Assembly: GCA_015178975.1 (NCBI GenBank)
Contig: WHVD01000001.1
Location: forward strand, 2,728,001 to 2,792,000
Origin: Hysterangium stoloniferum
Taxonomy: Eukaryota > Basidiomycota > Agaricomycetes > Hysterangiales > Hysterangiaceae
Reading direction: 5' to 3'
DNA length: 64,000 bases
The notes beneath the pieces were generated by a model. The model was not told the DNA's origin. It did not search any database and was given only the letters and a program-made list of their open reading frames with translations. Shown piece after piece: positions 1-64,000 of the stretch. How positions within the stretch are numbered: the first letter of the stretch is position 1; the number at the start of each line of letters is the position of its first letter. The position numbers were made by a program, and so were the translations under genes.

Positions 1-815
1 TGTTGCTGTGCATTTATTGCTGGAAAAACAGGTGGATGGTGATGCTGTGGTGGTGCTAGCTGCAATATGGGTACCTGTTGTTGTGACTGATTTCCAGGTG
101 GATGGTAATGATGTGGATTTGGTGCTGGCTGTAAAATTGGTGGCTGCAGTTGAGCAGGTTGGTCTAATGGTGGTAAAGCAGCATACTGATCATACAGAGC
201 AGCTACTGTAGCAGAGCCAACTGCAGGTGCACCCTGTTGTATATGTGGTGCTAACTGCAAAATTGGTCTCTGCAATTGAGGAGCTGGATCTCCTCGTCTA
301 CGACCCCGCCCAAGAGGTTGTAATGGTGGCAAATCTGCATACCGCCTACGCAAGAGAGCCACTGCATCAGAGCCAACTTTATCAGAGCCACCTGCAGCAG
401 AGCCACCTGCAGCAGAGCCACCTGCAGCAGAGCCACCTGCAGCAGAGCCACCTGCAGCAGAGCCACCTGCAGCAGAGCCACCTGCAGCAGAGCCACCTGC
501 AGCAGAGCCACCTGCAGCAGAGCCACCTGCAGCAGAGCCACCTGCAGCAGAGCCACCTGCAGTAGAGCCACTTGCAGCAGAGCCACCTGCAGCAGAGCCA
601 CTTGCAGCAGAGCCACCTGGCTGAGCAACCAAAAATGGATTATCAGATTGACCTCTACCAACAGGAAGATGGAGATCTCGGAATGGTTGAAGAGGAGGTG
701 GTATATTAGAATTCACAGCTAAATGCCGATGACGATCAGATGGAGATGTCATTTGCAATTGTGCCCTATGCTGCCTTCGCTCCTCCTCCCGATTATGCTC
801 AGGTGTTCGATCCAT
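1..815 (-). CDS. Helitron protein, N-terminal region (partial, open to window edge)
   Basis: Start chosen at the ATG at 815-813, which opens MDRTPEHNREEERRQ, the basic Arg/Glu-rich N-terminus also seen in copy 2 and typical of fungal Helitron proteins. The frame stays open from there to base 1, so the gene continues outside. After about 60 residues comes a Gly-Gly-Ser-Ala-Ala tract (15-bp unit, about 382-615), then a Pro/Gln-rich region with repeated PILQLAP motifs. Compared with copy 2 this copy has a longer GGSAA tract and fewer of the 38-residue Pro/Gln units. Role inferred: low-complexity N-terminal extension of the Rep-helicase. No catalytic residues lie in this part. Confidence 0.6.
   Translation of the reverse strand, partial: MDRTPEHNREEERRQHRAQLQMTSPSDRHRHLAVNSNIPPPLQPFRDLHLPVGRGQSDNPFLVAQPGGSAASGSAAGGSAASGSTAGGSAAGGSAAGGSAAGGSAAGGSAAGGSAAGGSAAGGSAAGGSAAGGSAAGGSAAGGSDKVGSDAVALLRRRYADLPPLQPLGRGRRRGDPAPQLQRPILQLAPHIQQGAPAVGSATVAALYDQYAALPPLDQPAQLQPPILQPAPNPHHYHPPGNQSQQQVPILQLAPPQHHHPPVFPAINAQQ
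382..615 (-). repeat. 15-bp coding minisatellite (Gly-Gly-Ser-Ala-Ala)
   Basis: About 15 tandem copies of a 15-bp unit (plus strand cctgcagcagagcca), nearly identical, in frame with the Helitron N-terminal protein. The unit length is a multiple of three, so copy-number change keeps the frame. The equivalent tract in copy 2 (about 7690-7830) is shorter. Confidence 0.9.
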
Positions 816-922
816 ACTAATATAGCAATCACAGCAGTAGCAGCAGAGAGAGAAACCCTGCAAGAGAGGGGGAAGAGAGGAGGGGCAGAAAGTTGTAGTG
901 AATTAGGCTAAAATAAGCCAAA

Positions 923-1380
923 GAAAATTACAGGGAAAGGACTCACTTTCAATACTCCACTTATACTTATAGGGAGTGGTCACAAACACAGTAGAGAGTG
1001 GCAGGGAAAAGAAATGCAGACAAATGGGTCTAAAATAGCCCAAAAACGCGAAGAATAATGCATAAATATTTTTTAACAGCATGAGGGAAGGTACCAATAC
1101 AAACCTGGAGGTATGTTATATCTTCCAGTAACAATAGAAACAGCAATCAAGGCCAAACAGCCCAGAATAGAGGTCAATTCCACTGTAAGAATAATATCTG
1201 AGCAAAAAAAGGTAAGGATAATTACAGGGACAGGATTCACCTCCAATACTCCACTTATATTCACAGGGTGGACTCAAAAAAGCAGTGGAGAGTCCCAGGC
1301 CAAGGAAATTCAGACAAATAGGTCTAAAATACCCCAAAAATGGGAGAAATAATGCATAAATATATTAAAACAGCATGAGA
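923..1380. repeat. Two diverged direct repeats in the Helitron 5' leader
   Basis: Blocks at about 923-1080 and 1217-1380 share the same order of short motifs (aattacagggaaagg / aattacagggacagg, caatactccacttata, cagacaaatgggtctaaaata, aataatgcataaatat, cagcatgag). Copy 2 has the same pair at about 8113-8290 and 8415-8580, so the duplication predates the split of the copies. Probably non-coding leader or intron sequence. Confidence 0.75.
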
Positions 1381-2279
1381 AAGCCCAGAATTACCTGATT
1401 TTATGGGATAGTCTTCACACTGTGTATTTCAAAATTATGAATGAGAAGAACACCCAGGAAAAGGTAATTGTACTGCAAATAAATTATTTAATCATTAACA
1501 AAAATGAAAATTAAATAATAATAGGTAGGAGCTCACCACACGTTTGATATTGCCTGATCAGAGATGATAAACAATCAATATGGGTGGTCCAGGGCCAGTG
1601 GATAGCCAGACTCTAACTGCAGAATAATATATTTAATAATTAAAAAGGCAAAAGTTAATATAATTAAATAGAGGCCTCAACACACCTTGGTATGGGTCCA
1701 AATCCCTTGAGAAATATTCCAAAGAGCAGCCCCTCACAATGTAAGGAGGACAAAGCCGGGGGAGGGAGAGGGGCAGGGAGAAGGTGTGGCAGCCTCAAGG
1801 CTTTACAGCGGGCTTCTGGGCCTCCCGCGGCTATGGCTCCCACGTGTCACCAATGTCACGGAAAAGCTCCCGTGCATGTCACACAATGCTCCCGCGGCGG
1901 CAGAAATGCTCCCGCGAACGCCAAATAGCCTCCGGGTTTGCTCCCACGCTGACTAAGCTAGGGGCGCTAAGGTTAGTCATACTCTCCCACACCTCAGGGT
2001 TCGGGTGCTCCGCGCCCTCACACGGCGCCTAAAAGCGCCCACAAACCCACCATGCTCCTTTCACTTATTTGACAAGCCTGGGAACCCTTGCTATGCTGCG
2101 GGGCGGTCACTTCGTGACCTGCCCCACAACTTCGCTGCGGGCTCCAGCTTGTTGGGGGGCGAAGCCCCCCAAACCCCCCCGCATCCATGACTCTTAAGTA
2201 TTTCTGAGCACTTCTAAGTATTTACATATCACAATCACTGTTCAAAAAATTTAATCAAAACAATAAATACTTTAAAACT

Positions 2280-4145
2280 TCAATCTAATAATACATCTTT
2301 GTACACTATATTTACTGTTCTCTTTGTCTCCTTTAATAATATTTTTATCCCATTCCAACTTCTTCCCCTTGAAAGTCCCACATACAATTGCCCATGTCCA
2401 AACACTGCCATTCTCAAATCTATTCCTACCACTTTCAACAACTGTCCTTGTGATTTGTTAATTGTCATTGCAAATGCCAACCACACTGGAAACTGAATAT
2501 GATGCAGTTTAAATGGCAGTTGATCATCATTTGTAATTATTTTGATCCGTGAAAGAAATGCCATTTTTCCAGTACATGGTCCACTTAGGATCTGCACTTG
2601 AAGCAAATGATTTTCCATTTTCACCAATCGTAATCGTGTCCCATTGAAAAGCCCCCTCTGTGGATCTATATTCCGTAATAGCATCAATGGCACTCCTGGC
2701 TTCACCTCAAGTCGACTTGGTGAGATTCCACCAAAATTCAGGCTGTTCAAATACTCTACAGGATACATCTCTGTCTCACTGTCTCCCTCTGCAGTATCAG
2801 CACTGTGGTATACACGACTCTCCCCAGGGAATTTATTCAGAAGTTCTGAATTAATCTCATCAACCTCTGAATTCCTTGGACACAGAATTGCCCGGTCTAA
2901 GAAGTCTTCATCTTGCCAATCTCTTTGGTCTCTATCCACATGGATGTCTGGATATATCTCAGCAATTAGATCTGACATTCCTGGACCACAGATCATATGA
3001 GGAGGGACATCCATTGTATGATCCAAAGGCAAATCCTTTCCATGGCCTATATCCAATAGCCACTGAGCAAACTGTTGACTGTCTGGATCATCCTGGTCCA
3101 CCCGCATATGCTTTTTCAAGAAGAGTACCTTGATATGCTTCCACAGTTCTGATTTCTGGATACATTGTCCAATGATCTGTTCTTTTGAACCCTTTGGTAC
3201 AACAGGCAAAGTCTGCTGAAAGTCACCTCCCCAGGCCACAGGAATCCCTCCAAAGGGAAGATCCTCCTTGTCTAATAAATCCCTCAGGGTTCTGTCAACT
3301 GCCTCACATGTGAAACGTGACTGCATTGGAACTTCATCCCAGATAATCAGTCGGACATTCTTCATGAGCTCTGCTTTTTCTGAACCCTTTTTGATATGAC
3401 ATAGAGCATCCTTCTCACAGGGAACAGGGATTGAAAATGTACTGTGAGAAGTGCGACCACCCTTGAGAATCATTGATGCAATTCCAGAAGATGCCACACA
3501 AAGCACAATGTAGCCCTTGGCCCTACATGCATGTGCCAGAGTATTCCATACAAAGGACTTGCCAGTGCCTCCTGGACCATTGACAAAGAACAATTTGCCT
3601 TCTTGTTGCTCATCCACTGCCTTCATGATAGTCTCAAAGGCAGCATGTTGTTCAGGATTGCACTTTTCAAGATTAGCTTGGGCACTGGCAAGCTCATGTT
3701 GAATATTATAACTCTTTTGCTCCTTAATGAGACGGTTGCCAACAATGGCATCCCAATTATCAGTGCAGTTTGGCATGGTTGGATAGTGTGAGAGGGACTT
3801 TCCAGAATAGCGTAGGATCTTATCAATTTTATAGAGACCAAAGTCATAAACTTGGATTGGTGATGGATCATCAATGCCATGTGTTTGCCGAAGTATGAAC
3901 TCCAAATCATCACAAAGAAATACTTTAAAGTCATTCCAGAGTTCATGGGGTTGTGCAGGGGAGGACCTGGTCAAAATGATGGCAAACAACCTGCGAAGTT
4001 GAAACCCAGACTCTATGCGATGCCACTGACGGTCATCTTCAAGCAAACCACGTGCTACACAGGCTTGTTGAAATGTAGGATAGGTCTCACCCTGAAAGGT
4101 CCTGAGCTGTTCAAATGAGGTGGCACCTTTGACAACAGTGAGCAA
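2280..4145 (-). CDS. Helitron PIF1-type DNA helicase domain (C-terminal part of Rep-helicase)
   Basis: Superfamily 1B (PIF1/Pfh1-like) 5'-3' helicase that unwinds DNA during rolling-circle transposition. In the 621 residues shown, Walker A is GPGGTGKS at about 190-197, Walker B is LIIWDE at about 266-271, then GGDFQQTLPVV at about 306-316 and a C-terminal YVGLSRGRSWNGIKIL motif. It is in the same frame as the Rep part upstream (4161-6443), separated only by a TGA at 4163-4161. The sequence across that stop reads ...ASGE-stop-FHLRTLL, where family members carry an unbroken GE-x-F-x-LR stretch; an Arg CGA changed to TGA is the simplest reading. The ATG at 4145 is therefore probably an internal Met, not the true start. 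Confidence 0.9.
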   Translation of the reverse strand: MLTVVKGATSFEQLRTFQGETYPTFQQACVARGLLEDDRQWHRIESGFQLRRLFAIILTRSSPAQPHELWNDFKVFLCDDLEFILRQTHGIDDPSPIQVYDFGLYKIDKILRYSGKSLSHYPTMPNCTDNWDAIVGNRLIKEQKSYNIQHELASAQANLEKCNPEQHAAFETIMKAVDEQQEGKLFFVNGPGGTGKSFVWNTLAHACRAKGYIVLCVASSGIASMILKGGRTSHSTFSIPVPCEKDALCHIKKGSEKAELMKNVRLIIWDEVPMQSRFTCEAVDRTLRDLLDKEDLPFGGIPVAWGGDFQQTLPVVPKGSKEQIIGQCIQKSELWKHIKVLFLKKHMRVDQDDPDSQQFAQWLLDIGHGKDLPLDHTMDVPPHMICGPGMSDLIAEIYPDIHVDRDQRDWQDEDFLDRAILCPRNSEVDEINSELLNKFPGESRVYHSADTAEGDSETEMYPVEYLNSLNFGGISPSRLEVKPGVPLMLLRNIDPQRGLFNGTRLRLVKMENHLLQVQILSGPCTGKMAFLSRIKIITNDDQLPFKLHHIQFPVWLAFAMTINKSQGQLLKVVGIDLRMAVFGHGQLYVGLSRGRSWNGIKILLKETKRTVNIVYKDVLLD

Positions 4146-4160
4146 AGTACGGAGGTGGAA

Positions 4161-6443
4161 TCATTCCCCACTGGCAATGTTAACAAAATGAATGTGCCCT
4201 ATGGAAAAACCACTTTGACGTGGCTTCCATGATTTCTTCTTGGGGACATATGTGAAATACTCAGGAAATTCCATATAAAATGTGTCCTGGGCATGCTGTC
4301 CATTATAACCAATGAGACCCTTGGCATTAGCTTCAAAATAAGCCATGAGAGTTGTCCCTGAACGCTCTGCCCTTTGTAAAGCCTCAGCAGGACCTTGATC
4401 ACCATCAAAAAGTACAGTGTTTTCTCCAGGAAGATGGACCCCAAGTGCCATTACTGCAGGAACCTGGGTATGGAGTTCATTACGCATTAATCGCCAGACA
4501 GACTCATGTGCACTGACATAACGTGCATCAAGGTACTGTTGAATCTCATCTGGTGTTGTTCCAAATTCCATAGTTGTACGATCATGGCCCTTGTAACAGT
4601 ATTTATGCATGTACTTCATTGACCTATTGGTAAAGGTCAACTCTACATTGATGTGGCATTCAAAGGTGAGAATCAAAATAGGGGAGTAAGGGACGACATG
4701 TCTGTTGTCATATGTAAACTTGGGAGTTTCATAAACCCTTCCATTGTTGGGGCGAGCATATGTTGGATAGCCTTCCTCATTGACAATGGTGGCTTCACAC
4801 CAATCCTTTGGATAGTATTTACTACACTTCTTATCAACCATACAGGCAGCATTTGGATGTTCAGCTCCACAGGGGCCATGGGTCATGAGTTGTCCTACTA
4901 AATTAAATAGTCTGGGATATATTTCAGGATCTGGAAAACAGGCAGAAACAAATGAGTCAACATCTTCTGATGTCCTTGGCTTATTCTGGTCATCAAACCA
5001 TATGAGGCAGTGCATGTGTGGAAGACCCCGCTTTTGGAATTCAATGACATGGATATGGGCTACAGTTCTACCAAAGATCTGGTCCTCTGTGATCATCTTG
5101 AGTAGCTTAGCCTTCTTGGCAGCAAAGACACGGGAGACCAAATCAGGACGATCAGCAGCAGTCTGTCCAGGAAGCAATTCATCAGTAACCTCCTTCCACT
5201 TGGGATTAGCAGTCATGGTGATGAAGCAACTGGCATTGCCATACTTGCGTGCAATTGCAAATGAATTTTGTAAACTTTGTCTCATATCCCTTGAACTTCC
5301 AGTAAATGTAGAAGGCAGTATGACCCTCTGACCAATACTATTGGCATCTGTGCTGACATCCTGATTTGTAAATGCATCAACCACTTGGTTGTAGAGTTCT
5401 GCACATAACCTTGGTTGATTATCCCTGAGAAATCTCAATCTGCACTGCTCTGTTACTGCCCAGGCATTGACAATATACTGTTGGAATAGCTTTTGTGCAT
5501 AAAAAAAGATCATGGCTTCGTATGCTCTGGGAAATAGGTGATAGGCATAATATTCACATTGGGTCACTTTCCGACTTTTTTCTTCATCTTCACCTTCATC
5601 CTGCTGTCCAGGTTGGGGCTGCCAATTTTGATTTGCATAGGGAATATCCCATGACCAACCACGCTCACCCCTGGGAAAGAGCATGACATAATGAAGGGGT
5701 GTATAAATGGCTTGTGCATCATGGACATGATGGAACTGGCCCCCTCTCCTCTGAACAATAATATCCCTTGGGTCACCATGACCTGTATCACCATCTCCAG
5801 GGAGAATGACTGCAAGTTCATCACCGGTTGGAAGATTGTACCGTCTGGGATCATTAAAAGCTTTGTAGCTCAGCCTGACATGTAACCTTGGAGTCTCTGC
5901 CTGTGTTCTTAATCGCTCATGTGCCTGGCGATAGAGTTCTATAAATGGATTATATTGCTCCATGATATCCTGCAAGTCAGAAAAGGTTTGGTTGTTTAGG
6001 CTTCGATTTGCCCTATGATTCTGCCTCTGCTGCAATGCCTGTATCAGTCCATCCTCCTCTGCCAATGCAGGATCATGGATGTAAAGCTGAGCATAACTAC
6101 GTGATGTACCTTCTGTGTAAGGAATCAAGGAACCATGCTGGTGATACAGTTCACCATGGATTTTGAAGACATATGGGCCACCACCACCCTGCAAGACAGA
6201 CTCATCCAAATTGACACCCAGTGATGTAAATGCAAATGCATTATTATATGCCCGAATATTCTTCTGAAATTCCTTGCCATTGTCTGTATTATCCTCAAGG
6301 AGAGACCTTAAAGTGTGAGGGACTGGCTCAAGTATTGGGAGAGCCACCTTTCCTCCCTTGCAACACTTGCCAAATTTTGGATGTGTCTTAGAGCTATTTG
6401 CCAGACACTCATCCATCCAGTGAAAGGCTCCACAGTCTGGACA
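4161..6443 (-). CDS. Helitron Rep (HUH-Y2 nuclease) domain
   Basis: Rolling-circle replication initiator that nicks and rejoins DNA at the Helitron ends. The frame opens right after the TAG at 6446-6444 with the zinc-binding CPDCGAFHWMDE, the usual start of the conserved Helitron core. Counting from the Met at 6416, the FITMTANPKW motif lies at about 398-407, the HUH metal-binding motif HMH at 467-469, and the paired tyrosines in KYMHKYCYKGHD at 602 and 606. Catalytic residues are all present. It ends at TGA 4163-4161, after which the helicase continues in the same frame. The large ORF (751 aa from the first Met) is otherwise uninterrupted, pointing to recent activity. Confidence 0.9.
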   Translation of the reverse strand, partial: CPDCGAFHWMDECLANSSKTHPKFGKCCKGGKVALPILEPVPHTLRSLLEDNTDNGKEFQKNIRAYNNAFAFTSLGVNLDESVLQGGGGPYVFKIHGELYHQHGSLIPYTEGTSRSYAQLYIHDPALAEEDGLIQALQQRQNHRANRSLNNQTFSDLQDIMEQYNPFIELYRQAHERLRTQAETPRLHVRLSYKAFNDPRRYNLPTGDELAVILPGDGDTGHGDPRDIIVQRRGGQFHHVHDAQAIYTPLHYVMLFPRGERGWSWDIPYANQNWQPQPGQQDEGEDEEKSRKVTQCEYYAYHLFPRAYEAMIFFYAQKLFQQYIVNAWAVTEQCRLRFLRDNQPRLCAELYNQVVDAFTNQDVSTDANSIGQRVILPSTFTGSSRDMRQSLQNSFAIARKYGNASCFITMTANPKWKEVTDELLPGQTAADRPDLVSRVFAAKKAKLLKMITEDQIFGRTVAHIHVIEFQKRGLPHMHCLIWFDDQNKPRTSEDVDSFVSACFPDPEIYPRLFNLVGQLMTHGPCGAEHPNAACMVDKKCSKYYPKDWCEATIVNEEGYPTYARPNNGRVYETPKFTYDNRHVVPYSPILILTFECHINVELTFTNRSMKYMHKYCYKGHDRTTMEFGTTPDEIQQYLDARYVSAHESVWRLMRNELHTQVPAVMALGVHLPGENTVLFDGDQGPAEALQRAERSGTTLMAYFEANAKGLIGYNGQHAQDTFYMEFPEYFTYVPKKKSWKPRQSGFSIGHIHFVNIASGE

Positions 6444-8015
6444 CTATATGTTCATAGGACCCAAGTCATATCTTGGGAACCTGGCCTCAACAACTGGCTG
6501 CCTTCCAATGGGTAATTGTGCAACAGGAAGTAGAGGTGGAGGCATGGCTGCAGGTGGGAGTGGGTGTATGGCAGGAGGTGGGTGCATAGCAGGAGGTGGG
6601 GGAATGGCAGGAGGTGGTGCTAACTGTAGCTGTTGTTGCTGTTGTGGAGCTGGATTTCCAGGTAGATGGTGAAGCTGTGGTGGTGCCCACTGCAAAATAG
6701 GTGCTTGTTGTTGTTGTTGAGCTGGATTTCCAGGTGGATGATGATGCTGTGGTGGTGCTAATTGCAAAATGGGTACCTGTGCCTGGAGTTGTGGAATGGC
6801 ATTAATAGGTAAATGACCATAGTGCAGTTGTGGGGCTGGATTTCCAGGTGGATGGTGAAGCTGTGGTGGTGCCCACTGCAAAATAGGTAGTTGTTGTTGT
6901 TGTGGAGCTAGATTTCCAGACGGATGATGATGCTGTGGTGGTGCTAATTGCAAAATGGGTACCTGTGGCTGGAGTTGTGGAACTGCATTAATCAAAGCAT
7001 GACTATGTTGCAGTAGTGCAGATGGATGACTTTGCTGTACTGGTGGAGGTACATTTCCTGGTTGATGACCATGCTGTGGATGTGGTGCTGACTGTAAAAT
7101 TTGTGGCTGCAATTGAGCAGGTTGGTCTAATGGTGGTAAAGCAGCATACTGAGCATACAGAGCAGCTACTTGAGCAGAGCCAACTGCAGGCTGGAGAGCT
7201 TCATCTGCAGGTGCACCCTGTTGTATATAAAGTGGTTGCTGAGGTTGAGCAGCTACATTGCCTTGTACATGACCTGGTGCCTGTGGCTGAACAGGTGCAT
7301 TTGCTGGTTGATGACCCTGCTGGATATGTGGTGCTAACTGCAAAATTGGTTGCTGCAATTGAGCAGCTACATTGCCTTGTACATGACCTGGTGCCTGTGG
7401 CTGAACAGGTGCATTTGCTGGTTGATGACCCTGCTGGATATGTGGTGCTAACTGCAAAATTGGTTGCTGCAATTGAGCAGCTACATTGCCTTGTACATGA
7501 CCTGGTGCCTGTGGCTGAACAGGTGCATTTGCTGGTTGATTACCCTGCTGGATATGTGGTGCTAACTGCAAAATTGGTCGCTGCAATTGAGCAGCTGGAT
7601 TTCTCCGTCCACGACCCTGCCTAAGAGGTTGTAATGGTGGCAAATTTTCATACTGCCTATGCAAAAGAGCCACTGCATCAGAGCCAACTATAGTAGAGCC
7701 ACTTGCAGCAGAGCCACTTGCAGCAGAGCCACTTGCAGCAGAGCCACTTGCAGCAGAGCCACCTGCAGCAGAGCCACCTGCAGTAGAGCCACCTGCAGCA
7801 GAGCCACCTGCAGTAGAGCCACCTGGCTGAGCAACCAAAAATGGATTATCAGGTTGACCTCTACCAACAGGGAGATCTCCAAATGGTCGAGGAGGGAGTA
7901 ATATATTAGAACTCACAGCTAAACGTCGATGACGATCAGATGGAGATGTCATTTGCAATTGTGCCCTACGCTGCCTTCGCTCCTCCTCCCGATTATGCTC
8001 AGGAGTTCGATCCAT
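6444..8015 (-). CDS. Helitron N-terminal Pro/Gln-rich extension
   Basis: About 523 residues from the ATG at 8015, in the same frame as Rep and separated from it by a single TAG (6446-6444). Order: basic Arg/Glu-rich start (1-25), GGS/ASGS repeats (about 60-115), then a Pro/Gln/His-rich region holding 38-residue units (114-bp period, starts near 7253, 7367 and 7481 on the plus strand) with PILQLAPHIQQG cores. No enzyme motif. A TTG at 8063 would extend the frame 16 residues, but that stretch (Cys/Tyr-rich) follows a long pyrimidine tract ending in cag near 8062, so it may be the 3' side of an intron. Likely a disordered arm of the same polyprotein; function unknown. Confidence 0.7.
   Translation of the reverse strand: MDRTPEHNREEERRQRRAQLQMTSPSDRHRRLAVSSNILLPPRPFGDLPVGRGQPDNPFLVAQPGGSTAGGSAAGGSTAGGSAAGGSAASGSAASGSAASGSAASGSTIVGSDAVALLHRQYENLPPLQPLRQGRGRRNPAAQLQRPILQLAPHIQQGNQPANAPVQPQAPGHVQGNVAAQLQQPILQLAPHIQQGHQPANAPVQPQAPGHVQGNVAAQLQQPILQLAPHIQQGHQPANAPVQPQAPGHVQGNVAAQPQQPLYIQQGAPADEALQPAVGSAQVAALYAQYAALPPLDQPAQLQPQILQSAPHPQHGHQPGNVPPPVQQSHPSALLQHSHALINAVPQLQPQVPILQLAPPQHHHPSGNLAPQQQQLPILQWAPPQLHHPPGNPAPQLHYGHLPINAIPQLQAQVPILQLAPPQHHHPPGNPAQQQQQAPILQWAPPQLHHLPGNPAPQQQQQLQLAPPPAIPPPPAMHPPPAIHPLPPAAMPPPLLPVAQLPIGRQPVVEARFPRYDLGPMNI
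7253..7594 (-). repeat. 114-bp in-frame tandem repeat in Helitron ORF
   Basis: Three nearly identical 114-bp units encoding 38 residues each, differing by a few bases. Together with the 15-bp tract this makes the N-terminal extension length-variable between Helitron copies without breaking frame. Confidence 0.85.
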
Positions 8016-8063
8016 ACTAATATAGCAATCACAGCAGTAGCAGCAGAGAGAGAAACCCTGCAA

Positions 8064-9317
8064 GAGAGGGGGAAGAGAGGAGGGGCAGAAAGTTGTAGTG
8101 AATTAGGCTAAAATAAGCCAAAGAAAATTACAGGGAAAGGACTCACTTTCAATACTCCACTTATACTTATAGGGAGTGGTCACAAACACAGTAGAGAGTG
8201 GCAGGGAAAAGAAATGCAGCCAAATGGGTCTAAAATAGCCTAAAAACGCGAAAAATAATGTATAAATATTTTTTAATAGCATGAGGGAGGGTACCAATAC
8301 AAACCTGGAGATATGTTATATCTTCCAGTAACAATAGAAACAGCAATCAAGGTAAAACGGCCCAGAATAGAGGGTCAATCTCACTGTAAGAACAATATTT
8401 GAGCAAAAAAAGGCAAGATTAATTACAGGGACAGGAATCACCTTCAATACTCGACTTATAATCACAGAGAAAACTCAAAAAGCAGTGGAGAGTCCCAGGG
8501 AAAGGAAATTCAGACAAATAGGTCTAAAATAACCCAAAAATGGGAAAAATAATTCATAAATATATTACAACAGCATACGAAAGCCCAAAACATACCTGGT
8601 ATTATAGGGTGGCCTTCAGACTGTGTATTCCAATGAGAAGAACACCCAGGAAAGGGTAATCTGACTGCAAATAAATTATTTAATTATTAAACAAAGTGAA
8701 AATTAATTAATAATAGGTAGGAGCTCACCACACCTTTTATATTGCCTGAGGAGTTGAAGAAGGCTTCAGAGATGATAAATGATCAATATGGGGGGTCCAG
8801 GGCCAGTGGATAGCCAGACTCTAACTGCAGGATAATATATTTAACTATTAAAAAAGCGAAATTTAATACAATTAAATAGAGCCCTCAACACACCTTGGTA
8901 TGGGCCCAGGTACCCTTAGAAATATTCCAGAGAGGATCCCCTCACAATTTAAAGAGGACAAAGCCGGGGGAGGGAGAGGGGAAGGGAGAAAGTGTGGCAG
9001 CCTCAAGGCTTTACAGCGGGCTTCCAGGCTTCCCGCGGCTATGGCCGAAAATGTTCCCATGTGTCCCAAAATAGTTCCGGGTATGTCACAAATGTCATGG
9101 GAAATGCTCCCGTGGCGCTAAAATGCTCCCACGAACACCAAAAAGCATCCGGATTTGCTCCCGCGCTGACTAATAAGAGACTTCGGGCGCTAACGCGCCC
9201 TCAGCTGAGTCACACTCTCCCACCCCTGAGGGTTCGGGTGCTGCGCACCCTCACAAATTGGGGAAAAATTCGGGCGCTCCGCGCCCACCACCCACCAAGC
9301 AACTTTACTTTATTTGA
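8064..9317 (-). other. Helitron copy 2 5' leader and terminal region
   Basis: No gene. Holds the paired leader blocks (8113-8290, 8415-8580), an AT-rich stretch, and from about 8990 a GC-rich block with many short TCCCGCG/GCTCCCG motifs before the 5' terminus at 9317. The same block occurs in copies 1 and 4. The promoter of the Helitron gene should lie here, but I see no clear TATA box that decides it. Confidence 0.5.
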
Positions 9318-9603
9318 CAAGCCTGGGAACCCTTGCTACGCTGCGGGGCCATCACTTCGTGACCTGCCCCACAACTTCGCTGCGGGCTCCAGCTTGTTGG
9401 GGGGCTTCGCCCCCCAAACCCCCCCGCGTCCACAACTCTAAAGTATTTCTGAGGTCCATTGTTGTAAAAGAGAAACTGTTAGAATGGAAAATGTAAAGTG
9501 TTTGTAGGAACGGAAAGTGTTCGTAGGAATGGAAAGTGTTTGTAGGAACGGAAAGTGTTTGTAGGAACAGAAAGTGTTTGTAGGAACGGAAAGTGTTCAT
9601 AGG

Positions 9604-10422
9604 TGTTAGGATACACACACAGGCCGGGTTTCCGGAGAAACCCGCGGGATATCCGGTAGGACTTGGCTTCAGCTTATAGGCTGTGCCCTCGCTAGATCGT
9701 GTTGTCCAATTTCAGACAGGCGGACGGGAATCCCGGGGAGTCCGGGCGGGGGTTCGTGGGTCGTAGGTCATAGGTCGTGAGACGTGAGTCGAGAGTCGAG
9801 ATGGTCGAGAGGGTTTAGATGCGTCGGAGCCCGTGGGCTCCGACTAGTGCGAGCGGTCTGATAAGAGTAGGTTTTAGAGAGGAAAATGTATTAGATTACT
9901 GGGGGGAATCTAAACTAATTTTCTGACTGGATTGTATGTACAACATCTGCCAGTTTATATAGACCGTGGAATGCATGACATACCGAATCCAGTAATAATG
10001 AGATGGAACGAGCAAAACATAAAACAGGAATAGTAAACACCAAATTGGTGTTAGGAACGGGACGGAACGGAGCGGAGTCCGAATCGTGACAAAGCATAAC
10101 CCATAACGGGAAACGGGGCGGGAGCGGAGTCCTAAATCGTGACAGGTCATTTGACTAAAACGGGAACGGGGCTCGATTAGAGCGGTGACGGGATTCTAAG
10201 CGGGGACCGGTGACTGATGCGTGGGACGAAGACAGACATAGACAGAGACGGGATCCGGGGGAAGTCCGGTGACTGATATGTGTCTTAATGAGGTCGAACG
10301 TAACGAGTCTTGACGTAACGGAGTCCGGGCGGGAAATCCTATAAACAGACGATTGGTACTTGTAGCGCGTGGGGGCGTACAAGTTAGTGCCCGGAGTCCG
10401 GCGGGATTGTCCGGTCATAACA
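9604..10422 (-). mobile_element. Solo LTR of Gypsy B family
   Basis: 819 bp, TGTTA...TAACA ends, closely matching both LTRs of the Gypsy B element (29290-30108 and 36190-37003) along its whole length. No internal region is attached. The 5-bp flanks (atagg / agtta) do not match, so it may derive from recombination between elements rather than within one. It lies inside Helitron copy 3 and is therefore younger than it. Strand is given by comparison with B, whose sense strand is minus. Confidence 0.85.
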
Positions 10423-10559
10423 AGTTACAAAGAAATGAAAGGTTACAAAAGGAAACAACCATTACAAAAGGAAGCAAAGGTTACAAAGCAAATAACAGTT
10501 CCAATGGTTGCATTGAATGTCAGCTGCAAGTAATTATTGTGGTCACCTGTATTATTGAT

Positions 10560-10975
10560 TCAACTTAATGTATTTTATTTTGATTTAATGTATCTTATTT
10601 GATTTAATATATTTTATTTTGATTTATTGTATCCCCTTTTGATTTACTGTATTTTATTTTGATTTACTATATTTTATTTTGATTTACTGTATTTTATTTT
10701 GATTTATTTTATTTTATTTTGATTTAGTGTAATTTGTTTTGATGTACTGTATTTTATTTTGATTCACTGTATTTTATTTTGGTTTGTTGTATTTTATTTT
10801 GATTTATTATATTGTTTTTGGATTCATTGAATTTGAATGTATTTTACTTTATTTTCAATTATTATTTTTTTCTTCTTGATTTATTATATTATATTATATT
10901 ATATTTTTAAACATTTTATTTTCATTTATTGTATTTTATTTGAATTATTATGATTTTATTGAAATATTCCCGGAA
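10560..10975. repeat. AT-rich degenerate repeat (ATTTTATTTTGATTTACTGT type)
   Basis: About 400 bp of degenerate short repeats built on ATTTTATTTTGATTTA. The same zone, with an ATTTTATTGT/ATTTTATTTT core, recurs at 61250-61760 in Helitron copy 4. It is a module of the non-autonomous Helitron, not a gene. Confidence 0.75.
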
Positions 10976-11044
10976 ATCCTTATAGACCTCCCCCAGGGAT
11001 ATGGATCCTTCGCCGGAGAACTGGCATCAAAATTCCTCCATTGA

Positions 11045-11240
11045 AGGCGGTGGGAAATGTCCCCGTGTGTAGCGCGGGAAACGCTGATATGAAGGGCGCG
11101 GGAAATGGTCCCGTGAGCAGCCTGGGAAACGGTTATGTTCACGGCGTGGGAAATGGTTACATCAAGGGCGCGGGAAATGGTTATGTCAAGGGCGCGGGAA
11201 ATGGTTATGTGACAGAGAGTCGTGGGAAATATCTCCATTA
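11045..11240. repeat. 24-bp degenerate tandem repeat (GCGCGGGAAATGGTTATGT type)
   Basis: About eight units of roughly 24 bp, each with gcgcgggaaatgg followed by a variable half. On the plus strand they happen to stay open, but the pattern is shared with non-coding copy 4 (61825-62130), so I read it as structural DNA of the Helitron. Confidence 0.65.
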
Positions 11241-11310
11241 GGGCGTGTGAACTGGTTCCACGAATGTGAGAAATACTCCCATGCATGCACCAATACTCTC
11301 ATGATGATCA

Positions 11311-13500
11311 TGATTTCCATCGCTTAGACTCGTTATCTAGGAATTTTCAAGGTCATTTTCGACATTTCTGGTGAGCACTTCGATTCATTCTAACCCTTAC
11401 CATCTCAAGCCGCTGTTGTAGTACATTTTAGTGCAAATGTTACCAACACGGTGTGTCAGGTTCCAAGTTTTTCATCCGTGTTCAATATCTCATATCCGAC
11501 AGTTGTAAGAGCTTAAATTAATCCCATACCTGTACCGTAATGATGATGCGGCTATGTCAAACACCAGCTGTACCGCCTTCTTTTGATGGCAACTATTCTC
11601 GTTAGTATGGGTTGATGATTTAAAATACACTTATAATTATCCTTCCACCCCAAAAGTGTAGCTGCCGCGGTCGTATCAGTCCAAGGTACGTTCGGCGGGA
11701 CATGGGTCTTAGAGGAAAACATCACATTGATGCTCTCACTGCACACTGCATCAAGTCATTCCACTATGTCGGGTGGGTTTCTCTCATTAATACAAGACCA
11801 ATGTCATTTATTAAGTTACCAACTTAAAAAAGGTTTACGCCGTTTATCGACGGAATAACAAGTTGCTTATAGTACTAGTAATCGTATTAGCGCTAGTGGT
11901 ACTTGCAAATTTGCTCATGATGGGCCTTCATATGCCAGTTGGTGGTTTCTTATGTTTCATGAAAAAAATATTTACAACTTGTTTTAAATATGCGACAGGG
12001 GCAGCACCGCCTTTTGGACTCACCGGTTGCTTTTCTGCCGATGGAATGCCACCAAGGTTTGCGTTTGGAGTGCTACCGTTTATGATCTACAAAACAATTC
12101 TTTGCTTCCTCATGTTATAGAAGGTCATTAAGAATTACCGAGATGGATACAGGACTTTATTTTTATCAGGAATGGTACATGACAGGTATATGATTTCCAA
12201 CATTCCCTTGAAAGCATGGGGCTTAAAAACCAGCTATTCAGTCTCATTTACTTCGTTGGATATGTCCATCACGTTTTTTCTCAGGGTCGCTTTTCTCATT
12301 CTGTACACTTTTTACTCCATTTTCCTAGCATCTTCACGGTTCTGTGTCTTGACTTCACCCTCTACTGCCTCCATAAAGAGGAATGGGGCGAGTTCATCAT
12401 AGCATAAGTTAAACCAGTTTTGCTTATTCATGCTCGAGACTAGAATATGTATTTAGATGAGAATATACCATACCATGCGCGATGGGATGCCGACTCCTAG
12501 TGAATACCATGGAATGGGCTGAAGTGTCGAAATATTCTCATGACACAATTGCTACACCTATAACCTTTTATCGCATCGACAGGCTACCAGCTCATCAAAG
12601 TGATGTAAAAATCACCACTGTAACTCCGACCCTGGAGTCTTACAGACTCCACACTGCAATTGGGCAGTAGATTCCCCACACTACATTTTTTAGATTCGAT
12701 ACTGATTCTCAGTGACATTACGGTAACGGATGAAGTATTTAATTCTTCCTGAGCGCTCCTTGCTTCTTCCCAGTCATTTAACTCATTCTGAATGTCTTGA
12801 GGTTATATAGAGTTGAAGTGTTTTCAACAGATACTACTTTATATTGTGAAGCTGGGATGTTTGTTGTTTCATGGCAAATCAAGACACATTATTCCTATCT
12901 TCTTCTGTTCTTACTATCATGTATAAATATATATTACAAATCATCTTTATGTTTGTATTTTTTAACTAGCTATTCTCACTCGGGAGGTCTGCATGCTTGA
13001 TTCCTTCGAATAGTGGGTGGTGGGAACAGAGCAAGTCCGTGTTGTGTGGACCCATATGTACCCACATGTACTTACTGCAGCACTATCTGTGTTAATCTAC
13101 AGCCACTGGTCATTTGAGTTTGAGCGGCTATAGGAAAGTGCCACACAGGGTGTCGCGCTGCCGCACTAGTGCCGTGACATGTTTTTTTTTTTTCAAAACA
13201 AGTAGATACTTGTTCAAATTTGCATTGGAAATTTTACAAAAATACAATTATATTTGATATTAGAGCATCAAAACATGATAAATATCATATCTAGTGTACA
13301 ATTTCCTGGTTAAATATATCTTGTGCACTACTTAATTGGCACATCCTTAATTTTAGTCCTTCCTTGAGCAATATTGAGTCTCAAATAAACCTATTAGAGT
13401 CCAAAATAACAAAATATCACTTTTAAATGACATGGGTTCTAGGTTTACATGAAAAACTTGTATGTTGTGGCAGTTCCTTCCTAATTGGGTAATTTTGTGC
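11311..13500. other. Gene-free region, decayed sequence
   Basis: No gene I can support. Short open stretches at 11863-12120 and 12172-12402 read like eroded coding sequence in shifting frames, but I recognise no family. 12730-13030 is a diverged copy of 38660-39230 (shared blocks include cctgagcgctc, catatagagttgaa and gggaggt). A run of 13 T follows 13180. Confidence 0.4.
12730..13030. repeat. Dispersed repeat shared with 38660-39230
   Basis: Colinear with 38660-38700 and 38950-39230: same order of motifs (ttcctgagcgctc, cttcccagtc, tatagagttgaa, caacagatactac, ttcttactatcatgtat, cgggaggt/tgggaggt). The 38.7 kb copy has about 250 bp extra in the middle. No coding potential seen. Nature unknown. 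Confidence 0.6.
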
Positions 13501-13608
13501 ATCTTTGTCTCTGTCCGTGTTTGGGTGAGTGGACCCCTGGTGGAAGTGAATCCAGGGGCCGCAGGCTCCATTGCACAAAACATGCTGATGGGGACATGAG
13601 TGAGCCCA
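13501..13608. repeat. About 110-bp dispersed repeat, copy 1
   Basis: Nearly identical to 13868-13976. Contains TTGGGTGAGTGGAC, loosely like a tRNA A box, and GAAGTGAATCC, loosely like a B box, so a SINE head is possible, but no tail or flanking target repeats are seen. Confidence 0.5.
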
Positions 13609-13700
13609 ACAGCATGCCAAACTAACAGTAAATACATGAAAGTTCAATCTAAACTACGAGTTTTAGGGCAATAAAGGAGCAGGAAAGGGTGGGATGGTGG

Positions 13701-13762
13701 GAAAAAGAAAATTACTCAAGGAAAGGCTGAGCAATCCTTGAGGGCCGGCCACTCAGATGATG
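13701..13762. repeat. Hairpin-bearing direct repeat, copy 1
   Basis: 62-bp block, repeated at 14398-14459 with two changes. It contains a perfect 8-bp inverted repeat CTCAAGGA/TCCTTGAG (13715-13722 and 13735-13742) with a 12-base loop. The second copy ends exactly where the large segmental duplication A1 begins. Confidence 0.65.
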
Positions 13763-13867
13763 GTGGCAAGAGACAAAAGGCGGTGGGAGCTGACTGCACA
13801 ATGGTGGAGCTTAAAAGGGAAACACTCCCATTACAAAGAACACGGACTAATGAGATTAGTCCATTCC

Positions 13868-13976
13868 ATCTTTGTCTCTGTCCGTGTTTGGGTGAGTGGA
13901 CCCCCGGTGGAAGTGAATCCAGGGGCTGCAGGCTCCATTGCGCAAAACATGCTGATAGAGACATGAGTGAGCCCAT
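13868..13976. repeat. About 110-bp dispersed repeat, copy 2
   Basis: Direct repeat of 13501-13608 with five or six substitutions. It lies between the two hairpin repeats at 13701 and 14398. Confidence 0.5.
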
Positions 13977-14397
13977 AAGAAGAATGGAGTGGAGGCATGG
14001 ATGGCTGGGAGCAAACATATCACAAATGTCGCCAAAAGAATGTGGTGGAAGGATCCTGCCAGGATGAGGAGAGGGAAGACAGAAAAGCTGTCTCTTCAAA
14101 GAGCCACTGGATTATCATAGAAACATAGGCAGCAAAAGGGGCTGACATGGTTGGCATAGTGTAGGATAGCCATTATGGTTCAATCGTAGGAACATGGCAG
14201 CGATGGGTTGACGAAGTCATAGCATAAGCCATTATGGTTTGAAGATCCGGAGTTGTTGACAGAAAAGCAGGATGGACTTCAAGAGGGTGAAGGATATCTG
14301 TGCCACCCATTTTCCAAACCCCCTGCTGGGAAGGACGAACGGACCTCTCTATTGGCAGTGCCAAAACTAGAGCGGTGTCTGGATGGAGATTCCAAGG

Positions 14398-14459
14398 AAA
14401 AAAGAAAATTACTCAAGGAAGGGCTGAGCAATCCTTGAGGGCTGGCCACTCAGATGATG
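14398..14459. repeat. Hairpin-bearing direct repeat, copy 2 (at duplication boundary)
   Basis: Second copy of the 13701-13762 block. Homology between A1 and A2 starts at its right edge (cagatgatg|caacctgaag versus gttagctg|caacccgaag at 45829), so it marks, or created, the breakpoint. Confidence 0.6.
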
Positions 14460-15320
14460 CAACCTGAAGACGTTCCCGCCCCTGAGGACGGACTGTTTGA
14501 GACATGCGAACCATCACCATGTCCTTCATACTGGCGCTGGTTCTTAGGGTTGTGCATTGATGCGGACGACCCGTCGGATTCGGCCCGGTAAGGACGTCTG
14601 GGATGGCCATCGGTCAGAGACCTTGTGTTTGGTGTTACTTTAGGGGCTGCGTCCGCGGTCGTCAATTTTGTGTTTCTTGTGGTATTAAAATAAGTCACGA
14701 CTAACGAGGTATTTCTTGATATTTGAATTCAGGGAAGTCAGGAGGTGAAGACTTTGGCCTCGGCACAGGATCCGGGCTGCTCATAAGCTCGTCCGGCAAG
14801 CGCACCGTGGCCAGTATCGTCGTGTGAGGGCAGATCCTGAATTTAATAAAGGTTAAGACGTATGAGAGAGAAAAGAGGTGCAACGTACTGCGTACTAGAT
14901 GATGAACGTCCCCAGATGCCCCTATACGACGTCTCTGCATAGACTTCCATATTTGAACAAAATATTAATTTCCCCAATGATACATTAGGATAAAGGAGTC
15001 ACTACCTTGTCCGTATCCATGATTATTGATCCCTTCACTGTCCATCGCGGTGGTGGTAGCGCTAGCGCTAGCGTGTGGGGAGTCGAGTTGGCAAGACACA
15101 ACATGGTGACCGAATGGGACAACCAGAAGTAACGCTGTCACAGGAATATCTGCAATTATCGTGGATTTTAATGAGTTTTTATAGATCCGCGCAAAGGAAT
15201 GAAGTGTACGAACCAAATGCTGGAGACAGGTCTGTCTGCGTGCTCATACTGGCCAACAGTTTCTGATCAGTGGCTTCATCGTCGTCGTCGATGAAGGAAG
15301 ATTCTGTAAATCATAGGATA
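14456..15320 (-). CDS. Unrecognised minus-strand gene fragment (copy in A1)
   Basis: Three open stretches are conserved between A1 and A2 with in-frame indels, suggesting exons. The 5' one, at about 15320-15190, is acidic (SFIDDDDEATDQK). A middle one is at about 14820-14701 (ATVRLPDELMSSPDPVPRPK). A disordered Ser/Gly/His-rich C-terminus lies at about 14660-14450. A2 equivalents are at 46650-45823. In the A1 copy the 5' exon meets a stop (near 15185) where A2 stays open. The last exon stops right at the duplication boundary, so the gene's true 3' end may be lost. No domain recognised; intron borders are uncertain. Confidence 0.35.
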
Positions 15321-15839
15321 GTTGAGGAATATATCATGAAAAGTAAAAATAACCGACACGAACCCGGTACCGTATACTCAGATCCATCATCACTGGCAGT
15401 TTGTGACTTGGTGAAAGGTTGTCGTTATCAACCTCACTCAGTTAGTCACAGACAGGACAATGTTATCGTGTTTCGAATGGTCCGAATATACAGTAAAATG
15501 GTCGACACTTCTTCTAGGGGTGTTCTCGTGTACTAAATATCTTTTCCGGAACAATAGAATCGCGGTAACCTAAGACATGTGAGAAACAAAAGGAGTCTGA
15601 GTTCTTGATCGAGGCAGAAAGAGAACAATAGAGATACGATCAAAGTGGGGAGACAATAGAGTGTGGTTTTGATTGATGGAACAATGGTGGGACGATCAGT
15701 GGTGAGGCTTTGTCTGTAGATGTGGTAAGACGACCAGGATTACACTTGGGGTGGATGGTGGTATTCGTCTTGGGACTGATGTGGGGATGGAACATCTCAT
15801 TGTTACATCCTGTTCAAATTAAGTCTAGTAACTATACGA

Positions 15840-16160
15840 TGACATTAAACGACATCGGACAAACCTCGCACAATGTGCTGGGCAAATGATCCCGTCAATT
15901 GCGATCCATCCAGCATGAGGGCCATACTATCTAAGATCGACCCCCTTCCCCTTGTCTTCTCAGGAGATACGTGGGTATAGTCCAGATATTCATCGGCTCT
16001 TTTGAGGTTACCGTCATCCACATGCACAATATCATGACCGGCAGTTTGTGACTTGTGGCGGAAGGTGGTATTCGCCTTGGGAATGATGTGGGGATGGAAT
16101 GTCCCAACATTGGGTCCTGCTCAAATTAAGTCAAGTCAGTATATGATGGCATTAATTAAG
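15840..16160 (-). repeat. Duplicated 3' end of the membrane-protein gene
   Basis: The block at about 15845-15975 repeats the last part of the gene ending at 16201 (kinship visible in ...MLDGS... followed by GLSD). The spacers also repeat: gggactgatgtggggatggaa at 15773 and gggaatgatgtggggatggaa at 16079, both followed by caaattaagtc. A2 has the same pair near 46790-47180. It looks like a tandem exon duplication of about 310 bp. Confidence 0.6.
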
Positions 16161-16200
16161 CGACGTCGGACAAACCTTGGCCAATGGGCTGGCCGAATGA

Positions 16201-17575
16201 TCACATGAACAGCGATCCATCCAGCATAAGGGGGCCATACCCTCTAAGGTCGACTGCCTTTCCCTTGTCTTCCCACGAGATACGTGAGGTAGAATCGGGA
16301 TCTGCCTGCATAGGTGCCCTTCGAACGCTGCCGTCATCCACAGCGGGTGGGCGATCAGTTGCATTGGTGCCCTCGACTTTACCTTCATCCTCAGCGGGTG
16401 CGTGATCAGCCGCGTCGGTGCCCACGACGCTACCGCCAGCCACAGTGGGTGCATGATCGGCGGCGTCGATGCCCTCGATTTCACCGTCATTCACAGCGGG
16501 TGCATGATCAGCCACATCGGCACCCTCGACGTGCGCGTTTTGAAGACGAGAGTGTGTGAAGTACATGATGGCGCTGAGCAGTGTGAATACCAGAGCGATG
16601 TGTATCAAGGCAATACACGCACCGCCGATCACTGCAGAATGTCTAGAAAATCATTGTCAAGTATATAACTATTTGTCACTGCACATAACACTCACTGTTG
16701 CTTGAGCTCACGACAGATCATCCCCTCGATGTGTACATGCAGCGCGTGTGGCAAGTGCGTGACGCAGCTGGGTCTGCCTCCGAATGGCTTGCTCATCAAC
16801 ACCGTCGCAAGGTTGTCTTTTGAGAATGGATATAGTCTAACAGGAGCACAACCAGTAAATGAAAACATATCAGGCAACAAATAAGAGCCACCGCCACTCA
16901 CACATTGCTGTAACAAACTGAATACAAGGAGCACTTCATGTCACTCACGGGAAGCCAACCAAATAATCCCGCCTGCTCCAGGTTCAAGTCGAGGTGTGTG
17001 AACAGCTTGAATCCTGTGATGGCAGCCAAGAAGGGACTAAAACCCCTTTTGAAACCCGGGAGCTGGTAGCCATGCGATATAGACATATCGGTCCGCACAT
17101 CCAACACCTTGAACTGGGTATCCGAGATGTGGTGGTGAAGGATGATGACTGATAATAATCTTTGCTAGGCGGTGTTGACATTGGTACTATGGCAGTAATG
17201 TGAGTATGGGGGAGGAAGTGGCAATATGAGAAAGAAGGGTAGATACACATACCTAGCATTTGAGATGTTGCCGGTGAAAATCCAAGTGGAAATGGAAATA
17301 ATGCCCGGAACCATGGATAGCATGAAGTTCAACTGTGCCATCAACAGACACAGGAACACTGATGGGAGTATTAAGGCGGTCAGAGTGATCCCGCTTAGGA
17401 CCACGATGGGTCTGGTGAAACTGAGGGGCTTCATTGTCGTTGTAGAAGTGATGATTTTATTCAAGTGCTTGGATTCGGTGGTAGTGGAGAATACACCTGG
17501 GGTGGTAAGGAACGAGGTTATACCAATGGGCGATATGATAGCGCCAAAAATATCATCGATTGCATTAGGAACCAT
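16201..17575 (-). CDS. Four-exon predicted membrane protein with acidic tandem-repeat tail
   Basis: Model: complement(16201-16642, 16696-16907, 16949-17159, 17253-17575), 1188 nt, 395 aa, ATG at 17575 and TGA at 16203-16201. All phases agree. Donors are GTATGT, GTGAGT and GTGAGT; acceptors are AAG, CAG and TAG, the first being less usual. Predicted membrane segments: near residues 50-75 (PIVVLSGITLTALILPSVFLC), a weaker one near 90-105, and one in exon 4 (VIGGACIALIHIALVFTLL). Between them is a soluble region of about 130 residues with several Cys. The C-terminal tail carries about five 17-18-residue units around ADHAP and DDG. No family recognised. The A2 copy is broken, so this may be the working copy. 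Confidence 0.6.
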
Positions 17576-17639
17576 ACATCCAAACTTGGAAGATCAAGAA
17601 ATGCTGGGCAGTTTGTATAGATATTTATTCAGGCAATGA

Positions 17640-19230
17640 ATAGTGATTGTCGAGTGTCTCGCACAGCCTGATGCGTTTTCTTAAGATAGATCAAGCTATA
17701 AAATTACATTTCCTTTCTATTAAAAAACAGTATAGGTTGGCTTAATGTCAATGCACAAACTACAATGGCTCAATAAGCTTGTAATGAAGTACTTGTACCA
17801 ATCAATGTGTCAGTCAGTGAATCACCTTCTGACATGATAGGTTTGGTGATAAGTTGGATGTAAATGGGTTAAACCAGGCATCAGCCCACTGAGCATGGTC
17901 AAAGTACAATTCAGTAAACCATTTTTTTTTTCATTTTGACATCAGTGGAATGACGATAATTCTGAATTATTTATGGACAAATATAAGAGTATTTATCTTT
18001 ATTGTTTTAGATGTAATGAAACCATATCGGCCGATACCCTACACAACCTCTATTTGGCCAAAGACACAGAAAGACCAGACGGTTGAGAAACGAAGCATCG
18101 GTATCGCCTGTTTTAAGCGTTGAAAGGATGCTTCTTAATGGCACTTAATTTGACAGGGGTGCCCTGGGGACCCATGATAGGCAAGTCGCTAATGCACAGT
18201 GTCGGTCATGGGAGGCCGTGGGCTGTGGTACGTGACTCGTGTATGGTATTTGAGCCGATTTTCGGACGTCTCGGGGATCAAATTCTGTATTTACCCCTGC
18301 TTTTTGAATTGTGGTTTTAATATGGAAACATCGTCTCTACTTTTAGCTTGGCTTCTTTCTCCATGACCAGTGGTCACACTGGTTACAATCACACGAGGCT
18401 TGGAGCACCCATCAAATGGTGGAGGATCGCCAAGAGGGCTGAAACAGCCGAAATACATGGCTCAAGTATAATGACGAGAAACGTGTATTGGTGTTTATAT
18501 CTGGGAGGCCGAGTAAATTTGTTGACTACCTACCTTCCTTCCTTCTTGACTGGCATAGTCGTGGGGTCTATGGCACCGGTATAGTTTAGATACGAAAAGT
18601 ACACGCGAAGTTCGAATAAACAAAGTAATGCTCAAAATTCGTTAGATATATTGAGATACAACGTCTGAGGTATATATATACAATACAGCTCCGAGATATA
18701 TGTCATCCCGTTTATATGAGAGAATTGGAGCGAATGACGAAACGAGCATAAATGGAAATACATGTTCATACAACCTATTTTGGTAATTGATTGACGGAAT
18801 ACCCGCAGGCTTGCAATTCCAACAATCGGTAGTGCATTGAATTGGTATACATTAAACCTGTGACACGACATCAGGTGGGGCTAAAGATAGGCGGACGTTG
18901 CATGCGATGGTGGGGGGGGATCCCGGCGGAAGCCCTTCGTTGGGAGATATATTAACTGATACATTAAAATTTTATATTCCTAGTCAAACATGTGCTCGAT
19001 TATTATTTGGTAGCTTCAATCCATCCACAGATTTGTTGGGTATATGCGCTTTGCATATTAATTGCGTGGATTATTCATAACAAGGTTGTCAAAGACACGG
19101 CCTTGGGAGGTTTTACCAGCGTGATCCATTGATATCGAGATGAGATAGGCAAGTGTGTACGATAATGCTAAAGGGAAAGGTAGGCCGGGAGCGACGGGCG
19201 CTGTTTCTGTAGGAAAGCTACCTACGTTTG
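17640..19230. other. Gene-free stretch within duplication A1
   Basis: No gene supported. Short open frames here are not better conserved in A2 than the surrounding sequence. Includes AT-rich tracts and a run of T near 17922. Probably the upstream region of the minus-strand membrane-protein gene plus spacer. Confidence 0.4.
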
Positions 19231-19267
19231 TGTACGTTTGTACAGTTCAATTTTAAGCGACTCCGAA

Positions 19268-19573
19268 ATGGATGCGGACTCGTCACTCGTCACCATTCTC
19301 TCGCCCCGACAAATACAGTCGCAAGCAGACAGAGGAGCGAATGTACGTCGTGCATCAAAATACCCAAGGTCGTCGTCCAACTCTCCTCTCCATGCATCGC
19401 AGAAAAGTCCAGGAAGTCGTGGAGAGCAGGGTTTGGGCTATTCGCTCGCACTGCCGTGCACGCAATTTCAGGTTCTGGATATTGTGAATTTAACGACAGT
19501 AGCCCCCGTATTAGCCCCGAGGCGTCATGAAACAATAAATGGGCTGATTTTGGGTTCTGAACTAGTCTTCTGA
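19268..19573 (+). CDS. Small unrecognised ORF, frame kept in both duplicates
   Basis: About 101 residues from the ATG at 19268 (MDADSSLVTILSPR...), Ser/Arg-rich then more hydrophobic, ending ...GLILGSELVF. The A2 copy (50401-50703) keeps the frame through a 3-bp deletion and several substitutions, while the opposite strand's open frame is broken there, which favours this strand. A tract ending in tacag just upstream (about 19245) could be a splice acceptor, making this a 3' exon. No domain known. Confidence 0.35.
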   Translation: MDADSSLVTILSPRQIQSQADRGANVRRASKYPRSSSNSPLHASQKSPGSRGEQGLGYSLALPCTQFQVLDIVNLTTVAPVLAPRRHETINGLILGSELVF

Positions 19574-20089
19574 TAACCGAATAATTTGAGACGACAGGAA
19601 CAATGTTGTTGTGACAAAAACCGGCAATGCTCATACCCAAACGCGGGAACACTGCCAGATCGTATATCGGACTAGACCACCCGCTTATATTTTCCCTTTC
19701 ATCGTACGAGCTCATTTTTCACCCACACGCGTATATATGTATGCGATGCTATAAAATGCAACCTCAGTCGTTTCCCTACAGCCCCGCTGGGCAGCGGCTG
19801 AGTCTTGGGCGTCCGCTGCTCCTCTTCTATTCTAGCTCGGTCCAATTTTGTCAGTTGTGCTGTCTTTCTTTGTCCTCAAGGAGAAGAAGTGAAGCATTGG
19901 CCAACCCGATCAAAGCTAAACCATGAAGACTAAACATCCATCGACCTGACGCACCAACTTGGGAGCTCCCAAATCAAGCTCGGCCTCTTCCACTTTTATG
20001 TCATTTCCTTCCCATCCACATTCAATGTCCTCTCTCTTGTCACGCTCGTCGCATTATGAATAGGCTCCATCTTGGACAACATCCTCCTA

Positions 20090-21060
20090 CTCTCCCAACC
20101 TCCTCAAACTCAAACCCAAACCCAAACCTGTCCCTGCAAATACAGTTGCCGCAACTGTGATGCATCCTCTAAATATTCAAAGTAAATGGCATGCACATAC
20201 CCTCTCGTCTTGTTGCATCTGTTGCATCTCTTTCCTAGTCTCCTTCTCGAACCTTGCGTGGGTTTTAACAAGACACAGTTGGTAAACGAAAGAGCTTCTG
20301 GGACATTGTCAACTATGAGCAGGTGCTGTAACTGCGACGGGACTGTTGGGAATTTCTTGTTCAGTCGTCATGGTTAGACTTTGGGCATGGCCTCGAACTC
20401 GTCAACATACCTTATCGAAGGCGACGCGCAAGAAGATTTGCCCATGCTGCGTGACCCTGGTGGCAGGCTGTGTGGCCCTTGCTGTGGTCTTCTATGCAAA
20501 GCCGTCAGTGATGCCTGGATGCCTCAGACACTATCAGTTGACTGGCTCAGGACTTAGGCAGCGGGGATCGGGCGAGCTGGCACCTATTCAGGCCAACACG
20601 GCTGATAATGATATTCGGTTTCTTCCAATACTTTTACCAAACCGTGCCTCCAATTTCTCTCCATACTAGCACGGCTCCCCATGCAAACATTATCAGTATG
20701 GATTTACCCTCAAGTGATAGAGCCTTATAATCCTTTATTAAATTTGAAGAGTTTATTCCCCAACGGAAAGGTCGATTGTCTAAGGGTGCTTAAAGGTATT
20801 CGTCAAGGTGTGATAGGAATATCAAGGCGACAGCATAGCAGTCACCAGGAAGTTGCGGGGAACCATTTTAGCTGAGGTCGATTACATGCGCCATCACTAC
20901 TATGACTCTGCCGATCTTCGCTTCTTCGCTAGTGCCAAGCCCGGAAATAAAGGTGGTATACATATTTATGAGAAGCCATTTCCTTGGATATCGGATCTTA
21001 GGCGGGTAAGACGGCCTTCTTTAAAATGATTTTAGCATGAAATGGATCACGTTTACCAGA
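20090..21060 (+). other. Possible eroded gene in A1
   Basis: Several open stretches read like parts of a plus-strand gene: about 20379-20460 (MASNSSTYLIEGDAQEDLPM), 20680-20874, and about 20873-21030 (YMRHHYYDSADLRFFASAKP). A2 equivalents are at 51841-52470 with in-frame and out-of-frame differences. I could not connect them by consistent splice sites and recognise no family. Confidence 0.25.
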
Positions 21061-21874
21061 AGCGAACATGCCTCAAGAGATCCACCCCCTCTTTAACAAT
21101 TATGTTCAATCGCCCCACTGTTAACTGTTTTTTAAGCAGTCTATTCCTTGTCTTTTCCCCCTCGCCAGTGTCTCAGCCAGTGTATTAAGGTGGCCCAGCG
21201 ATAGCTATATTTAAAAAAAATACTGTCTGATTGGTTCATCCGGTTCCGCCACGTGCCCTTATAATTCGCTGTTCGTCCACTATACCGTCTTCACATGACC
21301 ACCATGAATCAAAATTATTATAATTTTAAAAGCAGTCCAAATAAAACAAACTGCCAATAAGTAAAACCCACACCTGTTCTACATCTCGTTCAACCAGCCT
21401 CATCCACTGCAATTCCATCGTGTCCATGGTAAGGTCCAACTGTGTTGCCGTGGGCAGCTCGGGTAGCCGCTACCTCGCCATTAGCCCCGTCTGCAATTCT
21501 CCCATCATGTCCTTGGCAAGAACCAACCACATTGGGCGGTAAAGACAGACCGTGTCACCATTAACAACCAAAACTGTCCAGGTCACCGCCCGCCTCCAGA
21601 GAAGTCTGTATTGGACACGGGAACTCAACCAGAGCGCACCACTGCAAACATGTAAGAGTAATATAATTAATTGATACCCCCAGCACCGGGAGACTCAACA
21701 GCGAAACTTGAGCTGAAGTCATATCCATTACTGAAAGAGTTAAAAAAAATATCACAAGTTTCATCTCATCCATCTTTATTCTTCATTACCAAAGGCACAA
21801 GTGACTTATCGCTACAACGCCATATGTCAGCTAGCACATCATGATACTTTTCATTCTACTCGATGAACTATTGA

Positions 21875-22335
21875 TAAGATCGTGCGTCTCTTCTTTTAAT
21901 GACGAATGATCGATCTAATCCATTGTATTCCAGCAGTTCCACTATTGACATAGTCCACACCGTGACTAGGGTTTTGAATATGAGTGTGTCGTTGGTGGGA
22001 TCAACACTGCATTTCCCCTACCAATCCGGCGCACGATCCCAAGGCACAGCCAATAACAAATACAGCGCCTCGACGTGCCAAAGAGCAACTATGACAAACC
22101 ATTGAAATAATCGTGCGGCTTTTTTTTTAATGACGAATGATCTATCTGATCCATTATATTCCAGAAGTTCCACTACGGACAAAGTCCACACCATAATTAC
22201 GGCCTTTGAATATATGTGTGTCGCTGTTGGGATGAACACTACATTTCCCCTACTGACCCGGCGCTCCATCCCAGGGCACAGCCAACAGCAAATACAGCGC
22301 TTCGACGTACCAAAGAGCGACTATCCCTCACCATC
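21875..22335. repeat. 231-bp tandem duplication
   Basis: Two copies, starting near 21897 and 22128 (taatgacgaatgatc...), about 85% alike by eye. Only one partial copy is present in A2 (53487-53563), where the homology jumps to the equivalent of about 22945. The tandem repeat thus lies at the edge of the A1/A2 difference. Confidence 0.7.
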
Positions 22336-22380
22336 TGCTAAGATCATCGATCATCACTCATTGTCATTGCAGCCATTGTT

Positions 22381-23746
22381 GTCAAAGTCGCTGGCGATGC
22401 CGTTCCTGTACCTGGCTTAAAGAGTGCAGCGACCCTTCTGTTGGAGATTATGAACGCTATAAAGGTGGGTCGTATGCATCAACACTAGTTTAAGAGTTGA
22501 TGTGGATGATGATTCATAATCACCAGGCAAGCGGGGAGCAAAACGAGAGATTGAATAACCTGGTCCAGACCACTGGACGTCGCCTCGTCGCTTTCCACGA
22601 TCAGCTGAGGGGGAAGTGGGAGAATATCCCGGACAATTTCAAAACCATATTGGACGATTATCAGAAGTAGGAACTTGAGACTCACTGAGTAGCCGTAATT
22701 GACGAATAAATCGATTGTTTCAGTGCACTTGAGGATGTTCTTGCGCTTGCAAGGTCATACACATCAAGAAAAGGTCTGAAAGCACACGTCGTGTCTTGGA
22801 TGCGACAACGAGATAAGTCTATCGCCAAACTGGAAAGGCGATTGGAAGAAGCAGAGAAGGAGGCAATGGTGCGTGCTAAAAGTGACACTCGGAGTCGTTC
22901 GTTATACATATTGGCTCTTAGATGTATTTTTCGCTGGATACCTCATTAGCCGTCGCTCAACTCGTAGCTGTCGATGATACCAGAATGGACGATGTCATCC
23001 TTGATTCGTTTTCGTCGGTCACGGGCAGAGGAAAGAACGATATTATTGAACACGTACGCCTGTTCTGCCATCACAAAATATCATGCACGTGGGCTTATAG
23101 TAATGATATAGTGTTTGGTTCATAGAAGGGATTTCCAAGTGTTGCGCACCTTGTCGGTCGCGAACCGTGGTGATTATGTTTATGAAACAACAGGAAATTA
23201 TCTGGCCACCTCCCTGTGGAGTGTCAAACTTTGTGAAGCGAAGACTGAAAGTGACGGCAAGTCGGTATTGGTCAAAGTACGAAGGCGGGAGACCCACGTG
23301 GGATTTGAGACACAAAGAGGTACGAGATCTGTATTGGCTGGTTTGGATTTCAGAAACTATTCGCAAGATATCACACTTTTGATATAGTTTCAACGCGACC
23401 TCACTTCCTATCAAGACGTGTGGTAAGAATGCAACACATCAGATTAAATAACCCAAGTAGCCCAATCACATTCATGTTCAGGGACCCTAGCATCGCTGAG
23501 TTCTTAGGCTACAGCAATGCACAAGACAATGTATTTTTCCAAGTTTTCCGTAATCCGGGCACTGAACCAGAGGACGCATGCAAATGGGTCGAACGCAGTA
23601 GATCATCCGGTGTAAAAGAAACCATTTTGGCACTATACGACATGGTAAATGAAATTACTCACGATATTTACAAGCTAACGCGATATATTTTAGAGGGATT
23701 CTTACAATGTGACGTAGTCAGATACCTTCTCTCCCGCAAACGCTGA
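22381..23746 (+). CDS. NLR/MLKL-like helical N-terminal domain plus kinase-like region, copy 1 (interrupted)
   Basis: Exon-like segments at 22381-22464, 22527-22666 and 22724-about 22870 join in phase with GTGGGT...CAG and GTAGGA...CAG introns. Together they encode VPVPGLKSAATLLLEIMNAIK, then GRRLVAFHDQLRGKW, then KLERRLEEAEKEA. This arrangement is typical of the four-helix N-terminal domains of basidiomycete NLR, STAND or MLKL-like proteins. Further exons (about 22945-23090 and 23120-23746) carry LCEAK-DG-VLVKV, which could be a kinase beta-3 strand, and IAEFLGYSNAQDNVFFQVF, which resembles a kinase hinge. The first exon has no clear ATG, and the gene runs into Gypsy A at 23806. Domain naming is from sequence feel and could be wrong. 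Confidence 0.45.
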
Positions 23747-23805
23747 TGTGACAACGTGACATTAGGAATTAGTTGAATTCTGTTCAAACAACGAAATTAT
23801 CATCC

Positions 23806-24911
23806 ACTGCAAATTACCACTCCAAGCCATCTGGACTGAGGGGTACCACTCTCAAACCACATCCTAAATTAAGTTGGAGTGAGATGAATCAACTCCGAGC
23901 AGAGGGGAGATGTTTCTCATTCAAGAATGAGGGTCACGAATCCCACAACTGTCCCTGCAGGAAGTTCATGTCGGCACGAAAAAAAGGGGTAACGGTGTCT
24001 GCTGGATCTGTCCGAGTAAAATGACTTACCAATTTGGAAAGAAAGAAGGAACGGGCAGAGTTACAACTACATATGGCCTCATTCGTGCTTAAGGATGAAG
24101 AGACACAACAGGAGTTCAATAACTTACACGATCAAATTTATGCCACCTGGCTGCAGAGATAGATCACTGAATATTTTGGGCCTGATACTGCCATAGCTGA
24201 GGGTCAAAATCCACTGACACGGTTCGAGGTGTCCTATTCGGTCAAAGACTTCAGGGTGAGAGACAACGTCATCCCTGGGGATCCTCTTCAAATTAGCAAA
24301 ATTATATGTCGGGAACCAGGATTTACTGTTGCTCAAAGCATCGTGAATGACCCTGAATGGTTAGGGAAAAAGCTCACTAATGACTGTGCAGACCATGTTA
24401 CAGTGGCAAGGATTATACAACAGCGTTGTTGTACACATTTTTCGCGACTTGAGTCTATGGCAGCGGGAATGCGACACACAGAACGATTTCAGGTCTCGTT
24501 TGATGTACACATTGGGTATATGAAATTGTGGATCTTTTACAACCCCACTTATATATGGCGATTACGAAACAAGCCCTGTTCAGTGGTGACTGGGAAATTG
24601 CGCAAGTAGTTAGCAATGCTATCCCAATGGCAGGAGGGACTACCCAATGGGAGCCGATAGAGGATGAGGACCCACCGGGAATAGAGGGAAATAGTCCAGT
24701 GCAGTATCTTCTCAAAGGCCTGAAGGAGTACTTTCCACCTGAAGAAGCACTGCAGGAGGGAATTAATCCTGAAGCCCGGTTTAGGGTACATACAGAAGAA
24801 TTGGGACTTCAGATATGGGACGAGACCCACACAGACATACCTCTGTTTATGCCATGGTCAGTGTTCAGGCTGAATGAGAACATGGATGATAAAATAGAGG
24901 CCGTCTACTAG
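23806..24911 (+). pseudogene. Gypsy A gag region (fossil)
   Basis: Open stretches include a zinc-knuckle-like segment near 23890-23960 (RAEGRCF...GHESHNCP), the usual C-terminal nucleocapsid position of gag. Further gag-linker stretches run to about 24910. Broken. Confidence 0.55.
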
Positions 24912-25310
24912 GAGCACATACCTGGTTTTTCTGAAGATATGCCAGCATTTTGAAGGTATTGTCAAGGGGCGATGTGCAATCTTCTGGATCTCCATTTCTG
25001 AGTCTACTATAAGACAAGTGTTTTTAACGATGTAAATGGAGTGGAGCGGCAGCGATTCCGAGTTTCCTTTACTGCACGGTTATATGAGATTCACGATCGT
25101 GAATTACGGAAAAGATATACTGTGATGACTGACCATTTACAACATGAGGGGTGGACCGTACCTGATATATTGACTCGGGAAGTATCCCAGGAGGAGTCAT
25201 CGGAACCCATTGTTTTCACAAATGCTGCCCATGTCACCAGGAGGAAACCATTAGGACCTAGAAGGAGTCAATAAAAAAATGGAGGTATTGAGACAGTCGA
25301 GCATACTTCA

Positions 25311-25784
25311 ATGCAGCCCAAGGATTTTACTCAGTGGCTGCCTAAACCAGTTGTCATTGAAGCATTCATAAATGGACGACCTGTGAAAGCCCTAATTGAT
25401 AGTGGGTCACTCGCAGATTTTATATCCATGATGTTGGTCAATCAGCTAGGAGTTACTAAGAATCCACTGCTCAAACCACTCACTGTGCAATTGGGTGTTC
25501 ACGGGTTGAGATCGAAAATCAATTATTCGGTGACTGCTCAGTTTGTGTACCAGAACATAAATTGTTCACGTTGTTTTGATGTAGCCAATCTCAATCCCTA
25601 TGATTTGATTTTAGGGACTCCATTTATTTTTCAACATAGAGTGATGCTAGGCTTGAATCCTACAAGAGTTAACATTGGGTCTAGCCAGCCACTACCAATG
25701 GAAGGAGACACCGTCGAGACACTGCGGTCCGCCATTGCTGAAGTTTTCGAAGATGAGCTTGACGGTTTAAAGGCCGAATTGTGA
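25311..25784 (+). pseudogene. Gypsy A aspartic protease domain (fossil)
   Basis: Retroviral-type aspartic protease with the active-site motif ALIDSGSLADF about 25 residues in, and LILGTPF near the end of the fold. It is followed closely by the reverse transcriptase. Part of a broken element. Confidence 0.75.
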
Positions 25785-25793
25785 GCTGAAGCA

Positions 25794-27323
25794 GTGGACT
25801 TAGACCCAGACACTGCACTGACGGGGCTGCCTCCACTACAGGCAGTGAATCATACCATTCCAATAATTGACGAGGGTAAAATCTATTCATGGTGGCCTTC
25901 TAAGTGTCCAGAAGCAATGAAGGCTCTATGGCAGGAAAAGAAAACAGCATACCTGAGGAATGGAAGATGGCAGGTAGCCACGGGTACAAACACATGTCCT
26001 ATGCTCATCATTCCTAAACCTCCAAAAGCTGATGGAAAGCTGCAGATTCGCATGGTAGTGGATAAACGTGAGCAGAATGCTAACACGTATAAGCTGGCTA
26101 CACCCTTGCCGGATATTGAAGCCATTCTAAGGAACATTGTGCGGCATAAGTATCGGAGTCTAATAGATGGAAAGGATGCATACAAGCAGATTCGAGTCGT
26201 GCCAGAGCATGTCCATTGGACATTGTTTACCTCTCCAGATGGCACTATGGAAAGCTTAACCTTACAGATTGGTGATTGCAATGGGCCATCCACATACCAG
26301 ACGTTGATGAACCACCTATTTGCTCCTTACATTGGCGTTTTCATGGATGTCTATCTGGATGCTATAGTTGTATATTCAGATTCCATTGGCGATCATGTGA
26401 AGCATTTACATACCGTGTTTAAGGTGCTCCGTCAAGAGAAGCTATACCTGGCTGTCAATAAAATGCACTTATTTGCTCCCGAATTGTGAGTTCTAGGACA
26501 TGTGGTCAACGATAAAGGGATAAAAATGGACCCCCATAAGGTGGACTCAGTCACGAACTGGAAAATTCTGACGAACAAGTTACTGTTGGCTGGGTTTTTG
26601 GGGGCAGTAGGATACCTTGCGAACAACTGTGAAGGGGTAAGAATCCCGATGGCCATCCTGGCCAATCAGACAGGGGTAAACAGGCCATGGAGGTGGGGCG
26701 CAACTGAGCAATGTGCCTTTGAAGACATTAAGCGGATTGTTCAGTCTCATCGTGACAAGTATTGCATTGCATTAGATTACTCACCAGGCCATTCCACTAT
26801 TAATTTGGTAACTGACACTTCCTTAACGGGAGTGAGTGGCATCCTCAGCCAAGGGGAAGACTTTCAAAAAGTGGCTGTGGTGTCCTTTTGGTCTGGGAAA
26901 TTCAACTCAGCTCAACAGAACTATTCTGTGCATGAACAGGAGCTCCTAGCCATTGTGGAATCATTGAAACGGTTTCTGCCACAGCTGTTGGGGGTAAAAT
27001 TTCGGATTTGTACCGACCATAAGGGCATAGAATATATACTTACACAAAGAAGCTTGTCCCCAAGGCAGACAAGGTGGCTGGACCTGCTCAATGAATTTGA
27101 TTTCGAGATCCAGTATATCCCTGCCCAGGTGAATACTTTTGCTGATGCGCTGTCCCGCATTTACAGTGATGAACCACTTGGAACTGTTTGGGTGGAAACA
27201 GAATATGTAGGTGAGACCCCTGAGGTGGACAAGGAGGAGAGAGGAGTACCTTACAGGCCACAAGGAGGCTGCCTCAACAGCATGCCAACACCACTGTATA
27301 CAGGGTTAGCAGCAGCGGTGTAA
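25794..27323 (+). pseudogene. Gypsy A reverse transcriptase and RNase H (fossil)
   Basis: Reverse transcriptase fingers and palm run over about 25794-26489 (RMVVDKREQN, DGKDAYKQI, GPSTYQTLMN, then the palm motif near 26350-26380). The connection and RNase H follow over 26502-27323 (LVTDTSLTGVSGILSQ, VHEQELLAIVESLKRF, TDHKGIEYI). Order matches Ty3/Gypsy pol. Broken. Confidence 0.85.
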
Positions 27324-27526
27324 ACAGATGCAACCAGACGGTCCAGCAGGCTGGCCACACACTCACGCCCATCATATGCAACACTTGCAGGGTTGAAGAT
27401 GCAGAGCAAGAGACATAAGGGACAACCGGGAAAAGGGGTGGCCAATGCAGATACAGAATGGGGCACAGCCTCTAGTTTGCAAGAACTGGGCCTGATCAGT
27501 CAGGCAACAATAGTCGTCAGGATGAC

Positions 27527-28012
27527 ATGGAATACACCTCACAATTGGAAATGGAGGGCGAGTTACTGGGGATTGAGACAAACACACGTTCTGAGTTTCC
27601 GCTAGCGAGGATAATCTCAGAGGGTCACCCAGGCATCCACATCCCAGATGCCCTTCAACAACAGTATGGATCGGATGACTTCTTCATGAAGATATGGGCA
27701 GCACCCCTGGAGTATAAGGGGTTTACATTACAGGAGGGCCTCTTCTTTCTGAAGTTAGAGAAGGTCAACTTACTGTGTATCCCGGATAATATGGTAGGCA
27801 ATCGACAAGTGCAGGAAATAATTATCTCGCACGCTTATTCGATCCTGGCACACTTAGGGGCAAGGAAAACTGCCACATACCTACAATCTAATGTATGGTG
27901 GCCATCTTTAACCAAGGATGTTGAGTTGTTTTGCAGGTCTTGCAGTGTGTGCACGACGTTGAAATCAGATACTCAGAAGCCGCAGGGACATCTTCGATCA
28001 TTGGAGGTGCCC
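27527..28012 (+). pseudogene. Gypsy A integrase zinc-binding region (fossil)
   Basis: Shows the integrase HHCC-type motif: SHAYSILAHLGARKT, then WWPSLTKDVELFCRSCSVC. It is cut on the right by a solo LTR inserted at 28013. Confidence 0.75.
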
Positions 28013-28732
28013 TGTTACGACCGTGTCGCAACCCTATCGGCCCCGAGGTTATCACCACTTGTCAACGTTTCAAGTCATCCTCTCGGAAACCATCGGCCCC
28101 GAAGCTGACGAATGTTTCGTGAAGATCAAACTCCATTTACGCCCACGTCAAATAACTCGTATTGTCTGGTCAAACTTTGATACGTCCCCTTTATTATGTT
28201 GATCCGTTCAATCTTATGTTTCGCATATGTCTATCTATATTTGTAGTCCTCGAACCATTTCCTTTTACCGTAATCCCGCTCTCGGTTATCATCGGCCTCC
28301 GAACTAATCATAAACTTCCCGTTCCTAGTCAAGCTTATTGTTAATACCGTGTTCCGCCCTTCTCCCCATTGGTATTTTCCAGACGCCTGTTACTTGTATA
28401 TGAACCCGCTGTAATTGTAGTTACTAGGCAATCAGAATATCAACTCAGAATACCCTCATACACCTGTATCAGTCTCATACTAAGAATCCCCCCATCTGCC
28501 TTCGCGTGCGCTCGCCCACTCCCGGCACCGACCCCTTGGCCCGACGCTCGACTTGTCCTTCGATTCCGATCGGTATCACGCTGAAAGGTACTCACTAGGA
28601 TTAGTCTTCGCCCGCCCGAAATTTAAGGACATCCTACGGATATTTGCGAGGGTGCAGCACATAAGCTGAAGCCAAGTCCTTCCGATCGGTCCCTGTCGGC
28701 CACCGATATTAGTCAGTTTCTAGTTCTTAACA
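28013..28732 (+). mobile_element. Solo LTR, 720 bp, inside Gypsy A integrase
   Basis: TGTTACGA...TTAACA ends, flanked by a perfect 5-bp target duplication TGCCC (28008-28012 and 28733-28737). The sequence near 28650-28680 (gcgagggtgcag...ataagctgaagccaagtcct) resembles, in reverse complement, the Gypsy B LTR, so it belongs to a related Gypsy family inserted on the plus strand. Its internal region has been lost by LTR-LTR recombination. Confidence 0.88.
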
Positions 28733-28737
28733 TGCCC

Positions 28738-29289
28738 TCACAACCATGGGAGGCAATTGGAGTCGACTTTGTGGGACCATTACCACTGTCCAAGAACCGC
28801 CTTGGGGAGTTTGATAACATCTGTGTCATTATTGACCATTTGCATGGTTCACTTAGTTCCAGCATGGGGCAATTATACTGCTACGCAAATGGCTGAAGTA
28901 ATATTCGAGCATGTTTACAAGCTGCATGGCCTGCCGCTCAAGATAATCAGCGATCAAGACTCACTATTTACGAGCTTGTTCTGGAGAGACCTTCACCGGT
29001 TAATAGGGGTTGAATTGAGGATGTCTTCAGCATACCATCCTCAAACAGATGGAGTGACTGAGCGAGCAAATAGGACGATGACGCAGATGCTGAGGCAGTG
29101 TATAGTGCCAAACCAGAAGGATTGGGTGTCAAAACTGCCTGCGATCGAGTTTGCTATAAATAACGCTACCTCTGAACTGACCGGGTTCTTGCCATTCTTC
29201 TTGAATTATTGCCAGATGCCACCGCCATTGATCTGGGAAAGCAACACACAATATCCCAGCGTTCTTGCCTTTGCAGAACGCATGAAGCT
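28738..29289 (+). pseudogene. Gypsy A integrase catalytic core (fossil)
   Basis: Integrase core with IISDQDSLFTSLFW, SSAYHPQTDGVTERANRTM and FAINNATSELTG, the standard D...D...E region of Gypsy integrase. It is interrupted on the right by Gypsy B at 29290. Confidence 0.8.
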
Positions 29290-30108
29290 TGTTAGGATAC
29301 ACACACAGGCCGGGTTTCCAGAGAAACCCGCAGGATATCCGGTAGGACTTGGCTTCAGCTTATAGGCTGCGCCCTCGCTAGATCGTGTTGTCCAATTTCA
29401 GACAGGCGGACGGGAGTCCCGGGGAGTCCGGGTGGGGGTTCGTGGGTCGTGAGTCGTAGGTCATGAGTTGTGAGTTGTGAGTTGAGATGGTCGAGAGAGT
29501 TTAGATGCGTCGGAGCCCGTGGGCTCCGACTAGTGTGAGCGGTCTGATAAGAGTAGGGTTTAGAGAGGAAAATGTATTAGATTACTGGGGGGAATCTAAG
29601 CTAATTTTCTTACTGGATTGTATGTACAACATCTGCCAGTTTATATAGACCATGGAATGCATGACATACCGAATCCAGTAATAATGAGACGAAACGAGCA
29701 AAACATAAAATGGGAATAGTAAACACCAAATTTGTGTTAGGAACGGGACGGAACGGAGCGGAGTCCAAATCGTGACAAAGCATAACCCATAACAGGAAAC
29801 GGAGCGGGAGCGGAGTCCTAAATCGTGACAGGTCATTTGACTAAAACGGGAACGGGGCTCGATTAGAGCAGTGACGGGATTCTAAGCGGGGACCGGTGAC
29901 TGATGCGTGGGACGAAGACGGACATAGACAGAGATGGGGTCCGGGGGAAGTCCGGTGACTGATATGTGTCTTAATGAGGTCGAACGTAACGAGTCTTGAC
30001 GTGAAGGAGTCCGGGCGGGAAATCCTATAAACAGACGATTGGTGCTTGTAGCGCGTGGGGGCGTATGAGTTAGTGCCCGGAGTCCGGCGGGATTGTCCGG
30101 TCGTAACA
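29290..30108 (-). repeat. Gypsy B 3' LTR (left)
   Basis: 819 bp, same family as 36190-37003 and the solo LTR at 9604-10422. TG...CA ends with TGTTA/TAACA inverted termini. Confidence 0.9.
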
Positions 30109-30122
30109 GTATCCTCCCTTTA
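30109..30122 (-). promoter_or_regulatory. Polypurine tract of Gypsy B
   Basis: Minus strand reads aaagggaggatac directly before the 3' LTR, the expected plus-strand primer position for a retroelement. Confidence 0.6.
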
Positions 30123-30318
30123 TGCCGAAGTCCCAAAGAGGCTCTAGACTTCGATAAGGTTCTTGTCGGCTACGCACATGTGTCAAAAGTCATGTCAGTT
30201 ACACATATGTGTCAAAGAGTCATGTGATCTGGAAGGTAAGGTTCAAACGCGACGAGCCTAGATAAAAATTTGAAAAAATAGAAATTTCTTCTTCTTCATT
30301 ACCCCCATCTTCGTCACC

Positions 30319-31238
30319 ATGGGACCAAAACCAACACCATGCAAGCCAATGCCGACAGCAGGGCCCTCCACGGGCACTCCGTATCGGGCGCCGTGGAGTG
30401 CGGCCCAATTGTTGGTGTGGCGAGAAGAGCAACGCCAACTGCGTGAAGTAGCAGAGAAAGAGGCGAGGGAGGCTGAGGAGGCCCTGGACAGAGAGTACCA
30501 GAAAGTGTTGGCCACGGAGGAAGAGGCCACAAAGGAGAGGGAACGTGAGGTGGACGAGGCTGCGCGAGTGGCCGCAGAGAACGCCCAGGTGGCTGCAGAG
30601 AAAGCCCGGGTGGCCATGGAGAGGGCCGCCATTGTTGCGGGAAAGGTAAGTCCCAGGTTCCAACTTGTCAAAAACTCTTTACTGACTTGTAATTTTCAGC
30701 GCAAAGTGACAGAGGTGGAGTCCGAGTCCGAGGGGGAGCCGGAGAGCCCCCAAAAGGTAGGCCTCATGTCCGTGGGATAACCGGTGAAAACTGACCATAT
30801 CAACAGAAGGCAAGGAAGGCGGCGCCAGTCCGACTACCGACGCGGAACGAGCCGCGGTGTTCCAGTTGTAATGACCGGAACACAGAGTGCAATCGAAAGT
30901 CCGGCCGGGGTCCGGGGTGTTACCAATGCACGCACCTCAAGGCGAGGTGCTCGCTTGTGCACGAGCAGGCCACGGGATCCGGGGCGCGAGACATAAGTGG
31001 GACGGATGTGTTGTCCGGGTTGGATGAAGTCCTTGGATGGATCGCCGAGGGCATCGAGGCCCAAAACGAGTTGCTCCGGAAGAGCAACAAGGTCCAAATT
31101 GTGGTGGCAAAGGAGCTGTCCGGACTCCGCGAGGAGTTTTGGAAGTTCCTGGCAGAGTATGGTGGCTATGTCTATAAAGAGCTGGATCGGATGAGGACGG
31201 GGTTGCCGCGGAGGTCGCGGAGCTCCCAGAGGAGATAG
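30319..31238 (+). CDS. Antisense three-exon gene inside Gypsy B, coiled coil and Zn2Cys6-type pattern
   Basis: Exons 30319-30645, 30700-30756 and 30807-31238; 816 nt, 271 aa, ATG to TAG, all in phase 0. Introns are 54 and 50 bp, GTAAGT...TTTCAG and GTAGGC...AACAG, each with an actgac branch site. Residues 30-105 are Glu/Ala/Arg-rich and predicted coiled coil. An acidic Ser/Glu stretch follows. Near residues 145-170 lies C-x2-C-x6-C-x9-C-x2-C-x6-C (CSSC, then C, then CYQC, then C), the spacing of fungal binuclear zinc clusters. A helical C-terminus with WIAEGIEAQNELL follows. It runs opposite to pol, between the chromodomain end and the 3' LTR. Function unknown: DNA-binding regulator, captured host gene or accessory protein are all possible. 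Confidence 0.65.
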
Positions 31239-31484
31239 CTGAGGAAGCAGGGAAAAAGCATAGTCCCATAAATGTAGACTGAAAATTAACATAGAAATAA
31301 AAGTAATTGAACATAAAAAAAAGCGTGAAAAACATAAAAAATAAGAGTCAAAGCCAAAGTCCACGGAGAGTCTGCTTAAAGACTTGACAAGACATGTCAG
31401 AACCTGTAACAGCAAAGAGAGACATAGGGCGACAGGGAATAGTGAAAATGAGTCCAAACGTAACACGGGGTCCACGGAGTGTGG

Positions 31485-32663
31485 TCAGACAGACGATAAT
31501 GGTCCAGGTTTGAGTGGGTAAGCTGTATGAAAGTCAGTAACGATTTCTGTAGCATTACCGAGTTCCGTGGCCAAAATCCATGAGGTTTCTTCATCAGTGC
31601 CCTCGTAACCCGCCCACTTGACCAAGTAAAGCAGTTTACAAGTGCGTCGACGCTTGTCAATTTTTGAATCTAAAATCTGCGAGATTTCAAACTCGGGTTC
31701 TCCATCAATGACGACAGGAGGAGGCGGAGATTGCACGCGATCCGGGATAGTGTTAGCAGTACAAGGTTCTAGCATAGAGACGTGAAATACCGGGTGTACC
31801 ACGCGCATGCTATCCAGAAGCCGTAGAGTCCAAGAAACTGAACCTACTTGTGCAATAATTTCAAAAGGACCTAAATATTTTTCAGCAAGCTTCTTTGACG
31901 GATGGGTAGTCCTAAAGAATTGAGCTTTGACATAAACACGGTCGCCAATCTTGAAGTTGGATGGCAGGATCCGGTGTTTGTCCGCTGAATGTTGGTATTG
32001 CTCTTGGGCGGACAATATTGCAGTCCGGAGTTCCTCGTGGAGCTCGTGGAGGTCCGTGGTGAACTCTTGAGTGCGAGCAGAGGTGATATTTCGTTCTGGA
32101 TGTACTGTAATATTTGGATTATATCCTTTATTTGCAAAGAACGGGGAAATGCCAGTAGTGGCCGAAGGTGCATTGTTGTAAGCAAACTCTGCAAGTGGTA
32201 ACAAGGATTTCCAATTGTCCTGTTGGTAGTTGCAATATACACGGAGGTATTGTTCCAATGTCTGGTTGACGCGTTCGGTTTGTCCGTCGCCTTCTGGGTG
32301 ATGTCTGGACGTGAAATGTAATGTCATGTCCAAGGATTTTCCGAGGGATCTAAAGAAGTGAGATACGAACTCTGATCCTCTATCGGAAGTCACGTGGGAC
32401 GGAACTCCGTGCTTGGAAAATACGTGGATAATGAAATGTTCCGCTAGCTGCACAGACGTAATTGTATCATAAGTAGGGATGAATATACCTTGTTTTGAGA
32501 ATCTGTCAACAACGACTAGAATGGCGGAAAAGCCTTCGGAATCTGGTAGGTGTTCAATGAAATCCATAGAGATAGAATTCCACGGATGTTCCGGACCGGG
32601 AGGTGTTTCAAAAGGCCGTATGGCTTGTGTCGCTGAGATTTCGAGCGGGGACAAGTAGTGCAA
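31485..32663 (-). pseudogene. Gypsy B integrase core and chromodomain (fossil)
   Basis: Integrase core with VVVDRFSKQ, VTSDRGSEFVSHFF, YHPEGDGQTERVNQTLEQYL-like region and FAYNNAPSATTGISPF, then a GPFEIIAQVG/VFHVSMLEP linker. At the C-terminus is a chromodomain (VKWAGYEGTDEETSW), which places the element in the chromovirus branch of Ty3/Gypsy. Confidence 0.9.
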
Positions 32664-35029
32664 GATTTACAATAGTGCTTAATGAATCCACGGAGTCCAG
32701 GCCAAGTATATTCTCTTCTTATTAATGATAGAATTTTGTTGTACCCGAAATGTCCTGAGAGTGGATGATCATGTTTGTATTGAAGGATCCTGAGGCGGAG
32801 GCCGTCGGAATCCGGTACATAGATGCGATCGTCAAGTCTAATGAAACCATGTTGATCAAGAGACCACCGAGGTTGATCGGGGCCCACGGGATTGTCTAGA
32901 TGAGCTTTAGTAATTGGGTCTAGGGGAATTGCCGATAGAATATCTTGATGTAACTTCTCAATATCCATAATGATAATTCCACGGACAATGGGATTGATGA
33001 GGAAAGTTGCGCGGACCGATGCAGTAAGTTGTTGATTCATGAAAATAGGTTTCAGGTTGTGCAGATTTACCGTTGCATAGTCATTGCTCCCCTCTTTAGG
33101 ATAGACGTCCCATCGTCTAGTTAAAGCGTCAGGTTTGCCGCTGAGACGGCCGGGTCGAAAACAGATAATCATGTTGAAGGCAGATAGATATTCAGACCAG
33201 TGGGCCTGCCGACGGGTCAAACGTTTTGTGGTAGAAAAGTATTCCAGGTTTTTGTGATCTGTTACAACGTCAATAGGAGCTCCTGAACCTTCCAAATAGT
33301 GTCGCCACGCTTTGAAAGCTGAAAAGATTGCCAGAAGTTCTTTATCATGAACGTCGTAGTTGAGCTCTGCTCCGGTAAAAGTCCGGGACAGAAAAGCCAC
33401 GGAGTGGACTTCTCCGTCAGAGTCCTGGATAGACAGAATGGCTCCAAGTGCATAATCCGAGGCGTCTGTTTCAACAATGAGTGGGAAGTCCGGTTTCCAA
33501 TGCGACAGAATAGGAGCTGTGGAAAAAGAATTTTTTAAAAGATTGAAAGCTTTTTGACACTTATTGTTAAAATTCCACGGAGTACCTTTACGCGTAAAAT
33601 GGGTAAGGGGTACCGTGATGTCGGAATATCCACGGATAAAATGTCTGTAAAAATTGGCAAAGCCGAGAAAGGATTGTATATCTTTAACTTTTCGGGGTTC
33701 AGGCCAATCTTTGATGACTTGCACTTTAGTTTCATCCATGCGGAGTCCATCAGGTCCCATCATGAAACCTAGGTATTCCACGGAGTCCGTGTCAAAAGTA
33801 CATTTTTTACCATTTGTGAATAAACCATGTTGTCTGAGTCTCCGGAGAACTTCATGGACTTGTTTGTCGTGTTCCGCAGGATTCTCGGAGTAGATAGGAA
33901 TGTCGTCCAAGTAAACAATGACGCATACATCGAGCATGTCGGAGAAAATGTCGTTGATAAAACGCTGAAAAACAGAAGGAGCATTGGTGAGACCAAAAGG
34001 GATCACCAACCACTGTCCTAGGGGTGGCTGGGCACCATCTTCAAGATCGATTTTTAAGTCGTATTCTCTGTGAGGCGGAAGCCGGTCAGCTTTTCGCTTG
34101 CTAAAAACATCCGCAAAGTCATGATATTTCTCCAGGACGCCTTCTAGGTCAGTGGCTTGCTCAGATTTGGATGCTGGGGTTGAAAAACGTCCAGTTGCTT
34201 CATCAATTTTTAAGTTGATAGTGAACGCCTGGGACCCATCCATTTTTGAAGCCCTAATAAAAGCTGCAGCATTAATCAGAGAAATGGACGGAGGTGCCGT
34301 GGGTTCCGGGGAAGCTGTAGGTGCCGTAGGGATCACAGGGGTTCTCGAGACTGCAGGTGCCAGGAAGGCCATGGGTGCTGTGGAGGCCGAGACAGGCGCA
34401 GTTTCCTCGGCTGCCACGGGGGTTCGGAATGTTATACTGTTAGCTATCCAGTCAATCAACGGATTGTAGCGGGTAAGCCAGTTATGTCCTAGAACCACCG
34501 AGCAACTTGAGTCTAACTGGGTCACATAGAAAGTGACCAATTGAGATGTTCCACAAGGGAAACTGATGGGTAAATTACAAGCTTGGGTAACAACCCAATT
34601 ACTTGTGCCATCGAAGAGGCGGAGACCGATGGGATTTATCGAATAAGTTGACAAAGAATTTTTTTGTGTGAATTTTGTATCTAAAAAACAATGAGTCGAG
34701 CCGGAATCTATGAGAGCTGAAAAAACGAAGTTCGGGATCATATTAGACATAAGTTTAACGAAAAATGAATCAGAATGTGAAAGAGCGGATGCGTTGAGGC
34801 AAGTAAACTCTTGAATGCGTGGAGAGGCAACGCAACCCCCAACCCGCGCAGAGTCCGCGGGGTTGCTTACTCTTTTTTCGAGTCGGCAGCCGGGTTGTCC
34901 TTTCATGGGGTTTCCGTGGAGGCCTTGGCTGTTCATCCCTTTGAAGAGTTTGCTTTTGCCAGCGGACATTCCGGGACTCGATGACCGGGTTTCCCGCAAA
35001 ATAGACAGAGGTTGTTGTCCATATGACAT
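32516..35029 (-). pseudogene. Gypsy B protease, reverse transcriptase, RNase H and integrase zinc finger (fossil)
   Basis: In order: aspartic protease (FSALIDSGSTHCFLDTKF), reverse transcriptase palm with VIVYLDDIPIYS, RNase H (VETDASDYALGAILS, VHDKELLAIFSAF, TDHKNLEYF), and integrase HHCC finger (HPLSGHFGYNK, CKSCTTCPRSK). It overlaps the integrase core region in another frame. Broken; layout typical of chromoviruses. Confidence 0.9.
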
Positions 35030-36153
35030 TGTCTTTCTTGTGGGGTTAATTTGCCATCGGGTCCGAGTTTGCCTGAGAGGTCAGGTTTGCCGGCTTGCTT
35101 GCCGGACTGTTGACCCTTGTTGTTGTCCTTATTGTCCTTATTGTCCTTGTTGTTGTTTGAAGACTTTTTGTCGTTCTTCTTGTCGGATTGAGTGGAGTTG
35201 CTGGTTGACGAGTTGTTGTTGTTTTTATTGGCCGTGGATTTGTTTACTTTATCCGCGGAGGTCTCGCGGGCAACTTCCGTGCGACGTTCCCAATAACGTG
35301 CGTCCGTGTTTTGAGCCTTGAGGCGCATACAGGACAGGGTTTTTGGCTTGCCATCTTCTCCTTTTGAGACTTCGTCTTTAAGGCGGGATGGCAGACCGGC
35401 GTAGAATTGGTGGTGGAGAGCGGGATCGCCCCACTGACAACGAGCTGCAAGATTATTGAATTGGACGATGTAGTCCGTGATGCACTGTGTGTCCTTCATA
35501 CAAAGATTTGTGAGACTATTCTTGGCTTCTCCTGTCGGGTCATACGGGCCAAAGTTGGTTTCAAGCTCCTCAACAAAAGCTTCCCAATTTTCAAGCCAAA
35601 GCGGCTCTTCCTCGGTAATCCCACTAAAAGCTGGTTTGAACCATTTCAACATGGATCCCGACAAATATGAAAGTGCGTAGTTGACTTTTCAGGAGTCCAT
35701 GGAGAATGCAGCGGCACGATCGTGGAAATTGAAGCGACATTGCATGAGGAAAGTGGAGAGTTTGTTTGGGTTGGAACCCGTGAAGGGTTCCGGAGCATTG
35801 ACTTTTGACCGTGGAGGTTCTTGTTCCTTTCTTTTTCATTCTTCTAGCAGGTGCGTCATAAATTTATCTATAGTACCTGCTAAAAACTCAGAAGTAGGAT
35901 CCCTCGTATGCGGTCGTTCGAGAGGCGGAGGATTTTCGAGAGGGTTTTCGACACCTTTGCCCTTGTCGGGGGCCACGGATTCTTCCTCGTGCTCGAGTTC
36001 ATCCTGGTGTTCCGGGATTTCTTCGATACTGGCTTCTTCCATGGGTTCCGACTGGTTCGCAAGCGTCTGACTGGTATACAGAGTTAACGGGGAATGAAGA
36101 GTTGACGGTCCAGGTAATGATGACTGTGCGCGTGTACTTCTTCTTAGTGGCAT
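34933..36153 (-). pseudogene. Gypsy B gag (fossil)
   Basis: Gag core over 34933-35664 (LKWFKPAFSG, WLENWEAFVEELETNFGP, RCQWGDPALHHQFYAGLP), then an Asn/Lys-rich linker and one CCHC zinc knuckle (CLFCGKPGHRVPEC) at the C-terminus. The N-terminal region lies to about 36153. Broken. Confidence 0.8.
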
Positions 36154-36189
36154 AATGAAAACAATCTGCGAGTATTAGTCAGAAAATAC

Positions 36190-37003
36190 TGTTCGGATAC
36201 ACACACAGGCCAGGTTTCCGGAGAAACCCGCGGGATATCCGGTAGGACTTGGCTTCAGCTTATAGGCTGCGCCCTCACTAGATCGTGTTGTCCAATTTCA
36301 GACAGGCGGACGGGAGTCCCGGGGAGTCCGGGCGGGGGTTCCTGGGTCGTGAGTCGTAGGTCGTGAGTTGTGAGTTGTGAGTCGAGATGGTCGAGAGAGT
36401 TTAGATGCGTCGGAGCCTGTGCGACGAGTGTGAGTGGTCTGATAAGAGTAGGGTTTAGAGAGGAAAATGTATTAGATTACTGGGGGGAATCTAAGCTAAT
36501 TTTCTGACTGGATTGTATGTACAACATCTGCCAGTTTATATAGACCATGGAATGCATGACATACCAAATCCAGTAATAATGAGACGAAACGAGCAAAACA
36601 TAAAACGGGAATAGTAAACACCAAATTGGTGTTAGGAACGGGACGGAACGGAGCGGAGTCAGAATCGTGACAAAGCATAACCCATAACGGGAAACGGAGC
36701 GGGAGCGGAGTCCTAAATCGTGACAGGTCATTTGACTAAAACGGGAACGGGGCTCGATTAGAGTGGTGACGGGATTCTAAGCGGGGACCGGTGACTGATG
36801 CGTGGGATGAAGATGGACATAGACAGAGACGGGGTCCGGGGGAAGTCCGGTGACTGATATGTGTCTTAATGAGGTCGAACGTAACGAGTCTTGACGTGAC
36901 GGAGTCCGGGCGGGAAATCCTATAAACAGACGATTGCTGCTTGTAGCGCGTGGGGGCGTACGAGTTAGTGCCCGGAGTCCGGCGGGATTGTCCGGTCGTA
37001 ACA
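36190..37003 (-). repeat. Gypsy B 5' LTR (right)
   Basis: 814 bp, paired with 29290-30108 and followed by target duplication AAGCT (37004-37008). Would carry the element's promoter. Confidence 0.9.
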
Positions 37004-37008
37004 AAGCT

Positions 37009-38380
37009 GGCCATAATGAGTGCACATGATGAAATCCTGGCGGCGAGGGTCAAGCAGACACGACAGACAAACCGCCATAGGAGGGCTGCCAAGTTTAGCA
37101 TCAATGACCTTGTTTATCTGTCCACGAAAAACTTACGTTTGCCAAAGCATCGGGCATGCAAATTGCTGCCGAAATACATTGGCCCTTTTAGGATCACCCA
37201 TGTATTGGAGCCAGGTGCAACCTATGAGCTGGACCTGTCAGTGGAGCTAAAGAAGCAGGGAATTAACCCTTCCTTTCATGTGTCTTTACTTTGTATCCAT
37301 ATCCCGAATGACGACCAGCTCTTCCCAGGTAGGCAGCTCAGACAAATCCCTGGCTTTGGCAGTCAGCAATGAGAGTGGGCAGTAGAAAGAATTTTGGCTC
37401 ACTCGGGAAAAGGCATTGATGCCTTGTTTGAGGTGTTGTGGAACACAGGTGAGACGACGTGGTTACCATACAAGGAGATTCAACACATGCAGCCATTGCA
37501 GGCATACACGGAGGCCTTGGGCGTTTCGAGTGTCCATTTGTTGCCACGAGGCCGAGGTCAGTCCACCGATCTCATCAAGGTCACCAAAATGTCTGTGATG
37601 CCAGGGTGTGGTCGACATCGATCTTTTACGTCTAGTGCTCAAGAGGGATCTGCTATTTATGTGGGATCAGTACGTCCAAGCACCGAGCAGGCCTTATCCA
37701 CCATGGAGGCACCGGGTCTACCCACACAGGTGTCTATGGACATTTTGACAGCGACGATTGCCGCTGTCCGCGACAGCGCGCTTAGGGGGGTACAGGTTGC
37801 TTGGGATTTGCACATGGGGCACCTAGAGACAATGCATCATCAGATCCTCAAAGCACAGCAACATATCGACAGGCCACAAACTGTCCCTATGGTTAAGCCT
37901 CGCACCAGGGAACGGTGCTGGGCCTGGCGAGAGCAACGCCAAATGCCACTGGTGCCGACTGTGTTGGGGCGCTCTTACGCAGCTTGGTCCAGCGACAGGA
38001 AGCACTCAAAGCATGCTGTTGGCATGTTGTTGGGAGCCTATGGGAGCTGTCTGGGTGTGGATACAGCCTTTCCACTATCTCTTCTGCAACGCCTCGATGA
38101 TGGGTCCCACCAGGGCATACGTTGCCAGCCCGCTAAGTCAGCAGTGAACGGCATAGACAGATGCAGGCCAGAATTGGAAGCACCCACCACACATGAGGAC
38201 GCAGCTGTGGCACAAGGGAGCGGGGTGCATGCTGAGGGGATGGAGGTCGATGTGTGGGGAGAGGGAGGGTACTGGAGCAATGATCTCGATGAGCTGGAGC
38301 AGGGGGTGTTGGAATTACACAGTTGACCCGTCTGCGATACGGTGCACACTGCCGTGCAGTGTGGGAGGGCGAGTGTAACG
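37009..38380 (+). pseudogene. Gypsy A integrase C-terminus and tail (fossil)
   Basis: Continues element A right of the nested Gypsy B: integrase C-terminal domain (LPKYIGPFRITHVLEPG, NPSFHVSLL), then a chromo-like segment (FEVLWNTGETTWLPYKEI) near 37430-37490. A poorly conserved tail runs to about 38326. Broken; the 3' LTR is not identified. Confidence 0.65.
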
Positions 38381-38599
38381 GGAGCAGACATGGTGGTGGA
38401 CAATGAATCGGGCCGGTAACTGCCCTAGTCTTAGATGGTAAGGAGTAAAGAGAAGACACTGGAATTTTTCAATCATTAGAGGGTTTCAGACTTATAAGAA
38501 GTTGTCAGGGGACGTAGCGCATAAATAGGTGAACCCCCCATTAGTTAGAGGAGTCTTTTTCAAATTGGAGCCTAGTCCTACTCTGTGCGTTCCACTTTG

Positions 38600-39250
38600 T
38601 AAGAGCTCAACTGAAGGATTACGCTATCTATAAAGCCGAACCTTACACGGATGAGGCACTCAATTATTCCTGAGCGCTCTTTACATCTTCCCAGTCGTTC
38701 ATCTCATTCCATTGGGTGGCCTTATTTCCCCATACAAATGCATAGCCGACCAATTTCAGTGATTGCCACTACAATGAAACTCATCGCTCATTGGACTGCT
38801 GAACTGATTGATATAAGATTAAATAATCAAAGGTTTGTACCAAAAGTGCCTCGAACAATGCTAACCAACAACAAACACAATGACACGTCCCGGCAACTTA
38901 GCATTTGATCAGGAAGCAGTGTTTCAGGAAAGCCTTTGTATGGGGAAGTACGGCCACCTCATTCTGAACGTCTGAGCTCATATAGAGTTGAACCGTTCTC
39001 AACAGATACTACTCTATATTGTGAGACTGTGATGTTTATTGTGTCATGGTAAATCGAGACGCATCACTCCTATCCTACGTTCTTACTATCATGTATACAC
39101 ATATATTACGAATCATCTTTATGTTTGAGTTCATTCTGGGTATTTTTTAACTCGCTCTTCCCACTTGGGAGGTTTGAATGTACCCTCTGACTGCTTCGAA
39201 GAGTGGGTGGGAACGGAGCAAGACGAAACGCGTCCGTAACTTAATCTTTG
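38600..39250. other. Non-coding, repeat shared with 12730-13030
   Basis: No gene. Diverged second copy of the 12.7 kb repeat, with about 250 bp more in the middle. It sits between the end of Gypsy A and the inverted copy of the B segment. Confidence 0.5.
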
Positions 39251-40990
39251 TGCTATGAGGAGGCAGGTTCAGAGCTTGGATTATGGAAAACTTGGAAAAG
39301 TACATTGTCTTGTGCATTACTGTAGCCTAAGAACGCAGCAATGCTAGGGTCCCTGAACATGAATGTGATTGGACTATTTGGACTATTTAATCTGATGTGG
39401 TGCATTCTTACCACACGTCTTGATAGGAAATAAGGTAGCCTGGGAACTATATCAAAAGTGTGATATGTTGCAAACAGATTCTGAAATTCAAACCAGCAAA
39501 ACAGAACTCGTACCTCTTTGTGTCTCAAATCCCAAGTGGGTCTCTCGCCTCGTACACTTTGACCAACACCGGCTTGCCGTCACTTTCAGTCTTCACTTCA
39601 CAAGGTTTAACACTCCACCGCAAGGTGACCTGATTATTTCCCGTCTTTTCATAATAATAATCATTGTGGTTCGCGACCGATAAGGTGTGTAACAGTTGCA
39701 AGTTCTTCAGTCGATCAAATACAGTCTCATTACGATAAGCTCACAGGCATGATCTTTGAGATGACAGAACGGGCGTACATATTGTTTCTGCCTCCGCCCA
39801 TGACGGACAACAACGAATCAAGTACCGTGACGGGCTAAGGGGGATTAGCCATTGATCGTCTTTCTGCAGTTAGAAATAACGCTGCATCCACCTTCTTCCT
39901 CTTTATCGCATGTAGTCCCACATAATATTAAATAATATATTGTAGTTACATAGGCTGTGTTGGCTTTACTTACCCTCCCTGTGGACATCCCAAATTCTCC
40001 CTCGCCTGGATAATGTAATTCATCAACACCATCATAGAATCATTACACTGTGTTGAATCTTTGGAAAGAGCTCCGTATGCAAAATTTCATGGACTCTGAG
40101 GGTAACATATCTGTTGGGCACCGCTGCTACTCAAAGAAACCCTCGTACCCCATATCATTCTAGACATTTATTACCAATCTTGACAGTTAGTTGCAGGTTA
40201 GAAAATAATATCCCATCGATCCTTCTCTGATCCGAATCCTGCATGTTGCAGTGGTGCTTTATCATGAGATGTTCATTATTATGTTCACACCAAACATATA
40301 TGTATTGCGCGTATGCGCGTATGCGTGCAGTTACTCACTATACAACGTACATCCCACATCCTCCATCATAGCTCTCTATTCCACGGAGGGGTCAGGCCCA
40401 CTATCACTTGCCGGCGCAACTTTCGACTGCACCGAAGGATTATTGCTGCCTGTAATGACAAAAGAAAGACGGGCGAACGACGGTGTCTAATATCATCAAT
40501 GACACACCCGGAACTTCTACATGTCCAATCAACCACAACAACCGCCTTCCCGGTAGCAAATAATGCCTTCTGACAATGACCGGTAGGGAATGGCTTCGAA
40601 CGGGGCGGCATGGGAGATTGGGCGGGAGGGGATTTTGTACGGGAGAGCCAGGAGTTAAGCCAGGAAATGCAAGGCGCGAGGAGCTGTTGGGTGCAGGTAC
40701 AGGCCTGGGTGAGAAAGAATAGGGGATAGTATATGTGGAAGGCTGGAATATTGACTGGAGGGTGGATGCCATGTCGCCACTGTTTCCCAGATTCCTGAGT
40801 CCTGTCGGTCCTTCAGAAAGACAGGCTCGAATCCATGTAACCCCTGTCTCGCACCACGGACACGAATACTCTGCCGGAGGTTTACCCATCATGTCCCCTA
40901 CGCACACACGCAGCTTCCCCCACGCATACAACACCTCTCTAAAGCCGGGGTCGGATACCCACGCTCAAATCATCATGCTCATCCACAAGC
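39250..40990 (-). repeat. Inverted partial copy of segment B and the kinase-like gene start
   Basis: Reverse complement of parts of the duplicated loci. 40990-39990 matches about 43910-45130 (with an internal deletion), 39990-39830 matches 45140-45297, and 39860-39250 matches the kinase-like gene at about 53620-54180. Read on the minus strand the order is segment-B end then the kinase-like gene, so the source array had these units in tandem. It meets B1 head-to-head at about 40990. Confidence 0.7.
39253..39720 (-). pseudogene. Kinase-like gene fragment, copy 2 (inverted)
   Basis: Carries RHKEVRVLF, HTFDIVP and ITFMFRDPSIAAFLGYSNAQDNVLFQVF, matching copies 1, 3 and 4. Here the segment that could be a 34-bp intron in the other copies is 33 bp and reads through in frame, which suggests it is coding in origin and that copies 1 and 4 carry a frameshift. 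It ends abruptly after FHNPSSEP. Confidence 0.5.
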
Positions 40991-41002
40991 TAGCACGCAA
41001 TC

Positions 41003-42470
41003 ACATTTATGTCCAGGGACGCCAGCATTGCTGAGTTCTTGGGCCACAGTAACGCACAAGACAATGTACTATTCCAAGTTTTCCGTAACCCGGGCCCTGA
41101 ACCTGAGGACGCATGCAATTGGCTCGAACGCACTAGATTATCCGGTCCGAGAGAAACCATTTTGGGACTATGGGACATGGTGAATGAAATTACTCCCGAT
41201 ATTTACAAGCTAACACGATGTTTTAGAGGGATTCTTACAATGTGACGTACTTGGATACCTTCCCTTCCGCAAATGCTGATGTGACCATGTGATATTAGGA
41301 ATTAGTTGATTTCTGTTTAAACCACGAAATTTTTATTTACCGGCTTGTTCGTTAATTCGACTGGCATCACATATCAATGATAACTTTCTCTATTCAGTTT
41401 TTAATCCCCGGCGATTCAATTGTCACTGTCACAGACTGTCCTGCTAATCACCGTCATCTGAAGCTTGTGTACACCGGAACACTGGGCTCTGTCCCAGTGT
41501 ACTATGAGAGATGGCCTCCCGGTATTTATACCGGTCACTCTAGGATCAATCCATTATCACCCGACACCATCGTAGACTTATTCATGTCCGCGGTGTATTC
41601 ATGGTGTCTCAGCACTGGATGAACAACTTCGAAGCTCGCACACCATTCATCAATTGGCCAATCAACTACTGGACCTCGGCTTTCTGGAACCAATCACGGG
41701 CTCTATCGAGGATGGCGATCTGGGGTCCATCGCTTTGTGGGACGTGGGCTATCGGGATAGAATTACAGGTCATTTTGTAATGTGTGGGAATCTACATGAG
41801 TGGTTCTCTGAAACCCTCGGTATAGAACCGTTAGTCGAGGTTCATGTTGACCTCAACGAGCGAGAGTCTAGATATTTAGACGAGGGTGCGAGTGTAACAA
41901 TACGAGGCGGAAAACCAATGAGAAGGTATTTTTCGAGCTAGCACACTGACCCGATCGTTGCTCAGTTTTCTGCCGCGTAGATATACCTATGATATTGGCG
42001 AAGGCAGCATCGACGATTTCTGCCGGCCCAGTGTCAATATCGCAGACTTAGGCCCGTATTACGCACCACTTTACATAGAAGAAAATGGGATCAAGGGTGT
42101 CATTCCACACGAGTTGATTATCAGTAAGCACAGAAGTCTTTTGGGAATGATATTGACCACTTTGTGACAACAGTAAACCAATTTAGCGCAACAGTAGTTG
42201 TGGAAATGCCTCAGAATTTGTTTGCTTCACTTCCCCCTTCATCCATGTCAGAGCCTGACAGAGTAATTTAGTCACTCCGGAGATGTGGAACCGCGTACCA
42301 TGTTCCTGTTTGAACCTACTTCTCCACGTTATATTTCTGGCCCCTCGGGGGGCCCTGTCCTAGATGTGCAGTTGCGCGCTTCTTATGATGCGGAGCCCAG
42401 TTGGATAAATGACCCTGTGTGGCCGGACACGGGATTTGAGCCAGACCCGTAAGCGTCGATGTTGTCCTTA
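41003..42470 (+). pseudogene. Kinase-like gene, copy 3 (3' part)
   Basis: Starts inside the gene (DASIAEFLGHSNAQDNVLFQVF at 41009) at the inversion junction, so the 5' half is absent. Later exon-like stretches: 41377-41622 (GDSIVTVTDCPANHRHLKLVY), 41654-41941 (VGYRDRITGHFVMCGNLHEWF), 41958-42167 (APLYIEENG) and about 42265-42450 (RYISGPSGGPVLDVQLRAS). Likely splice sites lie between them (for example ttctctattcag before 41397). Without its start it cannot be a complete gene. Function of the C-terminal region unknown. Confidence 0.45.
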
Positions 42471-43578
42471 TTACATAGTATTGACGTCTCGAATCAGGTG
42501 GAAATGTTATTTTCAGCTACCTAGGTGCATATGGGAGGAGGATTAAACTCGGACACGATCAAACCTAGCGAACATTTCCCGTCACGTCTGGCTATATCAT
42601 TCTGAGATATAAAAGCTTTTTATTTACTGGAGCTCTGTACCTCTGCCCATGATTCAATTGTGAATAGAAGATGTAAGAATACGTGAATGTTAATTTTCAA
42701 AAATAATTACAAAAAGTGTGACATCGCGTAACATGTGCTGGAGTCATGCGTCTTGCGCTCATTCTTCCTCCCAGACTTTCTCGCATTCCCGGTCCTCGTC
42801 TTTCAGAATCTTTTCAGAGAGAAAAAACACCACAATTCTTTGACAAAGAAGTATGTCCTCCGTTCTTCCAATGGAAATGAGATTTCACTTATTATGCTTA
42901 CACCCCAAGCACGCGATCTAATAGGATCTACTTGAGGCATCGACGTGTGCCTCTCGTGCTTGGATAGAGTGTGTGTGGGGGGCGATGTGACGCGGATGCA
43001 TGTGCAGCTGCATTGTGGGATGCTTGGGTATCCGTGTATGTGAAGAGCATGCTGGAACCGAACCCGAAACGAGTGAGTAGGGTGTTTTTGTTTCTTCTGT
43101 GAGCAGCTGAGTATGAGCTGGGAAGTTTTGATGATTGCGTTGGTGGCGTTGGTGATAGAACAGTAGCGAACCGCCGCTTAGGAACCTTGCTACTGTCGAG
43201 GACACGGAGAAGGACAATTATGAGTATTTGCCGACAGTGAGATATTGGGCTTGTCATGGACACGGAACGAGGTCATTTCTTGACGAGTCGAATCATCCTG
43301 AGGTCCGTAATACTCGTGTAATTTTTTCGAGCCTGTCTCCCCTGCAAGACTTACGGGACTCCGCAATCTCGGAAACAGCTGCTACATGGCATCGACATCG
43401 ATATTCACACTCCCAGCCTTCCGCACATACCATCCCTGATCCTTTCTCACCCGCCCCTGTTCCTACACCGAAGAGCCCCCCATATCCGAGTTTCGATTTT
43501 CAAATGCGCACAATAGCGGACTGAATCCGCTCAGGCTGGTTATCACACCTTCGCAGCCATTTCCCGTCTCACACGCCG

Positions 43579-43872
43579 GTGTCCCTACCCTCGCCCAAGT
43601 GCTGGCAAGACCGTGGAACCAATGCCATCGACGGTGATCCTCCTGTCCATCCTCGACGCCATTGCCCCATCAAACCCACCATGTTCAATTCCCTCATCGG
43701 AAGAGTCCACGAAGAATTCTCGATGACGAAACTGCAAGACGCGCAAGAGTTCTCCGCATATATATTCTTAACGTCCTGCGTCAACACGCTAAACACACGT
43801 CCCGGAGCTGGAGCCTACTGTCATCTTCTGCTTTGGGGTGGAGGAAGAGTCACGGTGTATGTAGTGCAATGA
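43579..43872 (+). CDS. Unrecognised exon conserved in both B copies
   Basis: A 60-70 residue segment around FNSLIGRVHEEFSMTK and GAYCHLLL is conserved with the B2 copy (56432-56632). The two differ by amino-acid changes but keep frame here, suggesting a coding exon. Flanking sequence differs. No family recognised. Confidence 0.35.
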   Translation: MSLPSPKCWQDRGTNAIDGDPPVHPRRHCPIKPTMFNSLIGRVHEEFSMTKLQDAQEFSAYIFLTSCVNTLNTRPGAGAYCHLLLWGGGRVTVYVVQ

Positions 43873-43909
43873 GGTTTGCGCTATCGTGTGGATGAGCATG
43901 GTGATGATG

Positions 43910-45130
43910 ATTTGGGCGTGGGTATCCGATCCCGGCTTTTGAGAGGTATTGTATGCGCGGGGGGAAGCTGCGTGAGTGCGTAGGGAACAGGATGGGTAAC
44001 CTGCGGTCGAGTATTCGTGCCCACGGTGCGAGGCAGGGGTTCCTCCCCAGACGTGAGTCTTTCATAGTGTCGTCTCAGTGCTATAGGCTGATACCGACCA
44101 GGTCGTGGATGTGTTTCCAGACGTGCACGTGTTGTGGCTTTCCTGACATCTTTGTTGTATATGCGACAAATGTTCTGCACGTGAGGTGGGTGCCTACAAA
44201 ACGTGGTCAGCGGTGGTTATTCTCCCTTTAAACGCGTGTCATGGACAAGGAGGGAGGCCATTCCTTGAAGAGTCGAGTCATCCTGAGGTACGTCATACTC
44301 ACCCAATGGGTTCGAGCCTGTCTTCTCTCAAGGAGTGACAGGACTCAGAGATCTGGGAAACAGTGGCGACATGGCATCCACCCTCCAATCAATATCCACA
44401 CTTCCAGCCTTCCACATATACTATCCCCTATCCTCTCTCACCCAGGCCTATACCTGCACCCAACAGCTCTTCTCGTCCTGCACTGCCTAGCTTAACTCTG
44501 GCCTCTCCCGTTCGAAAGCCCCCTCTCTCCCAATATTCAATGCTGCCCCGGTCGCAGCCATTCCCTACCGGTCCTTGTCAGAAGGCATTATTTGCACCGG
44601 GAAGGCGGTTGTTGTGGTCGATAGGACATATGGAGGTTCCGGGTGTCTTGATGATATTAGACACCATCTTTCGCTCTTTCCTTTGTCATTACAAACATAA
44701 TAACCCTTTGCTGCGGTCGAAAGTTGCGGCGGCAAGTGACAGTGAGCCTGAACCCTCTGCGGAGTAGATAAATATGATGGAGGATATGGGATGTCCGTTA
44801 TATGGCAAGTAACTACAAGAATACATGCATACATACAATACATATATGTTTGCTGTGAACATAATAATGAACATCTTACGATAAAGCACCACTGCAACAT
44901 ACAAGATTCGGATCGGAGAAGGATCGATGGGATATTATTTTCTAACCTGCAACTAACTATCGAGATTGGTCATAAATGTGTAGAGTGATATGGGGGTACG
45001 AGGGTTTCGAGCGAAGCGGAACATATATATGGTTTCCATTAGAGTCCATGCCATTTTGCATGCGGAGCTCTTTCCAAATATTCAACGCAGTGTAATGATT
45101 CTATAGTGATTGATAAATTACATTGTGGAG
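43910..45130 (+). other. Unrecognised repeated module (three copies in window)
   Basis: Third member of segment B, also at 56660-57960 and inverted at 40990-39990. It contains a conserved stretch reading KLRVCVG...EYSCPWCE in the inverted copy and a Pro/Ser-rich stretch. The CxxC could be half of a zinc site. Frames differ between copies, so none looks like a full gene. The promoter-like 3' half is AT-rich. Confidence 0.3.
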
Positions 45131-45299
45131 ACCCGGTAGAATTTGTGATTTGCACAAGGAGCGTAAGTAAAGGCAAAACAAAGCCTATGTGACTACAATG
45201 CATTATTTAATTTCATGTGGGACTACATGTGATGACGAGGAAGAAGGTAGATGCAATGGGATTGCTGACTGAAGAAACACGATCAATGGCTAATCACCT

Positions 45300-45828
45300 C
45301 ACGGAATTATTATGTTTTACAACAATATCACTGTTTTGTTGGATTGTAGACTTACACTTGGAAACTATGGCGTTATTTCTATCATCTTCTTTGTTAAATA
45401 GTGACTTGTTCTTGAAATTTTATTGGTCGAAGATTTGGATGCCGAATTTCAGGTATGAAACTTGACTTATACAGGCTAGCTTGTGTTGAATCCACAGAAG
45501 CTACTACTGGCTCGCCAGATTGCACCACTCCAATTGTGTACAAGTAATATTACTGAACTGAACATATACCTAACACCGGTGATCCTGACCTGCTCTCACG
45601 ACACCAGGTAGTCGTGTTGTAGCAGTGGGAAATTTAACAGAGAAACTTGAGTTGAAGTCATATCCATTCTTGCAAGGGGTTACAAAGATATCAAAAGTTC
45701 CATCTCATCCATACGTCTCACGTTTTACCCGATACACAATACTAGCTCCAATTGGCAAAGGACAAGGCGAGACAACTGATCAGAAGGCACAACTGACCTA
45801 TCACTACAACGCCGTATGTCAGTTAGCT
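45300..45828. repeat. Spacer ending in a copy of the segment-A end
   Basis: 45608-45828 resembles the right-hand part of segment A (21685-21838 and 53275-53430): gaaacttgagttgaagtcatatccatt, ccatctcatccat, cactacaacgccgtatgtcag. Segment A2 starts directly afterwards at 45829. An A-type unit end therefore precedes an A unit start, as in a tandem array. Confidence 0.55.
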
Positions 45829-46650
45829 GCAACCCGAAGATGTTCTCACCCTAGAGCACGGACTGTTTGAGACATGCGAACCATCACCATGTCCTTTATA
45901 CCGGCACTGTTTCTTGGGGTTGTGCATTGATGCGGACAACCCGTCGGATTCGGCTTCGTCCCGGTAAGGACATCTGGGATGGCCATCAGTCGGAGACCTT
46001 GTGCTTGGTGGGACTTTAGGGGCTGGCGCTAGGGTGGTCTTCAGTTTGTTTCTTGTGGTATTAAAATAAGTCACAACTAATGAGGTATTTCTTGATATTT
46101 GAAGTCAGGGAAGTCAGGAGGTGAAGACTTTCCAGGCTGCTCATAAGCTCGTCCTGCAAGCATACCATGCCCAGTCCCGTCAGGTGGGGGAAAATCCTGA
46201 TTAATGAAGGTTAAGGACGTATGAGAGAAACAAGTGGTGCAACATACTGCATACTAGATGATGAGCCGCCCCAGATGCCCCTATACAACATGTCTGCATA
46301 GACTTCTATATTTGCACAAAATATTAATTTCTCCAATGACATATTATGATAAAGGAGTCACTACCTTGTCCGTGTCCATGATTATTGATCCCTTCACTGT
46401 CCATCACGGTGGTAGTAGTGCTAGCGCTAACATGTGAGGGGTCGAGTTGGCAAGACACAACATGGTGAACGGATGGGACAACCGGGAGCAACGCTATCAC
46501 AGGCATATCTGCAATTATTGCAGATTTTGATGAGTTTCTGTAGATCCCCGCAAAGCAATGAAGTGCAGGAACCAAATGCTGGAGACAGGTCTATCTGCAT
46601 GCTCATACAGGCCAACACTTTCTGATCAGTGGCTTCATCATCGTCATCAA
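45823..46650 (-). CDS. Unrecognised minus-strand gene fragment (copy in A2)
   Basis: Counterpart of 14456-15320. Its acidic 5' exon (about 46650-46430) stays open where A1 has a stop, and its disordered last exon (46030-45823) has two extra residues in frame. No domain recognised. Confidence 0.35.
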
Positions 46651-47173
46651 TGAAGGAATATTCTGTAAATAGTATGATAGTTAAGTAATATATGATGTTA
46701 AGTAAAAATAAATGACAGGAAACCGGTACCATATACTCAGATCCATCATCACCGGCAGTTTGTGACTTGAGGTGGATGGTGGTATTCGTCTTGGGACTGA
46801 TGTGGAATGTCTCATTGTTGGGTCCTGCTCAAATTAAGTCCAGTAAGTATATGATGACATTAGTCAAATGATGCCGCACAAACCTTGCACAATGCGCTGG
46901 GTGAATGATCCCGTCAATAGCAATCCATCCAGCATGAGGGAGCCATACTCTGCAAGATTGAGCCCCTTCCCCCTTTCTTCTCACGAGATATGTGGGGTAT
47001 AGTCCGGATCTTCATTGGCGCCTTTGACATTACCGTCATCCACATGCACAATATCATGACCGGCAGTTTGTGATGTGGGGCGGAAGATCGTATTCGCCTT
47101 GGGAACGATGTGGGGATGGAATGTCCCAACATTGGGTCCTGCTCAAATTAAGTCAAGTCAGTATATGATGGCA

Positions 47174-48730
47174 TTAATTAAGCGATGTCGGACAAACCTT
47201 GGCCAATGTGCTGGGCGAATGATCCCATGAACAGCGATCCATCCAGCATAAGGGGGCCATACTCTCTAAGGTCGACTGCCTTTCCCTTGTCTTCCCACGA
47301 GATACGTGGGGTAGAGTCGGGATCTGCATGGGTGCCCTTGATGCTGCCGTCATCCACAGCAGGTGGGCGATCAGCCGCATTGGTGCCCTCGACTTTACCT
47401 TCATCCTCAGTGGTGCGTGATCAGCTGCGTCGGTGCCCACGACGCTACCGCCATCCACAGTGGGTGCATGATCGGTGGCGTCGATGCCCTCGATTTCACC
47501 GTCATTCACAGCGGGTGCATGATCAGCCACATCAGCACCCTCGACGTTCCCGTCATCTGCAGTGGGTTCGTGATCAGCATCGTTGGTGCCCTCGACGTTC
47601 CCGTCATCCGCAGCGGGTGCGTGATCAGCCGCGTTGGCGCCGTCGACATTCCCGTCATCCACAGCCGGTGGCTGCTCAGCCGCGTCGGCATCCTCGACGT
47701 GCGCGTTTTAAAGACGAGAGTGTGTGAAGTACATGATGGCGCTGAGTAGTGTGAATACCAGGGTGATGTGTATCAAGGCAATACAGGCACCGCCGATCAC
47801 TGCAGCATGTCTAGAAAATCATTGTCAAGTATATAACTATTTGTCACTGTACATAACACTCACTGTTGCTTGAGCTCACGACAGATCATCCCCTCGATGT
47901 GTACATGCAGCGTGTGTGGCAAGTGCGTGACGCAGCTAGGTCTGCCTCCGAATGGCTTGCTCATCAACACCTTCGCAAGGCTGCCTTTTGAGAATGGATA
48001 TAGTCTAACAGGAGTACAACCAGTAAATGACAACATAGCAGGCAACAAATAAGAGCCACCGCCACTCACACATTGCTGTAACAAACTGAATACAAGGAGC
48101 ACTACATGTCACTCACGGGAAGCCAACCAAATAATCCCGCCGCCTGCTCCAGGTTCAAGTCGAGGTGTGTGAACAGCTTGAATCCTGTGTGATGGCAGCC
48201 AAGAAGGGACTAAAACCCCTTTTGAAACCCGGGAGCCGGTAGCCATGCGATATAGACATATCGGTCAGCATATCCAACACCTTGAACTGGGTATCCGAGA
48301 TGTGGCGGTGAAGGATGACTGATAATAATCTTTGCTAGGTGGTGTTGACTTGGTACTGTGGCAGTAATGTGAGTATGGGGGAGGAGGTGGCAATGTGAGA
48401 AAGAAGGGTGGATACACATACCTAGCATTTGAGATGTTGCCGGTGAAAATCCAAGTGGAAATGGAAGTAATGCCCTGAACCATGTTCAACTGTGCCATCA
48501 ACAGACACAGGAACACTGATGGGAGTATTAAGGTGGTCAGAGTGATCCCGCTTAGGACCACGATCAGTCTGGTGGCTTCATTGTTGTTGTAGAAGTGATG
48601 ATTTTATTCAAGTGCTTGGATTAGGTGGTAGTGCAGAATAAACCTGGGTGGTAAGGAACGAGGTTATACCAATGGGCGATATGATAGCGCCAAAAATATC
48701 ATCGATTGCATTAGGAACCATGCATCCAAA
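47174..48730 (-). pseudogene. Broken copy of the four-exon membrane-protein gene
   Basis: Aligns exon by exon with 16201-17575. A 10-bp deletion near 48575 shifts exon 1. A CAA-to-TAA change at about 47709 stops exon 4 just after the last membrane segment, and a 1-bp loss near 47413 shifts the tail. The acidic tail has more repeat units than the A1 copy (at least seven), so the repeat has expanded or contracted since duplication. Probably not functional. Confidence 0.7.
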
Positions 48731-50400
48731 CTTGGAAGATCAAGAAATGCTGGGGAGTTTGTATAGATATTTATTCAGGAGATGAATAGTGATTGTCGAG
48801 TGTCTCACACAGCCTGATGCGGTTTCTTAAGATAGATTAAGCTATGAAATTACATTTCCTTTCTATTAAAAAACAGTATAGGCTGGCTTAATGTCAATGC
48901 ACAAACTGCAATGGCTCAATAAGCTTGTAATGAAGTACTTGTACCAATCAATGTGTCAGTCAGTGAATCACCTTCTGACATGATAGGTTTGGTGATAGGT
49001 TGGATGTACATGGGTTAAACCAGGCATCAGCCCACTGAGCATGGTCAAAGTACAATTCAGTAAACCTTTTTTTTTTTCATTTTGACATCAGTGGAATGAC
49101 GATAATTCTGAATTATTTATGGAAAAATATAAGAGTATTTATCTTTATTGTTTTAGATGTAATGAAACCATATCGGCCGATACCCTACACAACCTCTATT
49201 TGGCGAAAGACACAGAAAGACCAGACGGTTGAGAAATGAAGCATCGGTATCGCCTGTTTTAAGCGTTGAAAGGATGCTTCTTAATGGCGCTTAATTTGAC
49301 AGGGATGACCCATGATAGGCAAGTCGCTAATGCACAGTGCCGGTCATGGGAGGCCGTGGGCTGTGGTATGTGACTCGTGTATGGTATTTGAGCCGATTTT
49401 CAGACGTCTCGGGGATCAAATTCTGTATTTACCCCTGCTTTTTGAATTGTGGTTTTAATATGGAAACATCGCCTCTACTTTTAGCTTGGCTTCTTTCTCC
49501 ATGACCAGTGGTCACACTGGTTACAATCACACGAGGCTTAGAGCACCCATCAAATGGTGGAGGATCGCCAAGAGGGCTGAAACAGCCGAAATACATGGCT
49601 CAAGTATAATGACACGAAACATGTATTGGTGTTTATATCTGGGAGGCCGAGTAAATTTGTTGACTACCTTCCTTCCTTCCTTCTTGACTGGCGTAGTCGT
49701 GGGGTCTATGGCACCGGTATAGTTTAGATACGAAAAGTACACGCGAAGTTCGAATAAACAAAGTAATGCTCAAAATTCGTTAGATATATTGAGATACAAC
49801 GTCTGAGGTATATATATACAATACAGCTCCGAGATATATGTCAAGACGTGTATATGAGATAATTGGAGCGAATGACGAAACGAGAATAAATGGAAATACA
49901 TGTTCATACAACCTATTTTGGTAATTGATTGGCGGAATACGCGCAGGCTTGCAATTCCAACAATCGGTAGTGCATTGACTTGGTATACATTAAACCTGTG
50001 ACACGACATCAGGTGGGGCTAAAGATTGGCGGACGTTGCATGCGATCAAATGGCATGGTGGGGGGCGATCCCGGCGGAAGCCCTTCGTTGGGAGATATAT
50101 TAACTGATACATTAAAATTTATATTCCTAGTCAAACATGTGCTCGATTATTATTTGGTAGCTTCAATCCACAGATTTGTTGGGTATATGCGCTTTACATA
50201 TTAATTGCGTGGATTATTCATAACAAGGTGGTCAAAGACACGGCCTTGGGAGGTTTTACCAGCGTGATCCATCGATATCGAGATGAGATAGGCAAATGTG
50301 TACGAGAATGCGAAAGGGAAAGGTAGGCGGGTAGCGACGGGCGCTGTTTCTGTAGGAACGCTACCTACGTTTGTACAGTTCAATTTTAAGCGACTCCGAA

Positions 50401-50703
50401 ATGGATGCGGACTCGTCACTTGTCACCATTCTCTCGCCCCGAGAAATAGAGTCGCAAGCAGACAGAGGAGCGAATGTACGTGCATCAAAATACCCAAGGT
50501 CGTCGTTCAACTCTCCTCTCCATGCATCGCAGAAAAGTCCAGGAAGTCGTGGAGAGCAGGGTTTGGGCTATTCGCTCGCACTGCCGTGCACGCAATTTCT
50601 GGTTCTGGATATTGTGAATTTAACGACAGTAGCCCCCGTATTAGCCTCGAGGCGTCATGAAACAATAAATGGGCTGATTTTGGGTTCTGAACTGGTCTTC
50701 TGA
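50401..50703 (+). CDS. Small unrecognised ORF (A2 copy)
   Basis: Counterpart of 19268-19573 with one residue less and a few substitutions; ends ...GLILGSELVF. No domain known. Confidence 0.3.
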   Translation: MDADSSLVTILSPREIESQADRGANVRASKYPRSSFNSPLHASQKSPGSRGEQGLGYSLALPCTQFLVLDIVNLTTVAPVLASRRHETINGLILGSELVF

Positions 50704-50971
50704 TAACCGAATAATTTGAGACGACAGGTACAATGTTGTTGTGACAAAAACCGGCAACGCTCATACCCCAAATGCGGGAACACTGCCAGATCGTATATCG
50801 GACTAGACCACCCGCTTATATTTTCCCTTTCATCGTACGAGCTCATTTTTCACCCACACGCGTATATATGTATGCGATGCTATGAAATGCAACCTCAGTC
50901 GTTTCCCTACAGCCCCGCTGGGCAGCGGCTGGGTCTTGGGCGTCCGCTGCTCCTCTTCTATTCTAGCTCGG

Positions 50972-51257
50972 TGTAATCCCGTCGTCAATTGGGATCACTG
51001 GCGGTCACACGAGTTGACAGGATCACGGTGTATTGTCTAGAACTGAGACGATATACAGGATGTTGCAGCGTACGGTAAGTTCTCAGGACTGGAAGACTTC
51101 CTAGCTATTTAAGTATGTGCCGCGATCATGTGTTAATGGAACAATAGTGGAGGTGAACAAAAGGAAACAAGGGGCATATGCGAACAAAGGGAAACAAAGT
51201 GTGGAGGCGAACAAAGGGAAACAAGACAATGCGTAAGACTGGGGCGCCAGGCTTACA
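50972..51257. mobile_element. Small solo LTR (286 bp), absent from A1
   Basis: TGTAATCC...GCTTACA, flanked by a perfect 5-bp target duplication CTCGG (50967-50971 and 51258-51262). The paired site in A1 has a single CTCGG (19836-19840) and no insert, so it came in after the A duplication. Contains imperfect repeats of gaacaaagggaaacaa. Family not identified; too small for a coding element. Confidence 0.85.
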
Positions 51258-52863
51258 CTCGGTCCAATTTTGTCAGTTGTGCCGTCTTTCCTTTTCCTCA
51301 AGGAGAAGAAGTGAAGCATTGGCCAACCCAATCAAAGCCAAACCATGAAGACTAAACATCCATCGACCTGATGCACCAACTTGGGAGCTCCCAAATCAAG
51401 CTCGGCCTCTTCCACCTTTATTTCATTTCCTTCCCATCCACATTCAATGTCCTCTCTCTTGTCACGCTCGTAGCATTATGAATAGGCTCCATCTTGGACA
51501 ACATCCTCCTACTCTCCCAACCTCCCAACCTCCCCAAACTCAAACCCAAACTCAAACCCAAACCTGTCCCGTCAAAGACAGTTGCGGCAACTGTGATGCA
51601 TCCTCTAAATGTTCAAAGTAAATGGCATGCACATACCCTCTCGTCTTGTTGCATCTGTTGCATCTCTTTCCTAGTCTCCTTCTCTCGCACCTTGCGTGGG
51701 TTTTAACAGGACACAGTTGGTAAACGAAAGAGCTTCTGGGACTTTGTCAACTATGAGCAGGTGCTGTAACTGCGACGGGACTGTTGGGAATTTCTTGTTC
51801 AGTCGTCATGGTGCAGTGTTTGGCAAGGCTTAGACTTTGGGCATGGCCTCGAACTCGTCAACATACCTTATCGAAGGCGACGCGCAAGAAGATTTGCCCA
51901 TGCTGCGTGACCCTGGTGGCAGTGCTGTGGTCTTCTATGCAAAGCCGTCAGTGATGCCTGGATGCCTCAGACACGATCAGTCGACTGGCTCAGGACTTAG
52001 GCAGCGGGGATCGGGCAAGCTGGCACCTATTCAGGCCGACACGGCTGATAATGATATTCGGTTTCTTCCGATACTTTTACCAAACCGTGCCTCCAATTTC
52101 TCTCCATACTAGCACGGCTCCCCATGCAAACATTATCAGTATGGATTTACCCTCAAGTGATAGAGCCTTATAATCCTTTATTAATTTGAAGAGTTTATTC
52201 CCCAACGGAACGGTCGATTGTCTAAGTGTGCTTAAAGGTATTCGTCAAGGTTTGATAGGAATATCGAGGCGACAGCATAGCAGTCCCCAGGAAGTTGCGG
52301 GGAACCATTTTAGCTGAGGTCTATTACATGCGCTATCACTACTATGACTCTGCCGATCTTCGCTTCTTCGCTAGTGCCAAGCCCAGAAATAAAGGTGGTA
52401 TACATATTTATGAGAAGCCATTTCCCTGGATATCGGATATTAGGCGGGTAAGACGGCCTTCTTTAAAATGATTTTAACATGAAATGGATCGCGTTTACCA
52501 GAAGTGAACATACCTCAAGAGATCCACCCCCTCTTTAACAATTATGTTCAATTGCCCCACTGTTAACTGTTTTTTAAGCAGTCTATTCCTTGTCTTTTCC
52601 CCCTCGCCTGTGCCTGTGAGCCTTACAACCCTCCTTTGGTGCTCCTCCACATGTGTGTTGAAGAATCACTTCCCAATCAAAATCTGCATGTAGGCGGAAA
52701 ATTCATGATGTCGTTCACTATACCCTCTCAGGTAGACCCCTTGCCAGTGTCTCAGCCAGTGTATTGTATTAAGGTGGCCCAGCGATAGCTATATTTAAAA
52801 AAAATGCTGTCTCATTTGTTCATCCGGTTCCGCCACGTGCCCTTATAATTCGCTGTTCGTCCA

Positions 52864-53159
52864 CTATACCGTCTTCACGTGACCAACGTGAATCAAAATT
52901 ATTATAATTTTAAAAAGCAGTCCAAATAAAACAAACTGCCCATAAGTAAAACCCACACCTGTTCTACATCTCGCCCAACCAGCCTCATCCACTGCAATTC
53001 CATCGTGTCCATGGTGAGGTCCAACTGTGTTGCCGTGGGCAGCTCGGGTAGCCGCTGCCTCGCCATTAGCCCCGTCTGCTGCAATTCTCCCATCATGTCC
53101 TTGGCAATAACCAACCACATTGCGTGGTAAAGACAGACCGTGTCACCATTAACAACCAA
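52864..53159 (-). CDS. Small unrecognised ORF near end of segment A2
   Basis: 85-residue open frame (53159-52902) with LPTATQLDLTMDTMELQW. The A1 copy (about 21560-21300) is interrupted by a stop. Splice-like flanks are unclear. It may be an exon of an eroded gene. Confidence 0.2.
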
Positions 53160-53574
53160 AACTGTCTAGGTCGCCGCCCGCCTCCCGAGAAGTCTGTATT
53201 GGACACGGGAACTCGGCCAGAGCGCACCACTGCAAATATGTAAGAGTAATATAATTAACTGATACCCCCAGCACCGGAAGACTCAACAGCGAAACTTGAG
53301 CTGAAGTCATATCCATTACTGAAAAGAGTTAAAAAAAATATCACAAGTTTCATCTCATCCATCTTTATTCTTCATTACCAAAGGCACAAGTGACTTATCG
53401 CTACAACGCCATATGTCAGCTAGCACATCATGATACTTTTCATTCTACTCGATGAACTATTGATAAGATCGTGCGTCTCTTCTTTTAATGATGAATGATC
53501 GATCTAATCCATTGTATTCCAGCAGTTCCACTATTGACATAGTCCACACCGTGACTAGGGTTTTGCCTCTTTCG

Positions 53575-55735
53575 CCGTCGCTCAACTCGTAGCCGTCGAT
53601 GATACCAGAATGGTCGATATCATACGTCAATTACGCGGTATCCTTGATTCGTTTTCATCGGTCACGGTCCGAGGAAGAAACGATATTAGTGAACACGTAC
53701 GCTCATTCTGACATCTCCAAGATCAAGCCCGTTGGCTTATAGTAATTATATAGTGCTTGGTTCATAGAAGGAATTTCCAAGTGTTACGCACCATATCGAT
53801 CGCGAAACATAATCATTATGATGATGAAAAGGCAGGAAATCATCGAGTCGCCTTGCGGTGGAGTGTCAAACTTTGTGAAGCGAAGGCTGAAAGTGACGGT
53901 AAGGTGGTATTAGTCAAAATGTACGAAGGCGGGAGACCCACATGGGATTTGAGACACAAAGAGGTACGAGTTCTCTTTTGGCTGGTTTGGATTTCAGAAA
54001 ATATTTGCAACATGTCACACTTTTGATATAGTTCCAACGCGACCTCACTTCCTATCAAGACGTGTGGTAAGAATGAGACACATCAGATTAAATAACCCAA
54101 GTAGTCCAATCACATTCATGTTCAGGGATCCTAGCGTTGCTGAGTTCTTGGGCTACAGTAACGCACAAGACAATGTACTTTGCCAAGTTTTCCGTAATCC
54201 GGGCCCTGAACCTGAGGACGCATGCAATTGGCTCGAACGCACCAGATTATCCGGTCGAGAAACCATTTTGGGACTGTGGGACATGGTGAATGAAATTACT
54301 TGCGATATTTCCAAGCTAACGCGATATACTTTAGAGGGATTCTTACAATGTGACGTACTTGAATACTTTCCCTCCCGCAAATGCTGATGTGACATTGAGA
54401 CATTAGGGTTTAGTTGAATTCTGTTCCAACAGCGAATTTCGAATTGAAAAGCTCGTTCATTAATTCGACTGACATCAGTGTAAGGATATGCAACGGGATT
54501 TCATGTGGGTGAGGGGATGACAAAGTCCCTACCGAAATACATGTGATGACTAAGCTACTGTAAAGTACGAAATAGCCGAGCATCAACAACATGCAATACT
54601 ATGACTTCTAACAATCAGATGTCAATTAACTTTCTCTATTCAGTTTTTAAATCCCGGCGATTCAATTGTCACTGTCACAGACTGTCCTGCCAATCGACAT
54701 CATCTGAAGCTTGTGTATACCGGAACACTGGTCAGCCGTGCCCTAGGGCACTATGGGAGATGGTATCCCTGTGTTTATACCGGTCACTTTGGCACCAATC
54801 CATCATCAGCAGACTCTACCGTAAACTTATTCATGTCTGAAGTGTATTCATGGTGTCTCGGCACGGCTTTAATGGATCAACAACTTCGAAGCTCGCACAC
54901 CATTCATCAATTGGCCAATCAACTACTGGACTTCGAGTTTCTGAGACCAATTGTGGGCTATATCAAGGATGGAGATCTGGGGTCCATCACTTTGTGGGAC
55001 GTGGGCTATCGGGATAAAGTTACAGGCGATTTTGTAGTGTGTGGGAATCTACATGAGTGGTTCTCTGAAACCTTCGGTATAGAACCCTCAGTCGAGGTTC
55101 GTGTTCATATCAACGAGCGAGAGTCTAGATATTTAGACGAGGGTGAGAGTGTAACAATACCAGGTGGAAAACCAATCAGAAGGTATTTTTCAAGCTAGCA
55201 CACTGACCCGATCGTTGCTCAGTTTTCTGCCCCATAGATATACCTGTGATATTGAGGAAGCCAGTATCGACGATTTCTGCCGTCCCCATGTCGATATCGA
55301 CAAATTCTGCTGGCCCTCCTCTAAACTGCAGAAAGCATGGAGAGCATACGCACCGCTTTACATAGAGGAAAATGGGATCATGGGTATCCCTCCACATGAG
55401 TTGATGATCAGTAAGCACAAAAGTCTTTTGGAAATGATATTGAACCCTTTGTGACAACAGTAATGCACTGGCAGACAAGAGTAGCGGTGGAAATGCCTCA
55501 GAATTTGTTTGTTTCACTTCCCCATTCATCAATGTGAGAGCCTGACAGAATTCAGTCACTCCGGAGATGTGGAACTGCGTACCATATTCTTGTTTAAACC
55601 TACCTCTCCACGTTATATTTTTGCCCCCTCGGGGAGACCTGTCCTAGACGTGCAGTTGCGTGCTTCTTATGATGCGGAACCCAGTTGGATAAATGATCCT
55701 GTGTGGCCGGACACGGTATTTGAGCGAGACCCGTG
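53575..55735 (+). pseudogene. Kinase-like gene, copy 4 (most complete 3' part)
   Basis: Exon-like stretches: about 53575-53710 (VAQLVAVDDTRMVD), 53757-53962 (WSVKLCEAKAESDGKVVLVK), 53998-54387 (VAEFLGYSNAQDNVLCQVF, ending SRKC), 54632-55198 (VGYRDKVTGDFVVCGNLHEWF), 55230-55425 (APLYIEENG) and 55555-55735 (RYIFAPSGRPVLDVQLRAS). The helical N-terminal exons of copy 1 are missing: sequence jumps from the equivalent of 21973 to that of 22945 at about 53565. A stop lies near 53711. Probably a non-functional paralog. The C-terminal half has no recognised fold. Confidence 0.45.
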
Positions 55736-57960
55736 AGTGTGGATGTTGTCCTTATTTAATAGTATTAACGTCTTGAATAAGGTGGATACCGTATTTTCAG
55801 TTACCTAGGTGCATATGGGAGGAGGATTAAACTGGGACACGATCAAACCCATCGAACATTTTCCCGTCACGTCTAGCTATATCATTTTGAGATATAAAAG
55901 CTCTTTATTTATTGGAGCTCTGTACCTCTGCCCATAATTCAATTGTGAACAAAAGATGTAATAATACGTGAATGTTAATTTTCAAAAATAATGACAAAAA
56001 AAGTAGTTCTTCGTCGTAACTGTGTGACATCGCGTAACATGTGCTGGCTTGCGCTCATTCTTCCTCCCAAACTTTCTCGCATTCCCAGTCCTCGTCTTTC
56101 AGAATCTTTTCGGAGAGAAGAGACACCACAATGCTTTGACAAAGAAGTATGTCCTCCTTTCTTTCAATGGAAATGAGATTTCACCAGCCTTCCGCACATA
56201 CCATCTCTTATCCTGTCTCACCCACGCCTGTTCCTGCACCGAAGAGCTCCCCATATCCTGTTTTGACTTTAAGATGCGCAAGATCGCGGGCTAGATCCGC
56301 TCAGGCTGGTTATCGCACCCTCGCGGTCATTTCCCCTCCCTCTCACACGCGGGTGTCCCTGCCATCGACGATGATTACCTCGTCCATCCTCGACGCTACT
56401 GCCCGTATTCCAAGAACCCATCAAACCCACCATGTTCAATTCCCTCATCGGAAGAGTCCACGAAGAATTTTCGATGACGAAACAGGAAGATGGTCAAGAG
56501 TTCTTCGCATATATATTCTTAAAGCCCTGCGGGAACAAGCTGAAAACACGTCCTGAAGCCGGAGCCTACTGTCATCTTCTGCTTTCAGGTGGAACAAGAG
56601 TCACTGTGTGTGTAGTGCAAGGTGCGTGCTAGCTTGTGGAAGAGCATGATGTTTTGAGCGGGGGACCCCGGCTTTAGAGAGGTGTTGTATGCGCAGGGGA
56701 AGCTGCGTGTGTGTGTAGGGGACAGCATGGGTAAACCTGCGGTTGAGTATTCGTGTCCGTGGTGCGAGGCAGGGGTTCTACCACAGTGGTGAGTCTTTCA
56801 TAGTGTCGTCCCAGTACTATAGGCTGATACCGACCAGGTCGTGGATGTGTTTCCAGACGTGCACGTGTTGCGACGTTCCCTGACATCTTTTTTGCACGTG
56901 AGGTGGGTGCCTACAAAACGTGGTCAGGCTATTATTCCTTCAACGCGTGTCATGGACAAGGAAGGAGGCCATTCCTTCAAGAGTCGACTCATCCTCAGGT
57001 ACCTACCTCATACTTGCCCAATGGATTCGAGCTTGTCTTCTCTCAAGGACTGACACCGCTCAGGGATCTGGGAAATCGTAGCGACATGGCATACACCCTC
57101 CAATAAATATCCACACTTCCAGCCTTCCACATATACTATCCGAAGGAGAAAGACCTTACGTATGTGAGAGGGGAGGGGAGGGGAGGGGGCAGGGGGAAGT
57201 GGGGGCCCTATCCTTTTTCACCCAGGCCTGTACCCAACAGCTCCTTGCGTCCTGTATTGTCTGGCTTAACTCCGGCCTCTCCCGCACGAAAGCCCCCTCT
57301 CTCCCAATCTTCAATACTGCCCCTTTCGCAGCCATTCCCTACCAGTCGTTGTCAGAAGGCATTATCTGCTACCAGGAAGGCAGTTGTTGTGGTTGATTGG
57401 ACATGTGGAAGTTCCGGGTGTGGCATTGATGATATTAGACACCGTCGTTCGCCCGTCGTTCTTTTGTCGTTACAGGCATCGATGATCCTTCGATGCAGTC
57501 AATAGTTGCCCCGGTGGGCTTGAACCGTCTGTGGAGTAGATAGCTATGATGGAGGATGGGAAATGTACGTTATATAGTGAGCAACTGGACGCATGCACGC
57601 ATACATGCAATCCATGTGTTCGCTGTGAACATAATATGGAACATCCCACGATAAAGCACCACTATGCAACATGCAAAATTCGGATTAGAGACGGATCGAT
57701 GGGATATTAATTTCTAACCTGCAAAGTTTCAAGACCGACAGAGGTATAGTAATCAAACTCTCAAGATTGGTCATAAACGTCTAGAATGATATGGGGGTAC
57801 GAGGGTTTCTTTGAGTAGGAGTGGCGCGAAACAGATATATGGTTACCCTCAAAGTCCATGCCATTTTCCAAAGATTCAATGCAGTGTAATGATTCTATGA
57901 TGATGTTGATGAATTACATTGTGGAGGACCGGTAGAATTTGTGATGCCGTGTATACTAGA
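54115..57960. repeat. Segmental duplication B, copy 2
   Basis: Partner of 40990-45300. Follows A2 without a break. Confidence 0.75.
56432..56632 (+). CDS. Unrecognised exon conserved in both B copies (B2)
   Basis: Counterpart of 43579-43872, reading FNSLIGRVHEEFSMTK and GAYCHLLL. No family recognised. Confidence 0.35.
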   Translation: MFNSLIGRVHEEFSMTKQEDGQEFFAYIFLKPCGNKLKTRPEAGAYCHLLLSGGTRVTVCVVQGAC

Positions 57961-58110
57961 TATACCTACGGTATTGGCGAAGCCAGCATCAAAGATTTCT
58001 GCCGGCCCCTCGTCTGAAGTGTGGAAAGCATGGAGAGCATAAACCACTTTGCATCGAGAAAAATGGGATCAAGGTCTCTCCACACGAATGATCACTAAGT
58101 ACAGAAGTCT
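57950..58110 (+). pseudogene. Fragment of the kinase-like gene (APLYIEENG exon)
   Basis: Matches 41985-42150 and 55240-55430 with several small deletions. It lies after the repeated module, again showing the tandem order module-then-gene. Confidence 0.55.
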
Positions 58111-58483
58111 TTTGGATTAGATCAACAGACATGTGGTAGGAGGTTGATTCCACAGAGAAGTTGTATGGCATCTCCAGAGAGTCATTAACATGTCTTCTCG
58201 CTGCAACAGATGTGCTACAGCATGTAGCTAAAGATACTTTATTTTTGCACCCAGATTTTGCTACACAGAGTTAACTTATTTCCTAATTATCCCTCTTTAA
58301 TACCTACAGATTAAATTAATTACAATTAGTTGTCACCCTCCTGGTCTAAAAATATTAATCTCAAAATCTGGGCAATACAAACCAAAACCAACACTCATTA
58401 AAGGAATGAAGCCAACGTCACCATGACATCATAACAGCACCTCTAGTGACGTGGGGGAGCAGTGGGCCATTATGATGTCACTG

Positions 58484-58929
58484 TGTTATGTCACGAATCG
58501 ATTATTCTTCAATAAAGTCGAATAATATTCTACTGATCAAACTCGAAAGCCTCGTTTGACAAAGTATATATTCACCCTGTCAATGAAGTAAGAGGCTATT
58601 ACCAGTCACGAGTACTCATGGAAGTATTTGTCGAAGAAGTTACGACAAGTTAGATTACTAGTATTACTAATATACAGATATTTCAACTGACTTCCCTCAC
58701 TCCTTTCATTGCCCTTTTATGCTTTTCTTCATATTGTTATGACTATGTTATGAACTAATAATGAAATCATACATGACGTCGAAATGAGACATGTCAAAAG
58801 AGATTCAATGTTGTCGAATAATGTTCGGGTTTGTCAAGTTGAATTCGATGAGTTGAAGAGTTGTCGAAAGTTGCCTTTGAATATTTGTGACAATATGTGA
58901 CTTGTGACGGTTGTGACACGTTATGAACA
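58484..58929. mobile_element. Possible decayed solo LTR
   Basis: Starts TGTTATGTCACGAA and ends GACACGTTATGAACA, imperfect inverted termini of LTR type. No matching target duplication; weak. Confidence 0.25.
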
Positions 58930-59021
58930 CTTGCCAGTAACTTAACAACTCGTGTGAACTTATTACATGATGGGCCTTCCGTCGGAGGTTTTAAGCACAC
59001 CTGTTGATTCTCACCTTATGT

Positions 59022-59390
59022 TGTTAGAATATGAGATATGCGCTTAGTCTAATCTCATATGTCATCTTGTGACTGTATAGATCCGACTGGTTCATATCAT
59101 GTGATTCTGTATATTTAGTTTAGTGTTCACTAGATCCGTAGCACGCCATCGTGCACAGACCAGTGCACAGACCATGTACATAGTATATCGTTAGTCTAGC
59201 TGAGGAGTAGGATCCTCATCTAGAAGCCTAGCAATATCACTGGTTTAATACCTACACCACTCTACTCTTAGTGGCTACACTCCCCAGTGTAGAGAGTTCT
59301 CACACTGTGATCACCAGGCTTGTAGATTACTTTAACATACGTGTCGACTGGGACATTATATTCATTATAACTCTGTTCATCCATATAACA
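59022..59390 (+). mobile_element. LTR-like fossil, 369 bp
   Basis: TGTTAGAATATGAGAT...ATATAACA with TGTTA/TAACA ends, followed two bases later by tcactggcgcctgttc, which has a TGGCGCC core like a tRNA primer-binding site. It contains an internal inverted repeat ATATGAGAT/ATCTCATAT. The layout suggests the 5' LTR of a Copia- or Gypsy-type element whose internal part is lost. Flanks show no target duplication. Confidence 0.4.
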
Positions 59391-59475
59391 GATCACTGGC
59401 GCCTGTTCTCGAATTCGATGTGGGTCCACAGGTCTAGAATGAAGTGAGAATTTTTAGTACCAATTGTCATCCACC

Positions 59476-59845
59476 AGAGGCCCACTGAATTTGGTAAGGG
59501 CACCACTTCATACTATTTAGCATATTTCCAACAAATGTAATCAAATGAACTACCTATTTAATTAGTGGACTGAAAGTCCCTGATATTCATGAAGTATAAG
59601 ACTTGGTTTGCAAATACATTACTGTGTATTAACACTCTGACTTAACACAATACCGAATATAATATATAGTACAGCCACTGAATAGTCAGGGCCACGACTT
59701 CATACTATTTAGCACATTTGGAACAAATGTAATCGGAATAAAATACAAATTGAATTAGTGGACTAAAAGATCCTGATATTCACGAGGTATACGATTCCGT
59801 TTGTTAATACACTACTGTGTATTAACACTCTGACTTAATGAATAT
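59476..59845. repeat. Tandem repeat, two units of about 200 bp
   Basis: Units at about 59476-59655 and 59685-59845 share cttcatactatttagca, aattagtggact, cctgatattca and tgtgtattaacactctgactta. No coding potential. Confidence 0.7.
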
Positions 59846-60459
59846 AATGCATTCCCAATGTGTAGATATTTGAAGTACCAAATTTAATATATAGCCCAGC
59901 CAAGAACTATCAGATAGTATCAGATTGGTCAACAAGATGACGTAGGGTTTGAAAATCATCGCAAGATGCTCACTCCGAGAACGTTCACAAGCAGCCTTCC
60001 ATACCTGGCGCCTTCCTCACAACAATATGAACACAATCAACAACTTCTTAGAAGAACTGGGAAATGCATTATATGGAAGTCCAAGTGTCTGATCCTTGAA
60101 TTTCACAGCAGTGTCACCGTGATGGCTTACATCGTCATAACTCCCTTATGGCCCACCAGCTGTAACTTGGTCCATTGAATAAACAGCAGCCAAAATACGA
60201 TGAACTTTATACCAAGTCACACCAAGTCTCAGTTCCTTCCTTGTTGAAGTCTCCTGGAGTTAGTCTGAGGTGTCAGTGAAGTTATCATAGTTATCATATC
60301 AGCCCTTGTGAAACACCTACTTTTCCTTCAATTCAGGTCTATTTGATTACAAATCGACTGGTCAATAGCTCATCTTATTAGTCTCAACAAGCTTAGGAAC
60401 CCTTGCTACGCTTTGGGGCGGTCGCTTCGCGACCGGCCCCACAACTTCGCTGTGGGCTC

Positions 60460-60495
60460 CAGCTTGTTGGGGGGCGAAGCCCCCCAAACCCCCCC
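60460..60495. repeat. Helitron 3' terminal hairpin block
   Basis: ggggggc-gaa-gcccccc palindrome, also at 2154-2170 and in variant form (ggggggc-ttc-gcccccc) at 9399-9416. Outside it lies a second hairpin (ggtcgc/gcgacc arms here, ggtcac/gtgacc in copies 1 and 2). The arms covary between copies, which supports a selected hairpin. Confidence 0.8.
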
Positions 60496-60529
60496 GCATC
60501 GACAACTTTTAAGTATTTCTGAGACTCAT

Positions 60530-60890
60530 TGTTTGAAGGGAAAGTGTTTAGAGAAGGGAAAGTGTTTAGAGAAGGGAAAGTGTTTGTAGAACAGAAAGTG
60601 TTTGTAGAACGGAAAGTGTTTGTAGAATGGAAAGTGTTCATAGAACGGAAAGTGTTCGTAGAACGGAAAGTGTTCGTAGAACGGAAAGTGTTCGTAGAAC
60701 GGAAAGTGTTCACAGAACGGAAAGTGTTCGTAGAACGGAAAGTGTTCGCAGAATGGAAAGTGTTCGTAGAACGGAAAGTGTTCGTAGAACGGAAAGTGTT
60801 CACAGAACGGAAAGTGTTCGCAGAACGGAAAGTGTTAGCAGAACGGAAAGTGTTCGTAGAACAGAAAGTGTTCGCAGAACGGAAAGTGTT
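60530..60890. repeat. 18-bp minisatellite (ggaaagtgttcgtagaac)
   Basis: About 20 units of 18 bp. The same motif, about six units, is in copy 3 (9490-9600). It stays open in several frames only because 18 is a multiple of three; not a gene. Confidence 0.9.
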
Positions 60891-60896
60891 TGATGG

Positions 60897-61060
60897 TCAC
60901 AAAGGAAGCAATGGTCACAAAGGTCACAAAGGAAACAACGGTCACAACAGGAAACAACGGTCACAACAGGAAACAACGGTCACAACAGGAAACAACGGTC
61001 ACAACAGGAAACAACGGTCACAACAGGAAACAACGGTCACAACAGGAAACAACAGTGACA
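60897..61060. repeat. 19-bp minisatellite (ggtcacaacaggaaacaac)
   Basis: Seven or eight units of 19 bp, nearly identical, next to the 18-bp array. A few related units recur at 61130-61150 and, diverged, at 10430-10500. Confidence 0.9.
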
Positions 61061-61249
61061 AATGGTAGGCATGCTTTCTATTAGTTTCTGGCATGTCTCT
61101 GGTGGTATTTCAGTCCACTCCTTTGCCACCCACAACAGGAAACAACAGTGACAAATGAAAATAATGGAGATAAATGGAAATGACAGCTACAAAAGGTGCA
61201 ATAGTTTCAAAAGCAGCAATGGTTTCAATCAACCATTGAGTTGATCTTA

Positions 61250-61760
61250 CTGTCATGTATTGTAGTTTATTTTAATTTATATAATTTATTTTAGTTTATT
61301 ATTTTACTTTAATTTGTTGTACTTCATTTGGATTCAGTGTTATTTATTGTATTTTATTGTATTTTATTGTATTTTATTGTATTTTATTGTATTTTATTGT
61401 ATTTTATTTTATTTTATTTTATTTTATTTTATTTTGTTTTGTTTTGTTTTGTTTTATTCCATTTTATTTTGACTCATTATATTTTATTCTGATTTAATGC
61501 ATTTTACTTTGGTTTATTCTGTTTTATTCTATTTTTAAACATTTTATTTTGATTTATTTTATTTTATCCTGATTTCTATTTTGATTATTACATTTTGCTT
61601 TAGTTTACTCTATTTTATTCTATTTTTAAGCATTTTACTTTCATTTTTTGTATTTATTTCAATTTATCCTATTTTATTTTATTTTTAAATATTTTATCTG
61701 TATTTTATCTTGATTTATCCTATGTTATTTTTCTTTATTGTATTTTATTTTAATTAACCC
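61250..61760. repeat. AT-rich degenerate repeat of Helitron copy 4
   Basis: Starts as about six ATTTTATTGT units, then ATTTT/GTTTT runs, then degenerates. Equivalent to 10560-10975. Confidence 0.75.
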
Positions 61761-62521
61761 AGAAAACCATGTAGACCTCCCAGGGATTTAACATCGTTCT
61801 CTGGGGAAATGGCTTCACAGGGGTGTGGGAAATACTTCCGCAAAATGTGGGGAACAATGTCCCAGTGAGGGCGCGGGAAATACTTCCGCGAAAGGTGAAC
61901 ATTGGTCCATGAAGGGTGTGGGAAATTCTCCCGGAAAGGTTGTGGGAAATTTGTCCCTGGGGGGCGCAGGAACTGCTTATGTGAACGGCGCGGGAAATGA
62001 TCCCATACACAGCGTGGAAAATGCTTACATAAACAGTGCCGGAAATGAAATGAAGGGCGCGGGAAATGCTTGGGCCGGAAATGACATGAAGGGCACGGGA
62101 AATTCTACTTGGACCATCGTGGGAAATGTCTCCATTAGGCCGTGTGAAACGGTGCCGCACCTGTGAGAAATACTCCCGCGCGTTTCAAAAATGCTCCCGC
62201 ACGTGTAACAATACTCCCGTGGCATTGGGAAATACCTCCGGGCACGTGATAGAATACTCCCGCGCATTCACAAATACCTCCGCGCGTTACAAAATACTTC
62301 TGCGTGTCACAAATTACCTTCGTGCCTGTCACACAATACTCCCGTGGCGCCAAAATACTCCCGCGAATGCCAAATAGCCTCCGGGTTTGCTCCCGCGCTG
62401 ACTAATCTAGGGGCGCTAACGTTAGTCAGACTCTCCCACACCTCAGGGTTCGGGCACTCCGCGCCCTCACGCAGCGCCTAAAAGGGCCCACGGACCCACC
62501 ACGCTCCTTTCACTTATTGGA

Positions 62522-63480
62522 TATGGTTGACACCAATGCACTTCATAAACTGGTGCAAATACAGTTCAAAATGAGAATAAGGTGCTATGACTTGTGGTGA
62601 TTCCGAATATTTAGTGTTCATGGTCTCTGTAGCTGGATGTCATTAGACGTTAATGTCTGTCATTCATTGATTCTTTTCTTTCAATCGTTATGGGATAAAG
62701 GTCTACCACAAGTATGTGTATTACGGATCTAGTTCTGTATTGAGGCGATGTGGGGGTCTTTTAACTGAAGGTGTAACTTTCTATGGCATCTTGTATCATG
62801 CCTTGCAGCTGTGCTGGACTGTTAAGTGCCGTGTCGGGAACTTATTCGGGAACTATCAGGAAGTCACCAGGAAGTCGGGAACTGTTTGATAGTGTCAAAA
62901 TGTTGGCTTCAGCTTATGTGCTGCACCTCTACGCAAACGCTCAAAGTCCTTAATTTCAAAGGTGAGATTTACGATGGAAGATATGGATATTCAGAGTTCT
63001 GAAGAGTTCTGAATATTGAGCATACAGAAAGATGGGAGAGGGAATAAGAAACTAAGTCGATATCAGATCTAAGGTAAAGTACAAATTCACGGAAACTAAT
63101 ATAAGTCTTCTCATTATTGTACTACAAACTGAGACCATAATAAGATGGAAGTAGAAGTATTCTAAAACGGGAATACAATAAGACATATCGGGGAGACAAT
63201 ATTCTGAAATGGGAATATAATAGACAAACGAATGAATACTTGTCAACGGACAAATTACCAAATGCGGAACAAGGGAAGAATGTGGAAGATACAGTAACTA
63301 TGATGTTCCATAGTCGGAGATCGGAAGTCAGATATTGAAACATCTGAACAGCACTGACATCCCAATTCTTTCAATACCTTCACAATTGACGGTGAAATCT
63401 ATGAGCAATCTATATCTTTGTGTTCTTGGCAGCATGCCTACAACAATAATTTACACTGTCGGACTGCAGGGCCTCCTCCC
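62522..63480. other. Intergenic, decayed Gypsy-LTR-like sequence
   Basis: No gene. Around 62904-62930 (ttggcttcagcttatgtgctgcacc) it resembles the Gypsy B LTR (ttggcttcagcttataggctgtgccc). The purine-rich stretch 63000-63220 has the same texture as that LTR's middle, so an old diverged LTR is likely, without clear ends. Confidence 0.4.
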
Positions 63481-63508
63481 AGGTGGCTGTGAATATTCGC
63501 AAATTCCC

Positions 63509-63515
63509 TATAAAA
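63509..63515 (+). promoter_or_regulatory. TATA box of the secreted-protein gene
   Basis: TATAAAA, 74 bp upstream of the ATG at 63589; a normal spacing for a fungal core promoter. Confidence 0.6.
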
Positions 63516-63588
63516 GGCCAGTATCCCCCACTAACAAGGTCCAACTCACCATAGTCAATGCAGTCAGCTAGAGTATTTGTCCTACATC

Positions 63589-63789
63589 ATGACCTCTTTC
63601 ACCTATCTTTTCAGTCTCATCGCCCTACTCTCCCTCGCTTCTGCTGCTCCTGTCATTGAATGGCAGAGTGTAGAGTCACGTCAGATTGTCCCCGGCCTCC
63701 CTGCCCCCCTGCCCCCCCCTCCCTGGCCTCCCTCACAATACCTCACTCGAGTAGGCTATCCTGGTAGATGTCATTGCTCTCTTTGCTGA
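63589..63789 (+). CDS. Small secreted protein, Pro-rich, possibly continuing beyond the window
   Basis: From the ATG at 63589: a signal peptide (about 18-20 residues, LFSLIALLSLASAAP, likely cut after ASA or SAA), then a short region, a Pro-rich run (PAPLPPPPWPP) and RCHCSLC before the TGA at 63787. As written it is 66 aa, with four Cys only at the end. Alternatively a GTAGAT donor at 63764 and a cttccacag acceptor ending at 63963 remove a 200-bp intron and lead in phase into DPTCDVAPTF, so the gene would run past the right edge. I favour the spliced form because the pyrimidine-rich acceptor is good. Upstream TTG codons were ignored. Family unknown; effector-like small secreted proteins look like this. 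Confidence 0.6.
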   Translation: MTSFTYLFSLIALLSLASAAPVIEWQSVESRQIVPGLPAPLPPPPWPPSQYLTRVGYPGRCHCSLC

Positions 63790-64000
63790 GAGCAACTGAT
63801 CCCCTCACGGTTTCCTTGGTAGGTCGAAAGGTTTACTACCTGAAGAATGTAGCTGATTCCAGCTTATTTTCACATTGTATGAAGAAGCATCATTTACAGA
63901 ATATTCTTTTAATCTCTCTCCCCTTGATATGAACATTCCTTCAACATGTTTTTACTTCCACAGACCCTACTTGTGATGTCGCTCCCACCTTCCCCGCTCC

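What the first reader, a model, noticed from the sequence alone, without database searches (positions are those of the whole stretch)
30319..31238. Intact-looking spliced gene on the opposite strand inside a Gypsy chromovirus, with a Zn2Cys6-type cysteine pattern
Three exons join with all phases zero, two 50-54 bp introns have consensus donors, branch sites and acceptors, and the product has a coiled coil plus C-x2-C-x6-C-x9-C-x2-C-x6-C. It lies between the chromodomain and the 3' LTR, opposite to pol. While pol is broken, this frame is whole. An element-borne regulator, an anti-silencing factor, or a captured host gene would all be notable.
Basis: partly seen in the sequence, partly recalled or inferred. 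Interest (0 to 1): 0.8.

Follow-up and report, generated by a model that had tools for sequence, protein, structure and literature searches.

The report
Spliced antisense gene in fungal retrotransposon
A fungal retrotransposon carries a small, spliced, selected gene on its opposite strand that looks like a zinc-cluster DNA-binding protein, much as some retroviruses carry an antisense regulator gene.

Summary
Exons 30319-30645, 30700-30756 and 30807-31238 join in phase 0, antisense between chromodomain and 3' LTR of a chromovirus (29290-37003, TSD AAGCT). It is no chance frame: the genome search scored 40 DNA places and 150 exon-3 places (both caps); 58 of 59 fetched copies have integrase on the opposite strand beside it; splice sites stay while intron lengths drift; pN/pS is 0.26. 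Variants shared among copies are codon-constrained, private ones nearly neutral, as in integrase. So the gene is selected while the element moves and decays after insertion. "Intact" is only partly right: the window copy is frameshifted near 31180 and lacks the family's acidic tail. A second, far diverged chromovirus family carries a homologue with the same exon plan (profile E 5e-8) and shares a leader block, TGTGTCAAANNNTCATGTGA, found 529 times genome-wide. The six cysteines fit Zn2Cys6 spacing but miss Pfam's cut-off; the halves match the profile in swapped order, clearly in family 1, weakly in family 2. Best reading: an old, element-borne, antisense-transcribed nuclear DNA-binding regulator, working like HTLV HBZ or plant aORF-3R proteins. 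Expression, DNA binding and regulation are inferred, not shown.

The parts
29290..37003 (-). Chromovirus (Ty3/Gypsy with chromodomain) copy, sense strand minus
   Evidence: LTR pair 96.1% identical, 5-bp TSD AAGCT on both sides, gag-pol and chromodomain
29290..30108 (-). 3' LTR (819 bp, TGTTA...TAACA)
36190..37003 (-). 5' LTR (814 bp)
29642..29647 (-). TATA-like box for sense (gag-pol) transcription in the LTR; being near-palindromic it also matches on plus
   Evidence: pattern scan and LTR alignment, 10 of 10 covering rows, one of them the window copy again; promoter function inferred
30026..30031 (+). TATA-like box for antisense transcription, about 290 bp upstream of the aORF ATG
   Evidence: pattern scan and LTR alignment, 10 of 10 covering rows, one of them the window copy again; promoter function inferred
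30109..30142 (.). Block next to the 3' LTR holding the presumed polypurine tract (minus strand), also found in the second family
   Evidence: 27 of 34 identical to L069; 0 of 1000 shuffles as good
30208..30227 (+). Conserved leader block TGTGTCAAANNNTCATGTGA, 92-111 bp upstream of the ATG; a degenerate first copy lies at about 30179-30197 (by eye)
   Evidence: 51 of 60 family-1 rows; L069 and L077 of family 2; 529 genome-wide against 0 for the reversed control
30319..30645 (+). aORF exon 1: N-terminal region and charged, Ala/Glu/Arg-rich coiled-coil-like stretch
30646..30699 (+). Intron 1 (54 bp)
   Evidence: GTAAGT in 60 of 60 rows, AG acceptor in 60 of 60; length drifts
30700..30756 (+). aORF exon 2: acidic/serine-rich linker between basic clusters (NLS-like by eye)
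   Evidence: most conserved exon, mean pairwise difference 0.062
30757..30806 (+). Intron 2 (50 bp)
   Evidence: GT donor in 59 of 60 rows (L023 reads CT), AG acceptor in 60 of 60
30807..31238 (+). aORF exon 3: Cys6 motif, two predicted helices; window copy frameshifted near 31180, so its last residues are not those of the family
30858..30950 (+). C-x2-C-x6-C-x9-C-x2-C-x6-C motif
   Evidence: Pfam halves swapped
31485..32663 (-). Integrase core, Tf2-1-like SH3 and chromodomain ORF
   Evidence: Pfam
32516..35029 (-). Protease, partial reverse transcriptase, RNase H and integrase zinc-binding ORF (damaged)
   Evidence: Pfam; RVT_1 covered only from profile position 112
34933..35664 (-). gag ORF
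   Evidence: Pfam Retrotrans_gag

Best explanation
The finding is a genuine accessory gene of a fungal chromovirus: an antisense, two-intron gene between pol and the 3' LTR. Shown: its copies carry it in the same place, its coding sequence and splice sites were under selection while the element transposed, and a homologue with the same exon plan exists in a second, far diverged chromovirus family. Inferred: it is transcribed from the 3' LTR or leader in the antisense direction, which is also why its introns survive retrotransposition, since the genomic RNA is the other strand and cannot splice them. Inferred: the product enters the nucleus, dimerises by coiled coils, binds DNA by a Zn2Cys6-like cluster whose halves are in swapped order, and regulates transcription of the element (LTR or its own leader, for example the conserved TGTGTCAAANNNTCATGTGA block), in the way HBZ acts on the HTLV-1 LTR.
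For: DNA copies: 40 scored of 721 candidates; exon 3: 150 scored of 1272. Location: 58 of 59 fetched copies have integrase on the opposite strand, in 46 of the 58 ending 331-363 bp from exon 3. Splice sites 59-60 of 60, while 42 and 40 of 60 rows have intron lengths that differ from the window by a non-multiple of 3. Mean variability by codon position 0.079/0.086/0.189, introns 0.16-0.20. pN/pS 0.26 over 18 full-length copies. Non-CpG variants shared by at least 3 of 53 rows fall 22/18/74 on codon positions, singletons 59/58/81 (Fisher p 6e-5); integrase shows 7/4/44 and 48/40/59. Second family with the same intron places and phases; profile match 94.8%, E 5e-8. Leader block shared by both families. 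Zn_clus similarity of both halves. Divergent TATA-like boxes in the LTR. CGG, the usual zinc-cluster target (recalled), occurs 29 times in the 3' LTR against 19.3 in shuffles, with some regular spacing, but see against.
Against: No RNA reads, so transcription and splicing are unproven. Pfam Zn_clus stays under its cut-off natively (8.3 bits whole protein, 14.0-14.4 excerpts, cut-off 21; 11.8 or no hit in family 2). A CGG-array target in the LTR is not supported: CGG excess is stronger in pol (z 4.7) than in the LTRs (z 3.0-3.5), and CGG is hardly better kept than other CpG (0.813 against 0.789). The LTR copies are so alike that conserved TATA boxes say little. The structure prediction of exon 3 failed over the cysteine motif (mean pLDDT 50.8). 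Constraint on the aORF is weaker than on integrase (shared non-CpG, p 0.05). Of five family-2 loci read, only L077 is open through all exons. Copies were found by the aORF itself, so elements without it were not sampled. The DNA target is unknown.
Confidence: 0.55

Rival explanations
1. The product is a real nuclear accessory protein of the element, but it acts in integration, chromatin targeting or escape from silencing rather than as a transcription regulator of the LTR.
For: All the selection and location evidence fits equally. The LTR target test was inconclusive. The review of plant aORF-3R genes leaves their role open and also considers a part in the retrotransposition process and nuclear entry (PMC7264820, parts 1 and 2 of 3 read).
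Against: The Cys6 spacing and the conserved block in the gene's own leader point to sequence-specific DNA binding, but neither is proof.
Confidence: 0.27
2. The antisense RNA itself matters (dsRNA or transcriptional interference with gag-pol) and the reading frame is incidental.
For: Antisense to the element; the review lists dsRNA as a possible role of such transcripts.
Against: Codon-position constraint, frame-keeping exons beside length-drifting introns, and a homologous protein in a second family.
Confidence: 0.05
3. A host zinc-cluster gene captured recently by this element and carried as a passenger.
For: Intron-containing gene; the host genome has canonical Zn_clus genes (76 matches).
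Against: Present in two deeply diverged families with the same intron plan, selected while mobile, halves swapped against three host domains, and 58 of 59 copies lie beside integrase.
Confidence: 0.08
4. A chance open frame or a mis-joined set of exons.
For: None after the copy comparison; the window copy itself is frameshifted at its end.
Against: Splice sites, codon constraint and homology.
Confidence: 0.01

Closest known systems
Antisense additional ORFs between pol and 3' LTR (aORF-3R) of plant Gypsy elements: Grande gene23, RIRE2, Retand TRP28
   Same: Same place and orientation; carried by most copies of their families; constrained; nuclear or DNA-binding role suspected (PMC7264820, parts 1 and 2 of 3; PMC11963269, abstract and discussion)
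   Different: Plant elements, Retand being a non-chromovirus lineage; different domains (TRP28; SMC-like in PvRetro13); here a Cys6 motif, two conserved introns and fungal chromoviruses. No sequence comparison with them was made
brtn of Boty-like chromoviruses (Botrytis cinerea)
   Same: An antisense extra gene in a fungal chromodomain Gypsy element (reference title and citing passages only)
   Different: Ascomycete; I could not read the original paper or compare sequences, so homology to brtn is untested
HBZ of HTLV-1
   Same: Antisense gene with a promoter in the 3' LTR encoding a factor that acts on the provirus's own LTR (abstract starts); that it is spliced is recalled
   Different: HBZ is a bZIP protein of a retrovirus; no bZIP hit here, no homology claimed
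Fungal Zn(2)-Cys(6) binuclear cluster (PF00172)
   Same: Six cysteines with fitting spacing; both halves align to the profile
   Different: Below the curated cut-off and in swapped order

Membership tests
Chromovirus (chromodomain Gypsy element) | LTR pair, TSD, Gypsy-order pol and C-terminal chromodomain | tested here: met
aORF-3R (antisense ORF between pol and 3' LTR) | Location and orientation | tested here: met
   window and 58 of 59 copies for orientation to integrase
aORF-3R (antisense ORF between pol and 3' LTR) | Present in most copies of the element family | tested here: inconclusive
   Copies were found by the aORF itself, so elements without it were not sampled
aORF-3R (antisense ORF between pol and 3' LTR) | Conserved about as well as other element proteins | tested here: met
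   Same pattern as integrase though weaker
Zn(2)-Cys(6) cluster, PF00172 | Six-cysteine spacing | tested here: met
Zn(2)-Cys(6) cluster, PF00172 | Score over the curated cut-off (21 bits) | tested here: not met
   8.3 bits for the whole window protein, 14.0-14.4 for 3 of 3 excerpts, 11.8 and no hit for two family-2 excerpts
Zn(2)-Cys(6) cluster, PF00172 | Canonical order of the two half-clusters | tested here: not met
   Half-swapped constructs rise to 19.7-21.9 bits in family 1 (one of three passes 21) and from 11.8 to 13.8 and no hit to 11.5 in family 2; three host canonical domains fall from 33.1-45.9 to 22.8-31.2 when swapped
Zn(2)-Cys(6) cluster, PF00172 | Zinc and DNA binding | not testable with these tools
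   structure prediction uninformative over the motif
HBZ-type antisense retroviral regulator | Spliced antisense gene near the 3' LTR | tested here: met
   splicing from sequence conservation, not from RNA
HBZ-type antisense retroviral regulator | bZIP domain | tested here: not met
   no bZIP match among Pfam hits
HBZ-type antisense retroviral regulator | Antisense promoter in the 3' LTR | tested here: inconclusive
   TATA-like box at 30026 in 10 of 10 covering rows, but the LTRs are closely alike
HBZ-type antisense retroviral regulator | Acts on the element's LTR | not testable with these tools
   CGG test unspecific

The most novel reading that the evidence does not exclude
An old lineage of fungal chromoviruses carries an HBZ-like control gene: antisense, spliced, driven from a two-way LTR promoter, and encoding a half-swapped Zn2Cys6 DNA-binding domain, a zinc-cluster form not described in the papers I found. 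It would have evolved independently of retroviral and plant antisense regulators.
Probability: 0.3. Interest if true: 0.76.

Novelty: new variant of a known kind. Interest (0 to 1): 0.6.

Why it matters
Antisense accessory genes between pol and the 3' LTR are known from retroviruses, plant Gypsy elements and one fungal element group, but their functions in retrotransposons are unknown. Here the gene is spliced, and the upkeep of its introns argues that it is read from the antisense strand only. It also carries a recognisable type of DNA-binding motif and a shared leader block. That makes the general idea, that retrotransposons encode their own antisense transcription regulators, testable with plain RNA-seq and binding assays. 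It would also define a swapped form of a major fungal transcription-factor domain, spread by mobile elements in hundreds of copies in this genome.

Tried and rejected
LTR target of CGG triplets (expected for a zinc-cluster protein, recalled): the 3' LTR has 53.7 CGG+CCG per kb against 16.8 in the rest of the window, and CGG pairs 5 and 10 bp apart exceed shuffles. But pol exceeds shuffles even more (z 4.7 against 3.0-3.5 for the LTRs), one of the other window stretches does too (z 3.1), the family-2 LTR does so weakly (z 1.7), and CGG is hardly better kept than other CpG. In 19 divergent copies the number of such triplets ranges from 3 (window 22) to 25 (window 22) over the aligned LTR end. 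Not used as support.

Relatives in viral contigs: both families searched, 0 relatives. Solved structures: only chance-level hits for exon 3 and both profiles. Structure prediction of exon 3 alone: mean pLDDT 50.8, cysteine part below 50, so no fold search was run. Presence in other fungi could not be tested: of fungal genomes only the window's own is held. The GTDB collection (genome contigs) was not searched.

Other chromodomain elements of the genome: of 9 stretches read downstream of chromodomain hits (L068-L076), 1 (L069) has an antisense Cys6 gene and 8 do not show the motif. Several of the 8 are one type (L070, L071, L072, L075 have nearly the same chromodomain), some may be decayed, and L074 runs into a gag-like ORF.

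Literature: 7 searches on the subject and one on HBZ (71). Judged by titles and abstract starts of the listed papers (lists are cut), none is about a zinc-cluster antisense gene in a fungal element; two searches returned no paper. PMC2864245 has an additional ORF of unknown function in a figure legend on fungal elements (section 5 read), so an earlier sighting is possible. Passages only: PMC3248453, PMC10799480, PMC8365987, PMC4227169.

A slip mended: one search counted 21 of 53 open aORFs with an end point that is not on a codon border; one search gives 22 of 53.

Full report
What is there. The window is G000:C1:2728001-2792000 of a 111-Mb genome. That the host is a fungus, probably a basidiomycete, is inferred from intron size, element type and host zinc-cluster genes, not from a name. 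A chromovirus copy lies at 29290-37003 with its sense strand on minus: LTRs 29290-30108 and 36190-37003, 96.1% identical, flanked by the 5-bp repeat AAGCT, with gag, protease, partial RT, RNase H, integrase and chromodomain by Pfam. On the plus strand, between chromodomain and 3' LTR, sits the reported gene.

Not chance. A DNA search of the same genome scored 40 copies out of 721 candidates, all at E 1e-312 or better; a search with exon 3 scored 150 out of 1272 candidates. Both are caps, so lower bounds. I fetched 59 further copies: the 39 other places and 20 other places, mostly from its lower half. With the window that makes 60 rows. Intron 1 keeps GTAAGT and an AG acceptor in 60 of 60; intron 2 keeps a GT donor in 59 of 60 (L023 reads CT) and an AG acceptor in 60 of 60. 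Lengths of the introns differ from the window's by a non-multiple of 3 in 42 and 40 of 60 rows, those of exons 1, 2 and 3 (to 31180) in 11, 2 and 8 of 60. Mean pairwise difference is 0.198 and 0.159 in the introns, 0.135, 0.062 and 0.111 in the exons, 0.100 and 0.111 in the two flanks, and 0.079/0.086/0.189 at codon positions 1/2/3; 0 of 2000 within-codon shuffles reached the third-position excess. Among 18 full-length copies pN/pS is 0.26. The flanks are thus about as conserved as the exons, which fits their holding cis elements, and only the introns stand out as free.

Where selection acts. In 53 rows with an integrase segment of at least 900 nt (7 of 60 dropped), variants outside CpG shared by three or more rows fall 22/18/74 on codon positions 1/2/3 in the aORF and 7/4/44 in integrase; singletons fall 59/58/81 and 48/40/59; variants seen twice were left out. 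Shared against single differs with p 6e-5 and 5e-7. With CpG sites included the contrast is weaker but of the same sign (p 0.010 and 0.002). The aORF singletons still lean slightly to third positions (p 0.03). So both genes were constrained while the lineage moved and drift, nearly freely, after insertion. The aORF is somewhat less constrained than integrase (p 0.05). These tests treat columns as independent and the copies are related, so the p values are optimistic. The aORF (to 31178) is open in 22 and the integrase segment in 28 of the 53, so the aORF is not specially preserved in old copies.

The window copy is damaged. Full-length copies encode about 294 aa with an acidic tail ending SPINVD. 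In the window a frameshift near 31180 gives 271 aa and a foreign end; most matches stop there. Copies with at least 280 aa are 23 of 60; none is singled out here.

Same place in other copies. 58 of 59 fetched copies have integrase on the opposite strand, in 46 of the 58 ending 331-363 bp from exon 3; L055 has none within the stretch fetched.

A second family. Of nine stretches read behind other chromodomain hits (L068-L076), one, L069, has an antisense gene of the same plan: coiled-coil-like exon 1 ending in GK, exon 2 starting RK and ending SPK, exon 3 with C-x2-C-x6-C-x10-C-x2-C-x6-C, introns of about 50 bp, phase 0. L077, L078, L079 and L085 show it too. Of these five loci only L077 is open through all three exons; L069 has a stop within exon 3, L078, L079 and L085 are damaged elsewhere. 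The genome search for this type scored 150 of 320 candidates. Single-sequence comparison of the two families is at noise level (25% identity, E 9.5), but profile comparison gives 94.8% and E 5e-8 over 64 columns. The leaders share the block next to the LTR (27 of 34 identical, 0 of 1000 shuffles as good) and TGTGTCAAANNNTCATGTGA (17 of 17 fixed letters; as a free local alignment this is weaker, 3 of 1000 shuffles as good). That pattern occurs 529 times in the genome and its reversed control 0 times; 51 of 60 family-1 rows have it (spacer of 2 to 4 allowed). In family 2 it was seen in L069 and L077 and not in L078 or L079, where the stretch upstream is foreign or not covered. Of two further pattern places that I read, L085 and L086, both stand before such a gene, both damaged; the others of the 529 were not read, except those that belong to copies fetched anyway.

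What the protein looks like. Charged helical N-terminal half and NLS-like basic clusters are by eye. The cysteines fit Zn2Cys6 spacing. Pfam gives Zn_clus only 8.3 bits on the whole protein, with the first half of our motif on the second half of the profile. Excerpts score 14.0-14.4 bits and rise to 19.7-21.9 when the halves are exchanged (3 of 3; one passes the cut-off of 21). For family 2 the change is from 11.8 to 13.8 and from no hit to 11.5; three canonical host domains fall from 33.1-45.9 to 22.8-31.2 when exchanged. The swap is therefore suggested, clearly in family 1 and weakly in family 2. Structure prediction without relatives was uninformative for the motif but gave two C-terminal helices.

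How it probably works. Introns on the antisense strand cannot be spliced out of the sense genomic RNA; their upkeep argues that an antisense mRNA is made and used. A TATA-like box at 30026 (+) and one at 29647-29642 (-) could make the LTR a two-way promoter. The product would be a nuclear DNA-binding regulator of the element. The direct test that I could make, CGG triplets in the LTR, was unspecific. Activator or repressor, LTR or leader as target, all stay open.

Relation to the known. [quoted passage not shown] Retand elements of 122 recent clusters have antisense coding regions in all cases and TRP28 in 97% (PMC11963269, abstract and discussion read). Fungal brtn is known to me only through citing passages. 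HBZ is the retroviral analogue (abstract starts; other facts recalled). So the kind is known; the spliced, zinc-cluster-like fungal form in two chromovirus families was not found in the searches listed under Tried and rejected.

Noticed in passing
L069 (G000:C553:69930-72500), L077, L078, L079, L085: Second, far diverged chromovirus family with the same antisense three-exon gene plan; 150 scored places of 320 candidates.
   Followed up: yes
window 30208-30227; genome-wide: Leader block TGTGTCAAANNNTCATGTGA occurs 529 times exactly, 0 times reversed; in the places read the three spacer letters go with the subfamily.
   Followed up: partly
window 30164-30225: 29-bp tandem repeat (2.1 copies) around the leader block.
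   Followed up: no
L068, L076 and L070, L072, downstream of the chromodomain: Other chromovirus families have a sense-strand extra ORF containing MF.T.SSSK.TL behind the chromodomain and no antisense Cys6 motif in the stretch read.
   Followed up: no
window 9604-10422: Apparent solo LTR of the same family, 95.4% identical to the window 3' LTR.
   Followed up: no
window about 23773-29289: Another Gypsy-like element on the plus strand (ORFs read by eye, no domain scan), apparently the target of the insertion (TSD).
   Followed up: no
G000:C56, C115, C37, C85, C209, C308, C309, C550: Several Zn_clus stretches in one frame or close together; zinc-cluster factors normally have one (recalled).
   Followed up: no
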